Shown: in pieces, positions 1 through 64,000 of the stretch | Numbering within the stretch: the stretch's first letter is position 1 | Layout of the letters: each line of letters starts with the position of its first letter | Source: an uncultured Paracoccaceae bacterium | Lineage (GTDB): Bacteria; Pseudomonadota; Alphaproteobacteria; Rhodobacterales; Rhodobacteraceae | Length of the DNA stretch: 64,000 bases | Assembly: GCA_947497065.1 (NCBI GenBank) | Contig: CANMEQ010000005.1 | Coordinates: 1 to 64,000 of the forward strand | Reading direction: 5' to 3' | The notes under the pieces: model-generated | The model's input: the letters and a program-made list of their open reading frames with translations, nothing else | Told to the model about the DNA's origin: nothing | Databases searched by the model: none | Position numbers and translations under genes: made by a program

Positions 1-209
1 CATCCTATCCATTGCATCGTGTTTATCCGCTCTTTCAAAAAGAATGCCGTAAGCCAGATCGCCGGGAGGCCATACATGGCTGTCGTGACAGCCGCGTACT
101 CAGGGTTGGGGTGGTTGCCCGCTGAAACAATCGAAAAAATGGCGATCCCATCCAGAAAATTCGAGCTTTGTTCTAAGTTCTGCTGACGATGTGACGAGCG
201 TTCTGGGCT
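1..209 (-). pseudogene. EamA/DMT-family transporter remnant (5'-truncated, runs off left edge)
   Basis: Read on the minus strand, bases from about 158 down to 1 encode a peptide typical of the C-terminal half of an EamA (drug/metabolite transporter superfamily) permease. It contains NPEYAAV, a hydrophobic helix and then FFLKERINTMQWIG, which resembles the family's FLKE...QW.G ending. No N-terminal transporter domain lies upstream: the same frame meets a TGA at 210-212, and the residues between that stop and about 158 are not EamA-like. The rest of the gene would continue to the left of the window. I infer a decayed 5'-truncated copy. An alternative is an intact gene with an unusual start or a frameshift; another frame nearby is also briefly hydrophobic. 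Confidence 0.55.
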
Positions 210-304
210 TCACCAGTACAAGGAGACCGGCGACCACCTCACATGCGCGTGCATAAAAGCTTGTATCGTTTGATAGAGAGATAGCGTGCTCCGCTTTGCT
301 TGAA

Positions 305-318
305 TTAATCTGATTTAA
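305..318. promoter_or_regulatory. Near-palindrome upstream of siderophore importer
   Basis: TTAATC-T-GATTTAA is a near-palindrome about 107 bases before the importer start. A perfect version, TTAATC-G-GATTAA, occurs in the hmuS/hmuR intergenic region, and both are followed within about 25 bases by AATATCT. A shared iron-responsive operator is inferred; the regulator is unknown. Confidence 0.4.
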
Positions 319-334
319 TTACTCGGAAATATCT

Positions 335-356
335 GGACAGTTTAAAATCGCTGTCC
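335..356. promoter_or_regulatory. Inverted repeat GGACAG-N10-CTGTCC
   Basis: Perfect 6-base arms separated by 10 bases (335-340 and 351-356), about 70 bases before the first importer gene. It could be an operator or a hairpin in the 5' leader. It is not found in the other iron promoters of this window. Confidence 0.35.
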
Positions 357-424
357 TAATTACAGGAATATTCGCAAAGCCAACCAAGACGGTCAGCCAT
401 GCCTCAATGTGAAGGATGACTGAT

Positions 425-1312
425 ATGTTTCGTGCATTTGCACTATCGCTTACCGTCTTGGCCGGACCTGTGTTCGCTGATGATATTGCAGTCGAGACCT
501 ATATCGGCTCGGCTAATGTGGCAAAATCGCCAGACCGGATCGCCGTTTTTGACATTGCTGCGTTGGACACACTGGATGCATTGGGGGTCGACGTCGACGG
601 TGTCGTTTCTCCGCTATTCGTCGACTACGTTGCTGATGCAGTCGATGATGCACAAAGTGTTGGCACGCTTTTTGAGCCAGATTTCGAGGCGATTGCCGCG
701 GGTGATTATGACCTCTTGATTGCCGGTGGTCGCTCGTCCCGCGTCGCGCCTGATCTTGGTAAAATTGCGCCAACGATTGATATGACGATTTGGGAAGACA
801 CCATCGGCCAAGGCCTCGCGCGTCTAGAAGCCTACGGTGAGATTTTTGATATGCAGGCAGAAGCGGCCACACTTCGTGCCGCTTTTGAGACTGCCCTTAA
901 CGACGCACGCGAGGCCGTTTCCGATGAAGGCAACGCATTGATCGTCATGACCAATGGACCGACCGTATCGGCTTACGGTGCAAACGGGCGTTTCGGTTGG
1001 CTTCATACGGCGTTGGAGTTGCCAGAAGCGGTTGAAGCGGTTGAAGAGGCAACGCATGGCGAGGCAATTAGCTTTGAATTCATTCGCGATGCGAACCCTG
1101 ACGTTCTGATTGTTATCGACCGTGCTGCAGCGATTGGACAAGAGGGGGAAGCCGCCTCTGCTACGCTCGACAATGCGTTGGTGCGTGAAACCACTGCTTG
1201 GGCGAATGACAATGTGATCTATTTGAATAGCGCCAACGTCTATATCTCAAACGGTGGCATCCAATCGATGACACAGATCGTTTCGCAATTTGCGACAACC
1301 TTTGCAGATTAA
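425..1312 (+). CDS. Siderophore ABC transporter substrate-binding protein (CeuE/FatB/YclQ-like)
   Basis: Periplasmic binding protein of about 295 residues for iron-siderophore import. A signal peptide (MFRAFALSLTVLAGPVFA) is followed by a helical-backbone class III binding fold. The stretch RIAVFDIAALDTLDALGV near residue 40 is close to the family's conserved 'P.RVVVFDYGALDTLDALGV' region, and a second lobe ends in NVIYLNSANVYISNGGIQSM. I chose the ATG at 425 because the GAAGGA at 411-416 is well spaced for it and the signal peptide then starts cleanly; the in-frame ATG at 416 lies inside that ribosome site. First gene of a four-gene operon with two permeases and an ATPase. The exact siderophore is not readable; relatives bind catecholate-type iron complexes. 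Confidence 0.85.
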   Translation: MFRAFALSLTVLAGPVFADDIAVETYIGSANVAKSPDRIAVFDIAALDTLDALGVDVDGVVSPLFVDYVADAVDDAQSVGTLFEPDFEAIAAGDYDLLIAGGRSSRVAPDLGKIAPTIDMTIWEDTIGQGLARLEAYGEIFDMQAEAATLRAAFETALNDAREAVSDEGNALIVMTNGPTVSAYGANGRFGWLHTALELPEAVEAVEEATHGEAISFEFIRDANPDVLIVIDRAAAIGQEGEAASATLDNALVRETTAWANDNVIYLNSANVYISNGGIQSMTQIVSQFATTFAD

Positions 1313-1321
1313 TACCTGATG

Positions 1322-2272
1322 ATGGGCTGGTATTGGGCGGGCGTATTTTCGCTCGCCCTTTTGTCTTTTTGTTCGATCTTCATTGGTGTCATAGATTTGT
1401 CTGTCTCCGACTTATGGCGTGACCCCGATGGGCTGCATTTGATTGCCATCAGCCGGTTTCCAAGGACGATTGCGGCGGTGATTGCAGGCGGGGCTTTGGC
1501 CGTCGCAGGCTGTGTCATGCAAATGTTGGTCAGGAACCGCTTTGTCGAACCGATGACCGCAGGGACCGGGCAAGGCGCAGCCTTGGGCATTCTGCTCGTG
1601 ACGATCTTTGCGCCTCAGGCCCCTATTTTTCTGAAAATGATGCTGGCCTCTGCGACAGCACTGTTTGCGAGCCTCGGATTTCTAGCGATTGTACGGCGCT
1701 TGCCGCCCAAAGAACCTTTGCTCGTTCCGCTGGTCGGCCTTGTTTACGGTGGGTTGATTGGGGCATCCGTCGTTTTCGTCGCTTATCAGGCGGATTTGTT
1801 ACAGTTCATTTCGGTTTGGTTAAATGGCGAGTTCTCCGGGGTCCTGCGTGGCCGATACGAGTTGCTTTGGTTGGCGGCGCTGGGGGCCGGGTTCACCTAT
1901 TTTGCGGCCGATCAGATCGCGATCGTTGGTTTAGGGCGGGCGATAACCACGTCGCTTGGTTTGAGCTACGGACAGGTTCTACTGATCGGACTGATTTCAA
2001 TTTCGTTCATCTCAGCGCTCACGGTTGTGACTGTTGGGATCATTCCGTTTGTCGGGTTGGTTGTTCCCAATATAATTTCCCGCCTTTTCGGCGATAATCT
2101 ACGACGGACCTTGCCCCTCATCGCGATGCTGGGCGCAGGGCTCACGCTTGCCTCTGATATTGCGGGTCGTTTGCTGCGGTACCCATTCGAAATACCTGTT
2201 GGCAGTGTTCTGGGGGTCCTAGGGGCATTTGTCTTTCTGGGTCTGCTCTACAGGGGCCAGCGCTATGAATAG
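1322..2272 (+). CDS. Iron-siderophore ABC transporter permease (FecCD family), first subunit
   Basis: Inner-membrane permease of about 316 residues with many hydrophobic helices. It carries the FecCD signature near residue 240, GIIPFVGLVVPNIISRLFG, with Asn where many relatives have His in 'VPH'. The N-terminal part contains RFPRTIAAVIAGGALAVAGC, typical of the family. It starts 9 bases after the binding-protein stop with two consecutive ATGs (1319 and 1322) and only a weak ribosome site, suggesting translational coupling. It pairs with the next gene to form a heterodimeric channel, as in YclN/YclO or CeuB/CeuC. Confidence 0.9.
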   Translation: MGWYWAGVFSLALLSFCSIFIGVIDLSVSDLWRDPDGLHLIAISRFPRTIAAVIAGGALAVAGCVMQMLVRNRFVEPMTAGTGQGAALGILLVTIFAPQAPIFLKMMLASATALFASLGFLAIVRRLPPKEPLLVPLVGLVYGGLIGASVVFVAYQADLLQFISVWLNGEFSGVLRGRYELLWLAALGAGFTYFAADQIAIVGLGRAITTSLGLSYGQVLLIGLISISFISALTVVTVGIIPFVGLVVPNIISRLFGDNLRRTLPLIAMLGAGLTLASDIAGRLLRYPFEIPVGSVLGVLGAFVFLGLLYRGQRYE

Positions 2273-3206
2273 GCGCTTGATTTGGCTGGCAGTAATACTG
2301 TTCGTTTGCAGCGTTGCGTATATGAGCGTTGGCGCCCGTGGACCGCTTAGCTTCGTGCTTCCATTTCGTGGGGCAAAACTCGCCGCGCTTATCCTGGTGG
2401 CGGTATCGGTTTCAACGTCGACTGTCGTGTTTCAAACCGTAACTCAAAACAAGATTCTGACACCGTCAATTATGGGGTTCGACGCGCTATACGTTTTGAT
2501 TTTGACGGGGGCCGTCTACAGCTTTGGCGGCATGGTGGTCTTTGGTTTTTCAGATCAGTTTGTTTTTGCCGTTTCGGCCAGTTCAATGACGCTTGCGGCA
2601 CTCATTCTATTTTCAACGATGCTGCAGTCTGCAAAGGCGGACCTGCTGCGGCTGGTTCTGACTGGCGTCGTGTTAGGCGGGCTGTTTCGCGCATTGACGG
2701 ACTTTATGCAGCGGATCATCGACCCAAACGAATTTGCGGTGATTCAAGGGGCGTCCTACGCGCGTTTTTCAGTGCTTGAGACGGATCTTTTAATGATCGC
2801 AGCAGCGACCTGTATCATCTCAATGATCCTACTCTGGCGGATGCGGTTCGCGTTGGATGTGATCGTTTTGGGGCGCGAGGCGGCAGTGAACCTTGGCGTG
2901 AATGTGAAGCGCACCCAGCTCTTGGTGTTGATGTTGATGTCGGTTCTTGTGGCTGTTTCAACGGCGTTGGTGGGGCCGATCGCGTTCCTAGGTCTGCTGG
3001 TCGTAAGCGTTGCACGCCTGGTCACGCCGGTCGAGCAGCACGGTGTTCTTTTGGTCAGCGCCAGCTTGATTTCTGCAATTACGCTGATTGGCGGGCAGAC
3101 CATTTTGGAACGGGTGTTCCGGCTATCGACGCCCTTGTCGGTGGTGATTGACCTTTTGGGCGGGGCCTTGTTCCTGATCCTACTTTTGCGGGGGTATCGC
3201 AGATGA
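2265..3206 (+). CDS. Iron-siderophore ABC transporter permease (FecCD family), second subunit
   Basis: Second FecCD-type permease, 313 residues, hydrophobic throughout. Near residue 240 it has VGPIAFLGLLVVSVARLVTP, the counterpart of the FecCD 'G.I.FVGL..PH..R' loop that contacts the ATPase. I chose ATG 2265, which overlaps the end of the first permease by 8 bases, because the reading frame upstream is internal to that gene and the first helix (RRLIWLAVILFVCSVAYM) starts directly after it. Two adjacent permease genes plus one ATPase fit a heterodimeric transmembrane unit with a homodimeric ATPase. Confidence 0.88.
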   Translation: MNRRLIWLAVILFVCSVAYMSVGARGPLSFVLPFRGAKLAALILVAVSVSTSTVVFQTVTQNKILTPSIMGFDALYVLILTGAVYSFGGMVVFGFSDQFVFAVSASSMTLAALILFSTMLQSAKADLLRLVLTGVVLGGLFRALTDFMQRIIDPNEFAVIQGASYARFSVLETDLLMIAAATCIISMILLWRMRFALDVIVLGREAAVNLGVNVKRTQLLVLMLMSVLVAVSTALVGPIAFLGLLVVSVARLVTPVEQHGVLLVSASLISAITLIGGQTILERVFRLSTPLSVVIDLLGGALFLILLLRGYRR

Positions 3207-3955
3207 TTTCTATTCGAAATGTGTCCTATCAGATCGGAAGCACCATGATCTTGTCGGACATTTCTTTGGAAATACCGAAAGGAAAAGTGACGGCACTGAT
3301 CGGGCCAAACGGAGCCGGAAAATCAACGCTCCTGTCCCTCATCGCCCGGCTCGAGCGATTGCAAAGCGGCACGGTGCGCGTGGGCAATCTTTTGGTGGGC
3401 GAGTGTTCAAACCGAGAGCTAGCACAACACCTATCAATTTTGCCGCAAACGCTAGATCAGGCCCCGCGGTTATCTGTGAGAGAGCTGGTCTCTTTTGGTC
3501 GCTATCCCTACCATCAGGGTCGGCCTCAGGCCGAGGACAACCGTGCCGTTGATCATGCTTTGACGGTGTTTGGCTTGGCGGACTTGGCGCAGCGCCCATT
3601 AGATGCGCTCTCCGGCGGGCAACGGCAACGCGTACAAATCGCAATGAACTTCGCGCAAGATACCGAATATATGTTGCTCGACGAGCCTCTGAACAACCTG
3701 GATATCGCGGGCGCGCGGTCATTGATGGCCTTGCTGTGCGATGTGTCAGAGCGCCACAGCAAAACAATCGTCATCGTCTTGCACGATATCAACTACGCAA
3801 GCCGATACGCGGACCATATCGTTGCAATGCAAAACGGAACAATCATGGCGGAAGGTACGCCGAGTGAGATTGTGAACGCGGATCTATTGCGCGACGTGTT
3901 TCAAACCAATGCCGAGATCATGCATGTGGACGGTGTACCTATCGTTTTGGTTTAA
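3203..3955 (+). CDS. Iron-siderophore ABC transporter ATP-binding protein
   Basis: Cytoplasmic ATPase of 250 residues that powers the importer. Walker A GPNGAGKST is near residue 34, the signature LSGGQRQR near 136, Walker B MLLDEPLNNLD near 156, and the switch His is in VIVLHDINYASRYAD. The start overlaps the second permease by ATGA (3203-3206). The stop codon is shared with the convergent hmuV gene: TTAA at 3952-3955 supplies TAA on both strands, leaving no room for an intrinsic terminator between the two operons. Confidence 0.92.
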   Translation: MISIRNVSYQIGSTMILSDISLEIPKGKVTALIGPNGAGKSTLLSLIARLERLQSGTVRVGNLLVGECSNRELAQHLSILPQTLDQAPRLSVRELVSFGRYPYHQGRPQAEDNRAVDHALTVFGLADLAQRPLDALSGGQRQRVQIAMNFAQDTEYMLLDEPLNNLDIAGARSLMALLCDVSERHSKTIVIVLHDINYASRYADHIVAMQNGTIMAEGTPSEIVNADLLRDVFQTNAEIMHVDGVPIVLV

Positions 3956-4740
3956 CGAAGGTTGGCCACCTGCGGCAAAATATAGGGCACGTGACAGTGC
4001 TGGGTCGGGGCAACGTTCACGCGTACACGACATCCGTAGGCCCCTGATAGGTGGTCGTCGGTCAGCACATGCTGCGCATCGCCTTGAACAACTCTACGGC
4101 CATTTTTCATCAACAAAATTCTGTCGGCGAACATCGACGTCAGGTTGAGGTCGTGCATCACGGCAATTACGCCCCCGCCGTTGTTTGCGAAACTTCTAGC
4201 GATTTCCATCACCTCGAGCTGGTGGCCGATATCAAGCGCAGAAACAGGTTCATCTAGGAACAACCAAGAGGGTTTTCCATCGCGCGTAGGCTCCCAAACT
4301 TGCACAAGAACCCGTGCCAATTGGCACCGTTGTTGTTCACCACCCGATAGCGCGTGGTAAAGTCTGCCTTCGTAGCCAGCTAGCCCAACATGTTCCAGCG
4401 CACGTCGGGGAAGTGTGCTGTCATTGCTTCCAAGACCTGCGATAAGCCCAAGCCGTACAACTTCCAAAACGGTGAATGGGAAGGCTAGACCCGCGTTTTG
4501 CGGGAGCACAGCGCGCCGCGCGGCGAGGGCTGGGGCTGGTATTGCTTTTACATCTTCTTGGTCGAGCAGGATTGAGCCCGTATAGGGAAGCTCACCGGTC
4601 ATTGCCTTGAGGAGTGTTGTCTTGCCTGATCCGTTGGGGCCGACAATCGCCGTCACGTGACCAGCTTGGCCTTCGAAATTCACACCATGCAGAATGGCCG
4701 TTTTGCCCAATGACACATTAATGTTTGTTGCAATCAGCAC
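3952..4740 (-). CDS. hmuV: Haem ABC transporter ATP-binding protein
   Basis: ATPase of the haem importer, 262 residues. Walker A GPNGSGKTT, signature LSGGEQQR, Walker B WLFLDEPVSALD and the switch region VMHDLNLTSMFAD are in order. It appears to start at a GTG (4740) three bases after the hmuU stop. Last gene of the - strand operon hmuS-hmuT-hmuU-hmuV. Assignment to haem rather than another chelate rests on the hmuS and hmuT neighbours. Confidence 0.9.
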   Translation of the reverse strand: MLIATNINVSLGKTAILHGVNFEGQAGHVTAIVGPNGSGKTTLLKAMTGELPYTGSILLDQEDVKAIPAPALAARRAVLPQNAGLAFPFTVLEVVRLGLIAGLGSNDSTLPRRALEHVGLAGYEGRLYHALSGGEQQRCQLARVLVQVWEPTRDGKPSWLFLDEPVSALDIGHQLEVMEIARSFANNGGGVIAVMHDLNLTSMFADRILLMKNGRRVVQGDAQHVLTDDHLSGAYGCRVRVNVAPTQHCHVPYILPQVANLR

Positions 4741-4743
4741 GGT

Positions 4744-5823
4744 TTAAATATCCAAAACGCCGCGACTGCGCAGCAATACAAACAAGAAAAATGGGCCTCC
4801 GATAGTGGCCGTGATGATACCAATCGGCAGTTCGCTGGGGGCAACGATAACGCGTGACACCATATCGGCGGCAAGTAGAAACGCGGCACCGAGCAATGCT
4901 GAAATGGGTAAAAGAAACTTATGGCTTGGGCCGATGGTGAGGCGGAGCAAGTGCGGCACAACGATACCAACAAAACCGATCCCGCCAGACACTGCGACGG
5001 AGGCACCTGTAGCGCATGCAACCGTTAAAATCGCGATGTTTTTCATACGTTGGACGGGGATTCCCAGATGCCAAGCGGTGGCCTCGCCCAAGGTTAGTGC
5101 ATCTAGTCCACGGGCAAGGAATGGCATCGTAGACAAGGCCAATATCATCAAGGGCCCCGCGACAAGCAATTTGGTCCACGTCGCCCCTGCGAGAGACCCA
5201 AGCCCCCAGAACGTCAAATCGCGAAGCTGATTATCATCCGCAATGTAGACCAACACCCCTGCGATAGCGCCAGTCAGCGCGCCGAGCGCTATTCCTGCGA
5301 GCAACATGACCGCCACAGATGTGCGCCCTTTCCGGGTCGCGATACGGTAGAGCAAAAGTGTAGAAGCCCAGCCGCCTAAAAACGCCGCGATTGGAATTGT
5401 GTACATGCCAGCGACGGCGGCAATTCCGGCGGGTAGAAGGCCTCCCAATACAATTGCCAAGATCGCACCAAGCCCGGCGCCAGCGCTGACACCAACCAAA
5501 CCAGGGTCGGCCAAGGGGTTGCGAAACAGGCCCTGCATCACCGCACCGGATACCGCCAAAGATGCACCAACAAGCGCGCCCAATAATGTACGCGGGGCGC
5601 GAATGTCGAACAGAATGACCTTTTCCCGTAGGCCAATCTGTTCGCCAGATGCCCACGTGAAGAGGGCCTGCAGCAAGGATGTACCCGACGCGCCAACCGT
5701 TAAGCTCGCGATTATCATCATCAAAAGAAGTGCCGCGCATAAGATCAAAACAACCAAAGCTTGAGGGCCGCGATCACCTGCCTGAGGGGGCGAAAGCCTT
5801 ATACCAGCGTCGAGGATCGCCAT
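4744..5823 (-). CDS. hmuU: Haem ABC transporter permease
   Basis: FecCD-family inner-membrane permease of 359 residues. About ten hydrophobic segments are evident. The region DIRAPRTLLGALVGASLAVSG near residue 75 and the loop GGIGFVGIVVPHLLRL near residue 275 are the two best conserved family features. It probably works as a homodimer, since only one permease gene is present here, unlike the siderophore importer next door. It lies 3 bases after hmuT and 3 bases before hmuV in a tightly packed operon. Confidence 0.92.
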   Translation of the reverse strand: MAILDAGIRLSPPQAGDRGPQALVVLILCAALLLMMIIASLTVGASGTSLLQALFTWASGEQIGLREKVILFDIRAPRTLLGALVGASLAVSGAVMQGLFRNPLADPGLVGVSAGAGLGAILAIVLGGLLPAGIAAVAGMYTIPIAAFLGGWASTLLLYRIATRKGRTSVAVMLLAGIALGALTGAIAGVLVYIADDNQLRDLTFWGLGSLAGATWTKLLVAGPLMILALSTMPFLARGLDALTLGEATAWHLGIPVQRMKNIAILTVACATGASVAVSGGIGFVGIVVPHLLRLTIGPSHKFLLPISALLGAAFLLAADMVSRVIVAPSELPIGIITATIGGPFFLFVLLRSRGVLDI

Positions 5824-5826
5824 GGC

Positions 5827-6663
5827 CTAGTTCTGCCCATAAATTGCAGCATGCAATGTTTCTGCAGCTTCAGGCGTTCGCGGACCAAAGCCCAACAGCA
5901 GCAACCCATCGATCCGGACAAGGGATTGTGTTTGCGCTGCAGGAGTGGTTGCGATTGCCGGATGCGCCCAAAGTGCGGTGTCTGCGATGCTGTGATCACC
6001 GTCCCGGATCATCATCACAATCACCTCTGGGGCCGCAAGCGTGACAGCTTCATCGGTCAATGGTTTGTATCCCTCAAAGCCGGTTACAGCATTGGTTCCG
6101 CCAGCCAGTTGAATAATACCATCAGCGGCCGTGTTGGTGCCGGATGCCATTATCCGCCCGCCTTGGACAGATAGAATGAACATAACGCGGGCAGGATCGT
6201 CGACATGCGTGTCGAGCGCTGCAAGCTGGGCATCCACATCCATCGCCAAAGCTGTGCCTTTTTCGGGCACGCCAAGGGCTTCTGCGACAGATTGAATTTT
6301 GTTTGACACGGCGGTGCGATCAAAGCCGTCGGGTATCGTGATGAAGGGTATCTCGGCGCTTTCAAGCACCTGCACTGTTTCCAATGGGCCGCTGCCATCT
6401 TCGGCGATAATCAACGTCGGATTCACCGATAAAACCCCTTCAGGGGATAGGGCCCGCATGTAGCCAACGTCCGGCAGGTCTTCAGCGATGGGTGGAAAGC
6501 TCGAGGTCGTGTCGCGTGCGACGAGACGGTTCTCTTCACCCAACGCGAAGATAATTTCGGTGATTGATCCCCCGACCGACACAATGCGGTCCTCCGCAAA
6601 GGCCATTGTCGAGAGGGGGGCGACAGCGGTGGCCATAAGGATAGCGCGAAACAAAGTGTTCAT
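5827..6663 (-). CDS. hmuT: Periplasmic haem-binding protein
   Basis: Haem-binding component of the importer, 278 residues with an N-terminal signal peptide (MNTLFRAILMATAVAPLSTMAFA). The start of the mature protein, DRIVSVGGSITEIIFALGEE, matches the HmuT/ShuT/PhuT opening, followed by VARDTTSSFP and LPDVGYMRALSPEGVLSVNP. It should pass haem from the outer-membrane receptor to HmuUV. It sits 3 bases after hmuS and 3 bases before hmuU. Confidence 0.9.
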   Translation of the reverse strand: MNTLFRAILMATAVAPLSTMAFAEDRIVSVGGSITEIIFALGEENRLVARDTTSSFPPIAEDLPDVGYMRALSPEGVLSVNPTLIIAEDGSGPLETVQVLESAEIPFITIPDGFDRTAVSNKIQSVAEALGVPEKGTALAMDVDAQLAALDTHVDDPARVMFILSVQGGRIMASGTNTAADGIIQLAGGTNAVTGFEGYKPLTDEAVTLAAPEVIVMMIRDGDHSIADTALWAHPAIATTPAAQTQSLVRIDGLLLLGFGPRTPEAAETLHAAIYGQN

Positions 6664-6666
6664 AAC

Positions 6667-7713
6667 TTAAGCGTCCTCAAGGTGAAGCTGGGGCAGGGTC
6701 GCGATCAGGTCTTTGAACGCACCAGTGTGATCTACCGTGTCTGTTTCTTTGCGACGTCCAAACATTTGAAGAATGAGCGATCCATCTTTGTCGAACGCTT
6801 CGATTGAAACGGCCATGCCGCGTTTGGTTGGTTTTTCCACGGCCCAGACTTCTGCAACATGGTCCGTCCGTAGGTGCAGATTGAAACGAGGATCTAACAC
6901 ATTCTGCCACGGCCCCATCGGTTTGATGGTGTTCAGCGGTCCGGTGTGAATTTGGATGCAGCCGCGATTTCCGACAAACAGCATGATTTCAGTTTCAGCG
7001 TCACCCAACGCGATGATTGCATCGTTCAGCGCCCAAGGGGCCAACGGTTTTACAAATGGTTTTCCGGCAATGCGGTAGGCCCCGAGCCTGTTCATACTTA
7101 ACTTAGACGTGAGGCGCATGAATTGGTGCGTGTCCGTCATTTTTGACCATTCGGCACGGAGCGTCTCGGCCTTCGCAGGGTCTGCTTTGGCCGACTTGAC
7201 AGCCGCGCGCGGCGTCAGGTTGAGCTCAGCGGCATCATCACCCTTTGACAGGTGCTTCAGCATCTCATCCCATGCGCGCAGATCCGTGTCCGGGCGGGCG
7301 AAAACCTTATGTACGGCATCACCCGCCGCGTCGAAAAATTGCATTGAGCGTTGGGTGCCATTCTCGGTCTCTTTGGTCTGGGCCAAGCCATACACCCAAT
7401 GGCTGCGAAAGATCCGGAGGTCGATATCATCATTGATGACCATCGAGGCATGCGGCCCGCCACGGTAGTTTTCATAGACACCTGTCTTCTCATGAACAGC
7501 GCTTTCGTTGCGTGTCAACGCCATCACGGGGCCAACGGTGTTCAGCGCTGGCATGATTTGATCTGGATCAGCGGCAATGGGCATGGCGCCCGATGCTGCC
7601 ACCAGTGCGGCTTCGCCGACGCCCAGTTCTTTGGCTGCGTCACGAGTTCGTCTTTTGGGGTGGTCGTTGAGATAGGCGCGAATTGCATCCGGGGTGGGCT
7701 GGGCCATCGTCAT
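6667..7713 (-). CDS. hmuS: Haem utilisation/degradation protein HmuS
   Basis: Cytoplasmic haem-handling protein of 348 residues, the usual length for the HmuS/HemS/ChuS family, built from two similar halves. Visible family features include AVHEKTGVYENYRGGPHASM, an early DLRIFRSHWVYG and the second-half counterpart GNRGCIQIHTGPL with DPRFNLHLR. Members bind imported haem and either pass it on or break the ring; which applies cannot be read here. First gene of the hmuSTUV operon, divergent from the receptor operon. ATG 7713 has GAGGA about 8 bases upstream; an internal ATG at 7707 is possible. Confidence 0.9.
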   Translation of the reverse strand: MTMAQPTPDAIRAYLNDHPKRRTRDAAKELGVGEAALVAASGAMPIAADPDQIMPALNTVGPVMALTRNESAVHEKTGVYENYRGGPHASMVINDDIDLRIFRSHWVYGLAQTKETENGTQRSMQFFDAAGDAVHKVFARPDTDLRAWDEMLKHLSKGDDAAELNLTPRAAVKSAKADPAKAETLRAEWSKMTDTHQFMRLTSKLSMNRLGAYRIAGKPFVKPLAPWALNDAIIALGDAETEIMLFVGNRGCIQIHTGPLNTIKPMGPWQNVLDPRFNLHLRTDHVAEVWAVEKPTKRGMAVSIEAFDKDGSLILQMFGRRKETDTVDHTGAFKDLIATLPQLHLEDA

Positions 7714-7801
7714 TTGGCAGTCCTCATGTTGGTGTGTTTAACAGTGAGAGCTGGCGCATTGGCTGGCTGAGGAAGTTTCGCAACTTCTTTACTTGACTGT
7801 T

Positions 7802-7814
7802 TTAATCGGATTAA
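7802..7814. promoter_or_regulatory. Perfect palindrome TTAATC-G-GATTAA in hmuS/hmuR promoter region
   Basis: Thirteen-base perfect palindrome in the 203-base gap between divergent hmuS and the haem receptor. A one-base-degenerate copy lies before the siderophore importer at 305-318. Its position between two divergent iron operons fits an operator; this is inference. Confidence 0.45.
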
Positions 7815-7828
7815 TTAGCAGCGGCAAG

Positions 7829-7845
7829 AGAATATCTCATATTCT
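7829..7845. promoter_or_regulatory. Perfect palindrome AGAATAT-CTC-ATATTCT
   Basis: Seven-base perfect arms around CTC, 15 bases from the TTAATCGGATTAA palindrome and about 70 bases before the receptor start. It may be a second operator or overlap a -10 region. The outer bases resemble part of the ICE motif described for Irr, but the spacing differs, so I do not assign it. Confidence 0.4.
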
Positions 7846-7916
7846 AAGCAAGCCATCGACACATACCTCGGCCAGCTAACACGAAAGCATCACGCCAATA
7901 GGGCTGAGGGGAAAAG

Positions 7917-9995
7917 ATGACACATGCAAAGCGCGCCTTATTGGGCGCAACAGTTCTAACGTCCGCAGTATTTTTGCATGCAACCGTCGCGGTTGCGCAA
8001 GACAATGAAAGCGTCACAGCATTGGGGCGGATCGTTTTAGGGACAGGTTTCGATAACACTGTCGCAATTGATACACCGCAAGCCGTAACGGTTTTAAATC
8101 AAGACGATATCGAAGATCTGCAGGCTTCGACGATTGGCGAATTGTTCGATTTGATCCCTGGGGTGCAGGCAACCGGATCAGGGCGCGCGCTTGGTGAATC
8201 TTACAATATCCGCGGAATCGGGTCAGGTCTCTCTTCGGATGAATCGCGGATTGTCGTTAACCTGAACGGTGCCACAAAATATTATGAGCAATACCGCTTG
8301 GGTAGCTTCTTTTCTGATCCCTTGTTGTTTCGCCAAGTAGAGGTGTTGCGAGGCCCAGCGTCTTCAACTCTATATGGGTCCGGAGCGATTGGTGGCGTCA
8401 TAAACGTAGAAACGCGTGACCCGTCAGAATTTCTTGAAAATAGCGATCGTGCGGTTAGCACGCGATTGACTTACGGGTCGAATGGCGATGAACTTTCCGC
8501 GTCTGTGATCGCAGCCGAACGTGCAGGGGACTCGCTAGAGAATTTAATTGCGCTGAGTTACCGTGAGACAGGAAATTACACAGATGGTTCGGGCAACGAA
8601 GTTGTTGGCTTAGGGGCTGAGGCGCTTTCAGGCTTGGTAAAGTCTCGTCTAACGTTTGGCGATGACCGTGCCCAGGCGCTCACGTTTTCGTATTTGAGAA
8701 CCGACAGCGATAACGAAGATCAATCGTTGGATCAGATCACAGGGCTGAGCCCCTTTTTCGGGACGGTCGACCGGCACATCGTCGATGAAACGTGGACTGT
8801 AAAATACGAAAATGAGTTTTTCGGGAATCCGCTTCTCGATTTGGATGTGACGCTCAACTACTCCGACACGCAGAACACCCAAGAAAATGGGTCTGCAGCC
8901 TGTTTCCCAGGTTTCGGCGCGGTTATCTGCGATTCTGATTACAGCTACGCGACAACGTCGTTGCGGGTCGAAAATGTTTCTGAATTTTCTAGCGAGAATT
9001 TTGAAGCCTACGTGACAACTGGTTTGCAAGTGTCGAGCCAAGAACGCACTGGTGTGGCCGACACACTCCCAGGGATTTTTGACCCATCCGCGGCAACCTT
9101 CCACCCGGAAGGCACGGATGAGAAGATCGGATTTTATGCGCAGGGTGAGTTGGTCTTCAATGATCGGCTGACAGTCATCCCTGGCATCCGGATCGACCGA
9201 GTATTCCTTAGTTCCGAAGAGGATTTTGTAAACGGAGTTGATTTGACGGATTCAACTGAAACGTTGGTGTCGCCAAAACTCGCAGTCGCTTATGAGATCA
9301 ACGATACCTATTCCGTGTTTGGCTCTGTCGCTCAAACGCAGCGCGCACCCACGTTGGATGAACGCTTCACCGTCGCAGACCCCGATGGAACCGGGGACAC
9401 ATTTAGCGTCAACCTTAAACCAGAGACGGCGACCAATGCTGAGATTGGTCTAGCCGCATCCTACTTTGGCATTGTTTCGCAAGATGATGTGTTCGATGTG
9501 AAAGCAACGGCATTTTACTACGATATTGAAAACTATATCGAACGTCTCGGCACAACGACCTACCAAAACGTAGATGCAGCAGAGGTTATGGGGCTCGAAA
9601 TCGAAGCGGCTTACGAGTCTGAGGCGTTTTTCGCGCGCGTTGCGTATTCCGACGTTCGTGGTGAAGACGCGGCAACAGGCGAGTCTCTGTCTTCAATTCC
9701 TGCCCGCAATTTGAATGTCACTTTGGGCGGTCGAACGCAGCGTCTCGGCCTCGAATATGGCGTTCAATCTGCAATATTTGACGACATCAACTATGGCGAT
9801 GGCGAGGAATATTCCGGCTATGCGGTGCATGATCTTTTCTTGAATTGGGAACCCCAGTCAGGGCCGCTTGAAGGCATTGATGTTGGTTTCCGTGTGAACA
9901 ATGCCTTCGACAAAGACTATCAGAATGCATTGATCGATGTCGCCGGCGAAGGACGTTCCTATGAAATCAGCCTCGCCCGTTCTTTCGAGTTTTAA
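7917..9995 (+). CDS. TonB-dependent outer-membrane haem receptor
   Basis: Receptor of 692 residues. A signal peptide ends near residue 28 (VAVAQ), followed by a possible TonB box around LGRIVLGTG, a plug domain with TPQAVTVLNQDDIEDL, VEVLRGPASSTLYGSGAIGG (classical plug end) and a long beta-barrel finishing in Phe (RSFEF). The barrel has QTQRAPTLDERF and NLKPETATNAEIG, which resemble the FRAP and NPNL boxes of haem receptors (HmuR/ShuA). Divergent from hmuSTUV and first in an operon with ExbB, ExbD and TonB, so haem or haemoprotein is the likely ligand. Confidence 0.85.
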   Translation: MTHAKRALLGATVLTSAVFLHATVAVAQDNESVTALGRIVLGTGFDNTVAIDTPQAVTVLNQDDIEDLQASTIGELFDLIPGVQATGSGRALGESYNIRGIGSGLSSDESRIVVNLNGATKYYEQYRLGSFFSDPLLFRQVEVLRGPASSTLYGSGAIGGVINVETRDPSEFLENSDRAVSTRLTYGSNGDELSASVIAAERAGDSLENLIALSYRETGNYTDGSGNEVVGLGAEALSGLVKSRLTFGDDRAQALTFSYLRTDSDNEDQSLDQITGLSPFFGTVDRHIVDETWTVKYENEFFGNPLLDLDVTLNYSDTQNTQENGSAACFPGFGAVICDSDYSYATTSLRVENVSEFSSENFEAYVTTGLQVSSQERTGVADTLPGIFDPSAATFHPEGTDEKIGFYAQGELVFNDRLTVIPGIRIDRVFLSSEEDFVNGVDLTDSTETLVSPKLAVAYEINDTYSVFGSVAQTQRAPTLDERFTVADPDGTGDTFSVNLKPETATNAEIGLAASYFGIVSQDDVFDVKATAFYYDIENYIERLGTTTYQNVDAAEVMGLEIEAAYESEAFFARVAYSDVRGEDAATGESLSSIPARNLNVTLGGRTQRLGLEYGVQSAIFDDINYGDGEEYSGYAVHDLFLNWEPQSGPLEGIDVGFRVNNAFDKDYQNALIDVAGEGRSYEISLARSFEF

Positions 9996-9996
9996 T

Positions 9997-10440
9997 ATGA
10001 AAAATAGATGTTTTGAAAAAGGCCTTGGCCTGGCAATTGCTCTCCTCGTGTCGTTGCCAGCGCCAATCCTTGCCCAAGAGGGAGCCGTAGATGCGGTTCC
10101 CTCGATCAAGGTTGAGTTGAACAGCACGTTACAATTGGACGCGGCATGCCAGCTGACCTTCATGCTGAAAAATGACCTTGCCGCCGATGTCGAGGCGTTG
10201 GTGTTCGAAACTGTTTTGCTGACCACGGCGGGTGCCGTAGATCGCCTGACATTGTTTGATATGCGCGACCTGCCTAGCGGTACGCCTCGTGTTCGGCAGT
10301 TTAATGTCCCTTCGTTGGCCTGCGATGCTTTGGGCCAAGTCTTAATCAACGGCGTTGCCGAATGCTCCGTTGGTGAGAGCGCATCTTGTGCCGACGCCTT
10401 GACCTACTCCTCGCGGATCGACGTGGAGATTTTGGGATGA
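9997..10440 (+). CDS. Secreted four-cysteine protein of the TonB operon (unknown function)
   Basis: Not recognised with confidence. Protein of 147 residues with a signal peptide (hydrophobic core GLAIALLVSLPAPILAQ), so it is probably periplasmic. The mature part has four cysteines (C51, C109, C123, C131), suited to two disulfides, and alternating beta-like segments such as CQLTFMLKND and ALVFETVLLTT, giving an Ig-like impression. I chose ATG 9997, two bases after the receptor stop, because it gives a clean signal peptide. The end overlaps exbB by ATGA. Its position between receptor and ExbB suggests an accessory role in haem uptake or motor assembly. Confidence 0.7.
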   Translation: MKNRCFEKGLGLAIALLVSLPAPILAQEGAVDAVPSIKVELNSTLQLDAACQLTFMLKNDLAADVEALVFETVLLTTAGAVDRLTLFDMRDLPSGTPRVRQFNVPSLACDALGQVLINGVAECSVGESASCADALTYSSRIDVEILG

Positions 10441-11051
10441 ATATCTATGCCGCCGTCCTGCAGCGTTTGACGGCTATTTACGACCTCGGTGGTCCCGTTG
10501 TTCTTTTAATGTTGGGGTTATCCGTCCTGTCGCTTAGCGTCATTCTCTGGAAGATCTGGCAGTTCATCCGATTGGGTGTTGGGCGAGAGGATCAGATTTT
10601 AGTCGCAATTAACGAATGGGATCGCGGCAATCGCGAGGCTGCTGAAAGTGCTTTGCAAAAAAGCCGGAATAGCCTCTCCAACGTCTTGAGAAATACAAAA
10701 GAAAACGCGCCGAAAACGCTGATTGAGGGCAAAGCAGGAGCACATATTACGACCTTGGAAGCAGGGTTTAGAGCCTTAGACAGCATCGCGCAGATTGCGC
10801 CGTTGCTAGGTTTGTTCGGGACCGTGCTGGGCATGATCGATGCGTTTCAAGCGTTGCAGCAGGCTGGAAATTCTGTGGACCCATCACTATTGGCAGGCGG
10901 GATTTGGGTTGCCCTTTTGACCACGGCTGCCGGCCTTGCTGTAGCAATGCCAACTTCTCTGGTTTTGACGTTCTTCGACAGCCGTGTTGCGCGTGAACGT
11001 ATGCTGGCTGAAAGCGCAATTGAATCTAAATTCGCAGCGATGGCGGCGTAA
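10437..11051 (+). CDS. exbB: ExbB/TolQ-family proton channel protein
   Basis: Inner-membrane motor subunit of 204 residues. An N-terminal helix (VVLLMLGLSVLSLSVILWKI) is followed by a cytoplasmic segment and two helices with the conserved APLLGLFGTVLGMIDAF and LAGGIWVALLTTAAGLAVAM regions, which hold the channel-lining Thr residues of the family. ATG 10437 overlaps the preceding stop by ATGA. It forms the ExbB ring that drives TonB with the two downstream ExbD proteins. Confidence 0.92.
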   Translation: MNIYAAVLQRLTAIYDLGGPVVLLMLGLSVLSLSVILWKIWQFIRLGVGREDQILVAINEWDRGNREAAESALQKSRNSLSNVLRNTKENAPKTLIEGKAGAHITTLEAGFRALDSIAQIAPLLGLFGTVLGMIDAFQALQQAGNSVDPSLLAGGIWVALLTTAAGLAVAMPTSLVLTFFDSRVARERMLAESAIESKFAAMAA

Positions 11052-11056
11052 GTGTG

Positions 11057-11443
11057 ATGGCGTTGCGGATCGCGACCCACCGGCGCAAGCGATTGTCGAT
11101 GACGTCATTGATTGATGTTATCTTCCTGCTTTTGCTGTTCTTTATGCTGAGCTCCACGTTCACGCGGTTTTCGGAAATTCCATTGCTCGGGGCGACAGCA
11201 GGCAATGCGACCGCTAACTTAGATACTGCTCCTCTGTTCATTCGATTGGATGATCAGACTGTTCAATTGAACGGTCAAAACCATACGTTTGATACATTGA
11301 TCGATCAGATAGATGAGATTGCAGACAATGAAGGGCAAAGGATTTTGATTGCCCCGCGTGACGCTGTGACGTCGCAACGGCTTGTCGATCTTCTTGTTGT
11401 TTTGGCGGCACGGCCTGATCTGTCCGTGGTTGTGTTGGAGTAG
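11057..11443 (+). CDS. exbD: ExbD-family protein 1 (retains transmembrane Asp)
   Basis: Single-pass inner-membrane protein of 128 residues. The helix SLIDVIFLLLLFFMLSS begins near residue 17 and keeps the family's essential Asp, here D20, which in ExbD/TolR carries the proton step inside the ExbB pore. The periplasmic part contains QRILIAPRDAVTSQRLVDLL. A GTG at 11054 directly before ATG 11057 is an alternative start. It lies 5 bases after exbB and 3 before the second exbD. Confidence 0.92.
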   Translation: MALRIATHRRKRLSMTSLIDVIFLLLLFFMLSSTFTRFSEIPLLGATAGNATANLDTAPLFIRLDDQTVQLNGQNHTFDTLIDQIDEIADNEGQRILIAPRDAVTSQRLVDLLVVLAARPDLSVVVLE

Positions 11444-11446
11444 CAC

Positions 11447-11842
11447 ATGGCTTTGACCAAACGCGCTCGTCGCCCACAATCTGAACCTACGATTGCCTTG
11501 ATTAATATCGTATTTTTGATGCTCGTGTTCTTCATGATCGCAGGAGCGCTGGCGCCCACGTTGGACGATGAGATCAGCTTGATCGATACCGCTGAGCTTG
11601 AGGGCCGCGCGCCGCCAGACACCGCCGTGTTGAGGAAGGATGGTTCGCTCATGTTGCGCGGCGTAGCGGTTACGGCCGAACAAGCCGTGAGTGCCTCACA
11701 AGAAAGACCAAACGGCCTAGACGTGCGCCTGGTCGCGGATCGCGCTGTGCCTGCAAAGGTGTTGATGGCGCAGGTGTCACAGCTTCGTGCGGCGGGAGCT
11801 CAGTCCGTGTGGTTGGTGACTGAACGTGGTGTTGAACAATGA
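11447..11842 (+). CDS. ExbD-family protein 2 (Asn in place of the transmembrane Asp)
   Basis: Second ExbD-like protein, 131 residues, with one N-terminal helix (ALINIVFLMLVFFMIAG) and a periplasmic domain containing LDVRLVADRAVPAKVLMAQV. At residue 20, the place of the essential Asp in its neighbour and in E. coli ExbD, it has Asn. It is otherwise intact in length and layout, so this looks like a specialised partner rather than a decaying copy. It probably forms a mixed dimer with ExbD 1. It overlaps tonB by ATGA at 11839-11842. Confidence 0.9.
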   Translation: MALTKRARRPQSEPTIALINIVFLMLVFFMIAGALAPTLDDEISLIDTAELEGRAPPDTAVLRKDGSLMLRGVAVTAEQAVSASQERPNGLDVRLVADRAVPAKVLMAQVSQLRAAGAQSVWLVTERGVEQ

Positions 11843-12792
11843 AGTATCGGAAATCCACCGCGACATTCCTCGCTGTTTCGGTCGCTATTCATGGCGCATT
11901 CGTTTTCGCGATGTCGGTGCCTGACTCAACGCCAAGCGCAGCCGGACCACCGCCTGCCTTGGTCGCACAAGGCAACAGTTTCGAAGACTTGGCTCAAGGG
12001 GCACAGCCTGCCTCGCCCGAGGTTATGCCTACAACTGATGCTGTCGAACTCGCCGAGCCTCCCCCGGCCCAAGCATCTGCCACGCCTAGGGTGCCTGCAC
12101 AGACCGAAACAGCTATCGCAGGTCTTCAAGTGATGCCCGAAGAACTAAGCGAAACACCGGCCGACATTTCGGCAACGGTATCCGCCCCCAGCTTGCAGCA
12201 CGTGCCGCCAACTGCGCCGTCCCAAGCATCCGTTGCGGAGACCGTGCGAGTTTCTGCTGCGCAGCCGCAAGTTATTGAGGCTCTGCCAGATGTAGAGGTG
12301 CGAGAGGCCACCGCAGAAACCGTGCGCCCATCACGCCGGCCTGCTAATCTGGGACAAACGCCTCCTCCGCCGCCGCCACAACAACCCGCGCGCCAAGCCG
12401 CTTCGTCGCCGCGGGGAAACGCATCTGAAAATGCGCAACGGGGCATCGCGGCAGTCTCTCAAAACCCGGGGCAAGCGACGCAATCGGGGCAGGGGCATCA
12501 GGTTGATCAAGCCGCTGTTGCAGCCGCTCGGCGCGCCGCTGCAAACTATGGAAATGTGGTCATGCGCGAAATAAGTCGGACGCGCCGTCAAAATGTCCGC
12601 GCGCGTGGTGTAGCTACCGTCAGTTTCCGCGTCGGAGCCTCTGGCCAATTGGCGTCTGTGGGCATTGGTCGCAGTTCAGGAGACGCTGATTTGGATAGAA
12701 CCGCCGTTGATCATATCCGTCGTGCGGCGCCATTTCCGCCTCCGCCAGCGGGTGCTCAGACGACCTTTTCGGTACAGTTCCAAGGACGCTAG
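11839..12792 (+). CDS. tonB: TonB family energy-transducing protein
   Basis: Protein of 317 residues. The N-terminal helix near residues 10-27 (SVAIHGAFVFAM) carries the Ser-x3-His pattern typical of TonB. A long Pro/Ala/Glu-rich periplasmic spacer (residues 30 to about 220) includes PPPPPPQQP. The C-terminal domain has VATVSFRVGASGQLASVGIG, SSGDADLDRTAVDHI and APFPPPPAG, standard for TonB C-termini. Last gene of the receptor operon; it likely serves both receptors in the window since no other TonB is visible. Confidence 0.92.
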   Translation: MKYRKSTATFLAVSVAIHGAFVFAMSVPDSTPSAAGPPPALVAQGNSFEDLAQGAQPASPEVMPTTDAVELAEPPPAQASATPRVPAQTETAIAGLQVMPEELSETPADISATVSAPSLQHVPPTAPSQASVAETVRVSAAQPQVIEALPDVEVREATAETVRPSRRPANLGQTPPPPPPQQPARQAASSPRGNASENAQRGIAAVSQNPGQATQSGQGHQVDQAAVAAARRAAANYGNVVMREISRTRRQNVRARGVATVSFRVGASGQLASVGIGRSSGDADLDRTAVDHIRRAAPFPPPPAGAQTTFSVQFQGR

Positions 12793-12832
12793 AACCTTAA
12801 ATGTAACGTGTTTGCAACAGCTCTATTAAGTT

Positions 12833-12856
12833 AGGTGCGACACATTGTTGGCACCT
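12833..12856. promoter_or_regulatory. Inverted repeat AGGTGC-N12-GCACCT before second receptor
   Basis: Perfect 6-base arms (12833-12838, 12851-12856) with a 12-base spacer in the tonB to receptor gap. Candidate operator or leader hairpin; it differs from the other palindromes of the region. Confidence 0.3.
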
Positions 12857-12902
12857 GAAATGTCCCCTTAAAGAGGCAAGATAGGCAGCAAGGATATTCT
12901 AG

Positions 12903-12925
12903 CCCCCTAATAATTTTTCTTGGGG
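12903..12925 (+). promoter_or_regulatory. Possible hairpin covering the ribosome site of the second receptor
   Basis: A CCCCC run (12903-12907) can pair with the GGGG (12922-12925) that forms the Shine-Dalgarno sequence of the ATG at 12934. The loop is AT-rich. This could dampen translation of the receptor. Visible in sequence, function inferred. Confidence 0.3.
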
Positions 12926-12933
12926 AATATCCG

Positions 12934-14931
12934 ATGAAACTTCTAAAACTATCGACCTGTATCGTGCTGGGCATGGGCCCGGCAGCAGCATGGGCACAAG
13001 ACTTAAACGCAACCGAAGATTTTGCCGCAGAGTCTGTTTTCTTGGGCACTATTTTTGTGTCTGCACCACTTAACCCAGAAGCCGAAGATGGCGTCTCAAT
13101 CACCAGTGAAGCATTGGCGTTAAGCAATCCTGCTGACCTGTCCGAACTTTTCGCTGCAGAACCCACGCTATCTGTTGGCGGGGGCATTCCTGTTGCGCAA
13201 AAACTGTACGTAAACGGAATTGAAGAAAACAATCTCGCGATTTCGATCGACGGCGCGCGCCAGAATAACCGTATTTTTCACCACAACACGACGACACTGA
13301 TTGATCCTTCGCTTCTACAAGCGGTGCGGATCGATCCCGGCGTCGCGCCTGCTGATGCGGGGCCTGCCGCATTAGCAGGGGCGTTGGAATACGAAACAGT
13401 AGATGTTGCTGATCTGTTGGACGCTGGGGATGACTTTGGTGGTTCGTTTAAAACTGAATACGATTCCAACGGTGATGTTTTCACAAATAGCCTGACAACC
13501 TATGCGCGCGAAGGGTCGTTTGAGGCGCTTGCATTTGCGCGCTACGCCACCGGGAATAATCGGACGGATGGCAATGACGATACAATCTTTGGGTCAGGCA
13601 CCAACCTGACCAGCCTTCTTGGGAAGTTCGCGTATGAAGCGGAAAACGGCGGTCGCTTCGAGTTTTCTCTTGAAGACGTCGCTGATGATGCGCTGCGCCC
13701 GTACCGTGCTAATATTGGTGCGCTGATTGGTGGGCGGCCTCTACCAGAAACCCGCAGCTACGATTTGACCCGCACGAATGTAAGCCTCGAATATACAACA
13801 ACGGCGCCTACCGATCTTTGGGATCCAACGCTCCGACTGTCATACAGTGGCACTACGTTGGTGAACGACGAAACGGATCTCTCAACCGCGCAATACACGG
13901 AAGGTGAAACCACCAGCTTGAATGGCGAGGTATCGAATACCTTCGCATTGGGCATGGGTGAATTGAATGCGGGGGTCGATTTCTTCAATGACGAAACCGA
14001 CATTTCGTATGAGCTGCTGTCCGACGCTGCAGAGAGCTATACGGCAGGAGAAGAACTCTCAAACATCGGGGTCTTTGCTCAACTGCGTGGTGAGCCGACT
14101 GCGAACACGCGGTTCTCAACCGGTGTGCGGGCAGATTTCCAAAACTTCACTGGGCTTGATGGGTCAACGCAGTCGACGAACGGCGTTTCATTCAATGCGT
14201 CTGGCGAAGTTGATGTGTCTAATAGCGTCACAATTGGTGCCGGATATTCGCATGTTTGGGGCGGAATTGAGCTGGCCGAAAACTATATCCTGAATCCAGC
14301 TTGGGACTATTCAACCGATGAAATCGAAGACGTGACAGCGGACAATTTCTATGTCGCTGCCAGCTATGAAATGGGTTCAACACTCTTCGACGCTAAGGTT
14401 TTCTCCACTGAGATCGATAACTCACGCGCTGCCAGCTACCGTGGTGGCGCCGCTGTGACTGCGGATGTTGAAGCAACTGGCTTTGAGCTGGGCGTTTCGA
14501 CAACGTGGGAAAGCGGTTTCCTCCGTGTCGGGTATGCGAACACCGAAACCGAGGTTAATGGCCTGTCTGCAGATTCCTTCAGCGGGAACTATCTTACCAT
14601 CCCGCTAGGTGAAATTGTCACCGTTCAAGCCGCGCATCAGTTCGAGAACGGTGTGATCTTTGGCGGCAACATTGAGCACGCTTTGGATTACACCTTGACG
14701 GATACGTTGTACACGAGCTCGGTCGACATCGCGGGATATACCGTTGTGAATACCTTCCTGGAGTATAGCCCAGAAAACATCGAAGGCCTGACGGTACGGG
14801 CCGAGGTAAACAACCTGTTTGACGAAGCCTACGTTGCACGCGCGACCTATGGCCAAGACTTCGCCGGCGAGGTCGAGCCGAACTTCGAAGAGGGCCGGTC
14901 GTTTGGCCTAAGTGTCGAATACACGTTCTAA
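12934..14931 (+). CDS. TonB-dependent outer-membrane receptor (probably ferric siderophore)
   Basis: Receptor of 665 residues. Signal peptide to about residue 21 (MGPAAAWAQ), then a TonB-box-like GTIFVSA, a plug with QKLYVNGIEENNLAISIDGA, DPSLLQAVRIDPGVAPADAG and ALAGALEYET, and a beta-barrel ending in Phe (VEYTF). The plug is less canonical than that of the haem receptor and lacks the usual 'RGP.S..YG' string. It stands alone between tonB and a convergent siderophore-reductase operon, so a ferric siderophore feeding the importer at 425-3955 is the best guess. A haem-type ligand cannot be excluded because IDGARQNN resembles haemoglobin receptors. Confidence 0.8.
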   Translation: MKLLKLSTCIVLGMGPAAAWAQDLNATEDFAAESVFLGTIFVSAPLNPEAEDGVSITSEALALSNPADLSELFAAEPTLSVGGGIPVAQKLYVNGIEENNLAISIDGARQNNRIFHHNTTTLIDPSLLQAVRIDPGVAPADAGPAALAGALEYETVDVADLLDAGDDFGGSFKTEYDSNGDVFTNSLTTYAREGSFEALAFARYATGNNRTDGNDDTIFGSGTNLTSLLGKFAYEAENGGRFEFSLEDVADDALRPYRANIGALIGGRPLPETRSYDLTRTNVSLEYTTTAPTDLWDPTLRLSYSGTTLVNDETDLSTAQYTEGETTSLNGEVSNTFALGMGELNAGVDFFNDETDISYELLSDAAESYTAGEELSNIGVFAQLRGEPTANTRFSTGVRADFQNFTGLDGSTQSTNGVSFNASGEVDVSNSVTIGAGYSHVWGGIELAENYILNPAWDYSTDEIEDVTADNFYVAASYEMGSTLFDAKVFSTEIDNSRAASYRGGAAVTADVEATGFELGVSTTWESGFLRVGYANTETEVNGLSADSFSGNYLTIPLGEIVTVQAAHQFENGVIFGGNIEHALDYTLTDTLYTSSVDIAGYTVVNTFLEYSPENIEGLTVRAEVNNLFDEAYVARATYGQDFAGEVEPNFEEGRSFGLSVEYTF

Positions 14932-14939
14932 AAACAAAC

Positions 14940-14964
14940 GGCGCCCGCAGTTTATGCGGGCGCC
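14940..14964. terminator. Bidirectional terminator
   Basis: Perfect 10-base stem GGCGCCCGCA/TGCGGGCGCC with loop GTTTA between convergent genes. On the - strand it is followed by GTTTGTTTTTAG, giving a good T-tract; on the + strand the T-tract is poor. Confidence 0.8.
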
Positions 14965-14993
14965 GACACCTAACATCCGTCTGAGGGCTTGCG

Positions 14994-15788
14994 TCAGGCG
15001 TTTGCGCGCGTTTCCTCTTGCTTGGCTTTTTGGTGTTCGTCTTCGATGAGCCCGATTTTCCAGTACCCTGAAATATAGGCGTCCCCTTTTGGTATCGCGC
15101 GGCGTTTGAGAATTTCTTCGCGTAAGGCTTTGATCATACCACTTTCACCTGCAATGCAGGTTTGGACAGACCCTTCACTGGGGGGCAATTCTTGGATGCG
15201 TTTGATGGATTGAGTTGGTGACTTATGTGGAACGGAATGGATCAACCAGTGCACATCCACGCCCTGCGGTGCATCAATGTTTTGCTGGTCCTCGGGGCTC
15301 GTTATTTCGAGGAAGGCGACACCTTTCGCATCACGCGGCATCGCCTCAAGCGTCACTGCAGCGACTGGCAAGGCCGACATATCTGCAGCAACGATGTAGG
15401 TGTCAGCGTAAAATTCCGCGAGTTTGACGGGGCCGGGACCCGCAAAACCTGCAATGTCTTCCGCTTTACAGCGCCGTGCCCATGAGCTGGCCGGTCCGGT
15501 ATCCCCATGATCCACAAAATCGACATCGAACTGTGCAGTATCGGGCCGTATGTGCCGGATGGTATAGGTACGAACATCAGGGCGCGGACCGTTTTCCAAT
15601 GCGGCAGTAAACGCCTCATCTGATTGGTCAACCTGCGGAATGAAAAGCTTGAAGTGAGCACCTTCAATGCCAGGCTCCAAGGTTTTGACCCATTCTGCAC
15701 AGAAGGTGACCCGGATCATGTTCTTTGTGATCCACGTTTTTGACAATACGTGCATAACGCGCGGTGCTGGTCGGGGAGGGCGTGCCAT
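14994..15788 (-). CDS. Siderophore-interacting protein (FAD-dependent ferric-siderophore reductase, SIP/ViuB-like)
   Basis: Cytoplasmic flavoprotein of 264 residues that would release iron from imported ferric siderophores by reduction. The FAD-binding part includes RPDVRTYTIRHI near residue 95 (the RxYT motif) and HGDTGPASSWA; the NAD(P)H-binding half contains YIVAADMSALPVAAVTLEAM and a C-terminal SGYWKIGL close to the 'YWr.G' ending of the family. Third gene of a - strand operon after two paralogous hypothetical genes (24-base gap). Converges on the second TonB receptor across a shared terminator. Confidence 0.88.
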   Translation of the reverse strand: MARPPRPAPRVMHVLSKTWITKNMIRVTFCAEWVKTLEPGIEGAHFKLFIPQVDQSDEAFTAALENGPRPDVRTYTIRHIRPDTAQFDVDFVDHGDTGPASSWARRCKAEDIAGFAGPGPVKLAEFYADTYIVAADMSALPVAAVTLEAMPRDAKGVAFLEITSPEDQQNIDAPQGVDVHWLIHSVPHKSPTQSIKRIQELPPSEGSVQTCIAGESGMIKALREEILKRRAIPKGDAYISGYWKIGLIEDEHQKAKQEETRANA

Positions 15789-15812
15789 TTATTCCCTTTC
15801 TGGGTTGTGTTG

Positions 15813-16286
15813 CTAGCTGACAGCCCGCAGCTTGGGGGCTGATGGTCTGCGAATTGTGTGGTGATCTGTGCCCAGCGAAAGCGCCAAAGAGAGGCCCGCT
15901 TGCACGGTAGTGGATGACAGCGGTCCATCCACTAGGGCTGCTAATTTCTGGCGCGCGCTCGGCGTGTCATCAACGCGCATCGCTGACAAAATACTGATGA
16001 TCGTTTGCTCATCCTCTGTCAGGCTGTCGCGCATATCGATGTCAAACGGATCATGCGTTGAAAGCGGCAACCTGCGGGACGCTATTAAGGCTGATAAAAA
16101 TACCTGACATCGATGGGCTATAGCCAAGCCGCGGCCCTCGCCCCAGCGTTGTTCTGCAATCCCAAACGCCAGCCGCCATGCGAGTGGCGTGTCGCCCTGC
16201 AATGCAGATACATGATGTCGGATCACAGGCAGCACTGCTGCTTCGATTGGCGATAGGCCTTCAGTCGTTGTTGTTACTTGGTGCAT
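15813..16286 (-). CDS. Hypothetical protein A (diverged paralogue of the upstream gene)
   Basis: Not recognised. Protein of 157 residues, mostly helical, without signal peptide or membrane segment, so likely cytoplasmic. By eye it aligns over about 105 residues with the upstream protein: AVLPVIR with AVLQIMR, PLAWRLAFG with PSMAWMAAL, IAHRCQVFLSALIASRR with IAARTLEALQRVRVSRK, and ARQKLAALVDG with AKMELIMLCEG. Where the upstream protein has a CPCC cluster, this one has DPFDID. It overlaps the upstream gene by 13 bases and precedes the siderophore reductase, so a role in cytoplasmic iron release or in its control is inferred. Confidence 0.75.
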   Translation of the reverse strand: MHQVTTTTEGLSPIEAAVLPVIRHHVSALQGDTPLAWRLAFGIAEQRWGEGRGLAIAHRCQVFLSALIASRRLPLSTHDPFDIDMRDSLTEDEQTIISILSAMRVDDTPSARQKLAALVDGPLSSTTVQAGLSLALSLGTDHHTIRRPSAPKLRAVS

Positions 16287-16810
16287 GGCGTCAGGCCCGT
16301 CACTATAGTGTCTGAATGCGGATCTGCCCGAAGGTTAGATGCCAAAAAATCCGCGATCGTCTGGTTTAGTCGCTCCATCGCGTCCAGTGCCGGAATCACA
16401 TTGTTCCCTTCACAAAGCATGATGAGCTCCATCTTCGCCTGCCCCAAGGCTCCCGCATTTGCACATTCCAACGCCCGCATGAAACGTCGCTCATGTTCCG
16501 TTACAATCTGAGAGCAACATGGGCAGGCGGGGCTGTTAAAGTGAAAAACAGATTTTCTAGAAACACGAACGCGCTGCAGGGCCTCCAATGTGCGTGCCGC
16601 GATCTGCGGCCCAAATGTTCGGCCAAATGCGGTGTCCGCACCGGACAATGCGGCCATCCAAGCCATGGATGGGGGATGTGACACGCTTTGCATATAAAGG
16701 CGCATGATTTGCAGAACGGCCCCATCGTTTGCTGACATGTCCAAGTCAGAGAGATGGCTGTCTTTAGGGTCAATCTTGCGGCCACATTCGACAATGTCTC
16801 GGTTTTTCAT
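16274..16810 (-). CDS. Hypothetical protein B with CPCC cluster
   Basis: Not recognised. Protein of 178 residues, helical, soluble. Residues 92-100 read NSPACPCCS with C96, C98 and C99, followed by H106 in VTEHERR, a compact arrangement that could hold a metal or an Fe-S cluster. It shares its core layout with hypothetical protein A downstream. First gene of the operon that ends with the siderophore-interacting reductase; a 15-base-arm inverted repeat lies about 100 bases before its start. Candidate iron sensor, ferredoxin-like partner or assembly factor; none is proven. Confidence 0.75.
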   Translation of the reverse strand: MKNRDIVECGRKIDPKDSHLSDLDMSANDGAVLQIMRLYMQSVSHPPSMAWMAALSGADTAFGRTFGPQIAARTLEALQRVRVSRKSVFHFNSPACPCCSQIVTEHERRFMRALECANAGALGQAKMELIMLCEGNNVIPALDAMERLNQTIADFLASNLRADPHSDTIVTGLTPCTK

Positions 16811-17180
16811 AACTTAGCCCCATGGTCCTGAAGTCCGCGCTCGGCAGACGCGTGCCTTGGTCTAGGTACAAGGCGATGTTTACGTTTTACCGGGCGAATA
16901 GGGCTAGGCTTCCATTATCTGACATATTTAGTCAGGTAATGGAAGGGCTATGGTGTTCAGGTGTCGATAGGTCCCCGCATGACCGGATTATCACCGCGAC
17001 TGTCTATCGGTTTTTCCAGGTTCTGCTTTTGTCTTTTCAGATCTACCAATTGGCCAGTCGTGGACAAACCCTCGCTGGCCGCGACGCAAAAAAATGAAAG
17101 ACTAGGCGCACGCGTTTATTTCAAACAACACGCAACTAAATTCTTTCGTGGATGAACGAATTCGCCGTCTTTGCAGCCCA
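16811..17180. other. 370-base intergenic region
   Basis: Lies between the cytosine-deaminase-like gene stop and the start of hypothetical protein B. Apart from the inverted repeat at 16909-16945 I see no convincing coding frame, RNA gene or T-tract terminator. Short open frames on the + strand here have no ribosome site or recognisable product. Confidence 0.6.
16909..16945. promoter_or_regulatory. Long inverted repeat before the siderophore-reductase operon
   Basis: Arms of 15 bases (16909-16923 and 16931-16945), one mismatch, spacer ATATTTA. The core is CTGAC-N7-GTCAG, which also satisfies the published TGA-N9-TCA pattern of RirA iron-responsive boxes. No T-tract follows on either strand, so an operator is more likely than a terminator. 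About 99 bases before ATG 16810. Confidence 0.5.
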
Positions 17181-18458
17181 TCAATCAATTTGATGACGTC
17201 GACGTACGATAGGAGGCCGCCCGGCAAGGGTTACCTTGGCGTCGGCGCGTGGCGTTTGGCTGATCAGCTTGCCGTTCGCGATGACAAACAACCGCGTTGC
17301 ACGCAGCCTAAGGGCCTCAATCGGGTCGCCAGCATCCAAGACGACCAGCGATGCTTTTGCGCCAACGGTAAGCCCATATTCAGGCAGGTTCATCGTTTTC
17401 GCATTGTGCGTTGTAACCATATCAAAGCAGGTTCGCATCTCTGGAGGGCTCGTCATCTGTGCCACATGCAAACCCATAAACGCGACGTCCAGCATGTCTG
17501 CCGTGCCGAGCGAATACCAAGGATCCAACACGCAGTCCTGCCCCCAACCTACATTGATCCCATGGGCTTGCATTTCTTTCACACGCGTTAGGCCGCGGCG
17601 CTTGGGGTAGGTGTCATGCCGGCCCTGCAATACAATATTGATCAACGGATTGGGGATCGCGTTGATTTGCGCCTCGGCCATTAGCGGCAACAGTTTCGAG
17701 ACATAGTAATTGTCCATCGAATGCATCGACGTCAGATGTGAACCCGCGACCCGCCCGTGCAGGCCCAACCTTTGGGTTTCATAGCTAAGGGTTTCGATAT
17801 GGCGCGACATCGGATCATCGGTTTCATCGCAATGCATATCGACCTGCAGACCACGCTGTGCAGCGATTTCGCAGAGCTCTTTCACCGATGCGGCACCATC
17901 CGTCATTGTGCGTTCAAAATGCGGGATGCCCCCAACGATATCGACACCCATATCAAGCGCGCGGAGCGTGTTGTTTCGCGCGGTTGGATCACGGTAGAAC
18001 CCGTCTTGTGGAAAGGCCACCAACTGTAGATCAATATAGTCTTTGACCTTATCACGGACGTGCAACATAGCCTCAACACCCAAGAGCCGGTCGTCGCAAA
18101 CATCCACGTGGCTCCGAATGGCCAACAGCCCCATACTGGCAGCCCAATCGCAATAGGTCAGCGCGCGGGCCACCATGTCGTCTTGCGTCATCACCTCTTT
18201 CAATTCGCCCCAAAGCCCGATCCCCTCTAACAAAGTCCCAGAGGCATTGATGCGCGGCGTGCCGTAAGAAAGTGTCGCATCCAAATGGAAATGGGGGTCA
18301 ACAAATGGGGGGCTAACAAGATCGCCGGTTGCATCTATAGTCTGCCCTGCCTCGGCACCGTTAAGCACGTCTATGGCGGTGATTGTGTTGCCGACGATCC
18401 CAATGTCGACCCGTTTTCCATCGGGCAGAACGCCACCTTTGACGATCAAATCAAACAT
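17181..18458 (-). CDS. Cytosine-deaminase-like amidohydrolase
   Basis: Metal-dependent hydrolase of 425 residues in the CodA branch of the amidohydrolase superfamily. Metal and catalytic residues are in order: DPHFHLDATLS near residue 55 (HxH), VDMHCDETDDP near 207 (His and the catalytic Glu), AGSHLTSMHS near 238 and GWGQDCVLDPW near 303 (Asp). CodA-type enzymes deaminate cytosine or related N-heterocycles. I start at ATG 18458, which shares a base with the upstream permease TGA; a TTG at 18461 is the only alternative. Being last in a nucleoside-type ABC importer operon, it likely acts on the imported base. Substrate not fixed. Confidence 0.85.
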   Translation of the reverse strand: MFDLIVKGGVLPDGKRVDIGIVGNTITAIDVLNGAEAGQTIDATGDLVSPPFVDPHFHLDATLSYGTPRINASGTLLEGIGLWGELKEVMTQDDMVARALTYCDWAASMGLLAIRSHVDVCDDRLLGVEAMLHVRDKVKDYIDLQLVAFPQDGFYRDPTARNNTLRALDMGVDIVGGIPHFERTMTDGAASVKELCEIAAQRGLQVDMHCDETDDPMSRHIETLSYETQRLGLHGRVAGSHLTSMHSMDNYYVSKLLPLMAEAQINAIPNPLINIVLQGRHDTYPKRRGLTRVKEMQAHGINVGWGQDCVLDPWYSLGTADMLDVAFMGLHVAQMTSPPEMRTCFDMVTTHNAKTMNLPEYGLTVGAKASLVVLDAGDPIEALRLRATRLFVIANGKLISQTPRADAKVTLAGRPPIVRRRHQID

Positions 18459-19402
18459 CAACGTTCTCCCTTGTTGAACGGCACCATTAAGGCGGCTGGA
18501 ATTTCAGCACGGCGTGACATCATGACGAGCGCCAGAATGGACAGGATGTAGGGCATCATCAAGAAGATCTGGTAGGGAACCGCGGTGCCGATGCTGGTTT
18601 GCTGCACCCGAATTTGCAGCGCATCAAATGCGGCAAATAGAACAGCACCCAAAAGCGCCTTTCCAGGTCGCCAAGACCCAAAAACGACCAGCGCGATGCA
18701 AATCCAACCCCGTCCGTTCACCATTTCAAAGAAGAAACTATCGAAGGCGGACATCGTCAAGAACGCGCCGCCAACAGCCATCAATCCACTGCCAAATATG
18801 ACCGCCCCCATACGGATCGCTGTAACCGACAGTCCTTGCGCAGCGACTGCGTTCGGGTTCTCGCCCGCCGCACGCACCGCCAAACCGAGAGGGGTGCGGT
18901 AGAGAATAAACGCGACAACGGCTACGGAAATAAAAGCAAGGTAGGTGAGTGGCGTTTGTGAAAACAAGGCCTCGCCAACGATGGGAATTTCGGAAAGAAG
19001 TGAAATTTCGAACGGCTGGAAAGCCACAATTTTTGGCGGGCTGGTGACTTCTGGCAAAGCCAGCCGGTACGCGTAATAGGTGGAAGACGTCGCAAGGAGC
19101 GTGACCCCCAATCCAACCACATGCTGTGACAGCCCGAAGGGAACCGTAAGCGCGCTATGAAGCAGTCCAAACAGCATCCCGACCACCATTGCGACCCCAA
19201 CGCCGACCCACAGGCCTGTGCCCGAATAGACGGCCATCCAACCCGCGAATGCGCCGGCGACCATGATCCCTTCAATCCCTAGGTTAAGAACCCCCGCGCG
19301 TTCACAAATGACTTCGCCCAAGGTCGCGAAAATCAATGGGCTGGCGATACGGATTGCTGCGGCCCAAAAACTGGCGGTGAACAGAATTTCGACGATCTCC
19401 AT
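18458..19402 (-). CDS. Nucleoside/nucleobase-type ABC transporter permease 2
   Basis: Inner-membrane permease of 314 residues of the BPD_transp_2 family (NupQ/YufQ-like). Markers are GEVICERAGVLNLGIEGIM near residue 30, typical of this family's cytoplasmic loop, then GVTLLATSSTYYAYRL and AAGENPNAVAAQGLSV. It follows the first permease with a 4-base gap and abuts the amidohydrolase. It pairs with the other permease as a heterodimer. Confidence 0.9.
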   Translation of the reverse strand: MEIVEILFTASFWAAAIRIASPLIFATLGEVICERAGVLNLGIEGIMVAGAFAGWMAVYSGTGLWVGVGVAMVVGMLFGLLHSALTVPFGLSQHVVGLGVTLLATSSTYYAYRLALPEVTSPPKIVAFQPFEISLLSEIPIVGEALFSQTPLTYLAFISVAVVAFILYRTPLGLAVRAAGENPNAVAAQGLSVTAIRMGAVIFGSGLMAVGGAFLTMSAFDSFFFEMVNGRGWICIALVVFGSWRPGKALLGAVLFAAFDALQIRVQQTSIGTAVPYQIFLMMPYILSILALVMMSRRAEIPAALMVPFNKGER

Positions 19403-19406
19403 GGTC

Positions 19407-20456
19407 TCAATCCCTTACAATTCTGAACCGCGTAAGCAGTATGGCCAGCACCATCAGCAACAGTGCGATAGCTAACATCATGTCTGCTAAATATGTTGGT
19501 ACGTTTGCCGCGCGGCTCATGCTGTCTGCGCCCACAAAAATACCCGCAACAAATAGGGCCGCCACAACCACCCCAAGCGGATTGAGCAAGGCCAACATCG
19601 CAACGATGATACCGGTGTAGCCGTAGCCGGGCGACAGATCGAGGGTCAGGCTCGCTTTCACGCCAGCCACTTCAGAAAAACCGGCAAGAGCCGCAAGCCC
19701 ACCAGACAGAAGTGCCGTTTTCAGCAAAACCCGGTTGACCGGAATGCCTGCGAATGCAGCCGCCTGCCGGTTCAAGCCAACGGCGCGCATTTCATAGCCT
19801 AATGTGCTTCGTGTTTGGATCACCCAGATGCCCACAGCGGAAATCAGCGCCAACCCGAACCCCCAATGAAGCCTCAGGCTTTCAAATATGCGCGGCAGGC
19901 GAGCGTCCTGCACCAGCCGTGCGGATTTGGGCCAGCCCATGCCCATCGGATCCTTCAAAGGGCCTTCGAGCAGCATTGAAATGAACAGCAGAAAAATGAA
20001 ATTGAACAACAAGGTTGTGACAACCTCGTCCACACCGAACCGGGTTTTCAAAATGGCAGGTACGAGCAGCAAAAGTGCCCCTGCTAAAATCGCCACCAGC
20101 GCCAAAAGCGGCAGCAACGCGATACTTGGCCAGGGGAGTGCACCCGTCCCCAGCAACACGGTCATCAACGCACCCGCATAAAGTTGCGCCTCCGCACCGA
20201 TGTTCCAAAACTTGGCGCGAAATGCGACGGCCACCGCGAGGCCGGTGAAAATCAAAGGAGTCGCGCGATTGAGGGTTTCAAGCAAGGCAAACTGTGATCC
20301 GAAAGCCCCTTTCAAGATCAAGCCCAAAACGCTGAAGGGGTTCGCACCCGCAAGCATCGCTAACATAGAGGCGATAAAAACGGTCCCGCAAAGTGCCGCG
20401 ATAGGAAAGCCGACTTTGCGCACGATACTTGGAGCTGTGAGCGGTTCAAGACGCAT
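19407..20456 (-). CDS. Nucleoside/nucleobase-type ABC transporter permease 1
   Basis: Permease of about 349 residues (NupP/YufP-like, BPD_transp_2 family), hydrophobic with FRAKFWNIGAEAQLYAGALM and RAVGLNRQAAAFAGIPVNRV as family landmarks. I place the start at ATG 20456 (MRLEPLTAPSI), which overlaps the ATPase stop by 11 bases; upstream in-frame Met codons lie inside the ATPase gene and add a charged non-homologous tail. ATG 20474 is an alternative. Confidence 0.88.
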   Translation of the reverse strand: MRLEPLTAPSIVRKVGFPIAALCGTVFIASMLAMLAGANPFSVLGLILKGAFGSQFALLETLNRATPLIFTGLAVAVAFRAKFWNIGAEAQLYAGALMTVLLGTGALPWPSIALLPLLALVAILAGALLLLVPAILKTRFGVDEVVTTLLFNFIFLLFISMLLEGPLKDPMGMGWPKSARLVQDARLPRIFESLRLHWGFGLALISAVGIWVIQTRSTLGYEMRAVGLNRQAAAFAGIPVNRVLLKTALLSGGLAALAGFSEVAGVKASLTLDLSPGYGYTGIIVAMLALLNPLGVVVAALFVAGIFVGADSMSRAANVPTYLADMMLAIALLLMVLAILLTRFRIVRD

Positions 20457-21987
20457 CGCGAACCTCACTTTCATACCCTTGCCCAGCCATCCATAGGCCC
20501 AATTCAGCTGGGCTCTTTTGCCCTCGCGTGAACGCAGGCGAGAGCTGACCGTCGTAGATGACGTGAACCACATCACTCAGGGTCATAATCTCATCCAGAT
20601 CCTCGGAAATAAGTAAAACTGCCGCGCCTCGGTCACGTGCAGCTAAAAGCTGACTGTGCACGTAGTTCACAGCACCAATATCCAAGCCCCGCACAGGTTG
20701 GTTGGCCAGAATGACATTGGGGTTGGCTTCCAGTGTGCGGCCTAAAATCAGTTTTTGCATATTTCCGCCTGATAGCAGCCGGATAGGAGTGTCCGGACCG
20801 GGGCAGCGAACGTCATATTTTTGAATGATCTCTGACGCAAAGTTGCGGGCAGCCCGCCAGTTTAGCCAGCCAGATTTGCTAAATTCCGCGTCCGTATATC
20901 GTTCCAAAATCGCATTTTCCGTCAGATCGAAATCCGAGATTGTGCCGGTTTTGTGCCTGTCTTCTGGGATGCGTGCGATCCCGTTTTGCACGGCAATTCG
21001 GGGGCTCCAGTTGCCTTGTTTGCGTCCCCCGATGTCTAATGTTCCAGTGGTCGGTGCCAAAGTTCCACCGACAACATCCGCAATAGCCGCTTGGCCGTTA
21101 CCAGACACACCGGCCAGCCCGATGATTTGGCCCGCTTTCAACGAAAGCGTGACGTCTTTTAACCCCGGCGCACTGCCCTTATTTCGGGTGGTCACATTGG
21201 TGAGGGTCAACAGTGGCGCACCAGGGGACGCGTTGGCAACCTTTGGTGTTTCTGTTTGCGTCCCCATCATCAGTGCCGCCAGGGCTGCCTTATCCGTTTC
21301 TTTGGTGTTTACCCCGCCAGTGACCTTGCCATGGCGCAACACCACAACACGGTCCGCAATAGCCATCACCTCATGCAGTTTGTGCGAGATAAAAATGATC
21401 GAGAGGCCATCTGCGATCGCCAGCCGCAATGTTGTGAACAAATCTTCAGCCTCCTGCGGCGTCAGCACGGCCGTGGGTTCATCCAGAATCAGAATACGTA
21501 CGTCGCGGTACAGGGCCTTCAGGATTTCGACCCGTTGCCGTTCACCCACCGTAAGCGCGCCAACACGCGCATCAGGCGCAACCGACAAATGGTACTTTTC
21601 TGACAGGTCCAAAATCCGCTGCCTTGCACCAGCACGGTCAGCGCGCAATCGGAACAACGGCTCGGCCCCGAGCGTGATGTTTTCCTGAACGGTCAAGTTA
21701 TCAGCGAGGGTGAAATGTTGATGCACCATGCCCACGCCAGCATCCAAAGCCGCGCGTGAATTGCCCGACGGCAATGTTTTTCCAAACACACGCACGGTTC
21801 CGCTATCCGCCGCATATTGGCCGAACAAGATGTTCATCAGTGTCGTTTTGCCGGCCCCGTTTTCACCGAGCAGAGCGACGACTTCCCCTTCGCGCAAAGA
21901 AAAGCTGACCGCATCATTTGCGGTCAGCGCGCCAAAACGCTTGGTGATGCCCTCAAGGCTAAGCGCTTCAACGGGTGATGGTGTCAC
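20446..21987 (-). CDS. Nucleoside/nucleobase-type ABC transporter ATP-binding protein (double ATPase)
   Basis: ATPase of 513 residues with two fused nucleotide-binding domains. The first has an intact Walker A (GENGAGKTT, about residue 38) and Walker B (ILILDEPTAVLTPQE). The second has a degenerate Walker A (GVSGNGQAA) but a clear signature (LSGGNMQKLILGR), the usual asymmetry of NupO/RbsA-type ATPases. It starts at GTG 21987, overlapping the binding-protein stop by four bases. Confidence 0.92.
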   Translation of the reverse strand: MTPSPVEALSLEGITKRFGALTANDAVSFSLREGEVVALLGENGAGKTTLMNILFGQYAADSGTVRVFGKTLPSGNSRAALDAGVGMVHQHFTLADNLTVQENITLGAEPLFRLRADRAGARQRILDLSEKYHLSVAPDARVGALTVGERQRVEILKALYRDVRILILDEPTAVLTPQEAEDLFTTLRLAIADGLSIIFISHKLHEVMAIADRVVVLRHGKVTGGVNTKETDKAALAALMMGTQTETPKVANASPGAPLLTLTNVTTRNKGSAPGLKDVTLSLKAGQIIGLAGVSGNGQAAIADVVGGTLAPTTGTLDIGGRKQGNWSPRIAVQNGIARIPEDRHKTGTISDFDLTENAILERYTDAEFSKSGWLNWRAARNFASEIIQKYDVRCPGPDTPIRLLSGGNMQKLILGRTLEANPNVILANQPVRGLDIGAVNYVHSQLLAARDRGAAVLLISEDLDEIMTLSDVVHVIYDGQLSPAFTRGQKSPAELGLWMAGQGYESEVRDAS

Positions 21988-22991
21988 GAGGAGGTCGGCT
22001 CGTCGTCGTTGATGGTGACAACAAAATCACCAGACATGATTTCGCTGGTGCGTTGTTCGACCAAGGCCAGGGCTTCTGCGGGAACCTTGCCTTCAAACGT
22101 ACCCAATGGCGCAAGTGACGTGCCGCCTTCGTTCATAAACGAATAAATTCCGTAATCAGCGGCCGTGAAACTGCCCGCCTGAACTTCGGCAATTGCGTTA
22201 TCCAGCGTCGGCTCGAAATGCCAAATCGCAGATGCGACGACGGTTTCTGGATACTCGGCCTGCGTATCGATGACATTGCCGATCGCCAGAACGCCCTGTT
22301 CCTTTGCCGCGTCCGATACGCCGAAGCGTTCTGCGTAGAGAACATCGGCACCGTTTTCGATCATCGCGAATGCCGTTTCCTTGGCTTTGGGGGGATCGAA
22401 CCAGCTGCCGATGAAGCTCACCTGAAAGGCGATGTCTGGGTTCATTTCCTGTGCGCCAGCCATAAAGGCATGCATTAGGCGGTTGACCTCTGGAATTGGA
22501 AAGCCACCGACCATGCCGATGTTGTTTGAGGTGGTCATAGCACCTGCAATGATGCCGGAAAGATAGGCCGCATCTTGGATGTAGTTGTCAAATACAGCGA
22601 AGTTCGGAAGCGCCGGGTCTTCTTTGAAACTGGATCCCATCAAGAAGGCTACGTCGGGATATTCCGCAGCGACTTCACGGGCTTCTTGTTCAGCACCGAA
22701 GACTTCACCGATGATCAATTTGTTGCCCGCTTCCGCATATTCGCGAATGACGCGCGCATAGTCGGTGTTACTGACGTTTTCAGAATAGGTGTATTCAATG
22801 TCACCACGGCTTTGCGCTGCGACAGCTGCGATATGAATCCGGCTGACCCATTGTTGCTCGACGGGGACCGTATAGATGCCTGCGGTTTTGATCGGGTCCG
22901 CTGCGACGGCGCGTGTTGCGCTGGCCAGCAGCGCGGATGCGGCTGTCGTCACCATGAAGTGGCGGCGCGATGGGCGAAATGCGTTAGACAT
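21984..22991 (-). CDS. BMP-family ABC transporter substrate-binding protein
   Basis: Binding protein of 335 residues of the Bmp/Med family, which in characterised systems binds nucleosides. The N-terminus has a twin-arginine-like signal (RPSRRHFMVTTAASALLASA), so it is likely exported folded via Tat. Later landmarks are KLIIGEVFGAEQEAREVAAE, YLSGIIAGAMTTSNNIGMVG and GADVLYAERFG. I chose ATG 22991 because AGGAG lies 8 bases upstream; the frame is open further but the extra residues are not signal-like. First gene of the transporter operon. Confidence 0.9.
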   Translation of the reverse strand: MSNAFRPSRRHFMVTTAASALLASATRAVAADPIKTAGIYTVPVEQQWVSRIHIAAVAAQSRGDIEYTYSENVSNTDYARVIREYAEAGNKLIIGEVFGAEQEAREVAAEYPDVAFLMGSSFKEDPALPNFAVFDNYIQDAAYLSGIIAGAMTTSNNIGMVGGFPIPEVNRLMHAFMAGAQEMNPDIAFQVSFIGSWFDPPKAKETAFAMIENGADVLYAERFGVSDAAKEQGVLAIGNVIDTQAEYPETVVASAIWHFEPTLDNAIAEVQAGSFTAADYGIYSFMNEGGTSLAPLGTFEGKVPAEALALVEQRTSEIMSGDFVVTINDDEPTSS

Positions 22992-23159
22992 GTGGTGAAC
23001 TCCTGCTGTTGGGACAGCAAAAGTGTTTAGGGATTTGATCAATCGGTCAATAAAATTCCATTTCGTACTCAGCGCGCACCTTAGCATCAGTGCTGCTTCG
23101 TAAAAAACTGACGACACGCCTATTTTTTGAGCTAGAGGCAAATGTCCTCAAACGAATGA

Positions 23160-23183
23160 GGGCCCCAACCTGTTTTGGGGCCC
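23160..23183. terminator. Hairpin downstream of aldehyde dehydrogenase gene
   Basis: Perfect 9-base stem GGGCCCCAA/TTGGGGCCC with a 6-base loop, 35 bases after the stop of the - strand aldehyde dehydrogenase gene. T-tract weak on both strands, so a moderate terminator call. Confidence 0.55.
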
Positions 23184-23217
23184 AAACGGTTTTACTGTGG
23201 ATGCATGAGCATACAAT

Positions 23218-24723
23218 TTACGCGTCGATCAAATCAGCTGGCAGGTTTTGGTAGCAAACGGGGCGAAGGAAACGCCGAATGGCGAGTGTTCCAACCGACG
23301 TCGCGCCAAAGTTTGTTGATGCAGGGTAGGGGCCGCCGTGAACCATCGCATCGCTGACTTCAACTCCAGTCGGAAAGCCATTGGCCAGTATCCGACCGGC
23401 TTTGCGTTCTAAAATTGGCATAAGAGCTTGAGCATCCGCCAAATCGCCACCGTCTATGTGCAAAGTGCAAGTCAATTGCCCCTTCAATGACTTGGCAATA
23501 TCGACCATTTCAGATGTGTCGGCGACGCGAACGATCAGCCCCAATGGACCAAAAACTTCTTCGCTCAGGGCATCATTGGCCAGCCAGTCTTTTCCGGTCG
23601 TCTCGAACAAAAATGGTGTCGCTGTACGGGAGGGGGGCGACGACGTGACCAACGCTGTGACGCCTGCGGTTTCTGAAAACTGATCGCACCCTTTCCGGTA
23701 GGCCTCTGCGATACCGTCGGTCAGCATCGTCTGGCCGTCGGCTTGTTTCAGTGCAGCGGTTGCTGCCTCTACGAATGCGTCTCCGTCTGGGCCGCTAGCG
23801 ACAATTGCAATGCCCGGGTTGGTACAGAATTGCCCTGCACCCATGGTGAGCGATGCGGCCCATCCAGCCCCAATATCCGCACCACGCGCCACTGTTGCAG
23901 CAGGCAAAAGAAACATTGGGTTTACCGACCCCAGTTCGCCAAAAAACGGAATTGGATCTGGGCGCTGGGCGCATAAATCGAACAGTGCGCGCCCGCCCGC
24001 TAGCGAACCTGTGAAGCCAACGGCGTTGATCAATGGATGTTGAACAAGCGCCGTGCCGACAACGCGTGCGCCACCTTGGATGAGAGAAAAGACGCCACCA
24101 TGCAGCCCGCACGCCTTAATCGCGGCGTGAATAGCTTCAGCGATGACTTCGCCTGTCCCCGGATGCGCGCTGTGTCCCTTTACAACGACTGGGCAGCCCG
24201 CCGCCAACGCCGATGCCGTGTCGCCACCGGCCGTTGAGAACGCGAGAGGAAAGTTCGACGCGCCGAAGACAGCAACCGGACCAATCGGACGCTGGATCAT
24301 TTTCAATTCCGGACGCGGCAAAGGCGTACGATCAGGGAGGGCCACGTCATGACGTTGATCAAGGTAGTCGCCTTTTAGGATGTGGCTTGCAAAGAGGCGC
24401 AGCTGACCAGTTGTTCGGCCCCTTTCCCCATCCAGTCGTGCAACGGGAAGACCTGTCTCTTGGCTGCCAATCTCGGTTATCTGTTCTGCACGTGCTTCAA
24501 TCTGATCGGCGATCGCATTCAAAAACCCGGCGCGTTCTTCCCGAGACGTCGAGCCATAGCTCCAAAACGCATCTTCTGCCGCTTTGCACGCATCATCCAC
24601 CAAGCTTGGTGTGCCAACAGCAAAATCATGAGATGGGCCATGGGCGGGGTCTGACGAGAATGTGGTTGATCCTGCGACCCAGTCCCCAGCGATGAGGTGT
24701 TTTCCATGCGGCGTAAATGTCAT
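23218..24723 (-). CDS. NADP-type aldehyde dehydrogenase (alpha-ketoglutaric semialdehyde dehydrogenase-like)
   Basis: Aldehyde dehydrogenase of about 501 residues. Features are AVFGASNFPLAFSTAGGDTA (cofactor-binding start), GELGSVNP with the general-base Glu, and GAGQFCTNPG with the catalytic Cys. The 'FGASNFP' and 'ELGS.NP' forms are characteristic of the 2,5-dioxovalerate/ketoglutaric semialdehyde dehydrogenase group used in sugar-acid and hydroxyproline breakdown. Start at ATG 24723 matches the usual opening (MTFTPHGKHLIAGDW); an upstream ATG at 24792 overlaps the neighbour. Follows the RraA-family gene on the same strand. Confidence 0.87.
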   Translation of the reverse strand: MTFTPHGKHLIAGDWVAGSTTFSSDPAHGPSHDFAVGTPSLVDDACKAAEDAFWSYGSTSREERAGFLNAIADQIEARAEQITEIGSQETGLPVARLDGERGRTTGQLRLFASHILKGDYLDQRHDVALPDRTPLPRPELKMIQRPIGPVAVFGASNFPLAFSTAGGDTASALAAGCPVVVKGHSAHPGTGEVIAEAIHAAIKACGLHGGVFSLIQGGARVVGTALVQHPLINAVGFTGSLAGGRALFDLCAQRPDPIPFFGELGSVNPMFLLPAATVARGADIGAGWAASLTMGAGQFCTNPGIAIVASGPDGDAFVEAATAALKQADGQTMLTDGIAEAYRKGCDQFSETAGVTALVTSSPPSRTATPFLFETTGKDWLANDALSEEVFGPLGLIVRVADTSEMVDIAKSLKGQLTCTLHIDGGDLADAQALMPILERKAGRILANGFPTGVEVSDAMVHGGPYPASTNFGATSVGTLAIRRFLRPVCYQNLPADLIDA

Positions 24724-24767
24724 TCTAAAGCATCCATTTGTATGTGCGTGAGGGCGAACTCTAGCGA

Positions 24768-25493
24768 TCAGCGGTTGTTCTCGGTGCGCCATGTCTTGAA
24801 CGCATCCAGGTTTTCTTCTTTTGTCGCAGGATAGAGGCCAATGATCGTCGCTCCCGATTGGACCTGCGACATGACGAAATGTTCATAGGCCGTCATTTCA
24901 ACAGCTTCTGCTGCAATTTCGTCGGCCAGATGTGCGGGCACAACGATCACGCTGTCATCATCACCCACAATGATATCGCCAGGGAAGACAGGCGCGTCAC
25001 CGCATCCGATGGGTACGTTTATGTCGATGGCTTCGTTCAGCGTTAAGTTTGTCGGGCTCGACGGGCGGCTGTGATAGGCTGGCATGTCAAGCTCGCCGAT
25101 GTTCATCGCGTCGCGAAATCCACCATCGGTGACCACACCTGCAGCCCCGCGTTTCATCAGGCGGGTGATGAGGATGTCGCCCGCCGAAGCAGCACGCGCA
25201 TCTTTCCGGCTGTCCATGACCAAAACAGCACCTTCGGGGCAAGTCTCAACAGCATGGCGTTGCGGGTGTTTTGGATTGCGGAACTCAACCAATTGGTTGC
25301 GGTCTTCACGGGCTGGCATGTAGCGCAGCGTGAACGCTGGGCCGACCATGTTGCGGCCTTTGGCTTTTACTGGGCGCACATCTTGAATGACCTGATTGCG
25401 CAATCCACGCTTGTAGAGGGCTGTCGCCAAGGTCGCGACAGAGACGTCCTTTAGGCGCTCGAGTGAAGCGGGGGAAACTGTTGGGTCTGACAT
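24768..25493 (-). CDS. RraA-family protein (possible aldolase or decarboxylase)
   Basis: Protein of 241 residues of the RraA / HMG-aldolase fold. Landmarks are GPAFTLRYMP near residue 50, GDILITRLMKRGAAGVVTDG with the Gly-Asp pair expected near the metal site, GGFRD and PGDIIVGDDDSVIVVP, which is strongly conserved. Plant-type and many bacterial RraA relatives are metal-dependent aldolases for 4-hydroxy-2-oxo acids; others act on RNase E. The neighbouring semialdehyde dehydrogenase favours a catabolic role. ATG 25493 chosen. Confidence 0.82.
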   Translation of the reverse strand: MSDPTVSPASLERLKDVSVATLATALYKRGLRNQVIQDVRPVKAKGRNMVGPAFTLRYMPAREDRNQLVEFRNPKHPQRHAVETCPEGAVLVMDSRKDARAASAGDILITRLMKRGAAGVVTDGGFRDAMNIGELDMPAYHSRPSSPTNLTLNEAIDINVPIGCGDAPVFPGDIIVGDDDSVIVVPAHLADEIAAEAVEMTAYEHFVMSQVQSGATIIGLYPATKEENLDAFKTWRTENNR

Positions 25494-25528
25494 GGGATTA
25501 CCTTTCAACAAGCCGGCTGGTCTGAACC

Positions 25529-26569
25529 TTAGGCGATCTGATTTCGTTTGTTGTATTGAATGGAAGAGATCAGAGAGACGACGATAAACGCCGCGCCGAT
25601 AAGCCCTGTGATCAATTCAGGAACGTGCCACAGCGATTTCATGTACATGATCACCGACAACGCGAGGACAGAATAAAACGCGCCGTGTTCAAGGTAGCGA
25701 AACTCCGTCAACGTATCGCGCTCCACCAGCATGATCGTCATTGAGCGAACGTAAAACGCGCCGATGCCCAATCCAATCGCGATGAGAAATAGGTTCTGGG
25801 TCAACGCAAAGGCTCCTATCACCCCGTCGAATGAAAAGCTCGCATCCAGAACCTCGAGGTATAAAAACGCACCAAACCCGCCTTTTGCCGCAGCCGTATG
25901 AACTTCTTGTTCGGCATCCAAGAAATGGGCAACCAATTCGACCGCCAAGAAGGTCAGTAGCCCGCAAACAGCCGAAAATAGAAACGTTGCACTGTCTTCC
26001 GGCGGCAACGCGACAGAGATCATCACGGCCGCGAACAGGACCACGCCAATTTCCAACCCACGAATGGACGCCCATGTGCGCAGGCGCGCTTCGATAACCC
26101 TGATCCAGTCAACTTCTTTGGATTGATCCAGGAAATACGAAAGAGCGACCATCATCAGAAAGGTCCCGCCAAATGCGGAAATCCCGATGTGGGCATCGTC
26201 CATGATGCGCGCATATTCTTGCGGGTCTGTCGCGGCAAGAACCACAGCAGAGATTGGCCCGATATTTGCCGCCACAACGACAACAACCAAAGGAAAAATG
26301 ATCCGCATCCCAAACACGGCGATGATAATGCCCCACGTCAAAAAACGGTGCTGCCATTTTGGCTCCATCGTTTTCAGAATGTTCGCGTTTACAATGGCAT
26401 TGTCGAAACTAAGAGAGATTTCCAAGACTGCCAAAATGCAGCCCAGCAAAAAGAAAGACATCGCTCCAGCGACTGTTCCCGTTGTTTGGTAGCCTAGGAC
26501 ATAAGCCAACACCAAACCGGTTGCGGTAAAGATAAATGGCCAGCGGAAATAGGTGAGGGTCGGTGTCAT
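25529..26569 (-). CDS. DUF475 (TerC-related) integral membrane protein
   Basis: Membrane protein of 346 residues with about eight hydrophobic helices. Acidic signatures in helices, LEISLSFDNAIVNANIL near residue 49 and LEVLDASFSFDGVIGAFAL near 240, form the paired 'E...SFDN/D' motif shared by DUF475 and TerC proteins. The two halves look like an internal repeat. TerC relatives are linked to metal-ion export or metalation of exported enzymes; whether that applies here is unknown. Divergent from a LysR regulator with a 113-base gap. Confidence 0.88.
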   Translation of the reverse strand: MTPTLTYFRWPFIFTATGLVLAYVLGYQTTGTVAGAMSFFLLGCILAVLEISLSFDNAIVNANILKTMEPKWQHRFLTWGIIIAVFGMRIIFPLVVVVVAANIGPISAVVLAATDPQEYARIMDDAHIGISAFGGTFLMMVALSYFLDQSKEVDWIRVIEARLRTWASIRGLEIGVVLFAAVMISVALPPEDSATFLFSAVCGLLTFLAVELVAHFLDAEQEVHTAAAKGGFGAFLYLEVLDASFSFDGVIGAFALTQNLFLIAIGLGIGAFYVRSMTIMLVERDTLTEFRYLEHGAFYSVLALSVIMYMKSLWHVPELITGLIGAAFIVVSLISSIQYNKRNQIA

Positions 26570-26682
26570 GGGTTCTCTTCAGGTTGTTTAGCGCGTGCGC
26601 GCTGATCATTGTGACAGACCGCAATTTTGTAAATTTCAAATTTGGATTGTTGTGATACAGGATTCATATCAATGCGAGGTTT

Positions 26683-27600
26683 ATGATGGCACAAGGTCAG
26701 TTCGAGTACTTCCAAATGCGGTGCTTTGTTGCGGTTGCAGAAGAGCTAAACTTTCGCCGCGCGGCCGAACGGATGAACATGACGCAACCTCCCTTGTCGC
26801 GTCAGATCAAACTGTTGGAACAGCGGATTAACCTCACGCTATTCGAACGCAACAACCGCCATGTGCGTCTGACTTCAGCGGGAGAAAGTTTCTATCATAG
26901 CGCTGTTGATATTATTCAGCGCTCAGAGCATGCCGTGCTGAATGCTCGCCAAGCAGAACGCGGTGAAACAGGTGCGATCGCCTTGGGTTTTGTGCCCTCG
27001 GCCGCTTTCCAATTCATGCCACTTATCGCTCAGCGGATGGCCATCCAAATGCCGAATGTATTGCTCTCCCCGATCGAGATGATGGGCTATGAAGTGATCG
27101 AAGCACAGCGATCTGGCCGCATTGATTTGGGGCTCACACGGATGGAAGCGCCTCGTGCGGAGATTGAACGATCTCGCGTGGTGAGCGAGACGTTCGTCGC
27201 GGCAATCCCGCGTGGGCATCCGTTGGCAGGGCAGGCCGAACTTTCCATTTCTGACTTTCATGGCGTGCCCTACATCTCATTCACCAAAGACCGTGGCGGG
27301 TACCTCAAAGAGACATTGGATGCGTTGTTCTATGCCAGTGGCGTTCTCCCGGATACACGGTTGGAAGCAAGTCAGACTCACGCGGTTATCAGTTTGGTCA
27401 ACCACGGCTTAGGATTTGCCTTGGTGCCAGAGTCAGCGCAAATCATTCAATTGGCAGAGGTTGTGTACCGAAGCATCAATATACCTGCGCACTTCAGGTC
27501 TGATATGTATTTGGTATCGCGTCCCGAGAAGGGTTTGTTGGTCACAGACCGTGTTAAAAAACTAATCACAGAGGTTTTGGCCCCCTTTCGGGACGCCTAG
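26683..27600 (+). CDS. LysR-family transcriptional regulator
   Basis: Regulator of 305 residues. The N-terminal winged helix-turn-helix spans about residues 8-67 (FRRAAERMNMTQPPLSRQI), followed by the linker and a substrate-binding domain with ETGAIALGFVPSAAFQFMPL and the LVNHGLGFALVPESA region. Two ATGs (26683, 26686) are possible starts. LysR proteins often control divergent neighbours, so DUF475 or the RraA-dehydrogenase genes beyond it are candidates. Confidence 0.9.
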   Translation: MMAQGQFEYFQMRCFVAVAEELNFRRAAERMNMTQPPLSRQIKLLEQRINLTLFERNNRHVRLTSAGESFYHSAVDIIQRSEHAVLNARQAERGETGAIALGFVPSAAFQFMPLIAQRMAIQMPNVLLSPIEMMGYEVIEAQRSGRIDLGLTRMEAPRAEIERSRVVSETFVAAIPRGHPLAGQAELSISDFHGVPYISFTKDRGGYLKETLDALFYASGVLPDTRLEASQTHAVISLVNHGLGFALVPESAQIIQLAEVVYRSINIPAHFRSDMYLVSRPEKGLLVTDRVKKLITEVLAPFRDA

Positions 27601-27684
27601 TTCGCGGTGAAAGTGAACTCATCTGTTTAGGTGGCTTCACCTTGGGCGGTTGCAGGCATAGACTGCGCGCAAAGGAATTCGAAT

Positions 27685-28614
27685 ATGACCAATATTGTTG
27701 ACGTACGAGAGCTTACGAAACGCTATGATAATGGCTTTGAGGCGCTCAAATCTGTGGACCTTTCCATCAAGCAAGGTGAGATTATCGCCCTTTTGGGGCC
27801 GAACGGTGCGGGCAAGACGACACTGATTTCAACCATTTGCGGCATCACGCAGGCCACTTCCGGCAGTGTGACCATCGGCGGTCATGACAATCTGACCGAT
27901 TTTCGCGCGGCTCGTAATCTGGTCGGGTTGGTACCTCAGGAAATCAATCTCGAACCGTTCGAAAAGGTGATGAACACGGTTAAGTTTTCGCGAGGTTTGT
28001 TCGGAAAGGCTCCCGACCCAGCGTACTTGGAGAAGATTTTACGGTCATTGTCCCTGTGGGATAAAAAAGACGATAGGATCATGATGCTCTCTGGCGGAAT
28101 GAAGCGCAGGGTGCTTATCGCCAAAGCCTTATCCCATGAACCTCGCGTGTTGTTCTTGGATGAACCCACCGCAGGCGTCGACGTGGAACTGCGAAAAGAC
28201 ATGTGGGATGTTGTTGCCAAGCTCAAAGAAGACGGTGTCACGATTATTCTGACGACCCACTACATTGAAGAGGCGGAAGCGATCGCAGACCGCATCGGGG
28301 TTATCGCCAAGGGCGAGATTTTGTTGGTCGAAGATAAAGACCACCTGATGAAACGGATGGGTAAAAAGTCGTTGAAGATTGAATTGATCGAACCGGTCAG
28401 CGCAGTTCCAGATGCGTTGTCGAAGTACGGCTTGCGCCTGGAGGAGGGCCATTTGGTTTACACCTACGACACGAGCCTTGACCGAACAGGAATAACCAGC
28501 CTCTTGGCCGACCTGCAAACGGCGGGCCTCCAGATGAGCGATCTTCAAACACAACAGTCGTCACTAGAAGAAATTTTTGTGTCCCTCGTGGCCGAACAGG
28601 AGGGTGCGGCATGA
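27685..28614 (+). CDS. ABC-2 type exporter ATP-binding protein
   Basis: ATPase of 309 residues with a C-terminal extension typical of ABC-2 exporters (DRA/ABCA-like). Walker [10 protein letters not shown], signature MLSGGMKRR, Walker [13 protein letters not shown] and switch [16 protein letters not shown] 27685 has AAAGGAA 8 bases upstream; the frame is open earlier but without homology. Ends by ATGA overlap with the permease. Substrate unknown. Confidence 0.9.
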
Positions 28615-29372
28615 ATTTCCAAGCCATCAGATCCATCTACATTTTCGAAATGGCCCGATTTTTTCGGACATTGATGCAAAGCTTTATCAGCCCAGTGATT
28701 TCGACGTCGCTCTATTTCGTCGTCTTCGGAACAGCCATTGGCAGCCGAATTCAAGAGGTTGAAGGTATCGGGTACGGTGCCTTTATCGTGCCCGGTTTGA
28801 TCATGCTTTCTGTGATGACACAGGCCACCAGCAATGCATCGTTCGGCATCTATTTCCCAAAGTTTATCGGTACGATTTATGAGCTTCTCTCTGCACCCGT
28901 CAGCTTTTGGGAAATCACCGTTGGATACGTCGGTGCAGCTGCGACAAAGGCGATGTTTGTAGGCTTGGTGATCTTAGGAACGTCGTTTTTGTTCGTAGAC
29001 ATCACAATCCAACACCCGATCGCAATGCTGGCTTTCTTAACGCTGACCTGTTTGTCGTTCTCGCTGTTGGGGTTCATCATCGGTATCTGGGCTGGGAACT
29101 TTGAACAGCTGCAACTGATCCCCTTGTTGATCATCACCCCTTTGGTGTTTCTCGGTGGATCATTTTACTCGGTCGCGATGCTGCCGCCCGTTTGGCAAAG
29201 CATCACGATGTTCAATCCCGTTGTGTATCTCATTTCAGGGTTCCGCTGGTCGTTTTTTGGCGCGGCCGATGTTCCGATCGCACTTAGCCTTTTTGCAATC
29301 GGGTTGTTCACCGCGCTTTGCGTTGGTGTGATCGGTTGGATATTTAAAACAGGGTGGCGGATAAGACAGTAG
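28611..29372 (+). CDS. ABC-2 type exporter permease
   Basis: Membrane protein of 253 residues with six hydrophobic segments, of the ABC-2 (NodJ-like) permease family. Landmarks are [19 protein letters not shown] near residue 25 and [20 protein letters not shown] near 183, the latter typical of the periplasmic loop before the last helices. Functions with the preceding ATPase. Related pairs export polysaccharides, lipids or drugs; no nearby enzyme identifies the cargo. Confidence 0.9.
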
Positions 29373-29416
29373 CGGGTGCCTTGTTTTTGGGGGGCGATCC
29401 ACTTAGATGCTTCTCC

Positions 29417-30208
29417 ATGAAACGTTGGATTCCTTTTGTAAAAAGCCCGCCCCATGTTGCTGTTGTTCGGTTGCAAGGGGCCATCGCCACATCTGGTCGC
29501 GCTCTCTCTGATCGAGGCCTCGCCGACGCAATCGAAAAAGCATTCAAATCAAAGCCTGTCGCTGTGGCGCTGGAAATTTCCAGCCCCGGTGGGTCGCCTG
29601 TGCAGTCGTCTTTGATAGCGGCCCGTATCCGCCGCTTGGCGGACGAGAAAAACATCCCTGTTTATGCCTTTGTCGAAGACGTTGCAGCGTCCGGCGGATA
29701 TTGGTTGGCCGTGTCCGCAGACGAAATTTTTGTCGATCGCGGGTCCATCTTAGGCTCAATCGGGGTTATTTCTGCGGGCTTCGGCTTGGAAGGCACGCTG
29801 GACAAAATTGGCGCGGAGCGTCGCGTTTACACGGCTGGTACATCAAAAAGTATGTTGGACCCATTTCAGGCTGAGAAGCCAGAGGATGTAGAACGCCTCA
29901 AACGGTTGTTGGACGATATGCACGCCTATTTCAAAGACCATGTCGGCTCTCGCAGAGCTGGTAAACTGGATGAGACCAAAGATCTATTTACCGGTGAGAT
30001 TTGGATTGGACAAAAGGCAATCGATGTCGGGCTGGCAGATCATGTCGGTCACCTCGCTCCTGTTCTCAAAGCCAAACATGGCGACAAAGTGAGCTTTCGC
30101 AGGTTTGGCCAAAAACGGTCTTTCTTCTCCCGTTTTGGCGCCCAAATCGTGGGCGATGCCGTTGCTGGCATCGAAGAGCGCGCAGCCTACGCGCGGTTCG
30201 GCCTGTAA
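29417..30208 (+). CDS. S49-family serine protease (SppA-like, short form)
   Basis: Protease of about 263 residues, the short archaeal/bacterial SppA type with one catalytic domain. SSPGGSPVQSSLIAARI near residue 57 precedes AYAFVEDVAASGGYWLAV-like residues: the Ser in AASGGYW is the nucleophile and the Lys in TAGTSKSMLDPF is the general base. The C-terminus has GEIWIGQKAIDVGLADHVG. No clear signal peptide or N-terminal helix, so membrane association is uncertain. I use ATG 29417 (MKRWIPFVKSPP); a GTG at 29354 overlaps the exporter permease. Followed immediately by a 53-residue zinc-ribbon gene. Confidence 0.87.
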   Translation: MKRWIPFVKSPPHVAVVRLQGAIATSGRALSDRGLADAIEKAFKSKPVAVALEISSPGGSPVQSSLIAARIRRLADEKNIPVYAFVEDVAASGGYWLAVSADEIFVDRGSILGSIGVISAGFGLEGTLDKIGAERRVYTAGTSKSMLDPFQAEKPEDVERLKRLLDDMHAYFKDHVGSRRAGKLDETKDLFTGEIWIGQKAIDVGLADHVGHLAPVLKAKHGDKVSFRRFGQKRSFFSRFGAQIVGDAVAGIEERAAYARFGL

Positions 30209-30370
30209 ATGATATTCAAAATTGTTTCTCTTTTTCTGATTGGCATGGGTGTGCTTGCGATGTTTGGCAAACTTACATTGCCGGGAGCGAAGCAATTGAC
30301 TAAAGCCAAATGCGCCCGTTGTGGCAAATTCACCTTTGGCAAAACATGTGACTGCAAGGAACGACATTGA
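30209..30370 (+). CDS. 53-residue membrane-anchored zinc-ribbon-like protein
   Basis: Small gene starting directly after the protease stop (TAA then ATG at 30209). Residues 4-20 form one hydrophobic helix (KIVSLFLIGMGVLAMFG). A short cytoplasmic-type tail follows with C35-x2-C38 and C47-x-C49, that is KCARCGKF and KTCDCKE, which could bind one zinc ion. The stop overlaps the exchanger start by one base (TGATG). The tight fit between two real genes and the paired cysteines argue for a genuine gene. Function unknown; it may anchor or modulate a neighbour. Confidence 0.75.
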   Translation: MIFKIVSLFLIGMGVLAMFGKLTLPGAKQLTKAKCARCGKFTFGKTCDCKERH

Positions 30371-31359
30371 TGGCTGAGCTGCTATCCCTCCCCGCCGGCC
30401 CGTTTATGGACTGGACGTTTACGATTATTGGTTTGGTTCTATTACTTCTCGCGGGGGATAGCCTCGTAAAAGGGGCGGTAAATTTGTCGTTGCGGCTGGG
30501 TGTTCCCGCCTTGATCGTGTCGCTCACAATTGTGGCCTTCGGAACGTCAGCGCCAGAATTGCTGATTTCGGTTCAGGCGATCTGGGACGGTGTTCCTGAT
30601 CTGGCGCTGGGCAATGTCGTCGGCTCAAACACAGCGAATGTCTTGTTGGTCTTAGGTGTGCCCGCGCTCATGGCGGTGATGAAGACGAGTGAGTGCAATA
30701 CACGCTCGTCCTACCTGCAAATGTTGGGTGCCACCATTTTGTTTATCGCACTGGCCTACCGCGGCCGGTTTGACTGGATCGCAGGTTTGATTTTGCTGGC
30801 CGCTTTGGCCGCAATGCTAACCCATGCCGCGCTTGAGGCGAAACGCCACCGCGATGACGGCGAAGCGCAAATCGTCGAAGATGATATCGAGGACCTAGAA
30901 GGGGCCGACCCTGATTTACCATGGTCCAAAATCATCCTGTTTTTGGTCTTGGGTATGATCGGCTTGCCTCTCGGAGCCAACCTCTTGGTAGAAGGCGCGT
31001 CAAACATCGCGGCGGACTTTGGCGTCAGCCAAGCGGTCATTGGTTTGACGCTTGTCGCCATTGGTACGTCCCTGCCGGAATTGGCAACGACCGTCGTAGC
31101 GGCACTTCGTCAGCAAGCAGATGTCGCGTTAGGCAACGTGATCGGGTCAAACATGTTCAACCTTTTGGGCATCATAGGTGTCGCCTCCCTGGTCGGACCC
31201 ATCCCCGTTAGCCCCAATTTCTACGCCTTTGATTTCTGGATCATGCTTGGGTCAACCCTGTTGCTCATCCCGTTTGTGTTCCTGGGGCAAAACCTGACCC
31301 GTATTTGGGGTATAGCCCTGTCAGCGGCCTATGTTGCCTATCTTTTGGTGGTTCTCTGA
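30370..31359 (+). CDS. Sodium/calcium exchanger family protein (YrbG/CaxP-like)
   Basis: Inner-membrane antiporter of 329 residues in the Ca2+:cation antiporter family. Two inverted repeats carry the alpha motifs: VAFGTSAPELLISVQAI with GNVVGSNTANVLLV in the first, AIGTSLPELATTVVAAL with GNVIGSNMFNLLGI in the second. A hydrophilic acidic loop (EDDIEDLEGADPD) separates the halves. Expected to expel Ca2+ in exchange for Na+ or H+. ATG 30370 overlaps the preceding stop; its own end shares one base with the next gene. Confidence 0.92.
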   Translation: MAELLSLPAGPFMDWTFTIIGLVLLLLAGDSLVKGAVNLSLRLGVPALIVSLTIVAFGTSAPELLISVQAIWDGVPDLALGNVVGSNTANVLLVLGVPALMAVMKTSECNTRSSYLQMLGATILFIALAYRGRFDWIAGLILLAALAAMLTHAALEAKRHRDDGEAQIVEDDIEDLEGADPDLPWSKIILFLVLGMIGLPLGANLLVEGASNIAADFGVSQAVIGLTLVAIGTSLPELATTVVAALRQQADVALGNVIGSNMFNLLGIIGVASLVGPIPVSPNFYAFDFWIMLGSTLLLIPFVFLGQNLTRIWGIALSAAYVAYLLVVL

Positions 31360-32138
31360 TGCCGAACGCACTGGTGACAGGCGGTGCTGCACGATTAGGT
31401 CGCGCGATGGCGCTCTACCTTGCGGACCGGGGGTTTGATGTTGCGGTGCATTATCATTCGAACGCTCAGGCTGCGGATGACGTGGTTCGCCAGATTGCGG
31501 ACAAGGGCAGGAACGCGGCCGCAATTCAGGCTGACTTGCTGGATGACGCCGAAACTGAGGCGCTTTTGCCTGCGGCAGCGACTGCACTGGGCGGGCCAAT
31601 CTCGGTGTTGATCAACAACGCCTCTGTCTTTGAGTATGACACCCTGCAGTCGGCGACGAAAACCAGTTGGGATCGTCATATAGGCTCGAACTTGCGCGCG
31701 CCGTTTTTTTTAACCCAATCTTTGGCCGTGCAGATACCTGATGCGACACACGATGAGGCCGGCGAACCACTGGCAAGTGGCTTGGTTGTCAACATGATCG
31801 ACCAAAGGGTGCGTAAACTCACACCTGAATTTATGACCTATACAATTGCCAAGATGGGCCTGTGGGCATTCACACAAACTGCGGCCCAAGGTTTGGCCCC
31901 AAACATCCGCGTCAATGCCATCGGGCCAGGGCCTACTTTGCAAGGTGCTCGTCAGTCAGAAACACACTTTGAACAGCAGCGTCAGAACACGGTTTTAGGG
32001 CGCGGTGCCAACCCCTCAGACATAACCGCTGCGCTTGGGTATTTCTTGGATGCGCCCGCCGTCACAGGGCAATTGCTGTGTGTCGATGGTGGGCAACATC
32101 TGGCGTGGCAAACACCAGATGTGCTGGGTGTTGAGTAA
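31359..32138 (+). CDS. SDR oxidoreductase, pteridine-reductase (FolM/PTR1)-like
   Basis: NADPH-type short-chain reductase of 259 residues. The cofactor motif VTGGAARLGRAM has the TGxxxRxG form characteristic of pteridine reductases rather than the usual TGxxxGxG. Later features are VLINNASVFEYD, the active-site YTIAKMGLW (Tyr-x3-Lys) and PNIRVNAIGPGPTL. Likely reduces dihydrobiopterin-, dihydromonapterin- or dihydrofolate-like substrates. ATG 31359 overlaps the exchanger stop (TGATG). Confidence 0.83.
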   Translation: MPNALVTGGAARLGRAMALYLADRGFDVAVHYHSNAQAADDVVRQIADKGRNAAAIQADLLDDAETEALLPAAATALGGPISVLINNASVFEYDTLQSATKTSWDRHIGSNLRAPFFLTQSLAVQIPDATHDEAGEPLASGLVVNMIDQRVRKLTPEFMTYTIAKMGLWAFTQTAAQGLAPNIRVNAIGPGPTLQGARQSETHFEQQRQNTVLGRGANPSDITAALGYFLDAPAVTGQLLCVDGGQHLAWQTPDVLGVE

Positions 32139-32273
32139 GATTAGCATCAAATCAGCGTGGAGTTGTGCACTGGCCCGGATAGCTGTCACAAATTCTTTAC
32201 TTTTTCTCAATGTTTTCAATGATTTGCCAAATGTTAAAAATATTATCAAATGATATCAGCTACTTGGAGTGAA

Positions 32274-32288
32274 GCCTAAAAATTAGGC
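32274..32288. repeat. Perfect inverted repeat GCCTAA-AAA-TTAGGC
   Basis: Six-base perfect arms around AAA in the 297-base gap before uvrC. Could be a weak hairpin at the end of the SDR transcript or an operator; no T-tract follows. Confidence 0.35.
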
Positions 32289-32341
32289 AGCGTGATCAAA
32301 TCCCCTGTAAACAAGGATAAATCGCGAAGTTCTCAGAATAA

Positions 32342-32370
32342 CCCACGAGGTTATCCACAGATTCCGTGGG
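32342..32370. promoter_or_regulatory. Consensus DnaA box inside an inverted repeat before uvrC
   Basis: TTATCCACA at 32351-32359 matches the consensus DnaA box exactly. It is flanked by CCCACG (32342-32347) and CGTGGG (32365-32370), so it lies in the loop of a potential hairpin about 75 bases before the uvrC start. The rest of the 32139-32435 gap is AT-rich and holds no coding frame I can support. A single box argues against an origin. Confidence 0.5.
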
Positions 32371-32435
32371 TATGTTTCGGGTTGCAGCAGACGATAGACC
32401 ATTGCAGCGAGACCAGAGAATCATAAGTTGGAAAC

Positions 32436-34298
32436 ATGAACACTGAGACGTCCCAAACCCAAACGGGCCAAGAGATCATTCAGGGCTATTTGCGCACCCT
32501 AGACGCATCTCCAGGTGTGTATCGGATGCTCGATAGTGAAAGCCGCGTACTATACGTGGGCAAGGCGCGAAACCTCAAGAACCGTGTCAGCAATTACGCG
32601 CGATCATCGGGCCATTCGGCGCGCATCGCAACGATGATCTCGCACACAGCTTCGATGATGTTTCTGACAACCAAAACGGAAACTGAGGCCTTGTTGCTTG
32701 AGCAAAACCTGATCAAGCAACTCAAACCAAAATACAACGTTTTACTCCGAGACGATAAATCGTTCCCAAATATCCTCATCTCCAAAGATCATGATTTCCC
32801 TCGCATCGACAAACACCGCGGTGCAAAGAAAAAGAAGGGCACGTATTTTGGCCCTTTTGCCAGCGCAGGGGCTGTGAACCGAACGTTGAACACTTTGCAA
32901 CGCGCGTTTCTTTTGCGCACCTGTTCGGACAGCGATTATGAAAGCCGCACGCGACCGTGTTTGCAGCATCAAATCAAACGGTGCAGCGCCCCATGTGTTG
33001 GAAAAATTCCTGCGGATGATTATCAGCAGCTGGTCAAAGATGCTGAACGTTTTCTGTCAGGGAAATCCACTGAAATGCAAACGCAGCTCGCCGCGCAAAT
33101 GCAGGCCGCCAGCGACGACATGGAATTCGAACGCGCCGCTGCCTTGCGTGACCGGATCAAGGCGTTGACGCAGGTCCAAACCTCCCAAGGGATCAACCCT
33201 CGTGGTGTGACCGAGGCAGACGTGATTGCCCTGCACCGGGATGGCGGGCAGGCCTGTGTCCAAGTGTTCTTTATCCGCGCCAATCAAAACTGGGGAAACC
33301 GGGATTATTACCCGCGAGTGAACGGCGATGAAGACCCAGCAGAGGTGATGCAAGCCTTCATCGGCCAATTTTATGCAGACCGTGAACCGCCGCGCATGTT
33401 GCTTTTGTCTCACGGTGTCGACGACGAAGATCTGGTTGGGGAAGCGTTGTCCGAGAAAGCGGAACGCAAGGTTGAGCTGATTGTGCCGCAACGTGGTGAA
33501 AAGGCCGAGCTGGTCAGCAATGCCGCGCGCAATGCACGTGAAAGCCTCGGCCGGAAAATGGCTGAAACGGCCACGCAAGCGCGCTTGCTGCGCGGATTGA
33601 AAGAGGCATTCGATCTCGCAGAAATCCCGCAGCGTGTTGAGGTTTACGACAACTCACACATTCAGGGGGCCTTTGCCGTTGGTGCCATGATTGTGGCGGG
33701 CCCTGATGGGTTCGACAAAAACCAGTACCGCAAATTCAACATTCGCGGCGACGAGCTTACACCGGGGGACGATTTCGGCATGATGAAAGAGGTCCTGACC
33801 CGCCGCTTTAAGCGTCTGTTGAAGGAAGATCCAAATCGCGAGCTGGGTACCTGGCCAGGGCTATTGCTCATCGACGGCGGCGCGGGCCAAGTGTCCGCCG
33901 TGCGCGAGATTATGGATGATTTGGGTGTCTCAGATGTTCCGATGGTTGGGGTGGCCAAGGGGGTTGATCGAGATCACGGCAAAGAGGAATTCTACCGCAC
34001 GGGGCAACCCGTGATGGCCTTGCCCCGCAATGATCCTGTTTTGTATTTTATCCAACGGATGCGCGATGAAGCCCACAGGTTTGCGATTGGTACACACCGC
34101 GCGAAACGGTCCAAGGCGATCGGCGCGACCCCCTTGGATGATGTCCCCGGTGTGGGCGCGACCCGCAAACGCGCATTGCTTCAACACTTCGGCTCGGCCA
34201 AAGCGGTCGGTCGTGCCGCGCTTGCGGACTTGAAGGCCGTTGATGGCATTTCGGATGCCTTGGCTGAAACCATCTATGGATACTTCAATGAAAATTAG
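32436..34298 (+). CDS. uvrC: UvrABC excinuclease subunit C
   Basis: Nucleotide-excision-repair nuclease of 620 residues, full length. The N-terminal GIY-YIG domain has [25 protein letters not shown], used for the 3' incision. The UVR motif lies near residues 205-235 ([15 protein letters not shown]), the RNase-H-like domain for the 5' incision contains [20 protein letters not shown] and [15 protein letters not shown], and tandem helix-hairpin-helix elements ([32 protein letters not shown]) close the protein. Likely starts its own operon with pgsA, moaD and moaE downstream. Confidence 0.97.
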
Positions 34299-34349
34299 CC
34301 TGTGCATCAAACGGTGGTGCCTGTTGCGCAAACGGATTAAACAGAGCGT

Positions 34350-35012
34350 ATGACATGGAATATCCCGAATATATTGACGCTATTGCGTCTTCTCGCAGCG
34401 CCCGGCGTGGCAATCTTGTTTTTGTATTTCGCGCGCCCGTGGGCGGATTGGTTCGCCCTGATCTTGTTCATCATCGCAGCGTCGACGGATTGGCTTGATG
34501 GTTACTTGGCTCGCGCATGGAACCAGCAAACCAAATTTGGCGCAATGCTGGATCCGATTGCAGACAAGGCGATGGTTATCATCGCGCTGCTGGTGATCAC
34601 CGGCTTTTCCGGCATGAACCCATGGATATTGTTGCCCGCCACATTGATTATGTTTCGCGAAACTTTCGTATCTGGGTTGCGAGAGTTTTTGGGGGACACC
34701 GCAGGAACACTGAAAGTCACCAAGCTTGCGAAATGGAAAACAGCCGCGCAGATGACAGCAATCGCAGTTCTGTTCTCAACCGGTGCTTTTGAAACCTATT
34801 TCGAGATTGCGGTCGAAGGCATGGACACGGCCACGATAGACGCCATCATTCTAGGTGATATCCCCGATGAAAACGGCATCGTTTGGAAGCTCAACGGCGC
34901 CTTCTACTCGTGGTGGGTTGGTATTGTTTTGCTGTGGGTCGCCATGGGGCTAACGGTGATCACTGGTGCGGACTATCTGCGAAAAGCCACGCCCTACCTT
35001 AAAGATGACTGA
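34350..35012 (+). CDS. pgsA: CDP-diacylglycerol-glycerol-3-phosphate 3-phosphatidyltransferase
   Basis: Membrane enzyme of 220 residues making phosphatidylglycerol phosphate. The CDP-alcohol phosphotransferase motif is complete at about residues 46-73: DWLDGYLAR, then GAMLDPIADK, supplying all the catalytic Asp residues. The gene follows uvrC, an arrangement seen in many proteobacteria. The stretch before the C-terminus is longer than in E. coli PgsA and includes a loop (EGMDTATIDAIILGDIPDE) between helices. Confidence 0.95.
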   Translation: MTWNIPNILTLLRLLAAPGVAILFLYFARPWADWFALILFIIAASTDWLDGYLARAWNQQTKFGAMLDPIADKAMVIIALLVITGFSGMNPWILLPATLIMFRETFVSGLREFLGDTAGTLKVTKLAKWKTAAQMTAIAVLFSTGAFETYFEIAVEGMDTATIDAIILGDIPDENGIVWKLNGAFYSWWVGIVLLWVAMGLTVITGADYLRKATPYLKDD

Positions 35013-35031
35013 CCTTTCAAAGGTGACAAAA

Positions 35032-35277
35032 ATGCAGGTTCTATATTTTGCTTGGGTGCGGGAACGCATCGGATTGCCTCGCGAAGAGATTGAAACAACC
35101 GCCCAAACCGTGAACGATCTGGTCGCAGAATTGTCCGCGCGTGAAGAAAGATATGCCTTGGCATTTTCGGATACCTCCGCCCTGCGTGTGGCGTTGGATC
35201 AAGAACTGTCGGAATTCGATGCCCCCCTCGATGGGGTGCGCGAAGTGGCCTTCTTTCCTCCAATGACGGGCGGATAG
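35032..35277 (+). CDS. moaD: Molybdopterin synthase small subunit
   Basis: Ubiquitin-like sulfur carrier of 81 residues for molybdopterin synthesis. Opens MQVLYFAWVRERIG and ends in the required Gly-Gly (FFPPMTGG), where a thiocarboxylate forms. I chose ATG 35032 because AAGGTGA lies 7 bases upstream; ATG 35005 would overlap pgsA. Pairs with moaE 4 bases downstream. Confidence 0.93.
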   Translation: MQVLYFAWVRERIGLPREEIETTAQTVNDLVAELSAREERYALAFSDTSALRVALDQELSEFDAPLDGVREVAFFPPMTGG

Positions 35278-35281
35278 CAAT

Positions 35282-35719
35282 ATGATCCGTGTCCAAGCGA
35301 TGCCGTTCGACCCCGGTGGGGAGCTCAACATTTTCACCGCGCACACCGCTGGCGCGGGCGCTGTCGTTAGTTTCACTGGAATTGTGCGCGATGTGGCAGG
35401 CGGATTGGCGGGCATGGAGATTGAGTACTACCCTGGAATGACGGAAAAGGCGCTCGGCGCGATCCGGGGCGACGCAATGCAGCGTTGGGATTTGGCGGAC
35501 GCTTTGATCATCCATCGCTTTGGCCCACTGCAGCCTCACGATGTCATTATGATGGTCGCAACGGCATCCAAACATCGCAAAGATGCGTTCGAAGCTGCAG
35601 ATTTTTTGATGGATTATCTGAAATCACGCGCGCCGTTTTGGAAGAAAGAGCAAACCTCCGATGGCGAGGATTGGGTTGCATCTAAAGCTGAAGATGAAAA
35701 CGCCCTAAACCGTTGGTAG
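35282..35719 (+). CDS. moaE: Molybdopterin synthase catalytic subunit
   Basis: Catalytic subunit of 145 residues. Visible family features are GAVVSFTGIVRD near residue 25, the YPGMTEKAL segment, IIHRFGPLQPHDVIMMVA and KSRAPFWKKE, whose lysines are part of the active site. It combines with MoaD to insert sulfur into precursor Z. Its stop is one base from the stop of the convergent tag gene. Confidence 0.95.
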   Translation: MIRVQAMPFDPGGELNIFTAHTAGAGAVVSFTGIVRDVAGGLAGMEIEYYPGMTEKALGAIRGDAMQRWDLADALIIHRFGPLQPHDVIMMVATASKHRKDAFEAADFLMDYLKSRAPFWKKEQTSDGEDWVASKAEDENALNRW

Positions 35720-35720
35720 A

Positions 35721-36281
35721 CTACCCGAGTGCTTTGCAAGTCGCATGTTGTGGGCATGTGACCAGGTGGTCATTTACTAAGCCGCAGGCTTCCATCCAGG
35801 CATAGACAATGGTTGGCCCACAAAACTTGAAGCCCAGCTTTTTCAAATCTTTGGAAAACTGCGCCGAAACGTCGGTTGAAGGGGGGACTTCGTCTAGTGT
35901 CACGAAAGTATTCTGTTTTGGTGCGCCGCCTACGTAGGACCAGCACAGCGCAGAAAAATCATCAATCTCAAGGTAAGCCTGTGCATTTGTGATCGTCGCT
36001 TCGATTTTACCGCGGTGTCGAATGATCCCATCGTTTTGCAGCAATCGAGCCACCTCCTCCTCTCCCCAGTTTGCAATCACTTCAGGATGAAACCCTTCGA
36101 ACGCCGCGCGAAAATTTTCGCGTTTTTTGAGGATCGTGATCCAGCTCAATCCCGCTTGAAAACCGTCCAAGATCAGCTTTTCCCACAGCGCGCGGCTGTC
36201 CCATTCGGGCACGCCCCATTCCGTGTCGTGATAGTCAGTGTAAATTTTTTCGTGTCCGGCCCAGCCGCAACGCTCTGACAT
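35721..36281 (-). CDS. tag: DNA-3-methyladenine glycosylase I
   Basis: Base-excision repair enzyme of 186 residues. RCGWAGHEKIYTDYHDTEWG at the N-terminus and a C-terminal HLVTCPQHATC contain the Cys and His residues that hold zinc in E. coli Tag. The middle has LSWITILKKRENFRAAFEGF, strongly conserved. I start at ATG 36281 with GGGAG upstream. Removes 3-methyladenine from alkylated DNA. Confidence 0.94.
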   Translation of the reverse strand: MSERCGWAGHEKIYTDYHDTEWGVPEWDSRALWEKLILDGFQAGLSWITILKKRENFRAAFEGFHPEVIANWGEEEVARLLQNDGIIRHRGKIEATITNAQAYLEIDDFSALCWSYVGGAPKQNTFVTLDEVPPSTDVSAQFSKDLKKLGFKFCGPTIVYAWMEACGLVNDHLVTCPQHATCKALG

Positions 36282-36361
36282 CTTGCTCTCCCTAAACAGG
36301 AACAATTGAATTCAAATTGAGAACCTTTACCAGCCCTTAAATGCTTTCCAATTAACGTAAG

Positions 36362-37186
36362 ATGATCGTCAAACGGAAAGCGGGTATCGTGATGAAATCG
36401 TTAGCAGCATGGGATGATCAAGTTCCACGGGACCCGCTCGAATATGCGGTGAGCGTGCGTGATCGTGACGTTTTGTCGATGGTCCGCGATGCCCTGACAA
36501 CGAACAACTGTAGGCTCGCATTGCAGCCGGTCTGCGCGGCTCATGGCAATTTCCCCGTCGCGTTTCACGAATGTCTTATCCGTGTCATGGATGAAACAGG
36601 GCGCATCATACCGGCGGCGCAATTCATGGGGCAGATCGAAGACACCTCTTTGGGCCGCGATATCGACACCGCCAGCTTAAAACTCGCGTTCCAACTTCTT
36701 AAACAATCTCCTAGCCTCCGTTTGTCCGTCAATGTTTCGGCAAGGTCATTGGGGGATGCTGCGTGGCGTCGCGTGTTGGACGCCGAGCTCGCAGGGGCCT
36801 CGATGCACGCTGACCGTATGATCCTAGAGATCTCAGAAGACAGTGCGATGCAACTGCCCGAGGTTGTAATCCGGTTTATGGAAGAAATGCAGCCCTACGG
36901 GATCGCTTTTGCCCTGGATGATTTCGGGGCAGGTATGACCGCTTTCCGGTACCTAAAGGACTTCTTTTTTGACCTCGTGAAGGTCGATAGTCACTTCATC
37001 CGAAACATCCACAAAGACCCGGACAATCAGGTTCTCGCAGAATCACTGATAACCGTCGCTCACCAGTTTGAAATGTTTGCCGTGGCGGAGGGGGTCGAAA
37101 GTCAGCTTGAAGCTGATTTTCTCATGTCCATCGGTGCAGATTGTGTTCAAGGGTATCACTTTGGTGTTCCAAAATTCTCGATTTAG
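36362..37186 (+). CDS. EAL-domain protein (cyclic-di-GMP phosphodiesterase candidate)
   Basis: Single-domain protein of 274 residues. The signature is ECL rather than EAL (FHECLIR, E70), but the catalytic set looks intact: NVSARSL (Asn), LEISED (Glu), FALDDFGAG (two Asp), VKVDSHF (Lys), AEGVES (Glu) and VQGYHFG (Gln). It should therefore be able to cleave cyclic-di-GMP, or act as a binder. No signal peptide, sensory or GGDEF domain is seen. ATG 36392 is a possible shorter start. Confidence 0.87.
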   Translation: MIVKRKAGIVMKSLAAWDDQVPRDPLEYAVSVRDRDVLSMVRDALTTNNCRLALQPVCAAHGNFPVAFHECLIRVMDETGRIIPAAQFMGQIEDTSLGRDIDTASLKLAFQLLKQSPSLRLSVNVSARSLGDAAWRRVLDAELAGASMHADRMILEISEDSAMQLPEVVIRFMEEMQPYGIAFALDDFGAGMTAFRYLKDFFFDLVKVDSHFIRNIHKDPDNQVLAESLITVAHQFEMFAVAEGVESQLEADFLMSIGADCVQGYHFGVPKFSI

Positions 37187-37216
37187 ACCGGATTTGGCAT
37201 TTCATCGAAATAGGGT

Positions 37217-37243
37217 TGCATGAATGCTGCACTGCCGCATTGC
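37217..37243. promoter_or_regulatory. TGC-rich segment before phaA
   Basis: The phaA leader has a cluster of TGC/GCA triplets (TTGCATGAATGCTGCACTGC region). PhaR, the PHA repressor of Paracoccus, is known to bind TGC-rich sites, so this is a candidate operator. Weak evidence. Confidence 0.25.
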
Positions 37244-37376
37244 GATTGGTTCCGCAACGGAATATGCATGACCTACGGCGGGCGGGGGCTCGTTTATCCT
37301 GAGTTGACTGAATTGGTCGACGATTGGGCCTCTGAATTTCCGCCTTGCCGGTCGGAAAACCAGGAGGAGTTACTTA

Positions 37377-38552
37377 ATGACCAACGTCGTAATCGCATCA
37401 GCCGCACGGACCGCCGTCGGTAGTTTTGGTGGATCATTCGCCAACACACCCGCACACGATCTGGGGGCCGCAGTCTTGGAGGAGGTTGTTGCGCGCGCCG
37501 GTATCGATAAATCCGAAGTGTCTGAAACGATCCTTGGTCAGGTGTTGACCGCCGGGCAGGGGCAAAACCCAGCACGCCAAGCGCACATCAATGCGGGCCT
37601 CTCCAAAGAGGCCGCGGCTTGGTCGATCAACCAAGTGTGCGGCTCTGGTCTTCGTGCCGTTGCTTTGGGCGCGCAGCATATCATGCTGGGTGATGCGTCT
37701 ATCGTTGCCGCCGGTGGCCAAGAAAACATGACCATGTCACCACATGCCCAAGCCATGCGCGCGGGTCAAAAAATGGGTGATATGAAACTCATTGATACGA
37801 TGATCAAAGATGGCCTGTGGGACGCTTTCAACCAGTACCACATGGGGCAGACGGCTGAAAACGTCGCGGACCAATGGCAAATCACCCGCGATATGCAAGA
37901 CGAGTTTGCGGTTGCTTCCCAGAACAAAGCAGAAGCCGCACAAAAAGCGGGGAAGTTCGCAGATGAGATCGCGGCGTTTACTGTGAAAACGCGCAAAGCT
38001 GACATCATTGTCGACAGCGATGAATATATTCGCCATGGCGCGAATCTAGAAGCGATGGCAAAAATGCGCCCAGCTTTCGCAAAAGAAGGCTCCGTTACAG
38101 CCGCAAACGCATCAGGTCTGAATGATGGCGCAGCGGCGACGTTGTTGATGTCAGCGGACGATGCTGAAAAGCGTGGTATCGAGCCCCTTGCGCGCATCGC
38201 GTCTTATGCGACGGCGGGTCTCGATCCATCGATCATGGGCGTTGGCCCGATTTACGCATCTCGCAAAGCCTTGGACAAAGCAGGCTGGTCCGTCGACGAT
38301 CTTGATTTGGTCGAGGCGAACGAAGCCTTTGCTGCGCAGGCCTGTGCCGTGAACAAAGAAATGGGCTGGGATCCTGCGATTGTAAACGTAAACGGTGGCG
38401 CGATCGCAATTGGCCACCCTATCGGCGCGTCCGGTTGTCGTGTGCTCAACACACTGTTGTTCGAAATGAAACGCCGCGATGTGAAAAAAGGCCTAGCAAC
38501 GCTTTGCATTGGCGGTGGCATGGGTGTCGCGCTTTGTGTCGAGCGTCCCTAA
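37377..38552 (+). CDS. phaA: Acetyl-CoA C-acetyltransferase (beta-ketothiolase)
   Basis: Thiolase of 391 residues condensing two acetyl-CoA. The nucleophile Cys is in [14 protein letters not shown] near residue 90; the C-terminal pair is [16 protein letters not shown] (His) and [11 protein letters not shown] (Cys). AGGAGG lies just upstream of the start. With phaB downstream it supplies (R)-3-hydroxybutyryl-CoA for polyhydroxybutyrate; the synthase phaC is not in the window. Confidence 0.95.
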
Positions 38553-38559
38553 AACATTG

Positions 38560-38595
38560 AAACCCTTGGAGTATTGGTTTTACGCCAAGGGTTTT
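38560..38595 (+). terminator. Terminator-like hairpin between phaA and phaB
   Basis: Ten-base stem AAACCCTTGG/CCAAGGGTTT with a 15-base loop, followed by TTC. It could end or attenuate the phaA transcript; phaB has its own strong ribosome site. Confidence 0.6.
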
Positions 38596-38640
38596 CTATG
38601 CCTAGATAGAGGCGGAGAGAGATTCTGAGGAGGAGACATT

Positions 38641-39363
38641 ATGGGACGAGTTGCACTGGTTACGGGGGGCAGCCGCGGTATCGGCGAGGCCATTTCGAAA
38701 AAACTTCAAGCGGATGGATACACTGTCGCGGCGACTTACGCCGGCAACGATGAAGCCGCAGCCAAGTTTACTGAGGCTACAGGTATCAAAACCTACAAAT
38801 GGAATGTCGCAGACTATGAAAGTTCGGCTGCTGGTATCGCCCAGGTCGAGGCGGATCTAGGTCCGATCGAGGTCGTGGTCGCAAATGCAGGGATCACCCG
38901 TGATGCGCCTTTCCACAAAATGAAACCGGAACAGTGGAAAGAGGTTATCGATACAAACCTCACGGGTGTTTTCAACACGGTCCATCCTGTGTGGCCTGGC
39001 ATGCGGGAACGCAAATTCGGTCGGGTTATCGTGATTTCATCGATCAATGGCCAGAAGGGCCAGTTCGCTCAGGTAAACTATGCCGCAACGAAGGCCGGTG
39101 ATTTGGGGATCGTGAAATCACTCGCACAAGAAGGTGCGCGTGCAGGGATCACCGCAAATGCGGTTTGCCCCGGCTACATTGGAACGGAAATGGTTATGGC
39201 TGTTCCGGAAAAAGTACGTGAAAGCATCATTGGCCAAATCCCTGCAGGTCGTTTGGGCGAACCTGATGAAATTGCACGCTGCGTTGCGTTTCTAGCGTCT
39301 GATGACAGTGGCTTCATCAACGGCTCAACGATCTCAGCGAACGGCGCTCAGTTTTTCGTTTAA
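38641..39363 (+). CDS. phaB: Acetoacetyl-CoA reductase
   Basis: NADPH-dependent SDR of 240 residues. VTGGSRGIGEAISKKL binds the cofactor, VVANAGITRD and VIVISSINGQKGQFAQ follow, and NYAATKAGDLG provides the catalytic Tyr-x3-Lys. The GQ-rich SINGQKGQFGQ-type region is typical of PhaB. AGGAGG lies 6 bases before the start. Confidence 0.95.
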   Translation: MGRVALVTGGSRGIGEAISKKLQADGYTVAATYAGNDEAAAKFTEATGIKTYKWNVADYESSAAGIAQVEADLGPIEVVVANAGITRDAPFHKMKPEQWKEVIDTNLTGVFNTVHPVWPGMRERKFGRVIVISSINGQKGQFAQVNYAATKAGDLGIVKSLAQEGARAGITANAVCPGYIGTEMVMAVPEKVRESIIGQIPAGRLGEPDEIARCVAFLASDDSGFINGSTISANGAQFFV

Positions 39364-39380
39364 CAAATGTCGAAAACACA

Positions 39381-39408
39381 AAAGGGCGGGGATTTTCCCG
39401 CCCTTTTT
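39381..39408 (+). terminator. Intrinsic terminator after phaB
   Basis: Ten-base stem AAAGGGCGGG/CCCGCCCTTT with a 6-base loop ending in TTTTT, 18 bases after the phaB stop. Confidence 0.88.
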
Positions 39409-39425
39409 GCATTTGATGATCCGAC

Positions 39426-39533
39426 TTAGCGACGGAACATGCTGGACATCATTCGGCTGATTTTTGCAGCACGCATTGCGTTGGCGCGGTTGACGATTTT
39501 CTCGATCTCTTGCTGGGTCAGTTGGTGATACAT
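39426..39533 (-). CDS. 35-residue basic helical protein
   Basis: Small - strand gene encoding a 35-residue peptide that opens MYHQLTQQEIEKIVNRANAM and ends SSMFRR, a single amphipathic basic helix. GAGG lies about 11 bases before the ATG. Not recognised with certainty; short peptides of this type are frequent in Rhodobacteraceae. Located between the phaB terminator and a YdcH gene on the same strand. Confidence 0.6.
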   Translation of the reverse strand: MYHQLTQQEIEKIVNRANAMRAAKISRMMSSMFRR

Positions 39534-39765
39534 TTGACTTTAGCCTCGTTTGTGGTTCCTCCCACACCAGAAAACCTAGTCCAGACGTTGCGTTCGGAAA
39601 ACTGCTAACCTCGCAGCCCCGTATTGCATAATTTGCATCGCTTTTTTCCGCCGCCCCGTGTCGGCGTACAAGAAACGCTGTGTGGCGCGCCTAAAGATCG
39701 GACCACTGTGAAAGGGGAGAGGTTCACGCCGGAAAAAGGCCGGTTGCCTTTTGATGCGTGAAAAT

Positions 39766-39790
39766 CGCTGGCGCATCAGGTGCGCCAGCG
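39766..39790 (-). terminator. Hairpin downstream of the YdcH gene
   Basis: Perfect 10-base stem CGCTGGCGCA/TGCGCCAGCG with a 5-base loop, 10 bases after the - strand YdcH stop, followed on that strand by ATTTTC. The region 39534-39765 holds no gene I can support. Confidence 0.6.
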
Positions 39791-39799
39791 CTGCGTCAT

Positions 39800-39967
39800 T
39801 TATACCGCCGAAAGACGGGAGATTTCTTCTTTTAGGTGAAGTTTCTCTTTTTTGAGCCGAGAGACCTCTAGCCCGTCAATGCTGGGGCTGCGCTGTGCTT
39901 TTTCCACAGCATTTGAAAGGTCTTCGTGCTTTCGCTTCAGTTCCTGTAGGTGGGACGTCAAACTCAT
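39800..39967 (-). CDS. YdcH-family (DUF465) small coiled-coil protein
   Basis: Protein of 55 residues, too short for most gene scans. It opens MSLTSHLQELKRKHEDLSNA and ends with LKKEKLHLKEEISRL, the usual DUF465 layout of two charged helices forming a coiled-coil hairpin. GGAGG lies about 5 bases before the ATG. Function of the family is not established; it is widespread in alphaproteobacteria. Confidence 0.85.
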   Translation of the reverse strand: MSLTSHLQELKRKHEDLSNAVEKAQRSPSIDGLEVSRLKKEKLHLKEEISRLSAV

Positions 39968-40100
39968 GGGTATCCTCCGTAACTGATGATTTTAGTAGCC
40001 TCTTCATGGGACCACATTTTAAGCCATCTGTCACGCCGCACGGCAGAAAATGGCCTAGCCTCCAGAAAACCGAGCAACGGTTGCCAAATTATTAATCGGG

Positions 40101-40116
40101 CACGGATTAATCCGTG
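40101..40116. repeat. Perfect 16-base palindrome at the end of the methyltransferase gene
   Basis: CACGGATTAATCCGTG is its own reverse complement and spans the stop codon of the - strand methyltransferase gene. It may be a protein-binding site or a small hairpin; purpose unknown. Confidence 0.4.
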
Positions 40117-40868
40117 AAAGGGAAAGGCAAACCGCGCCGTAGAACATCGGATATTTCTTGGCGGTAATCTTCGCCGTCCCGCAAGTGTGCTTCGCCGGCA
40201 TGCAATGGAACAGGTGCGCAAAGACGGAATGCACCGCGCCCGCCTTTGCGTGCGGTTAAAAGAATACGATCTGCATCACGGCCGACCCGCCCGACGATGG
40301 GGGTCAACACGACTGACCCTAACCTGTCATCAATCGCTCTCAAAACATCGTGGGTTCGGTGCGCTTTGATGATCAAAGTTAAAAACCCTTTGGGCTTCAG
40401 CCGCCGTGTCGCAACATCAATCCAATCTGCGAGGTCCGTATCGCCAGCAAACGCGATGTCTTTGTGTACTGAATTGCTAGGGTTGCCATTCGCTCGATCA
40501 AAATAGGGTGGGTTCGCGATGACATGATCAAATGTCATATCCCGTAGGGGCGGCACCATATGCCTCAGGTCGCCTGTGTGGACCGCTGCTTCAATCCCGT
40601 TGTCGCGCGCGTTTTGGCGGCACAGCTCAGCGTAGGGTTCTTGAATTTCGATGGCATGTAATTCCAACCCCGGCACACGAGTTGCTGCGCACAGCAATGC
40701 CGCACCCGTTCCGCAGCCAAGCTCCAATAAAGATTGTCCTGCCTTCGCCGGTACCGCTGATGCCAACAGCACTGGATCAACACCCGCGCGGTACCCTTCG
40801 ACCGGTTGTTTCAGTATCAACCGCCCGCCAAGAAAGGCGTCTGTCGTGGTTTCAAAGCCCGAGGTCAA
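40107..40868 (-). CDS. TrmN6-like N6-adenine methyltransferase
   Basis: SAM-dependent methyltransferase of 253 residues. The SAM site LLELGCGTGAALLC is near residue 47, and FDHVIANPPYFDR near 113-125 carries the NPPY motif of N6-adenine/glutamine methyltransferases. The family includes tRNA1(Val) A37 methyltransferase TrmN6 (YfiC). The start appears to be TTG at 40868, overlapping the upstream DUF2007 gene by 17 bases; no ATG lies at a sensible place, so translation may be coupled. Confidence 0.82.
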   Translation of the reverse strand: MTSGFETTTDAFLGGRLILKQPVEGYRAGVDPVLLASAVPAKAGQSLLELGCGTGAALLCAATRVPGLELHAIEIQEPYAELCRQNARDNGIEAAVHTGDLRHMVPPLRDMTFDHVIANPPYFDRANGNPSNSVHKDIAFAGDTDLADWIDVATRRLKPKGFLTLIIKAHRTHDVLRAIDDRLGSVVLTPIVGRVGRDADRILLTARKGGRGAFRLCAPVPLHAGEAHLRDGEDYRQEISDVLRRGLPFPFTD

Positions 40869-41067
40869 TGTCGTTGGCTCTCAATACAGAGGTCGCAATG
40901 AAATGATCCGCGTCGCGCACCATGAGGCGGCGTGGCAATATGCCCAAGGATCCATCCAATATGCTCATATTTACGTCCATCTCGAACACCTCTATATCCT
41001 CTCCCTGAAGAAGAGCTTTCGAAAAGGCGATGACAGTCATGTCGTTGGTGCGTAGAAGTTCTTTCAT
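40852..41067 (-). CDS. DUF2007-family small protein
   Basis: Protein of 71 residues opening MKELLRTNDMTVIAFSKALL. Residues 16-30 read SKALLQGEDIEVFEM and 46-60 include PRRLMVRDADHFIA, the conserved features of DUF2007, a PII-related 'putative signal transducing protein'. ATG 41067 chosen. It sits first in a two-gene operon with the methyltransferase and diverges from the polyprenyl synthase gene with a 54-base gap. Confidence 0.82.
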   Translation of the reverse strand: MKELLRTNDMTVIAFSKALLQGEDIEVFEMDVNMSILDGSLGILPRRLMVRDADHFIATSVLRANDIDLGL

Positions 41068-41121
41068 AGCCAAGACATAGGGCGCATTGTGCGCCTTTGT
41101 CGAGTAACTGACGGAGCCGTG

Positions 41122-42120
41122 ATGAGCCTCGACCACGCTGCAACAAAACCCCACGAACGTCTGGCCGCAGCGCTGGCCGATGAAATGGCTGATGTGAACG
41201 CCCTGATCCGCGATCGGATGGCATCAGAGCATGCGCCACGCATCCCGGAAGTTACAGCGCATTTGGTCGAAGCGGGCGGGAAACGGTTACGTCCGATGAT
41301 GACCCTGGCCGCTGCAAAACTGTGCGGTTACGAGGGGCCCTATCATGTGCATTTGGCCGCCACGGTTGAATTCATTCACACCGCGACCCTGCTGCACGAC
41401 GATGTCGTTGATGAAAGCGAACAGCGGCGGGGGCGGCCAACGGCCAACCTGTTGTGGGATAACACCAGCAGTGTGCTTGTGGGGGACTACCTGTTCGCGC
41501 GGTCATTCCAATTGATGACCGAAACAGGCTCCTTGGATGTGCTGCGCATCCTGTCCAATGCAGCCGCTACAATCGCAGAAGGCGAAGTCTTACAGCTCAC
41601 AGCAGCGTGCGATTTGGCCACGACCGAAGAGATCTATCTTAAGGTCGTACGCGGCAAAACAGCGGCGCTGTTCTCTGCCGCGATGGAAGTTGGCGGAGTG
41701 ATCGCGGGTAAAGACGCGGCTGTCGTTAAGGCGTTGTACGATTACGGCGATGCGCTCGGCGTAGGGTTTCAAATTGTCGACGACCTGCTGGACTACGCGG
41801 GAACAGATGCCACAGGCAAAAATATCGGCGATGATTTTCGTGAACGCAAACTTACCTTGCCGGTGATCAAAGCGATTGCGAAAGCGGATGAAGAAGAACG
41901 CGCATTTTGGGTGCGAACGATTGCCAAAGGTCGGCAAGAAGACGGTGATTTGGAAACAGCAATCGCGCTGATGACCAAGCACGATACGCTGGAAACCACA
42001 CGTCTAGAGGCCTTGGATTGGATGGAAACAGCCAAATCTGCCCTCGCGCCCCTGCCTGATCATGAGATTAAAACCATGTTGTTGGATTTGGCGGATTACG
42101 TGGTCGCACGGGTCCGTTAA
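41122..42120 (+). CDS. Long-chain polyprenyl diphosphate synthase
   Basis: Trans-prenyltransferase of 332 residues, likely the octaprenyl or decaprenyl synthase for the ubiquinone tail. The first Asp-rich motif is LLHDDVVDE near residue 94 and the second is QIVDDLLDYAG near residue 220; GGKRLRPMM near 53 binds isopentenyl diphosphate. The chain length cannot be decided by eye. ATG 41122 chosen, GTG 41119 adjacent. Confidence 0.93.
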   Translation: MSLDHAATKPHERLAAALADEMADVNALIRDRMASEHAPRIPEVTAHLVEAGGKRLRPMMTLAAAKLCGYEGPYHVHLAATVEFIHTATLLHDDVVDESEQRRGRPTANLLWDNTSSVLVGDYLFARSFQLMTETGSLDVLRILSNAAATIAEGEVLQLTAACDLATTEEIYLKVVRGKTAALFSAAMEVGGVIAGKDAAVVKALYDYGDALGVGFQIVDDLLDYAGTDATGKNIGDDFRERKLTLPVIKAIAKADEEERAFWVRTIAKGRQEDGDLETAIALMTKHDTLETTRLEALDWMETAKSALAPLPDHEIKTMLLDLADYVVARVR

Positions 42121-42139
42121 CCGCTGAAATGTCCAGATC

Positions 42140-42997
42140 CTAGATTGGGGCCTCATCGGTTGCCACAACCCACCATTCTGGATGGTCTTTTTGCAGCTGG
42201 CACACAGCGTCATCTCGCGTGTCTGCATCTGTGAAAATAGCAAAACACGTCGCGCCCGAACCTGACATGCGTGCTAATTGACAGCCGGATTGCGCAGAAA
42301 GTGCCGCTATGACCGCATCAATCTCCGGTGCGATCTGGCGGGCAGGGGCTTCCAGATCGTTGCGCTGTTGGGCGATCCAGTTGGACCAGTCGTCAATCTC
42401 AAATGGGTCCGGCATGTCACCTGCCATCGGCGCGTTGGTTTTGCTGTCCAGCGCCTCAAACACCGCAGCGGTCGATACGCCCACACCAGGATTCACAAGG
42501 ATCATGTCCAACATCGGTATCGGTCCCAGCTGATCAAGCTGGTCGCCGATCCCGCGCATTCGGGTGAGCTGGGTGGTCATGCACACCGGAACATCAGCGC
42601 CAAGGTCCACTTGCGCCTTAAGCGGTGGGAGGGGCAAATCCCAAAGGTCGGCAAGCGCACGTAGGGTAGCGGCTGCGTCTGCCGATCCGCCACCAATGCC
42701 AGAGGCGACAGGTAAGTTCTTCGTCAGCGTTATCGCCGCACCTTTGTCCGTTCCAAAAAGCTGCGCGGCCCTCAGCACAAGATTGTCAGGGCCTGCCGAC
42801 AATCCGTCTGCAAATGGCCCGTCAATCGTGAGCGAAAGATCGTTTGCCGGTTGCACCGAAATAATATCGCCCACGGTCGTAAACATCACCATGGAATCGA
42901 GCAAATGGTACCCATCCTGACGCACACCAGTCACATGGAGCGTCAGGTTAATTTTAGCGTGGGCCGTCTGGGTCTTTGCGCCGCTAGTTGGCGTCAT
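42140..42997 (-). CDS. ispE: 4-diphosphocytidyl-2-C-methyl-D-erythritol kinase
   Basis: GHMP kinase of 285 residues in the MEP isoprenoid pathway. AHAKINLTLHVTGVRQDGYH at the N-terminus, the ATP loop PVASGIGGGSADAAA near residue 93 and the C-terminal RMSGSGATCFAIF are diagnostic. ATG 42997 overlaps the end of the upstream TPR gene by 14 bases. Faces the polyprenyl synthase gene, whose substrates derive from this pathway. Confidence 0.95.
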   Translation of the reverse strand: MTPTSGAKTQTAHAKINLTLHVTGVRQDGYHLLDSMVMFTTVGDIISVQPANDLSLTIDGPFADGLSAGPDNLVLRAAQLFGTDKGAAITLTKNLPVASGIGGGSADAAATLRALADLWDLPLPPLKAQVDLGADVPVCMTTQLTRMRGIGDQLDQLGPIPMLDMILVNPGVGVSTAAVFEALDSKTNAPMAGDMPDPFEIDDWSNWIAQQRNDLEAPARQIAPEIDAVIAALSAQSGCQLARMSGSGATCFAIFTDADTRDDAVCQLQKDHPEWWVVATDEAPI

Positions 42998-44705
42998 TCG
43001 CCACCTCGATGGATGGTGTTTCCACACCGTCTTGGGCATTCACAGCGACAAGACCAATTTCCAACTTGCGTCGAATACGTTCAGCCGTTGTTTCATCGGG
43101 CTCAAACGACAGCGCGCGGCGCCATTGAAATTTCGCTTCTGTTTCTCGGCCAACCATCCAGTAAATGTCGCCCAAATGGTCACTGATCAATGAATCGTTC
43201 GGTTCCAGCTCCGCCGCGCGTTCCATCGGCGTCACGGCCTCTTCGAAACGACCAAGTTTGAAATACACCCACGCAAGGCTGTCGATAATAGCGCCATTGT
43301 TCGGTCGCGCTTCGGCTGCGGTTTCGATCATGCCAAGCGCCTCGTCATACTTCATCCCGCGATCAACGAGAGAATAGCCAAGGTAATTTAACACTGACGG
43401 GTTGTTTGGGTTGAGTTCAAGCGCAGCCCTAAAGTCGGCCTCTGCCTCGTCCCATTTATTCATTTGTTCATAGGTAATGCCGCGGGAGTACAGCAACCAC
43501 CATCTGACCGGTGCGGCCTCACCGAACCCACGCAACGCGGCATCATACGCGCTGTTGGCATTCTGATAATCGCCTTTCTGGCGGTAAATATCGCCCATCG
43601 ACGCATAGGTCATCGGTTGTTCAGGGGCACTGCGTGTTAGCTGCGACAATACCTCGATCGCTTGATCCAAACGACCGGCCCGTCGCAATGCGTCTGCACG
43701 GCCCATCTCGGCGCTTTGAAACGCATCGCTGCTTGTCGCCACTTGCGCAAATGTTTGGGCGGCGGCATCGTATTGGTTCAACGTGTTGAGCAAGCGTGCC
43801 GTTGCAAGATGTGCCTGTGCCCCATGCGGCGCAATGTACCGCGCAGCTTGAGCATAGAGCAGCAAATAACTCGCGTTGGCTTCGCCTTTCAAAACGTCAG
43901 AAAGGCTTTCAAACGCAAATGCCACACCCTCTTCAGGTGTTGTCACCATTGAGTCTAGCGGCGGCACTTCTTCGTTCGCAATCGCGTCGCGCATCGTCGA
44001 GATTTCCGGCCCCGTGTCAGACGCAAAAATCCGCGAGAGCATTACATCGGCACGGTCATATTCGTTCAAACGGCACAAGATTTGCAAATGCGCCAAGACC
44101 GAACCGCGTGTCGGGCTAAAGCCGTCTTCAGGAGGGAGGGAGTAGATCGCGTCTGCCGCCTCCAAGTCACCCATCACAGTCAAAGCCATGGCTTTGTGAT
44201 GTTGGCCAAAAGGGGCCAAACCCGGGGTGTCGATCACCTCATCAAAGCTTTCTAGCGCTTGGGTGTTTTCGCCTTTGCCAACAAAGGCCCAAGCTTGAAC
44301 CAACCCATCCAGTAGCGGCCCAACCTCGTGGCCCGCTTCCAGTTGGCCAAAAATAGCATCCCATTGGCCAGATTTTACCGCCTGTGCCATGATGGCCATG
44401 TTCGCAACTTGGCTGTTTCCACCAGCATCAATCAGGGATTTGCCCATTTCAGCGGCGCTTTCCACCTGGCCGGTTCCCATAAACGCCGTAAGCGCCTGTT
44501 CCAAAAGCTGCTGGTTTTGCGGATCTGCAATCAGGGCGTTTTGAAAATACTCTGACGCAGCTTTGTAGTCACCTTCAATGCCAGCTTGCCGTGCCGCAAG
44601 ATACGCGCCCGCGTTGGGGTTGGCGAACACTGGGGCAGATATGCTTAAGACGGCCACTGCAATAACAACAGTAGAACGAAGGCGGCTGGACAAAGATAAA
44701 TTCAA
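42984..44705 (-). CDS. Tetratricopeptide repeat protein, exported
   Basis: Protein of about 573 residues with an N-terminal signal-like helix (STVVIAVAVLSISAPVFA) and many TPR units, e.g. QPMTYASMGDIYRQKGDYQN, WDEAEADFRAALELNPNNPS and LGDIYWMVGRETEAKFQWRR. It is therefore probably periplasmic or attached to the outer membrane and scaffolds other proteins. The only start that keeps the signal peptide is TTG 44705, with a weak ribosome site. Overlaps ispE. Partner unknown. Confidence 0.85.
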   Translation of the reverse strand: MNLSLSSRLRSTVVIAVAVLSISAPVFANPNAGAYLAARQAGIEGDYKAASEYFQNALIADPQNQQLLEQALTAFMGTGQVESAAEMGKSLIDAGGNSQVANMAIMAQAVKSGQWDAIFGQLEAGHEVGPLLDGLVQAWAFVGKGENTQALESFDEVIDTPGLAPFGQHHKAMALTVMGDLEAADAIYSLPPEDGFSPTRGSVLAHLQILCRLNEYDRADVMLSRIFASDTGPEISTMRDAIANEEVPPLDSMVTTPEEGVAFAFESLSDVLKGEANASYLLLYAQAARYIAPHGAQAHLATARLLNTLNQYDAAAQTFAQVATSSDAFQSAEMGRADALRRAGRLDQAIEVLSQLTRSAPEQPMTYASMGDIYRQKGDYQNANSAYDAALRGFGEAAPVRWWLLYSRGITYEQMNKWDEAEADFRAALELNPNNPSVLNYLGYSLVDRGMKYDEALGMIETAAEARPNNGAIIDSLAWVYFKLGRFEEAVTPMERAAELEPNDSLISDHLGDIYWMVGRETEAKFQWRRALSFEPDETTAERIRRKLEIGLVAVNAQDGVETPSIEVANDAN

Positions 44706-44820
44706 AGGCGATTCCGATCTTATTTAAGGAAAGGTTATGCACCATGCTGCAAAGTCGCAAATCAATTCTTGAATTCAAGCGTGTTACCGCCCGTAACGAC
44801 AATTATTGGCCTTAAAAATA

Positions 44821-44843
44821 AGGGCCCCGCACTGCGGAGCCCT
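44821..44843 (-). terminator. Terminator of the ETF-ubiquinone oxidoreductase gene
   Basis: Stem AGGGC-C-CCGC/GCGG-A-GCCCT with one mismatch and a 3-base loop; on the - strand it is followed by TTATTTTTAAGG. It begins 7 bases after the - strand stop codon. Confidence 0.8.
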
Positions 44844-44849
44844 AGCTGT

Positions 44850-46496
44850 TTACATGTTTGGATAATTGGGGCCATCGCCACCTTGCGGGACCGTCCAGGT
44901 GATGTTCTGGCTCGGGTCCTTGATGTCACATGTTTTACAATGCACGCAGTTTTGGAAGTTGATCTGGAACGTTGTGTCATCTCCCTCTCCAACAAATTCG
45001 TAAACACCAGCGGGGCAATACCGTGCCGAAGGCCCTGCAAATTTGGGCAGGTTCACGTCGACTGGAATACTGGGGTCGGCCAACTTCAAATGTGCCGGCT
45101 GGCTTTCTTCGTGGTTGGTAAAGCTGAACGCGACATTCGTCAGACGGTCAAAGCTGATTTTGCCATCGGGTTTCGGGTAATCGATCGGCGCATAATCTGC
45201 GGCTTCGCCGGTGGCTTCGGCATCTGACTTGCCATGCTTTTTGGTGCCAAACAGCGAAAAGCCCAAGGTGTTCGTCCACATGTCGAACCCGCCAAGCCCC
45301 AGCGCGCCCAACACACCGTTGTTTGATTGAAACGGCTTTACGTTGCGAACCTTGAAAAGGTCTTTGCCCACAGGGCCTTCGCGCAATTCAGTGTTGTACT
45401 CCGTCAATTCGTCAGATGCGCGCCCGTCTTTGATCGCGGCATATGCAGCGTCAGCAGCGGCGATACCCGAGAACATTGCGTTGTGGTTGCCTTTGATACG
45501 CGGCACGTTCACCAGGCCCACCGAGCAGCCCAAAATGGCGCCCCCTGGGAAGCAGGCCTTTGGCATCGACTGCCATCCACCTTGCGCAATCGCTCGCGCG
45601 CCATAGGCCACACGTTTGCCGCCTTCCAGAAGCTTCGCGATTTTTGGGTGATGCTTGAACCGTTGGAATTCCATGTACGGATAAACATGCGGGTTTTTGT
45701 AGTTCAGCGCGGTGACCAAACCGATAAAGATCTGGTTGTTTTCCGCGTGGTATACGAACGATCCGCCCGCCGCGTTTTTACCCAGTGGCCACCCCAGAGA
45801 GTGGAAAACCGCACCTTCGTCATGCTTGGCTGGGTCAATTTCCCAGATTTCCTTGATGCCAATCCCGAATTTTTGCGGCTCAGCATCTTTGTCCAATTCG
45901 TACTTCGCAATCACCTCTTTAGAGAGGGACCCGCGAACACCTTCGGACAGGAAGACATATTTGCCCAGCAGCTCCATGCCCGGCTCGGTGTTCTCGCCGA
46001 TAGACCCGTCGGCTTCCAGCCCGAATACACCAGCAACCACGCCCTTCACTTCGCCGTTGTCGCCATAAACCAGCTCAGAACAGGACATGCCCGGAAAGAT
46101 CTCAACGCCCAGTTCTTCCGCTTGCTCGGCCATCCAGCGGCACACATTACCCATCGAAACAATGTAATTGCCGTGGTTGTTCATCAGCGGTGGCATCGGG
46201 AACGTGGGGATCGGAAGCTGTCCTGCTTCGCCGAGCAGATAGAATTTGTCTGATTTAACAGGCGTGTTCAGCGGCGCGCCTTTGGCTTTCCAATCGGGGA
46301 TCAACTCATCCAGGCCAGCGGGGTCCAAAACGGCGCCAGACAAAATATGCGCGCCAACTTCTGACCCTTTTTCCAAAACGACGACATTCAGGTCGGCGTC
46401 TTTTTGTTTCAGCCGGATCGCGGCCGAAAGACCAGCCGGGCCAGCGCCAACGATGACAACATCGTATTCCATTGATTCGCGTTCGATCTCGGCCAT
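44850..46496 (-). CDS. Electron transfer flavoprotein-ubiquinone oxidoreductase
   Basis: Membrane-associated enzyme of 548 residues passing electrons from ETF to ubiquinone. VVIVGAGPAGLSAAIRL at residues 14-30 binds FAD, GAHILSGAVLDP follows, and the C-terminal ferredoxin-like part has ARYCPAGVYEF and NCVHCKTCDIKDP, giving the four Cys ligands of one [4Fe-4S] cluster. It would serve acyl-CoA dehydrogenases such as the one at 53765-55465. Monocistronic by spacing. Confidence 0.96.
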   Translation of the reverse strand: MAEIERESMEYDVVIVGAGPAGLSAAIRLKQKDADLNVVVLEKGSEVGAHILSGAVLDPAGLDELIPDWKAKGAPLNTPVKSDKFYLLGEAGQLPIPTFPMPPLMNNHGNYIVSMGNVCRWMAEQAEELGVEIFPGMSCSELVYGDNGEVKGVVAGVFGLEADGSIGENTEPGMELLGKYVFLSEGVRGSLSKEVIAKYELDKDAEPQKFGIGIKEIWEIDPAKHDEGAVFHSLGWPLGKNAAGGSFVYHAENNQIFIGLVTALNYKNPHVYPYMEFQRFKHHPKIAKLLEGGKRVAYGARAIAQGGWQSMPKACFPGGAILGCSVGLVNVPRIKGNHNAMFSGIAAADAAYAAIKDGRASDELTEYNTELREGPVGKDLFKVRNVKPFQSNNGVLGALGLGGFDMWTNTLGFSLFGTKKHGKSDAEATGEAADYAPIDYPKPDGKISFDRLTNVAFSFTNHEESQPAHLKLADPSIPVDVNLPKFAGPSARYCPAGVYEFVGEGDDTTFQINFQNCVHCKTCDIKDPSQNITWTVPQGGDGPNYPNM

Positions 46497-46711
46497 GTTC
46501 CGCTCCTTGGCTAACGGGATTCATTTGTTGCGACTTGCATATCTCAAGGGTGCACATGCAGCAATCTGCGCGCGACATAAAATTGCGTTTCCGCGCCTTA
46601 AACGTAACGTCTGCAAATAACAGCTTACGAAGGTGTGATCCCTCTTGAGGCTTTGGCCACGCGCGGGTTATGCAAGAGCACTTGAAATTTGACCGCTTTG
46701 GGACACCCGCC

Positions 46712-47182
46712 ATGGATAAGATACCGCTGACACGCGCCGGATTCGACAAACTGGACGCTGAGTTAAAGCACCTCAAATCGGTCGAACGGCCCGCGATTAT
46801 TCGCGCCATTTCAGAAGCGCGTGAGCACGGGGACCTGTCCGAGAACGCCGAATACCACTCTGCGAAGGAAAAACAGTCCTTCATCGAGGGGCGCGTGAAA
46901 GAGCTGGAGGGCGTTATTTCTTTGGCCGATGTCATCGATCCTTCGAAACTGTCCGGTGCCATCAAGTTTGGCGCGCGCGTGACTTTGGTTGATGAGGACA
47001 CCGACGAAGAGAAAACCTATCAGATCGTCGGCGAGTACGAGGCGGACATCGAATCCGGTAAGCTGAACATGAAATCCCCCATCGCGCGGGCCTTGATCGG
47101 CAAAGAAGAAGGTGACAGCGTAGAAGTGCGCACGCCGGGTGGTCAGAAGTCATACGAGATCCTTGAAATCGTCTACAAATAA
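46712..47182 (+). CDS. greA: Transcription elongation factor GreA
   Basis: Factor of 156 residues rescuing stalled RNA polymerase. The N-terminal coiled coil contains [20 protein letters not shown], with the acidic tip, and [20 protein letters not shown]. The C-terminal FKBP-like domain includes [18 protein letters not shown] 46712 gives the usual start; ATG 46670 would add an unrelated 14-residue tail. Confidence 0.95.
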
Positions 47183-47194
47183 GGCCTTCGGTCA

Positions 47195-48208
47195 ATGACG
47201 AATGGTTCAAAAAAAATAGAAACGTCGGTGCAGGCTGGGGAACAGACCAGCAGCGCCCACGTCACCGCGATCGAAACGATCGCGATTGTCGTCAGCCTAA
47301 TTTGGCTGGTGGGCGTTGGTGTGTTCTTTCTGGTTCTTCCCGGCGAAGAGGACGGTGCCTCTCAGGTCGATAGCCTTCGTTTTGTGATGACGCTGATGGC
47401 GATTTTCTTGCCGATCGCAATGATTTGGATCGCCGCTATGGCCGCGCGCTCCGCTCGTGTAGTGCGCGAAGAAAGCCAACGTCTTCAGGCTGCGATTGAT
47501 GGTATGCGTCAAACCTACGTCGCGGACCGCCAAGCGCGTGGGGCCGGTATCGAACCTACGGTTGAGCGCAAACTGAACGAGATTGCGCGTGCAACACAGA
47601 AAACCGAAACCACATTGGCGACCTTTGCAACCTCGCGCCCTGCAGCCGCGATCAAAGCGGCTCCCAAACCACCTCCTGCCACGGGTGATGACCAACCCAG
47701 TTTGGCATTGGGCACCACCGCCGAAGAAATCTCTCCGCCAATTTCGAAGCCAGATTTGGTGCGCGCGTTAAACTTTCCAGACACTGAGGCTGACGAGGTA
47801 GGCTTTGCCGCCTTGCGCCGTGCGCTGAAAGACCGAACTGCAAAGCAATTGATCCAAGCCAGCCAAGATGTGCTGACCCTGCTCAGCCAAGATGGCATCT
47901 ACATGGATGATTTGCGCCCAGACCGCGCGCGCCCTGAAATCTGGCGCCGTTTTGCGGGCGGCGAACGGGGCAAAACCGTCGCACCTTTGGGCGGTGTCAG
48001 GGATCGGTCCTCGCTTGCGTTGACGGCCGGTCGCATGCGTGAAGACACGATCTTTCGCGACACCGCGCATCACTTTTTGCGAAAGTACGACCAGATGTTG
48101 GTGAGTTTTGAAAAAGATGCATCCGATGAAGATATTGCGGCCTTGGCAGAAACACGTACCAGTCGCGCGTTTATGTTGCTGGGCCGCGTGACGGGCGCGT
48201 TTGACTAA
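47195..48208 (+). CDS. Hypothetical two-helix membrane protein with coiled coil
   Basis: Not recognised. Protein of 337 residues with two hydrophobic helices (about residues 29-48 and 64-85), then a predicted coiled coil (VREESQRLQAAIDGMRQTYV), a Pro/Ala-rich stretch near residue 150 and a soluble C-terminal domain with LNFPDTEADEVGFAALRRAL and RDTAHHFLRKYDQML. It begins 12 bases after greA, so co-transcription is likely. Its stop overlaps that of the convergent acetyltransferase gene (CTAA). Confidence 0.75.
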   Translation: MTNGSKKIETSVQAGEQTSSAHVTAIETIAIVVSLIWLVGVGVFFLVLPGEEDGASQVDSLRFVMTLMAIFLPIAMIWIAAMAARSARVVREESQRLQAAIDGMRQTYVADRQARGAGIEPTVERKLNEIARATQKTETTLATFATSRPAAAIKAAPKPPPATGDDQPSLALGTTAEEISPPISKPDLVRALNFPDTEADEVGFAALRRALKDRTAKQLIQASQDVLTLLSQDGIYMDDLRPDRARPEIWRRFAGGERGKTVAPLGGVRDRSSLALTAGRMREDTIFRDTAHHFLRKYDQMLVSFEKDASDEDIAALAETRTSRAFMLLGRVTGAFD

Positions 48209-48783
48209 ACAAACCGCGTCATCGGTGTCGCGCTTCTAAACCCGAAAACGTGCCGCAATATCCCAAGGTTTTGCGCTGCCAATGCGGTAAACCCACATCG
48301 TTCATACAAGGCGCGGGCGCGGGTGTTTGTATCGATCACATCAAGCCGCACTTCTGCATAGCCACGGCTGCGTGCCTCTGATGCGGCAGCGTCTAACAGT
48401 CGCGTACCCACACCCATTCCTCGCGCGGTGTCGCGCACAAACACACCGTCAATCACGAACCGTTGGTTTTCGACATCTGACATCAGCATCGACATCAGCG
48501 TTCCACGCCACGTGGCCCCGATCGTCCCGTAGTGGCGCATCATGTCGTGCCTGTCGCCGTTGACCAACGCACTTTCGTAGGTTTTGAATCCGACAACGCC
48601 GAGCACCTCCCCTTCAGCGCTGCGGGCGCAGATCGCGTGAGACGGGTCCAACGTATCACGAATAAACGCAGTGGCGCGCGCTTCAGGGCCCATCACGGAC
48701 CCTAATTTCCCACCAAAAGCCTGCCAATACATGTCCGCAATCAGCGGGCGTTCTGTATCCTCAAAACCGCGCGAAATGATCAT
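48205..48783 (-). CDS. GNAT-family N-acetyltransferase
   Basis: Acyltransferase of about 192 residues. VFVRDTARGMGVGTRLLDAA near residue 112 is the acetyl-CoA loop (RxxGxG/A), followed by RLDVIDTNTRARALYERCGF, typical of the GNAT C-terminal part. Substrate unknown. ATG 48783 overlaps the stop of the upstream gene by four bases; third gene of the mobA operon. Confidence 0.85.
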   Translation of the reverse strand: MIISRGFEDTERPLIADMYWQAFGGKLGSVMGPEARATAFIRDTLDPSHAICARSAEGEVLGVVGFKTYESALVNGDRHDMMRHYGTIGATWRGTLMSMLMSDVENQRFVIDGVFVRDTARGMGVGTRLLDAAASEARSRGYAEVRLDVIDTNTRARALYERCGFTALAAQNLGILRHVFGFRSATPMTRFV

Positions 48784-49607
48784 GGGGCAACACCGAAAAT
48801 CCATCCTTCGGAAGAGGGAGGCGCGGCCAAGGACTGTGCGCGTTCTTCTAGCGTCATCTCACCAATCAACTGCGCCATCGTTTTCACCTGAACCGCGTCT
48901 TTGATCGGGTGGCTCGCACGTTGGTCAGACACGTTTTTCGCATAGAGCGACGGCCAGATTTCCACAAAGGTAACGGGCAAGCCCATCGGCTCGAACGGCC
49001 AAACGGCCACATGGGCGGCAAATTTCTTGCGCAAACGATGCAGCATCGGCAGCCCCATCAACGTCTGCGAACCAACCGCGCCGGCACCTGCCAGTTGCCA
49101 AACCGGAAACGCCCCCTTGGCTTTCGTTTCAACCACCCGCTTTTCCGCGAAATCACGGTTGGTGCGGTCGTTGCCCTTGCGTGGCAGATGCTCGACATCC
49201 TCTTTCGACGCATTGCCCCAGAAAGGGCCGATGCCGTCAAACCGGCTGTTCAAAAGACCTGCGACCTCGAACCGGTTGTTGGCGGTAGGGCTGTCGATGA
49301 TCCGGTCATCCAGCCATTCCCACATATCAAACGGATCGTCGCTGCCCGTGACGGCTTTAGCAAATCCATCCGGAAACCCGAAGGCAAAATCAAACCCGAC
49401 AAACACACGTCGACTGTAGCGTGTCTCGTCCTTCAACGTGGCCGTCAGCCATACTTCAAATAACTGTCGGTTCCGAAAATACAGCGGCGTTTCTGTCCTA
49501 CGGTTGCGCCACACACAGGCCCAGATGGCATCGGCGCAAGGGGCAATCGATTTTTGATTTCCTGCCGACCAGTCGACGATGATGATCGTGTCGAAATTCA
49601 CAGCCAT
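48780..49607 (-). CDS. Hypothetical protein, DUF429-like (RNase H fold candidate)
   Basis: Protein of 275 residues lying between mobA and an acetyltransferase. TIIIVDWSAGN at the N-terminus, FVGFDFAFGFPDGF near residue 70 and TFVEIWPSLYA near 210 give three acidic residues spaced like the RNase-H-like DUF429 proteins (D...D.P..P...E.yP). This is an inference from motifs. It overlaps mobA by 10 bases, so a link to molybdenum cofactor nucleotide chemistry is possible but unproven. Confidence 0.7.
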   Translation of the reverse strand: MAVNFDTIIIVDWSAGNQKSIAPCADAIWACVWRNRRTETPLYFRNRQLFEVWLTATLKDETRYSRRVFVGFDFAFGFPDGFAKAVTGSDDPFDMWEWLDDRIIDSPTANNRFEVAGLLNSRFDGIGPFWGNASKEDVEHLPRKGNDRTNRDFAEKRVVETKAKGAFPVWQLAGAGAVGSQTLMGLPMLHRLRKKFAAHVAVWPFEPMGLPVTFVEIWPSLYAKNVSDQRASHPIKDAVQVKTMAQLIGEMTLEERAQSLAAPPSSEGWIFGVAP

Positions 49608-50179
49608 TTCTGCGCCGCTTCCAGTTCTTCCGGCGTGTTCGCGTTGAAGAACGCATCCGGCTTTGTTGGTGCGAAATGGGCCGTGGCTGCGGCGTGCGCT
49701 TCGGCAAACGACCGTACTTTGCGTTGCCCTTCTTGCAAATATTGCTCCAAAGCTGCCCGCAGCGTCACGGGCCAGATGCCGAAGGTGCCTTGCAGGCCAT
49801 CCACAGTCGCGGCGATCGCAAACCCGTCAGGATGTTCCAACCCTGCCAAAATCAATTTGGGCGTCAGGTCGCATGGAAAAAACGGCGTGTCGACTGCTGC
49901 CGTGACACAATGACTGAAACCGCGTTTCTGAGCATAGTCTAACCCTGCCAAGATACCGGCAAGTGGCCCGAGATACCCTGCCAAACTATCAGAAATAACC
50001 GGATAAGACGTGCTGACATCCGCGTTCGCAATAACCACGATGCCGTCACACTGCGGCGCCAACCGGTCTTCGCACCGCTGCAGCAGGCTCTCGCCGCCCA
50101 GCATAACCCCCGCTTTTGACACTGTCCCCATCCGTGTGCCACGACCACCGGCCAATATAACGCCAATGGGTTCACGCAT
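49598..50179 (-). CDS. mobA: Molybdenum cofactor guanylyltransferase
   Basis: Nucleotidyltransferase of 193 residues that attaches GMP to molybdopterin. GVILAGGRGTRMG at residues 6-18 is the signature loop, followed at about 24 by the Lys region (VSKAG), and AVDTPFFPCDL near residue 96 contains the metal-binding Asp. Start of a three-gene - strand operon. Together with moaD/moaE and moaB in the window it points to active use of molybdoenzymes. Confidence 0.9.
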   Translation of the reverse strand: MREPIGVILAGGRGTRMGTVSKAGVMLGGESLLQRCEDRLAPQCDGIVVIANADVSTSYPVISDSLAGYLGPLAGILAGLDYAQKRGFSHCVTAAVDTPFFPCDLTPKLILAGLEHPDGFAIAATVDGLQGTFGIWPVTLRAALEQYLQEGQRKVRSFAEAHAAATAHFAPTKPDAFFNANTPEELEAAQKWL

Positions 50180-50283
50180 ATCTGCTGCAATCTATGCTGA
50201 TGAGATAATTTGGCATTTTGTTCTACTGGTTGTATCAGGTCATCCGGACCGCTCATTCGGTTCTCAGAATGTAGGATAGGATC

Positions 50284-50997
50284 ATGCCCGACGCGACCCC
50301 GAAATCGCACTACTGGATGGGCTTTCGCGCCGCGTTGCCGTTTCTGTTGGTCGTTTTCCCATTCGGTCTTTTGTTCGGTGTCGTGGCAACGGAAGCCGGG
50401 CTGACCACGTTTCAAACGCTTGCCTTTTCGTCCGTCGCTTTCGCGGGGGCCTCTCAATTTGCGGCATTGCAACTGATGGTGGACAACGCACCGGTTCTGA
50501 TCGTGATCGCGACGGCGCTTGCCGTGAACCTGCGCATGGCGATGTATTCAGCCTCTCTGTCACTCTGGCTCGGAAAGGCCCCGTTGTGGCAACGCGCGCT
50601 TGCGGCTTTCGTGATCGTTGATCAAAGCTATGCCGTCTCGATCAACACATTCGAAGACACGCCCAACCTGACCATCGGCCAACGGATGGCGTTCTATGCA
50701 GGGTCCGTCTCGCCGATCTGCCCGATGTGGCTTGTAGCAACCGCACTTGGTGTTTGGGTTGGTGACGGTATTCCTGCATGGATGGCGTTGGATTTTGCCG
50801 TGCCGATTTGTTTTTTGGCGATCATTGCCCCCATGATGCGTACATTGGCGCATATGCTTGCGGCAGTGACCTCTATCCTCTGTGCGCTTTTGCTGGCTGG
50901 CTTGCCCTATAATCTGGGGCTTTTGGTCGCCGCTGTCGTTGCGATGAGCGTCGGGGCGCAGGTGGAATTGTGGGCTGAACGTCGGGGGGCGGCATGA
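50284..50997 (+). CDS. azlC: AzlC-family branched-chain amino acid exporter, large subunit
   Basis: Membrane protein of 237 residues with AALPFLLVVFPFGLLFGVVA near the start and FSSVAFAGASQFAAL near residue 48, the AzlC landmark. About six to eight hydrophobic segments. Works with the small AzlD subunit encoded just downstream (ATGA overlap). Confidence 0.92.
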   Translation: MPDATPKSHYWMGFRAALPFLLVVFPFGLLFGVVATEAGLTTFQTLAFSSVAFAGASQFAALQLMVDNAPVLIVIATALAVNLRMAMYSASLSLWLGKAPLWQRALAAFVIVDQSYAVSINTFEDTPNLTIGQRMAFYAGSVSPICPMWLVATALGVWVGDGIPAWMALDFAVPICFLAIIAPMMRTLAHMLAAVTSILCALLLAGLPYNLGLLVAAVVAMSVGAQVELWAERRGAA

Positions 50998-51323
50998 CTG
51001 ATCTGTATATCTGGGCCGTTATAGCCATTCTCGGGGTGGGGACCTACCTCATCCGGTTTTCGTTCTTAGGGCTGATTGGGGGCAAGGACCTGCCGCCATG
51101 GGCATTGCGCCACTTGCGGTACACGGCCGTTGCGGTTTTGCCGGGCTTGGTGGCGCCTTTGGTGCTTTGGCCCGATGCCACTGGCGGCGAGGTTGATCCA
51201 GCGCGGTTGTGCGCTGCTGTGGTAACTTTTGGCGTTGGCATGATGACGCGCAACGTCATCGCCGCAATCTTATGCGGCGGCATCACGTTGTTTGCGTTGA
51301 TTAGGGGCCTGGGTGCCTATTGA
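50994..51323 (+). CDS. azlD: AzlD-family exporter, small subunit
   Basis: Membrane protein of 109 residues with four hydrophobic segments. GVGTYLIRFSFLGLIG near residue 15 and LRYTAVAVLPGLVAPLVLW near residue 40 match AzlD. Translation-coupled to azlC. Its last 7 bases overlap the convergent lipoprotein gene. Confidence 0.9.
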   Translation: MTDLYIWAVIAILGVGTYLIRFSFLGLIGGKDLPPWALRHLRYTAVAVLPGLVAPLVLWPDATGGEVDPARLCAAVVTFGVGMMTRNVIAAILCGGITLFALIRGLGAY

Positions 51324-51940
51324 CCCGCTGTGATCGCGCGATCGATCGCTTCAGCGGCGACGGATTTATCGTCACTATCATCTTCGTGATAGGTTCTGGA
51401 CCGCACACCTGGGATTTCGGCAAATTGGTCTGACAGGTTGCCTGGGAAGAAAGACGTTCTGATGCTTTCAAAACCTGGTAGCTGGCCCAGCATACGCGAC
51501 GTATGGCGCGTGCAAGCCGCTTTTGGTGTAGGGCCGTTCGCAATGGCCAACCGCAGCGCCATTTCAGCAACCTCTGGCGCGACATCCACCTCTTGGATCA
51601 ACGTGTAATAGGTTTTTCGCGAGTGGAACGAGATGTAGAATTGCTCGATCCGCGGTGTCACGCCAAAATGAACGTCATTGCGTTCAGGAATGGTGGAGTG
51701 GCCGAAGGTTCCGGCAGGGTCCCACAAAACACGCTGGCTGGCGTTGATCATCAAACCTGAATGCGCGCCATTGTCAGACCCGACATTTTTCATGGTCAAC
51801 AAGGTCAGCGATTTTGGTCCGGGATGGACATACGCCACACGATCAATAGCTGCTTGAGGGGCAAGTTCCTCATTGCGCAGAACGGTATCGCAACCGGCAA
51901 GCGCCGCTGTTGCACCTATCATGAACGTGCGGCGTTTCAT
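51317..51940 (-). CDS. Putative lipoprotein with possible permuted papain-like fold
   Basis: Protein of 207 residues. The N-terminus MKRRTFMIGATAALAGC is a lipoprotein signal with lipobox LAGC (C17). The mature part has GAHSGLMINASQRVLWDPAG near residue 58 and ACTRHTSRML near residue 143. A His followed much later by a Cys resembles the order in circularly permuted NlpC/P60 hydrolases, but this is only motif reading. Function unknown. Three bases downstream of the cytochrome oxidase subunit IV gene on the same strand. Confidence 0.75.
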   Translation of the reverse strand: MKRRTFMIGATAALAGCDTVLRNEELAPQAAIDRVAYVHPGPKSLTLLTMKNVGSDNGAHSGLMINASQRVLWDPAGTFGHSTIPERNDVHFGVTPRIEQFYISFHSRKTYYTLIQEVDVAPEVAEMALRLAIANGPTPKAACTRHTSRMLGQLPGFESIRTSFFPGNLSDQFAEIPGVRSRTYHEDDSDDKSVAAEAIDRAITAGQ

Positions 51941-51943
51941 GAT

Positions 51944-52078
51944 TTATGCGCCGATCAGGGCAAGCAGGATCAGTGCAACAATGATTACCACTGTGCCCTT
52001 CGTGACCCAGCTGATAAAACCGTCAAAGGTTTTTTCTTGAACTGTGATGTCCATTTCGCCGTGTTTGTGGTCAGCCAT
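51944..52078 (-). CDS. aa3-type cytochrome c oxidase subunit IV
   Basis: Single-helix protein of 44 residues opening MADHKHGEMDITVQEKTFDG and followed by one transmembrane helix (VVIIVALILLALIG). This is the layout of the small subunit IV of alphaproteobacterial aa3 oxidases (COX4_pro_2), including the MDI..QE.TF region. The main oxidase genes are not in this window. Shares strand with the lipoprotein gene 3 bases downstream. Confidence 0.87.
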   Translation of the reverse strand: MADHKHGEMDITVQEKTFDGFISWVTKGTVVIIVALILLALIGA

Positions 52079-52150
52079 CTGTCATTCCTCTAGTTTTGTT
52101 AGGGGTGGCTTAGCCGATTCATACCCGCTTGTCAGCCCCGAAGGCGCGGG

Positions 52151-52606
52151 TCAGGTTGTCACGTCATCCTTGTCCAAATCCGCCGCCAAACGGAACCCGA
52201 TGCGATTGGGTTCTTGGGTTTGGGTTTGTTTTGGAAGGGCGCGAAACATCACCGAAAGTTGCGTGACATGTTGCACCAACTGCGTCTTTGCGCCGGTCGG
52301 GTCTGTTCCATAAAATGTGATGATGTCCGGGTCGAAGTACCCCATGCCCTCAATCCGAATGACGCCCGCTTCACCGCCAGCAAAGCCCATGGCCACTTCA
52401 TGTTCGTTATCCAGCTGTTTCTCGAAATTCTGGATGTACAAAATCAGCCGTTCATACGCCCAGCGTGCGGCGCTTTTCGGGCCTTCGGGTGCCTTGATGG
52501 CGCTCGGGTCTGGGCTGCTTTGATCAGGGTCCGTATGCGTTTCATGAAGGTGCGGCATGGCCGAGGCCTCTAAGGCTTCAGCAGAGGTTTTGATATCGTT
52601 GTCCAT
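52151..52606 (-). CDS. DUF6173-like hypothetical protein
   Basis: Protein of 151 residues, soluble. The core is SAARWAYERLILYIQNFEKQ followed by LDNEHEVAMGFAGGEAGVIR and GYFDPDIITFYGTDPTGAKT, which I recall as typical of DUF6173 proteins in Rhodobacterales; the family label is from memory and not checked. The N-terminal 45 residues are low-complexity and probably disordered. Function unknown. Confidence 0.7.
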   Translation of the reverse strand: MDNDIKTSAEALEASAMPHLHETHTDPDQSSPDPSAIKAPEGPKSAARWAYERLILYIQNFEKQLDNEHEVAMGFAGGEAGVIRIEGMGYFDPDIITFYGTDPTGAKTQLVQHVTQLSVMFRALPKQTQTQEPNRIGFRLAADLDKDDVTT

Positions 52607-52693
52607 GCGGTGTCCTTCAATGCAATCGTCGCTTCGGTCTCTTCATACCCACATTGCCGGAAATTTCTAAGACAGAAAACCGTGATCGCAGGG

Positions 52694-53740
52694 TTAAGTG
52701 GCGGTGAACCAATAGGCGCCGTCTCGCAGCTCTCTCGTGGCTGCGCCCGTTTGGTGCAGGTGGTTCAAATGGGCCAAGGCCTCGACCAAGGCTAACCCGT
52801 AAACCCCTTCGCCAATATCGCGTTTGAACAAAATGGAAAAACAATCGCTCGCGCGCTTTGGCTCAGACAGATGTAGGGCCAATCGTTTCAGCGCGCCGTG
52901 ATGATTGTCGATCAATTGCTGCATGCGTTTGGGCAGCCCCGTGAACGGCAATTTATGCCCGCCAAGAACCAAGTGATCATCCTTGGCAAAGGGTGCCAGA
53001 CGTTCGCAGGCCTCCAGCCACTCTGCCAATGGGTCTGCGTCCGGCTCGGTCGGATACACGCCGATATTCGGGCTGATCGATGGCAGCAATTGATCCCCGC
53101 CAACCACCAGATTGTCGTCTCGGCTCCAGAACGTGGCATGTTCCGGCGCGTGGCCGTTCCCCATGCGAATGTCCCACATGCGCCCCGCCATCTGGATCGT
53201 CCCGCCCTCTTGCAGGCGGGTGAAGCCCAACGGCATAGGGTGCACGCAGTCTGAAAAATTAAACGGGCGTTCGGTTTTGCGTTTCTCTAACAGCGCGCCA
53301 TCCATGCCAGCCCGCTCGTAAAATTCGATAGACCGCGAGGGGTAGGCGGGCTGTTCATCCAACGTCAGCATGCGCGCCATCAACCATGCGGTGCGTGGCA
53401 TGGCCAGGTCAGCCCCTTTGTCTTGGAACCACCCCGCCAACCCGATGTGGTCAGGATGGTGGTGCGTGCCAATCACACGGGTCACCGGCTTTCCTGCCAA
53501 AGGCCCTGCTAAAAGATTGTCCCAGATGCCTCGCGTTTTTTGGCTGTCAAACCCCGTGTCGATCACGGTCCAGCCATCCCCACCATGAAGCGTGTCATCA
53601 AAGGCGTAGACATTCACATGGTCGAGCGCCATCGGCAGCGGCAGGCGCATCCAAAGAACACCCTCGGCAATGTTTATAGCCTCACCGGGGGCCGGTGGAT
53701 CAGGCCAAGGGTAGTGAATGGGGGCGTGCGCATGTTTCAT
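52694..53740 (-). CDS. MBL-fold metallo-hydrolase
   Basis: Hydrolase of 348 residues. RVIGTHHHPDHIGLAGW near residue 88 is the metal motif (HxHxDH), with further ligands expected in NGHAPEHATFWS near residue 198 and LGGHKLPFTGLP near 265. The C-terminal part (AHLNHLHQTGAATRELRD) resembles the winged-helix tail of lactamase-like thioesterase-type enzymes. Located downstream of the acyl-CoA dehydrogenase on the same strand with a 24-base gap; a thioester or lactone substrate is possible. Confidence 0.87.
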   Translation of the reverse strand: MKHAHAPIHYPWPDPPAPGEAINIAEGVLWMRLPLPMALDHVNVYAFDDTLHGGDGWTVIDTGFDSQKTRGIWDNLLAGPLAGKPVTRVIGTHHHPDHIGLAGWFQDKGADLAMPRTAWLMARMLTLDEQPAYPSRSIEFYERAGMDGALLEKRKTERPFNFSDCVHPMPLGFTRLQEGGTIQMAGRMWDIRMGNGHAPEHATFWSRDDNLVVGGDQLLPSISPNIGVYPTEPDADPLAEWLEACERLAPFAKDDHLVLGGHKLPFTGLPKRMQQLIDNHHGALKRLALHLSEPKRASDCFSILFKRDIGEGVYGLALVEALAHLNHLHQTGAATRELRDGAYWFTAT

Positions 53741-53764
53741 AGCATTGGCCTATCCCAGTCGGGA

Positions 53765-55465
53765 TCAGGCCACCAGATCATCCAGCGTGATTGCCATCAA
53801 TTCATCCGCACCTTCGCGGGCGTGGGCCAAAAGTGCCACGTGCTCTGGCAAGAGACGTTTGATGTAGAACGCCGCCAAACGGGTGCGTCCCGCATCGCCC
53901 TGCAGCGCGGCGAGCAGGTGGTAATACCCGCCCAGAACCCGTGCGAAGGCGCGCAAATAGGGCACAGCCCCAGCGAACCGGTCTTGCATGTCCTGCGCAA
54001 CCAACCACTCGGTGGTTTCGCGCAGCGTTTCGCAGGCCTGCCAAACCGGCTCCACCAACTCAGGCAGCTTGGACTTGGCGTCTTCTGCCACGGCTTCGAT
54101 TTCGTCGAACAATGCAAAGGCCGCATCGCCGCCATCCATCATTTTACGTGCCACCAGATCCATTGCCTGGATCCCATTCGTGCCTTCGTAAATCGCGGTC
54201 ACACGCACGTCGCGCAGATATTGGGCCGCACCTGTTTCTTCGATAAAGCCCATGCCGCCATGGGTCTGGATGCCTGTTTCGGCAACCTCAATCCCCACAT
54301 CCGTACCAAATGCTTTGGAAATCGGTGTCAGCAATGCTGCACGCGCTTTCCACGCCGCATCGCCCGTCGCTGTGGTCATATCGATCGCCACGGCATTGGC
54401 CATCGCAATCGCGCGCGCTGCAAATGTATCCGCTTTCATCGCTGCCAGCATCCGCCGGACATCAGCATGTTCTGCAATCGTGCCCGTGCCACCGGCCTTG
54501 CCCTGTTTGCGATCCATCGCGTAGGCCAACGCATGCTGATAGGCGGCTTCGGCGACGCCGATCCCTTGTGTCGCCACGCCCAAACGCGCGTTGTTCATCA
54601 TCGTGAACATCGCAGCCATCCCGCCATGTTCTGGGCCAACTAGCCAGCCGGTGGCGTTTTCATATTCCATCACCGCGGTGGGGGACCCGTGCAGGCCCAT
54701 CTTGTGCTCTAGGCTGACAACCCGCAGGCTGTTGCGCGCGCCCAAGGTGCCATCTTCGTTCGGAATAAATTTAGGCACCATGAACAAAGAAATCCCTTTG
54801 GTGCCAGGCGCACCATCAGGCAAACGCGCAAGCACGAGGTGGCACACATTCTCGGTAAAGTCATTGTCACCCCAAGAAATGTAGATCTTCTGACCAGAGA
54901 TAGCATAGCTGCCGTCGCCGTTGGGCTCCGCTTTGGACCGCAGCGCGCCAACATCCGAACCCGCCTGTGGTTCGGTCAGGTTCATGGTGCCGGTCCACTC
55001 GCCCGAAATAAGTTTCGGCAGGTAAGTGTCTTTGATCGTGTCAGAGGCGTGATGCTCCAATGCCTCGATCTGGCCCTGACACATCAAAGGGTTCAGCTGG
55101 AGCGACAAACAGGCGCCCGCCATCATGTCGTTCACCGCTGTCGTCAAGGTCAACGGCAGCCCCATGCCACCAAATTCTGGATCGGCCGACATGCCAATCC
55201 AGCCCCCTTCGGCGATGGCCTTAAACCCGTCCGCAAAACCGGGCGAGGTGCGCACGACACCGTTTTCTAAGACCGCCGGGTGCAGATCGCCAGGGCGCTG
55301 AAGCGGTGTCAAAATCTCGTCACTGAGCTTCGCGGCCTCTGTCAGGATCGCGTCGCAGGTATCTGATGTGGCCTCTTCAAATCGGTCTGTTTGTGCGACC
55401 TGCCCAAACCCCACGACATGATCCATCAAAAAACGTAGGTCGGCGGCGGGGGATTGATAAGGCAC
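53765..55465 (-). CDS. Acyl-CoA dehydrogenase (DmdC-like, long form)
   Basis: FAD-dependent dehydrogenase of 566 residues. The longer-than-usual form has an N-terminal extension (PAADLRFLMDHV), a core with NLTEPQAGSDVGALR and YAISGQKIYISWGDND, and the catalytic Glu in AIYEGTNGIQAMDL. This architecture is shared with DmdC (3-methylmercaptopropionyl-CoA dehydrogenase) and FadE5-like enzymes. Start is GTG 55465. Substrate not assigned. Electrons would pass through ETF and the oxidoreductase at 44850-46496. Confidence 0.88.
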   Translation of the reverse strand: MPYQSPAADLRFLMDHVVGFGQVAQTDRFEEATSDTCDAILTEAAKLSDEILTPLQRPGDLHPAVLENGVVRTSPGFADGFKAIAEGGWIGMSADPEFGGMGLPLTLTTAVNDMMAGACLSLQLNPLMCQGQIEALEHHASDTIKDTYLPKLISGEWTGTMNLTEPQAGSDVGALRSKAEPNGDGSYAISGQKIYISWGDNDFTENVCHLVLARLPDGAPGTKGISLFMVPKFIPNEDGTLGARNSLRVVSLEHKMGLHGSPTAVMEYENATGWLVGPEHGGMAAMFTMMNNARLGVATQGIGVAEAAYQHALAYAMDRKQGKAGGTGTIAEHADVRRMLAAMKADTFAARAIAMANAVAIDMTTATGDAAWKARAALLTPISKAFGTDVGIEVAETGIQTHGGMGFIEETGAAQYLRDVRVTAIYEGTNGIQAMDLVARKMMDGGDAAFALFDEIEAVAEDAKSKLPELVEPVWQACETLRETTEWLVAQDMQDRFAGAVPYLRAFARVLGGYYHLLAALQGDAGRTRLAAFYIKRLLPEHVALLAHAREGADELMAITLDDLVA

Positions 55466-55573
55466 GGTACTGATCCTTCAGCGGGTTCTTGGATTCGGCG
55501 CAACAGGCGCGTATGTGATTTCTATGTTTCACGCTAATACCATGGGTTTCCCCCGCAACCAAAACGCAGCGTC

Positions 55574-56521
55574 ATGAATGATTTGACCACACGAACTTTT
55601 GCCTCTGATGCGACGGGGCTCTCGGAGGCCGCAGAAATTCTTGTTTCTGGCGGGCTGCTCGCGTTCCCAACTGAAACGGTTTACGGCCTTGGGGTGGATG
55701 CCCGCAATTCAGATGCTGTCGCACGGCTTTATGCAGCCAAAGGGCGCCCCAGTTTCAACCCACTGATCGTCCATGTGTCGTCTGTTGAGGTGGCTGAACG
55801 CTATGTCGAATTTGATGATACGGCACGGGCCTTGGCACAGGCGTTTTGGCCCGGCGCATTGACGTTGGTTCTGCCTTTGCGCGCCAATGCAGGCATCTCG
55901 CCGCTGGTCACCGCAGGGCTGCAAACCTTGGCCATTCGCGTGCCAAATCACCCCGTGGCGCAAGGGCTGTTGGATGCCTTTTCCGGCCCGATTGCGGCAC
56001 CATCCGCCAACCCCTCTGGGCAGGTTAGCCCGACAACGGCGGATCATGTTCTTGATCATATGACAGGCCGGATCGCGGGCGTGGTGACGGGTGGGGCAAG
56101 CCACGTTGGCGTTGAATCAACCATTATCGCAACCCAGCCAAAGCCGACCTTGTTGCGGGCAGGGGGTATCCCGAAGGAAGCCATTGAAGACACCGTTGGC
56201 CATGCACTGGCCTGTGCGGGTGACAGCGCTGCGCCGTCTTCACCTGGCCAACTGGCGTCTCATTACGCGCCCAAAGGCACCGTGCGTTTGAATGCAACAA
56301 CTGTCGACGCGGGTGAGGTGCTCTTGGGCTTCGGTGATGTGGAGGCTGCGATTAACCTGTCTCGATCCGGTGATCTGGTCGAAGCCGCTGCACGTCTGTT
56401 TGATGCGCTCCACCAGTTGAACGCGATGAACGCACACCGCATTGCGGTGTCCCCGATCCCGGAACACGGGCTAGGCGCTGCGATCAACGACCGCCTACGC
56501 CGCGCTGCCGCGCCACGCTAA
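55574..56521 (+). CDS. L-threonylcarbamoyladenylate synthase (Sua5-type)
   Basis: tRNA t6A biosynthesis enzyme of 315 residues. LLAFPTETVYGLGVDARN near residue 30, KGRPSFNPLIVHV and APSANPSGQVSPTTADHV near 140 are YrdC/Sua5 hallmarks. The C-terminal Sua5 domain, absent from the short TsaC form, is present (PGQLASHYAPKGTVRL to the end). Divergent from the acyl-CoA dehydrogenase with a 108-base gap. Confidence 0.94.
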   Translation: MNDLTTRTFASDATGLSEAAEILVSGGLLAFPTETVYGLGVDARNSDAVARLYAAKGRPSFNPLIVHVSSVEVAERYVEFDDTARALAQAFWPGALTLVLPLRANAGISPLVTAGLQTLAIRVPNHPVAQGLLDAFSGPIAAPSANPSGQVSPTTADHVLDHMTGRIAGVVTGGASHVGVESTIIATQPKPTLLRAGGIPKEAIEDTVGHALACAGDSAAPSSPGQLASHYAPKGTVRLNATTVDAGEVLLGFGDVEAAINLSRSGDLVEAAARLFDALHQLNAMNAHRIAVSPIPEHGLGAAINDRLRRAAAPR

Positions 56522-56530
56522 AACGCCAGT

Positions 56531-57097
56531 TCAGGCGGATCCGCCTGAGGCTGACAACATCAACGGATCGACGCCCAGCGTTTTTAGGGCCGCGGTCCAT
56601 TTGTGTTCGGCCGCACGGCCAAACAAGATGTCTTCGTTCGCGTCGCAGACCAACCAACCGTTTTGCACCAGTTCCCCCTCAAGCTGGGAGGGCCCCCAAC
56701 CGGCATAGCCCAACCCCAGCATCGACCGTTTCGGGCCGTTGCCCGCTGCGATGTCTTCGAGAATATCCAACGTTGCCGTCATGCAAAATTCACCGGCCAC
56801 ATCCATCGTTCCGGCACCTGATGCGTAGTCGGAGGTGTGCAAAACAAACCCCCGCCCCGTCTCAACAGGGCCGCCGTAATGAATGCGAACATCTGTTGTC
56901 AGGTCACCTTCATCGATGGACAGCTGCTCCAGCAGGTCAGAAAACCTGATTTCGGGCGTAGGTTTGTTGATGATCAGCCCCATCGCGCCATCGTCGGAAT
57001 GGGCACACATGTAGATCACGGCGTTTTCAAACCGTGGATCCCCCATATCGGGCATCGCAATCAGTAGCTTTCCGGTTAAATCAGTGCTGTTCGTCAT
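56531..57097 (-). CDS. YqgE/AlgH family protein (UPF0301)
   Basis: Protein of about 188 residues. [20 protein letters not shown] near the start, [20 protein letters not shown] and [19 protein letters not shown] are the family's conserved blocks. The biochemical role of YqgE is not settled. I use ATG 57097 which begins just before the conserved block; ATG 57157 would add 20 residues. It diverges from the DsbD-like gene. Confidence 0.9.
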
Positions 57098-57211
57098 ACC
57101 TTGATAGTGGTGGGTGGCACGGTGCTGTGCAAGGTCTAGAACAGGGGCTTTTGACATCACGTTAACCCAAACGTGACTTTCACCCGCCCGGCAATTGCGA
57201 GAAGAAGTGGT

Positions 57212-58027
57212 ATGATGACTCGTTTTTCTCTCTCGCTCGCCGCGCTTTGCGCCACGCTTCCTGTTCTGACTGGTCCTGCTTTGGCGGGGCCTGCTGATGA
57301 TGTTGTCACCCTTGAGGTTCTTCCGGGTTGGCGCACCAACGATGGTAGTCATATGGCCGGGCTGCACATTTCTCTCGCGCCGGGGTGGAAAACCTATTGG
57401 CGTGTGCCTGGCGATGGTGGGATCCCGCCGCGCTTTGCGTGGGATGGGTCTGAAAACTGGGATGACGTTGATTTTCATTGGCCCGTGCCAAAGGTCAGCT
57501 ACATCAACGACCTGCGGTCGATCGGATATGAGGGCACGGTCGTTGTCCCTGTTGAGGTCGCGTTGGGGGATGCAAGTGCGCCTGCGCGTCTGGCAGGGCA
57601 GGTTCAAATCGGTGTTTGCGAAGAAATCTGCGTGCCTGTTTTACTGACGTTTGATGCCGAATTGCCAACTGGCGGCCGCCGCGATCCTGCGATCATAGCC
57701 GCCCTGATCGACCGCCCCCAAACCGCAGCAGAAGCGGGTGTCGGCGCGGTCCGCTGTTCCATTGCGCCCTTGGCGGATGGGCTGCAAGTCACCGCAAGCA
57801 TCACGATGCCCCCTTTGGGAAACGATGAGGCTGTGGTGATCGAAACCGGCGACCAGCAAGTATGGGTGTCAGAGCCTGACACATGGCGCGATGGCGGTAC
57901 GTTGTTCGCGCAGTCAGATATGATCCATGTGAACGGCGGCGGGTTCGCCCTTGATCGGTCCGATATGCGGATCACGGTGCTGGCGGGCACTCAAGCCGTT
58001 GATATCGAAGGCTGCGCGGCAGGCTAG
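57212..58027 (+). CDS. Exported DsbD N-terminal-domain-like protein
   Basis: Periplasmic protein of about 271 residues with a signal peptide ([19 protein letters not shown]). [20 protein letters not shown] and [16 protein letters not shown] begin a domain like the DsbD alpha domain, and [13 protein letters not shown] near residue 137 provides the Cys-x3-Cys pair that in DsbD accepts or gives electrons. The transmembrane and thioredoxin domains of DsbD are missing, so it may work with a separate CcdA/ScsB-like membrane partner. The stop shares CTAG with the convergent RND gene. Confidence 0.85.
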
Positions 58028-61000
58028 CTATGTGCCTTGCGGCGGCTGGCAGCCATCACTGCCGCCGTGATGATGTAAACCGCCAAGACCCAAACCAACG
58101 TCGTTAAAACGAACAGGCCCACCGCAGGGGCCACGCCCCCGTTCAACATCGGCAGTAAGCCCGCCAAAACAGCCCACGGCGTGCCTGTCACCAACACGGG
58201 CAGCAATATCGCACCGAATAGTCCCACTGTACCCAACACTGCCAAACGTGTCGGCACTGCGATCGCACGGTTCGCGCTGGTCAATCCGCGTTTCGCGGAC
58301 CGCACTTGAACCGCAAAATCGCCTTGCATCGCCATCAAAGACGGCACGATGAACAATACCAAAATCATCCCAAAGCCCAATCCGTAGACGAGCGTGATGA
58401 CCGTAGGTTTCAAAAACTCCGCCTGCGAAGATCCTTCATACAGCAGCGGCGCCAAGCCCAAAACCGTGGTTAATGTGGTCAACAACACGGGGCGCAACCG
58501 GTCGCTCACGCCATCGATGATCGCAGGCACCAACCCGCGGGTTTCGGCGTATTCGTCTATGGAGCGCACCAAAACAATGGAATCGTTGATGATGATCCCC
58601 GTCATTCCCAAAAGCCCGATCACGGTAAACATCGACAGCGGCACCTCCCATTGGACGTGGCCGTAAATGGTGCCAATCAACCCGAACGGAATAATTGCCA
58701 TCACAACCAACGGGCGCGACCAGCTTTGGAAAATCCAGGCCAGGACCAAAAAGATACCCGTGAGGCAGAAAATCAAACCAGTGCGTGCGTCGTTCAGGAA
58801 GTCATTTTCCTGTTCGCTCAGGCCCGACAAGGATGTCGACACGCTGAACGCGGATTCGATGCGTGGCAGAATATCGGTCTGGATCAACTCTTGGATCTCT
58901 GCGGCGCGGTCATCATCGTCGTCCGTCAGATCACCAGTGACCGAAATCAGCTGTACCCCATTTTCGCGTGTCACTGTGCTGAACCCTGTGCGCGACTGCA
59001 CCGTCACAATATCGGCCAGTGGCACATAAATGCCCCCCTCGGCGCGCATCTGTGTGCGGTCCAGAAAATCCGCCGTTAATTCGCCATCGGGCAATTCCAC
59101 ACGGATCGTCGCGGAGCGTGGACCATCGGGGTAGGTTGCGGCTTCAATCCCGCCCAAACGGTCCCGTAAAACGCTGCCCAAACTGTCGATGCTGAACCCC
59201 AAAGCTTGGCCTTGGGGGGTTAGTTCCAGGATCAGTTCTTCTTTGTCGTAGGCCAGCGAATCCTCCACAGCAGAAATCTCACCGAATTGGGCCAGCTCCG
59301 CCTTCAGCGCCTCTGCCGCCGCCTTCAGGATTTCGGAATTCGCGCCAAAAAGCTCAACGTCAATATCGTCACCGCCGGGGCCAGAGCCGAATGAACGGAA
59401 GCTGACCGTTTCCACCATCGGGTGGCGGATCACACGGTCCTGCAATTCGGCCACAAAGGCGAAACTAGAATAGGGGCGACTGTCGGCATCGATCAGTTCA
59501 ATCGCGATCGCGCCCAACTGGTCTGCATCTTTGGTTTCGGTCCCTGCGATCCCACGACCGGAGTTACCCCCCACTTCGGCGATCACGTAGTCCAGCGGGT
59601 TCACACCGTATTCCGCCTCGTATTCCGCGCCCAATGTCTCGGTCACGGCCTGCAACGATGCCATCATTTCCAACGTGTCTTCACGGGTGGCGCCGGGCAA
59701 CATGGCAAAGTTGCCGGTCACGCTGCCTTGCTCTGGCGCATTGAAAAACCGCCACTGTACGTCGCCGCGAATGAACGTAGCCGCCTGCGTCGCCAGCAAA
59801 AGCAACGCAATGGCCATCACAGGATATCGCGCCCAGATGACGCCTGCCATGAAGGGCCGGAATAGCCGCAATTTGACCCAGTCAAACCCACGGTTCACAA
59901 ACCGCGAAGGCGCATCATACCAGCGATCTCCCCGCGCGCTGGCGGACAAGGCTTTGTACATGTGGTGCGGTAAAATCAGAAAACATTCGATCAACGAAGC
60001 AATCAAAACCACGATCACGGTGAACGGAATATCAGCGATCAGATCACCAAACCGCCCGCCAATCACCACCAATCCGAAAAACGCGATGATTGTGGTGAGC
60101 GTGGCAGAAAACACAGGGCTGAACATTTTCTTGGCTGCATTTTCCGCCGCTTCCGCCGGGCTTTCGCCTAAATGACGGAACCGGTAATCGGCGTGTTCGC
60201 CCACAACAATGGCGTCATCGACCACGATCCCCAGCGTGATAATCAGCGCAAATAGCGAGATCATATTGATCGTCAGCCCCGCGGCCCACATCAGCGCGAT
60301 GGCCCCGCACATGGCCACCGGAATACCTGCTGCCACCCAAAACGCGGTGCGCGCATTCAAGAATAAAAACAATAGCGCTACGACCAAGGCCAAACCCATC
60401 AACGCATTTTCGTATAAAATCGTCAGACGCCCTGTGATCTGCTCGGCGCGCGCGCGGATCAGCTCGATTGAGGTGCCAGCGGGCAAGGTGGCCGCATAAA
60501 CATCCGCCGCCTCTTGCACGATGTTTTGCACTTTAATCGCGTCACCTGTGGCAGGGCGGTCGATGCGGATGGTGATCGCGGGTTCGGCGCCCACGAAATA
60601 GGCGCGCACACGGTCCACGCCTTCCACATACACATTGCCCACATCGCCGATGGTCAGCGTTGCACCGCTGGCATCGGTGCGCAAAGCAATCGCCTCGATC
60701 TCATCGGCACTGCGTTTTTCAACGCCGGTGCGCACGCGGGCGGCCCCGCTGACATCACCGGCGGGGTCAGCATTGACCTCCTCGGCGATGGCGGCCGCGA
60801 TGTCTTGCATGGTGACATCGTATTGGATCAACGCCAAAGATGGCACTTCGATCACCGTCGAAGGGGCGGCGATGCCACGAATGGTGGTGTTTGTGACGCC
60901 TTGTGCAAACAGGCGCACCGTGAATTCATCGGCAAACCGCCCCAATTGGGCAGGGTCGACTGGGCCGGTGATCACAACATCCGTCACCCTGTCCGACCAT

Positions 61001-61398
61001 TGGCCGCGCCGCACGTTTGGGTCTTCTGCATCCTCCGGCAGGTCAGATGTGGAATCGACCGCCAGTTGAACATCCTCCGTGGCCTTGGCCATGTCCCAGC
61101 CGGGTTCAAACTCCATCCTGATTTGCGCGCTGCCTTCTGATGAGGTTGAGCTGGTGTTCGTCACCCCCTCCACCGCCAAAAGGGCGGGCTGCAACACCTG
61201 CACGATGGCATTGTCTACATCCTCAGCCCCTGCACCGGACCAAGACACCGAGACAGATACGCTATCCACGATCACATCGGGGAAGAATTGCGCCCGCATA
61301 TTGGGGTAGGCGGCAAAACCGGCGGCCAGTAAAATCACCATCAACAAGTTCGCGGCGGTGCGGTGTCGGGTCAGATAAGACAGGATGCCGTTGGTCAT
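58024..61398 (-). CDS. RND-family efflux transporter permease
   Basis: Inner-membrane proton-driven pump of 1124 residues with the two-fold RND layout: a first helix (NLLMVILLAAGFAAYPNM), large periplasmic loop, helix set containing TLGIVVDDAIVVGEHADYRF (two Asp of the proton relay), then the second half with LGMTGIIINDSIVLVRSIDE. C-terminal helices end near the last residue. Substrate unknown (drugs, lipids or metals); the two-Asp helix favours the HAE/AcrB-like group. Paired with the adaptor gene 3 bases upstream. No outer-membrane channel gene is adjacent. Confidence 0.94.
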   Translation of the reverse strand: MTNGILSYLTRHRTAANLLMVILLAAGFAAYPNMRAQFFPDVIVDSVSVSVSWSGAGAEDVDNAIVQVLQPALLAVEGVTNTSSTSSEGSAQIRMEFEPGWDMAKATEDVQLAVDSTSDLPEDAEDPNVRRGQWSDRVTDVVITGPVDPAQLGRFADEFTVRLFAQGVTNTTIRGIAAPSTVIEVPSLALIQYDVTMQDIAAAIAEEVNADPAGDVSGAARVRTGVEKRSADEIEAIALRTDASGATLTIGDVGNVYVEGVDRVRAYFVGAEPAITIRIDRPATGDAIKVQNIVQEAADVYAATLPAGTSIELIRARAEQITGRLTILYENALMGLALVVALLFLFLNARTAFWVAAGIPVAMCGAIALMWAAGLTINMISLFALIITLGIVVDDAIVVGEHADYRFRHLGESPAEAAENAAKKMFSPVFSATLTTIIAFFGLVVIGGRFGDLIADIPFTVIVVLIASLIECFLILPHHMYKALSASARGDRWYDAPSRFVNRGFDWVKLRLFRPFMAGVIWARYPVMAIALLLLATQAATFIRGDVQWRFFNAPEQGSVTGNFAMLPGATREDTLEMMASLQAVTETLGAEYEAEYGVNPLDYVIAEVGGNSGRGIAGTETKDADQLGAIAIELIDADSRPYSSFAFVAELQDRVIRHPMVETVSFRSFGSGPGGDDIDVELFGANSEILKAAAEALKAELAQFGEISAVEDSLAYDKEELILELTPQGQALGFSIDSLGSVLRDRLGGIEAATYPDGPRSATIRVELPDGELTADFLDRTQMRAEGGIYVPLADIVTVQSRTGFSTVTRENGVQLISVTGDLTDDDDDRAAEIQELIQTDILPRIESAFSVSTSLSGLSEQENDFLNDARTGLIFCLTGIFLVLAWIFQSWSRPLVVMAIIPFGLIGTIYGHVQWEVPLSMFTVIGLLGMTGIIINDSIVLVRSIDEYAETRGLVPAIIDGVSDRLRPVLLTTLTTVLGLAPLLYEGSSQAEFLKPTVITLVYGLGFGMILVLFIVPSLMAMQGDFAVQVRSAKRGLTSANRAIAVPTRLAVLGTVGLFGAILLPVLVTGTPWAVLAGLLPMLNGGVAPAVGLFVLTTLVWVLAVYIITAAVMAASRRKAHS

Positions 61399-61401
61399 GC
61401 G

Positions 61402-62859
61402 CTAGGTCCCCATACGATCTTCAAGCTGTTCAATCACGTCTGATGGCACCTCGTCTTGCGCCAATTGCTCTAAAATGCGCGCTTTGACGGGAGGCGGCAT
61501 GCGGCTGCCTTCGACAAAGGCCACCAATTCGGCGCGCTTATCATCCTCCAGTGCGACCATTTCAGGCGCTTCGGGCACGACTGCAGCAGCGTTCGGGTCG
61601 ATGGGTTGCACAGCAATGCCCTGCCCCAACAGGGGCGACCGTTCGGCGACGATTTGACGGCCATAAATCTCGCGCGCACGGATGAGCACGTCATCGCCTT
61701 GCCTGCGCAACAGCGTGACAGCGACTTCTTCCAGCCGGTTTTCATCCCCCAAAACCAATGCCGTTTCATTGGCGCCAATCGCGGTGGCCGGCACGCGGGC
61801 CACACCGCGCAGCTCCGGCTCTGTGACTGTTACGGTGACAAAATCACCCGGTCGTAACGCGGCAGAGGTGTCGATGCTTGCAAAGAGCAATCGGCCTGTT
61901 TGGCCTTCGCCCACCAGCGCGCTCTCGCGTGAGATTTGCCCGTCGGCCATCAAGGTTAACCCTTGGGCTTCTAGCGTGACGGTGATCGGGGCGTTCGCCA
62001 ATGTCCCATCGTCACCCACCAGCCGCGAATATTGCGCGGTGGACAGGCGGAACGACACTTCCAAATCATCCTTTTGAATAAGCTCTCCCAGCCGCTCATT
62101 GGCGGTCACGCGCACGCCTGTCGCCACCGTGACGTCGGCCATGGTGCCGGAAAACGGGGCTCGGATCTCTGTGTCCGCCAAGATGCGGGTCGCGTCTTCC
62201 AAATTCAGTTTTTCACGATCAAGGCGCGTCGCCGCCTGATCGAGGCGCGCTTGCGCCTGTGCTTCGGCCTGACGGCTGGACAGAACAGCTTGGCGCGCGG
62301 AGGACAGGGCCAATTCAGCGGTTTCAATCGCGGCGGCCGTCCCGACGCCCCGTTGTTCCAAATCTTGCTGGCGGGTCAGGGCCTGTTGCCGCAGTGCGGC
62401 CTGATCTACGGCGGCGGCCAATTCATCTTCCGCCAAAACCAATGCCCGCTCTGCATCGCGGGCCTCGGCTTCTGCATCGCGCAAATCTGCCGCGACACGG
62501 TCTAGGCTGGATTGCGCATCGCGCGGATCGATGCGCACCAGAACTTCGCCTTCCGTCACACGCCCACCGTCGACGAAATTTTCAGACACTTCTAAAATTG
62601 TGCCACTCGACAGGGCGCGCACGTCCACGGTGGTGGCGCTGGACAATTGACCAAACACGACAAGCTCCGGCGCGATGGTTTCTGGTGTCACTGTGACCAC
62701 ATTCACCGACAAAACACGCTCGCGTTGCGGAAAACTGCGGGGCTCTGCGTTCAGGCGGTCTTGAACAGCCACGCGCACGGTGTTTCCAGCCCATGCAAAA
62801 ATGGCCAAGGTCACCGCCAGTAGGAAAACTCCGACAAGGCTACGTCGTAGAAATTGCAT
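61402..62859 (-). CDS. RND efflux periplasmic adaptor (membrane fusion protein)
   Basis: Adaptor of 485 residues. N-terminal membrane anchor (SLVGVFLLAVTLAIFAWAG), biotinyl-lipoyl-like part (SSGTILEVSENFVDGGRVTEGE), long coiled-coil hairpin rich in Ala/Glu/Gln between about residues 125 and 220 (AEARDAERALVLAEDELAAA, AVLSSRQAEAQAQARLDQAA), and the second lipoyl part with IRAPFSGTMADVTVATG. An unusual C-terminal extension (last 60 residues) is acidic and Pro-rich. First gene of the pump operon. Confidence 0.92.
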   Translation of the reverse strand: MQFLRRSLVGVFLLAVTLAIFAWAGNTVRVAVQDRLNAEPRSFPQRERVLSVNVVTVTPETIAPELVVFGQLSSATTVDVRALSSGTILEVSENFVDGGRVTEGEVLVRIDPRDAQSSLDRVAADLRDAEAEARDAERALVLAEDELAAAVDQAALRQQALTRQQDLEQRGVGTAAAIETAELALSSARQAVLSSRQAEAQAQARLDQAATRLDREKLNLEDATRILADTEIRAPFSGTMADVTVATGVRVTANERLGELIQKDDLEVSFRLSTAQYSRLVGDDGTLANAPITVTLEAQGLTLMADGQISRESALVGEGQTGRLLFASIDTSAALRPGDFVTVTVTEPELRGVARVPATAIGANETALVLGDENRLEEVAVTLLRRQGDDVLIRAREIYGRQIVAERSPLLGQGIAVQPIDPNAAAVVPEAPEMVALEDDKRAELVAFVEGSRMPPPVKARILEQLAQDEVPSDVIEQLEDRMGT

Positions 62860-62955
62860 CTTTAACTCTCCGTTCGGACCTTTGAAAACCTAGCTTGCGT
62901 TCCACATTTGCACAGGGAATTTACACAGGGATTTTCTATTATACGAACGGCGCAG

Positions 62956-63495
62956 CTATTTCCGTCGCTGATGTTCGTCTAATCGCGGTAATATTTCGAC
63001 AAAGTTGCAGGGGCGGTGCCGATAGTCCAGTTGCCACACCAAAATGTCATCCCAAGCGTCTTTGCAGGCGCCCGTGCTGCCGGGCAGCGCGAACAGATAG
63101 GTCCCGTTGGCAATACCCCCCGTGGCGCGCGATTGCACGGCACTGGTGCCAATCTTTTTCATCGACACCATGGTGAAAACCGTCCCGAAGGCATCGATTT
63201 CCTTTTCATAGACATCGCGGTGCGCCTCGACTGTCACATCACGGCCCGTCAGCCCAGTCCCGCCTGTGGATAGGACCACGTCAATCTCGGGGTCCGCACA
63301 CCATGCGCGCAATTGATCGGCGATCTGCGCGCGTTCGTCGCGCAGGATTTTACGGTCAGCCAAGATATGGCCCGCCTCGGTCAGCCGGTCCACCAAGGTC
63401 TGGCCAGACCGATCCTCCTCGATCCCGCGCGTGTCACTGACGCTGAGGATGGCGATGCGGACAGGGATAAAATCACGGCTTTCATCAAGGCTCAT
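62956..63495 (-). CDS. moaB: Molybdenum cofactor biosynthesis protein B
   Basis: MoaB/MogA-type molybdopterin adenylyltransferase-like protein of 179 residues. IAILSVSDTRGIEEDRSGQT at the N-terminus, VLSTGGTGLTGRDVT near residue 78 and LFALPGSTGACKDAWDDI near 142 are the family signatures. ATG 63495 overlaps the stop of the upstream glycosylase-like gene by four bases; earlier in-frame starts fall within that gene. Confidence 0.93.
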   Translation of the reverse strand: MSLDESRDFIPVRIAILSVSDTRGIEEDRSGQTLVDRLTEAGHILADRKILRDERAQIADQLRAWCADPEIDVVLSTGGTGLTGRDVTVEAHRDVYEKEIDAFGTVFTMVSMKKIGTSAVQSRATGGIANGTYLFALPGSTGACKDAWDDILVWQLDYRHRPCNFVEILPRLDEHQRRK

Positions 63496-64000
63496 GCAAG
63501 GTCTTTCAAACGAGATTTCAGCGCCAGCAAATCCGCCCAAGCGTCGCGTTTTGCGGCGCCGGTGTTCAGCAAATAGCTTGGCGCAAACATGGGCAGGGCG
63601 GGCAGGCCTGCAACGTCGGCCCATTTGCCACGCAACCGCGTCATGCCGCTGCGCCCCAACAATGCCTGACACGGGCCATTGCCCATCAGCACCAGAATTT
63701 TTGGGTTCGCCAGTGCGATATGGCGTTTGAGAAACGGCACCATCATAGCCCATTCTTCGGCATTCGGGTCACGGTTTTGGGGTGGGTTCCATGGTACGAC
63801 AGGCGCCATGTAAACCGCGTTTTCGCCCACAAGGTTCAACCCAATCGCGGCCAACATTTTGTCAAACAGCACGCCCGTGCGCCCCGAAACCATTTGCCCC
63901 GCACGGTCGTCATCGCGGTCGGGCGCATCGGTGATGATCATCACGTCAGACCCTGCGACACCGTCAGAGAATATAAAATTGCGCGCGGCAACCTTGAGAT
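63492..64000 (-). CDS. Uracil-DNA glycosylase family 4-like protein (partial, runs off right edge)
   Basis: C-terminal 165 or so residues of a protein whose 5' end is beyond the window; the frame is open to the edge (ARNFIFSDGVAGSDVMIITD), so the internal GTG at 63944 is not the start. KILVLMGNGPCQALLG and APVVPWNPPQNRDPNAEEW match the family 4 (UDGa) layout, and MFAPSYLLNTGAAKRDAW stands where typical members have a His-Pro-x motif. The usual GEAPG..ED loop reads TDAPDRDDD. The enzyme may be divergent or lack canonical activity. Operon with moaB by ATGA overlap. Confidence 0.75.
   Translation of the reverse strand, partial: LKVAARNFIFSDGVAGSDVMIITDAPDRDDDRAGQMVSGRTGVLFDKMLAAIGLNLVGENAVYMAPVVPWNPPQNRDPNAEEWAMMVPFLKRHIALANPKILVLMGNGPCQALLGRSGMTRLRGKWADVAGLPALPMFAPSYLLNTGAAKRDAWADLLALKSRLKDLA

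Follow-up and report, generated by a model that had tools for sequence, protein, structure and literature searches.

The haem-uptake locus described here encodes two adjacent ExbD proteins that bear aspartate and asparagine, respectively, at the same position of the membrane helix, and this raises the question of whether both chains enter one motor and, if so, how such a motor would operate. The window, i.e. the whole stretch of DNA that was analysed, is 64,000 nucleotides long and originates from an uncultured Paracoccaceae bacterium. The haem locus spans positions 3952-12792 and consists of a minus-strand hmuTUV-hmuS group divergent to a plus-strand hmuR-hypothetical-exbB-exbD-exbD-tonB group. 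It is flanked by a receptor-like gene and by the gene of an FAD protein, the last two entries of the following list.

3952..4740, minus strand: hmuV-like haem ABC transporter ATPase (PF00005), named by analogy with the TM1040 cluster
4744..5823, minus strand: hmuU-like haem ABC permease (PF01032, FecCD)
5827..6663, minus strand: hmuT-like periplasmic haem-binding protein (PF01497)
6667..7713, minus strand: haem-handling protein of the HmuS/ChuX type (PF05171 and PF06228)
7917..9995, plus strand: hmuR-like TonB-dependent haem/haemoglobin receptor (TIGR01785, 368 bits against a cut-off of 316.85)
9937..10440, plus strand: small protein with an N-terminal signal-like stretch, function not assigned (no Pfam or NCBIfam match at 0.001)
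10437..11051, plus strand: ExbB-type pore subunit (PF01618), with Thr129, Thr163 and Pro172 at conserved positions and Trp157 in a GGIW motif
11057..11443, plus strand: ExbD1, the Asp chain, lacking an acidic neck residue (PF02472)
11114..11116, plus strand: codon GAT of Asp20 in the exbD1 sequence
11447..11842, plus strand: ExbD2, the Asn chain, with the acidic neck residue Glu13 and with Ile16 where first genes have Thr (PF02472)
11504..11506, plus strand: codon AAT of Asn20 in the exbD2 sequence
11839..12792, plus strand: TonB, with an N-terminal SVAIH stretch and a TonB C-terminal domain (PF03544 and PF13103, both over cut-off)
12934..14931, plus strand: second TonB-dependent receptor-like protein (Plug domain PF07715; TIGR01785 below cut-off)
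14994..15788, minus strand: siderophore-interacting FAD protein (PF04954 and PF08021)

The ATG at 9997, located just past the receptor stop, is the likelier start of the small protein, and exbD1 could alternatively begin with a GTG at 11054. ExbB, ExbD and TonB are encoded together with a TonB-dependent receptor, as in a TonB energising system, and the receptor-like protein encoded past tonB is a possible client of the motor.

The initial annotation, made from the sequence, had placed Asp20 in the first ExbD and Asn20 in the second, and the two codons listed above confirm this reading. Both products pass the 25.4-bit cut-off of the Pfam ExbD family PF02472 (52.1 bits for ExbD1 and 39.7 bits for ExbD2). 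They score far below the 152.95 bits of the NCBIfam equivalog ExbD_1, TIGR02803 (20.5 bits for ExbD1 and 26.3 bits for ExbD2), and the ExbB of the window reaches 45.2 bits against the 206.2 bits of the equivalog exbB, TIGR02797. AlphaFold models display, in each chain, a folded periplasmic domain preceded by a single N-terminal helix, with a mean pLDDT of 75.1 and a pTM of 0.51 for ExbD1 and of 77.7 and 0.53 for ExbD2. The best PDB matches of the ExbD2 model are the ExbD periplasmic domains of 8pek (the best, E 8.9e-4), 8vgc and 8p9r. In an alignment with the solved ExbD chains 7ajq and 6tyi, Asn20 of ExbD2 falls on their membrane Asp, so that ExbD2 carries Asn at the position of E. coli Asp25, where a canonical proton-carrying ExbD has Asp; because of this residue, it was filed as an ExbD paralogue and not as a canonical ExbD. 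The genome of the window contains three PF02472 genes, namely the tandem pair and one single-copy gene with Asp (L001).

In order to read the conservation figures properly, the composition of the locus set has to be stated. The initial family set of 168 pair loci comprised the window twice (once as L004), 80 named genomes and 86 further stretches from genomes of the family; 167 of these pairs were Asp/Asn (D/N) and one, L164, was Asp/Asp (D/D). The extension relied on second-gene profiles run over 385 genomes of the class and 299 genomes of the phylum, from whose match lists 60 further stretches were chosen (59 new loci and one already counted). The pooled collection of 278 loci leaves out 14 others, i.e. 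12 repeats, L171 (a stub of two bases) and L205, a D/N pair dropped by mistake, and it yields 239 pairs, 38 single-copy genes and one lone Asn gene. As some loci are identical in sequence, unique counts are also given: there are 232 unique pairs, 226 of them D/N. Alignment A1 was made of 35 of 46 representatives, the Asp-type second gene L164 being left out, and alignment A2 of Asn-type genes only.

The first gene of the pair carries Asp in 239 of 239 cases and the second carries Asn in 233 of 239, with Asp in five (L164, L208, L231, L268 and L269) and Ser in one (L246); since the queries were Asn-type second genes and the peptide patterns used for the named genomes contained the Asn, these counts are not population frequencies and D/D pairs are under-sampled. 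Single-copy exbD genes carry Asp in all 38 cases. The D/N pattern is found in 170 of the 172 pairs of the family and in 63 of the 67 pairs elsewhere. According to the labels of the search tool and to our own count, it occurs in the family of the window and in 32 more families, three of them outside the class. One pair, L234, is D/N by position; it appears as N/D only when the reading frames are ordered by their ends. These figures bear on the simplest alternative, namely that Asn reflects decay or drift in a redundant second copy. GAT and AAT differ by one nucleotide, so that a single change could produce the Asn; the residue is nevertheless kept in 233 of 239 second genes, in 33 families, and identity to ExbD2 is as low as 27% among 35 Asn-type representatives (L164 excluded); drift, already refuted by this conservation, is scarcely credible. 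A sequencing error or chance is excluded on the same grounds, as the second gene carries Asn in 80 of 80 named relatives.

A first-gene profile, A3, built from the first genes of D/N pairs, permitted a search of 295 genomes of the family without recourse to the second gene, and 113 of them match at an E value of 1e-20 or better. The matches at 4.2e-35 or better correspond to 77 haem-type first genes in 75 genomes, and every one of the 77 is directly followed in 3' by a second gene, all pairs being D/N. The 77 second genes were taken as matches down to 1.3e-15 plus one at 4.9e-13, and two matches of similar score, G015 and G246, which belong to a second lineage, were left out. The initial annotation had called for an alignment of ExbD pairs from the haem loci of relatives and had regarded Asp in both copies, or a sequencing error, as fatal to its proposal; in this lineage, the 77 of 77 D/N pairs dispose of both objections. 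It had described D/N as a feature of haem loci, whereas such pairs are present in 32 further families. The presence of the pair is patchy: at 1e-20, the first-gene search gave no match in G145, which belongs to the genus of the window. When part of a single ExbD1 served as query at a strict cut-off, an order-level search gave no match in 292 genomes, an outcome that this cut-off and this query deprive of meaning. A plasmid search with a class-wide ExbD2 gave no match.

Another D/N lineage, divergent from that of the window, was observed in the same family (L160, L161, L163, L165-L168 and L170, and also L205, L207, L211 and L213). It displays motifs such as PSLTPMID in combination with IVPMIN and similar sequences, and the second genes of L160, L161, L163, L165-L168 and L170 are 28 to 33% identical to that of the window. 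At L196, ExbD1 and ExbD2 lie in one open frame. A natural fusion was considered and rejected, the junction reading like a draft-genome frameshift, and for this reason the locus was not used as evidence for a heterodimer; no other two-domain ExbD frame was found among the loci gathered at that stage.

The tight pairing also bears on a second alternative, in which two homodimeric motors share one ExbB, the Asp/Asp dimer being active and the Asn/Asn dimer serving as an inactive stator or peptidoglycan anchor. A PDB sequence search with both profiles (E 0.01) retrieved only ExbD/TolR entries, none of them described with two different ExbD chains, a picture that fits homodimers. However, among loci with a complete neighbourhood, no Asn-type gene was found without an adjoining Asp gene; the sole lone Asn gene, L240, has lost its upstream neighbour to the contig end. 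An inactive Asn/Asn complex would moreover be expected to compete for the same ExbB. Two motors of this kind are therefore very improbable.

The origin of the pair was addressed with a tree of 207 representatives, in which first genes are for the most part grouped apart from second genes. One supported set (84 rows, SH-aLRT 95) contains 81 Asn, two Asp and one Ser second genes, and the Asn genes of L236, L239, L247 and L249 are placed elsewhere. The D/D copies of L268 and L269 fall among the single-copy genes. Of the 204 inner branches, 120 are open, and the columns are few for the number of rows. The simplest reading of this tree would be a single ancient duplication after which Asn soon became fixed in the second copy, a second origin of Asn or reversals to Asp being possible.

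The two chains are further distinguished by residues outside the Asp/Asn position, numbered here relative to it. Thr is found at -4 in 227 of 239 first genes as opposed to four of 233 Asn genes. The neck (-9 to -5) includes an acidic residue in 36 of 38 single-copy genes and in 213 of 226 unique Asn chains, as compared to seven of 232 first chains; Asp or Glu at -7 accounts for 91% of the 226 unique Asn chains. The neck contains on average 2.0 Lys or Arg residues in first chains, 1.1 in Asn chains and 0.05 in single-copy proteins. The Asn chain retains the neck acid whereas the Asp chain has lost it, so that the paralogues appear to have shared out between them the two carboxylates of a single ExbD. 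The Ser-type second gene of L246 (G605), the sole case of its kind, retains the acidic neck and a hydrophobic residue at -4. Among the 168 family loci, helix conservation amounts to 3.82 bits in the Asn chain and 4.06 bits in the Asp chain, versus 2.40 and 2.23 bits in the rest of the respective proteins, and such near-equal values are expected if the Asn helix also lies in the pore.

The neck acid could be interpreted differently, as the replacement of the missing Asp about two helix turns towards the cytoplasm, in which case the heterodimer would possess two proton sites. The frequency of the acid in Asn chains speaks for this interpretation. On the other hand, single-copy ExbD has one too, so that the acid looks inherited and not like a new site; it is absent from 13 of the 226 Asn chains, and the ExbD2 model would place it where the membrane helix begins or ahead of that point. 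A second proton site at the neck is consequently unlikely. A compensating charge inside the Asn helix was also sought and rejected: no Asp, Glu, Lys, Arg or His occurs in the 14 positions following the Asn in 213 of 233 chains, and 20 chains have one.

The partner ExbB was inspected in the same manner. All 232 D/N systems, and likewise all 36 single-copy systems, retain the residues at the positions that we take to match Thr148, Thr181 and Pro190. Adjoining the Glu176 position, a Trp in a GIW motif occurs in 231 of 232 D/N systems (L251 could not be matched), in three of the five D/D pairs (L164, L208 and L231; L268 and L269 have Ser) and in the one D/S pair. None of the 36 single-copy systems has it: 30 display Ser, one Gly and one Ala, and four fall outside the motif without any Trp. 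Because D/D and D/S pairs have it as well, the Trp tracks the paired lineage and not the Asn itself; it may serve as a marker of that lineage, and Trp157 may narrow the pore. A loss of Glu176 as the partner of the Asn was considered and dismissed. This position is Val in 175 of 232 D/N systems but Glu in 44 of 232, and it therefore does not track the D/N pattern.

Contact between the chains was approached through covariation. A mean-field analysis of the 232 unique pairs (effective number 204) ranked ExbD1 (D1) Pro42 with ExbD2 (D2) Ser120 and D1 Phe38 with D2 Thr125 fifth and ninth. The plain mean-field signal is mixed with clade differences, and reliance was placed on shuffles within sequence clusters. 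Under such shuffles, the stretch D1 42-38, antiparallel with D2 121-125, ranks sixth of 15,498 stretches, and the five ranked above it all contain one extreme pair, D1 Met30 with D2 Phe29. With rare residues pooled, this strand stretch ranks 1, 2 and 1 of 15,495 inter-chain stretches at three cluster cuts, shifted by one step at the third, and third, fifth and tenth at the same cuts when within-chain stretches are included; with clipped values it ranks first and second. By origin, it ranks 12 and 1 in the 165 family pairs, and 246 and 88 of 15,498 in the 67 non-family pairs (effective number 58). Its score is 2.0 to 2.5 between D1 and D2, compared to 0.5 to 0.8 for D1 with D1 and 1.1 to 1.3 for D2 with D2, and the reciprocal stretch, that of the D2 strand with the last D1 strand, gives no signal (0.4 to 0.6). 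Some expected within-chain contacts rank high (D1 63 with 70 and D2 96 with 118), and so do several further stretches that match no placeable contact. For S. marcescens ExbD, the available text describes a swapped antiparallel strand (residues 44-49) as one of the elements that hold the homodimer together (PMC10771500). With Asp25 equivalent to position 20, this strand falls at about 39-44 in the present numbering, to which D1 42-38 corresponds. The covariation signal was first noticed in an exploratory run and then tested on the same data; it suggests, with moderate support, that D1 and D2 touch.

A last alternative is that a homodimer of ExbD1 constitutes the motor and ExbD2 an accessory or brake, located elsewhere or entering the pore only to shut it. 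The ExbD D25N protein is inactive in E. coli according to the accessible part of PMC11658791, so that the presence of an Asn chain could poison the complex. The haem-type Asp chain, however, was not found without the Asn chain (77 of 77), the Asn helix is conserved like a pore helix and the characteristic features are split between the chains; the suggested contact of the two is likewise at odds with a separate accessory. A brake or accessory role is accordingly rather improbable.

The best-supported explanation is an asymmetric motor: the two ExbD chains probably form an obligate heterodimer that serves as the axle of an ExbB pentamer (five ExbB, one ExbD-Asp and one ExbD-Asn), with one proton-carrying Asp and coupling to TonB. 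Of the asymmetric heterodimer proposed in the initial annotation, the D/N asymmetry proved conserved, while the heterodimer itself is backed indirectly, by gene pairing, complementary features, the ExbB Trp and covariation. The E. coli D25N result stands against such a motor, though both chains carry Asn in that mutant (PMC11658791, as far as its available text extends). The five D/D pairs and the D/S pair indicate that Asn is not required in every relative. If the products share one pore, 233 of the 239 pairs depart from the arrangement with Asp on both central helices that is expected of 5:2 ion-driven motors.

The mechanism can be envisaged as follows. ExbD1 and ExbD2 would assemble as an obligate heterodimer inside the ExbB pentamer and couple to TonB, the proton-binding Asp being held by ExbD1 alone. 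In the partial texts consulted, Asn in MotB serves to mimic the protonated form of Asp (PMC9389320, PMC9022066); the Asn of ExbD2 would similarly resemble a protonated Asp, sitting in the pore with neither uptake nor release of a proton. In most known structures, as summarized in the accessible part of PMC12905483, one Asp of the dimer is directed towards a conserved ExbB/TolQ Thr and the other towards the cytoplasmic cavity, and rotary models, in the portions available, assume 36 degrees per proton with two alternating Asp (PMC12215075, PMC9022066). In the D/N motor, one proton-driven stroke would take place whenever the Asp chain reaches an ExbB inlet; if the motor rotates, this would amount to one stroke per 72 degrees and five protons per turn, versus the ten implied by 36 degrees per proton. 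As the two ExbD domains accommodate a segment of TonB between them in the available account (PMC10771500), the unlike periplasmic domains may present TonB with one defined face at a phase fixed to the stroke. We infer the stoichiometry, the gearing and the phase-locking to TonB from these considerations. The motor may also have a set direction or a lower proton cost, as initially suggested for the pair.

Many alphaproteobacteria seem to power nutrient import with a motor of two unlike ExbD copies, only one of which would carry the proton-binding residue, although current models suppose it to be present in both. More tentatively, single-carboxylate motors could constitute a widespread natural class, although we hold this wider claim to be somewhat doubtful: in numerous families of alphaproteobacteria, and in a few Pseudomonadota outside that class, the two ExbD carboxylates would be split between paralogues assembled 1:1 in ExbB, each ExbB step would correspond to one stroke, a turn would consume half as many protons and TonB would dock at a single phase. 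If this is true, the alternation of two Asp is unnecessary for 5:2 motors. A natural motor apparently missing one Asp would allow models of rotation to be told from those of a single stroke or a switch, would offer a substrate for stepwise proton counting and would let structural work tell the ExbD chains apart. The suggested sequence rule for such motors (Asp in the first gene, Asn in the second and an ExbB with GIW) would also pick them out among genes annotated merely as 'biopolymer transporter ExbD'. No description of an Asp/Asn ExbD pair was found in the open PubMed Central literature, as represented mostly by titles and the openings of abstracts.

The closest known systems share some of these features. 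The ExbBD-TonB motor of E. coli and S. marcescens (6tyi, 7ajq and 8pek) resembles that of the window in its ExbB-ExbD-TonB set, in the ExbD fold and in the pore residues; in the available descriptions, those structures contain two copies of one Asp-bearing ExbD, whereas the window encodes two paralogues, one with Asn. The hmu cluster of Roseobacter, as described for Ruegeria sp. TM1040 in the available part of PMC5225302, comprises the same ten gene types as the window (hmuTUV, hmuS, hmuR, a hypothetical gene, exbB, two exbD and tonB), and the window follows its layout. The same partial text reports that the TM1040 cluster is induced 41 to 201-fold under iron stress and that an hmuR insertion mutant confirmed its role in haem uptake. 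Plasmid pP88_b of Phaeobacter inhibens has this operon as well. There, the second exbD is named only 'a duplicate of the exbD1 gene (exbD1a)', the Asp/Asn difference not being mentioned in that part, and the comparison was made by description and not by sequence (PMC5225302). Sphingobium SYK-6 likewise has a tandem exbD pair in a tonB operon, TonB1-ExbB1-ExbD1-ExbD2, which could not be disrupted; it differs in that Asp25 is reported, in the accessible text, as conserved in both ExbD1 and ExbD2, hence a D/D pair (PMC8599685). The AglRQS gliding motor of Myxococcus xanthus similarly associates two unlike MotB-like chains, AglQ and AglS, with one MotA-like chain. According to the portion of the source available, the conserved Asp is predicted in both AglQ and AglS, unlike in the present pair, and the formation of an AglQ/AglS heterodimer is called unknown (PMC9389320). 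The Campylobacter jejuni MotB D22N stator also uses Asn as a mimic of protonated Asp (PMC9389320, PMC9022066, both in part); it is a laboratory substitution, whereas the Asn of the window is natural and present in one of two chains.

The link to TonB was also apparent from gene neighbourhoods. A TonB homologue lies downstream in 75 of 82 haem loci; of the seven without a match, L075 has 153 bases left on its contig, L047 lies on a short contig and five are unexplained. Ten downstream genes were hand-chosen for a domain scan from 21 D/N loci inspected, the frames of L182 and L203 being excluded as not TonB-like, and a TonB C-terminal domain scored over cut-off in eight of the ten, the exceptions being L179 and L238. 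The D/D pair L208 is followed by a tonB gene, as are most D/N pairs, so that an Asp in the second chain cannot simply be equated with the absence of TonB; the D/D pair L231 adjoins a DUF4384 gene and genes of type VI secretion, and not tonB.

Three genes that follow D/N or D/S pairs, L179 1854-2801 on the plus strand, L238 338-1237 on the minus strand and L246 1533-2747 on the plus strand, display a TonB-like start (helix and linker) followed by a different, shared end (..GRLDI..GNRL..); in those of L179 and L238, no match to the TonB C-terminal domain exceeds the cut-off. An ExbB-ExbD-ExbD-DUF4384 cassette was observed on plasmids of Leisingera aquaemixtae (L231, 2405-5958) and Parasedimentitalea marina (L292, 3539-7024). 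It adjoins type VI secretion genes as well as caspase-family and OmpA-family genes, no tonB is located nearby and, in L231, both ExbD carry Asp; judging from gene content, the cassette may be a proton motor in a setting devoid of a nearby tonB. Finally, a homologue of the small protein is encoded close to the 5' side of exbB in 82 of 82 haem loci (the window, L034-L113 and L232), with a conserved Cys and an LTLfDF..LP.gRPRVRQF core, and this protein is possibly an extra part of the motor.
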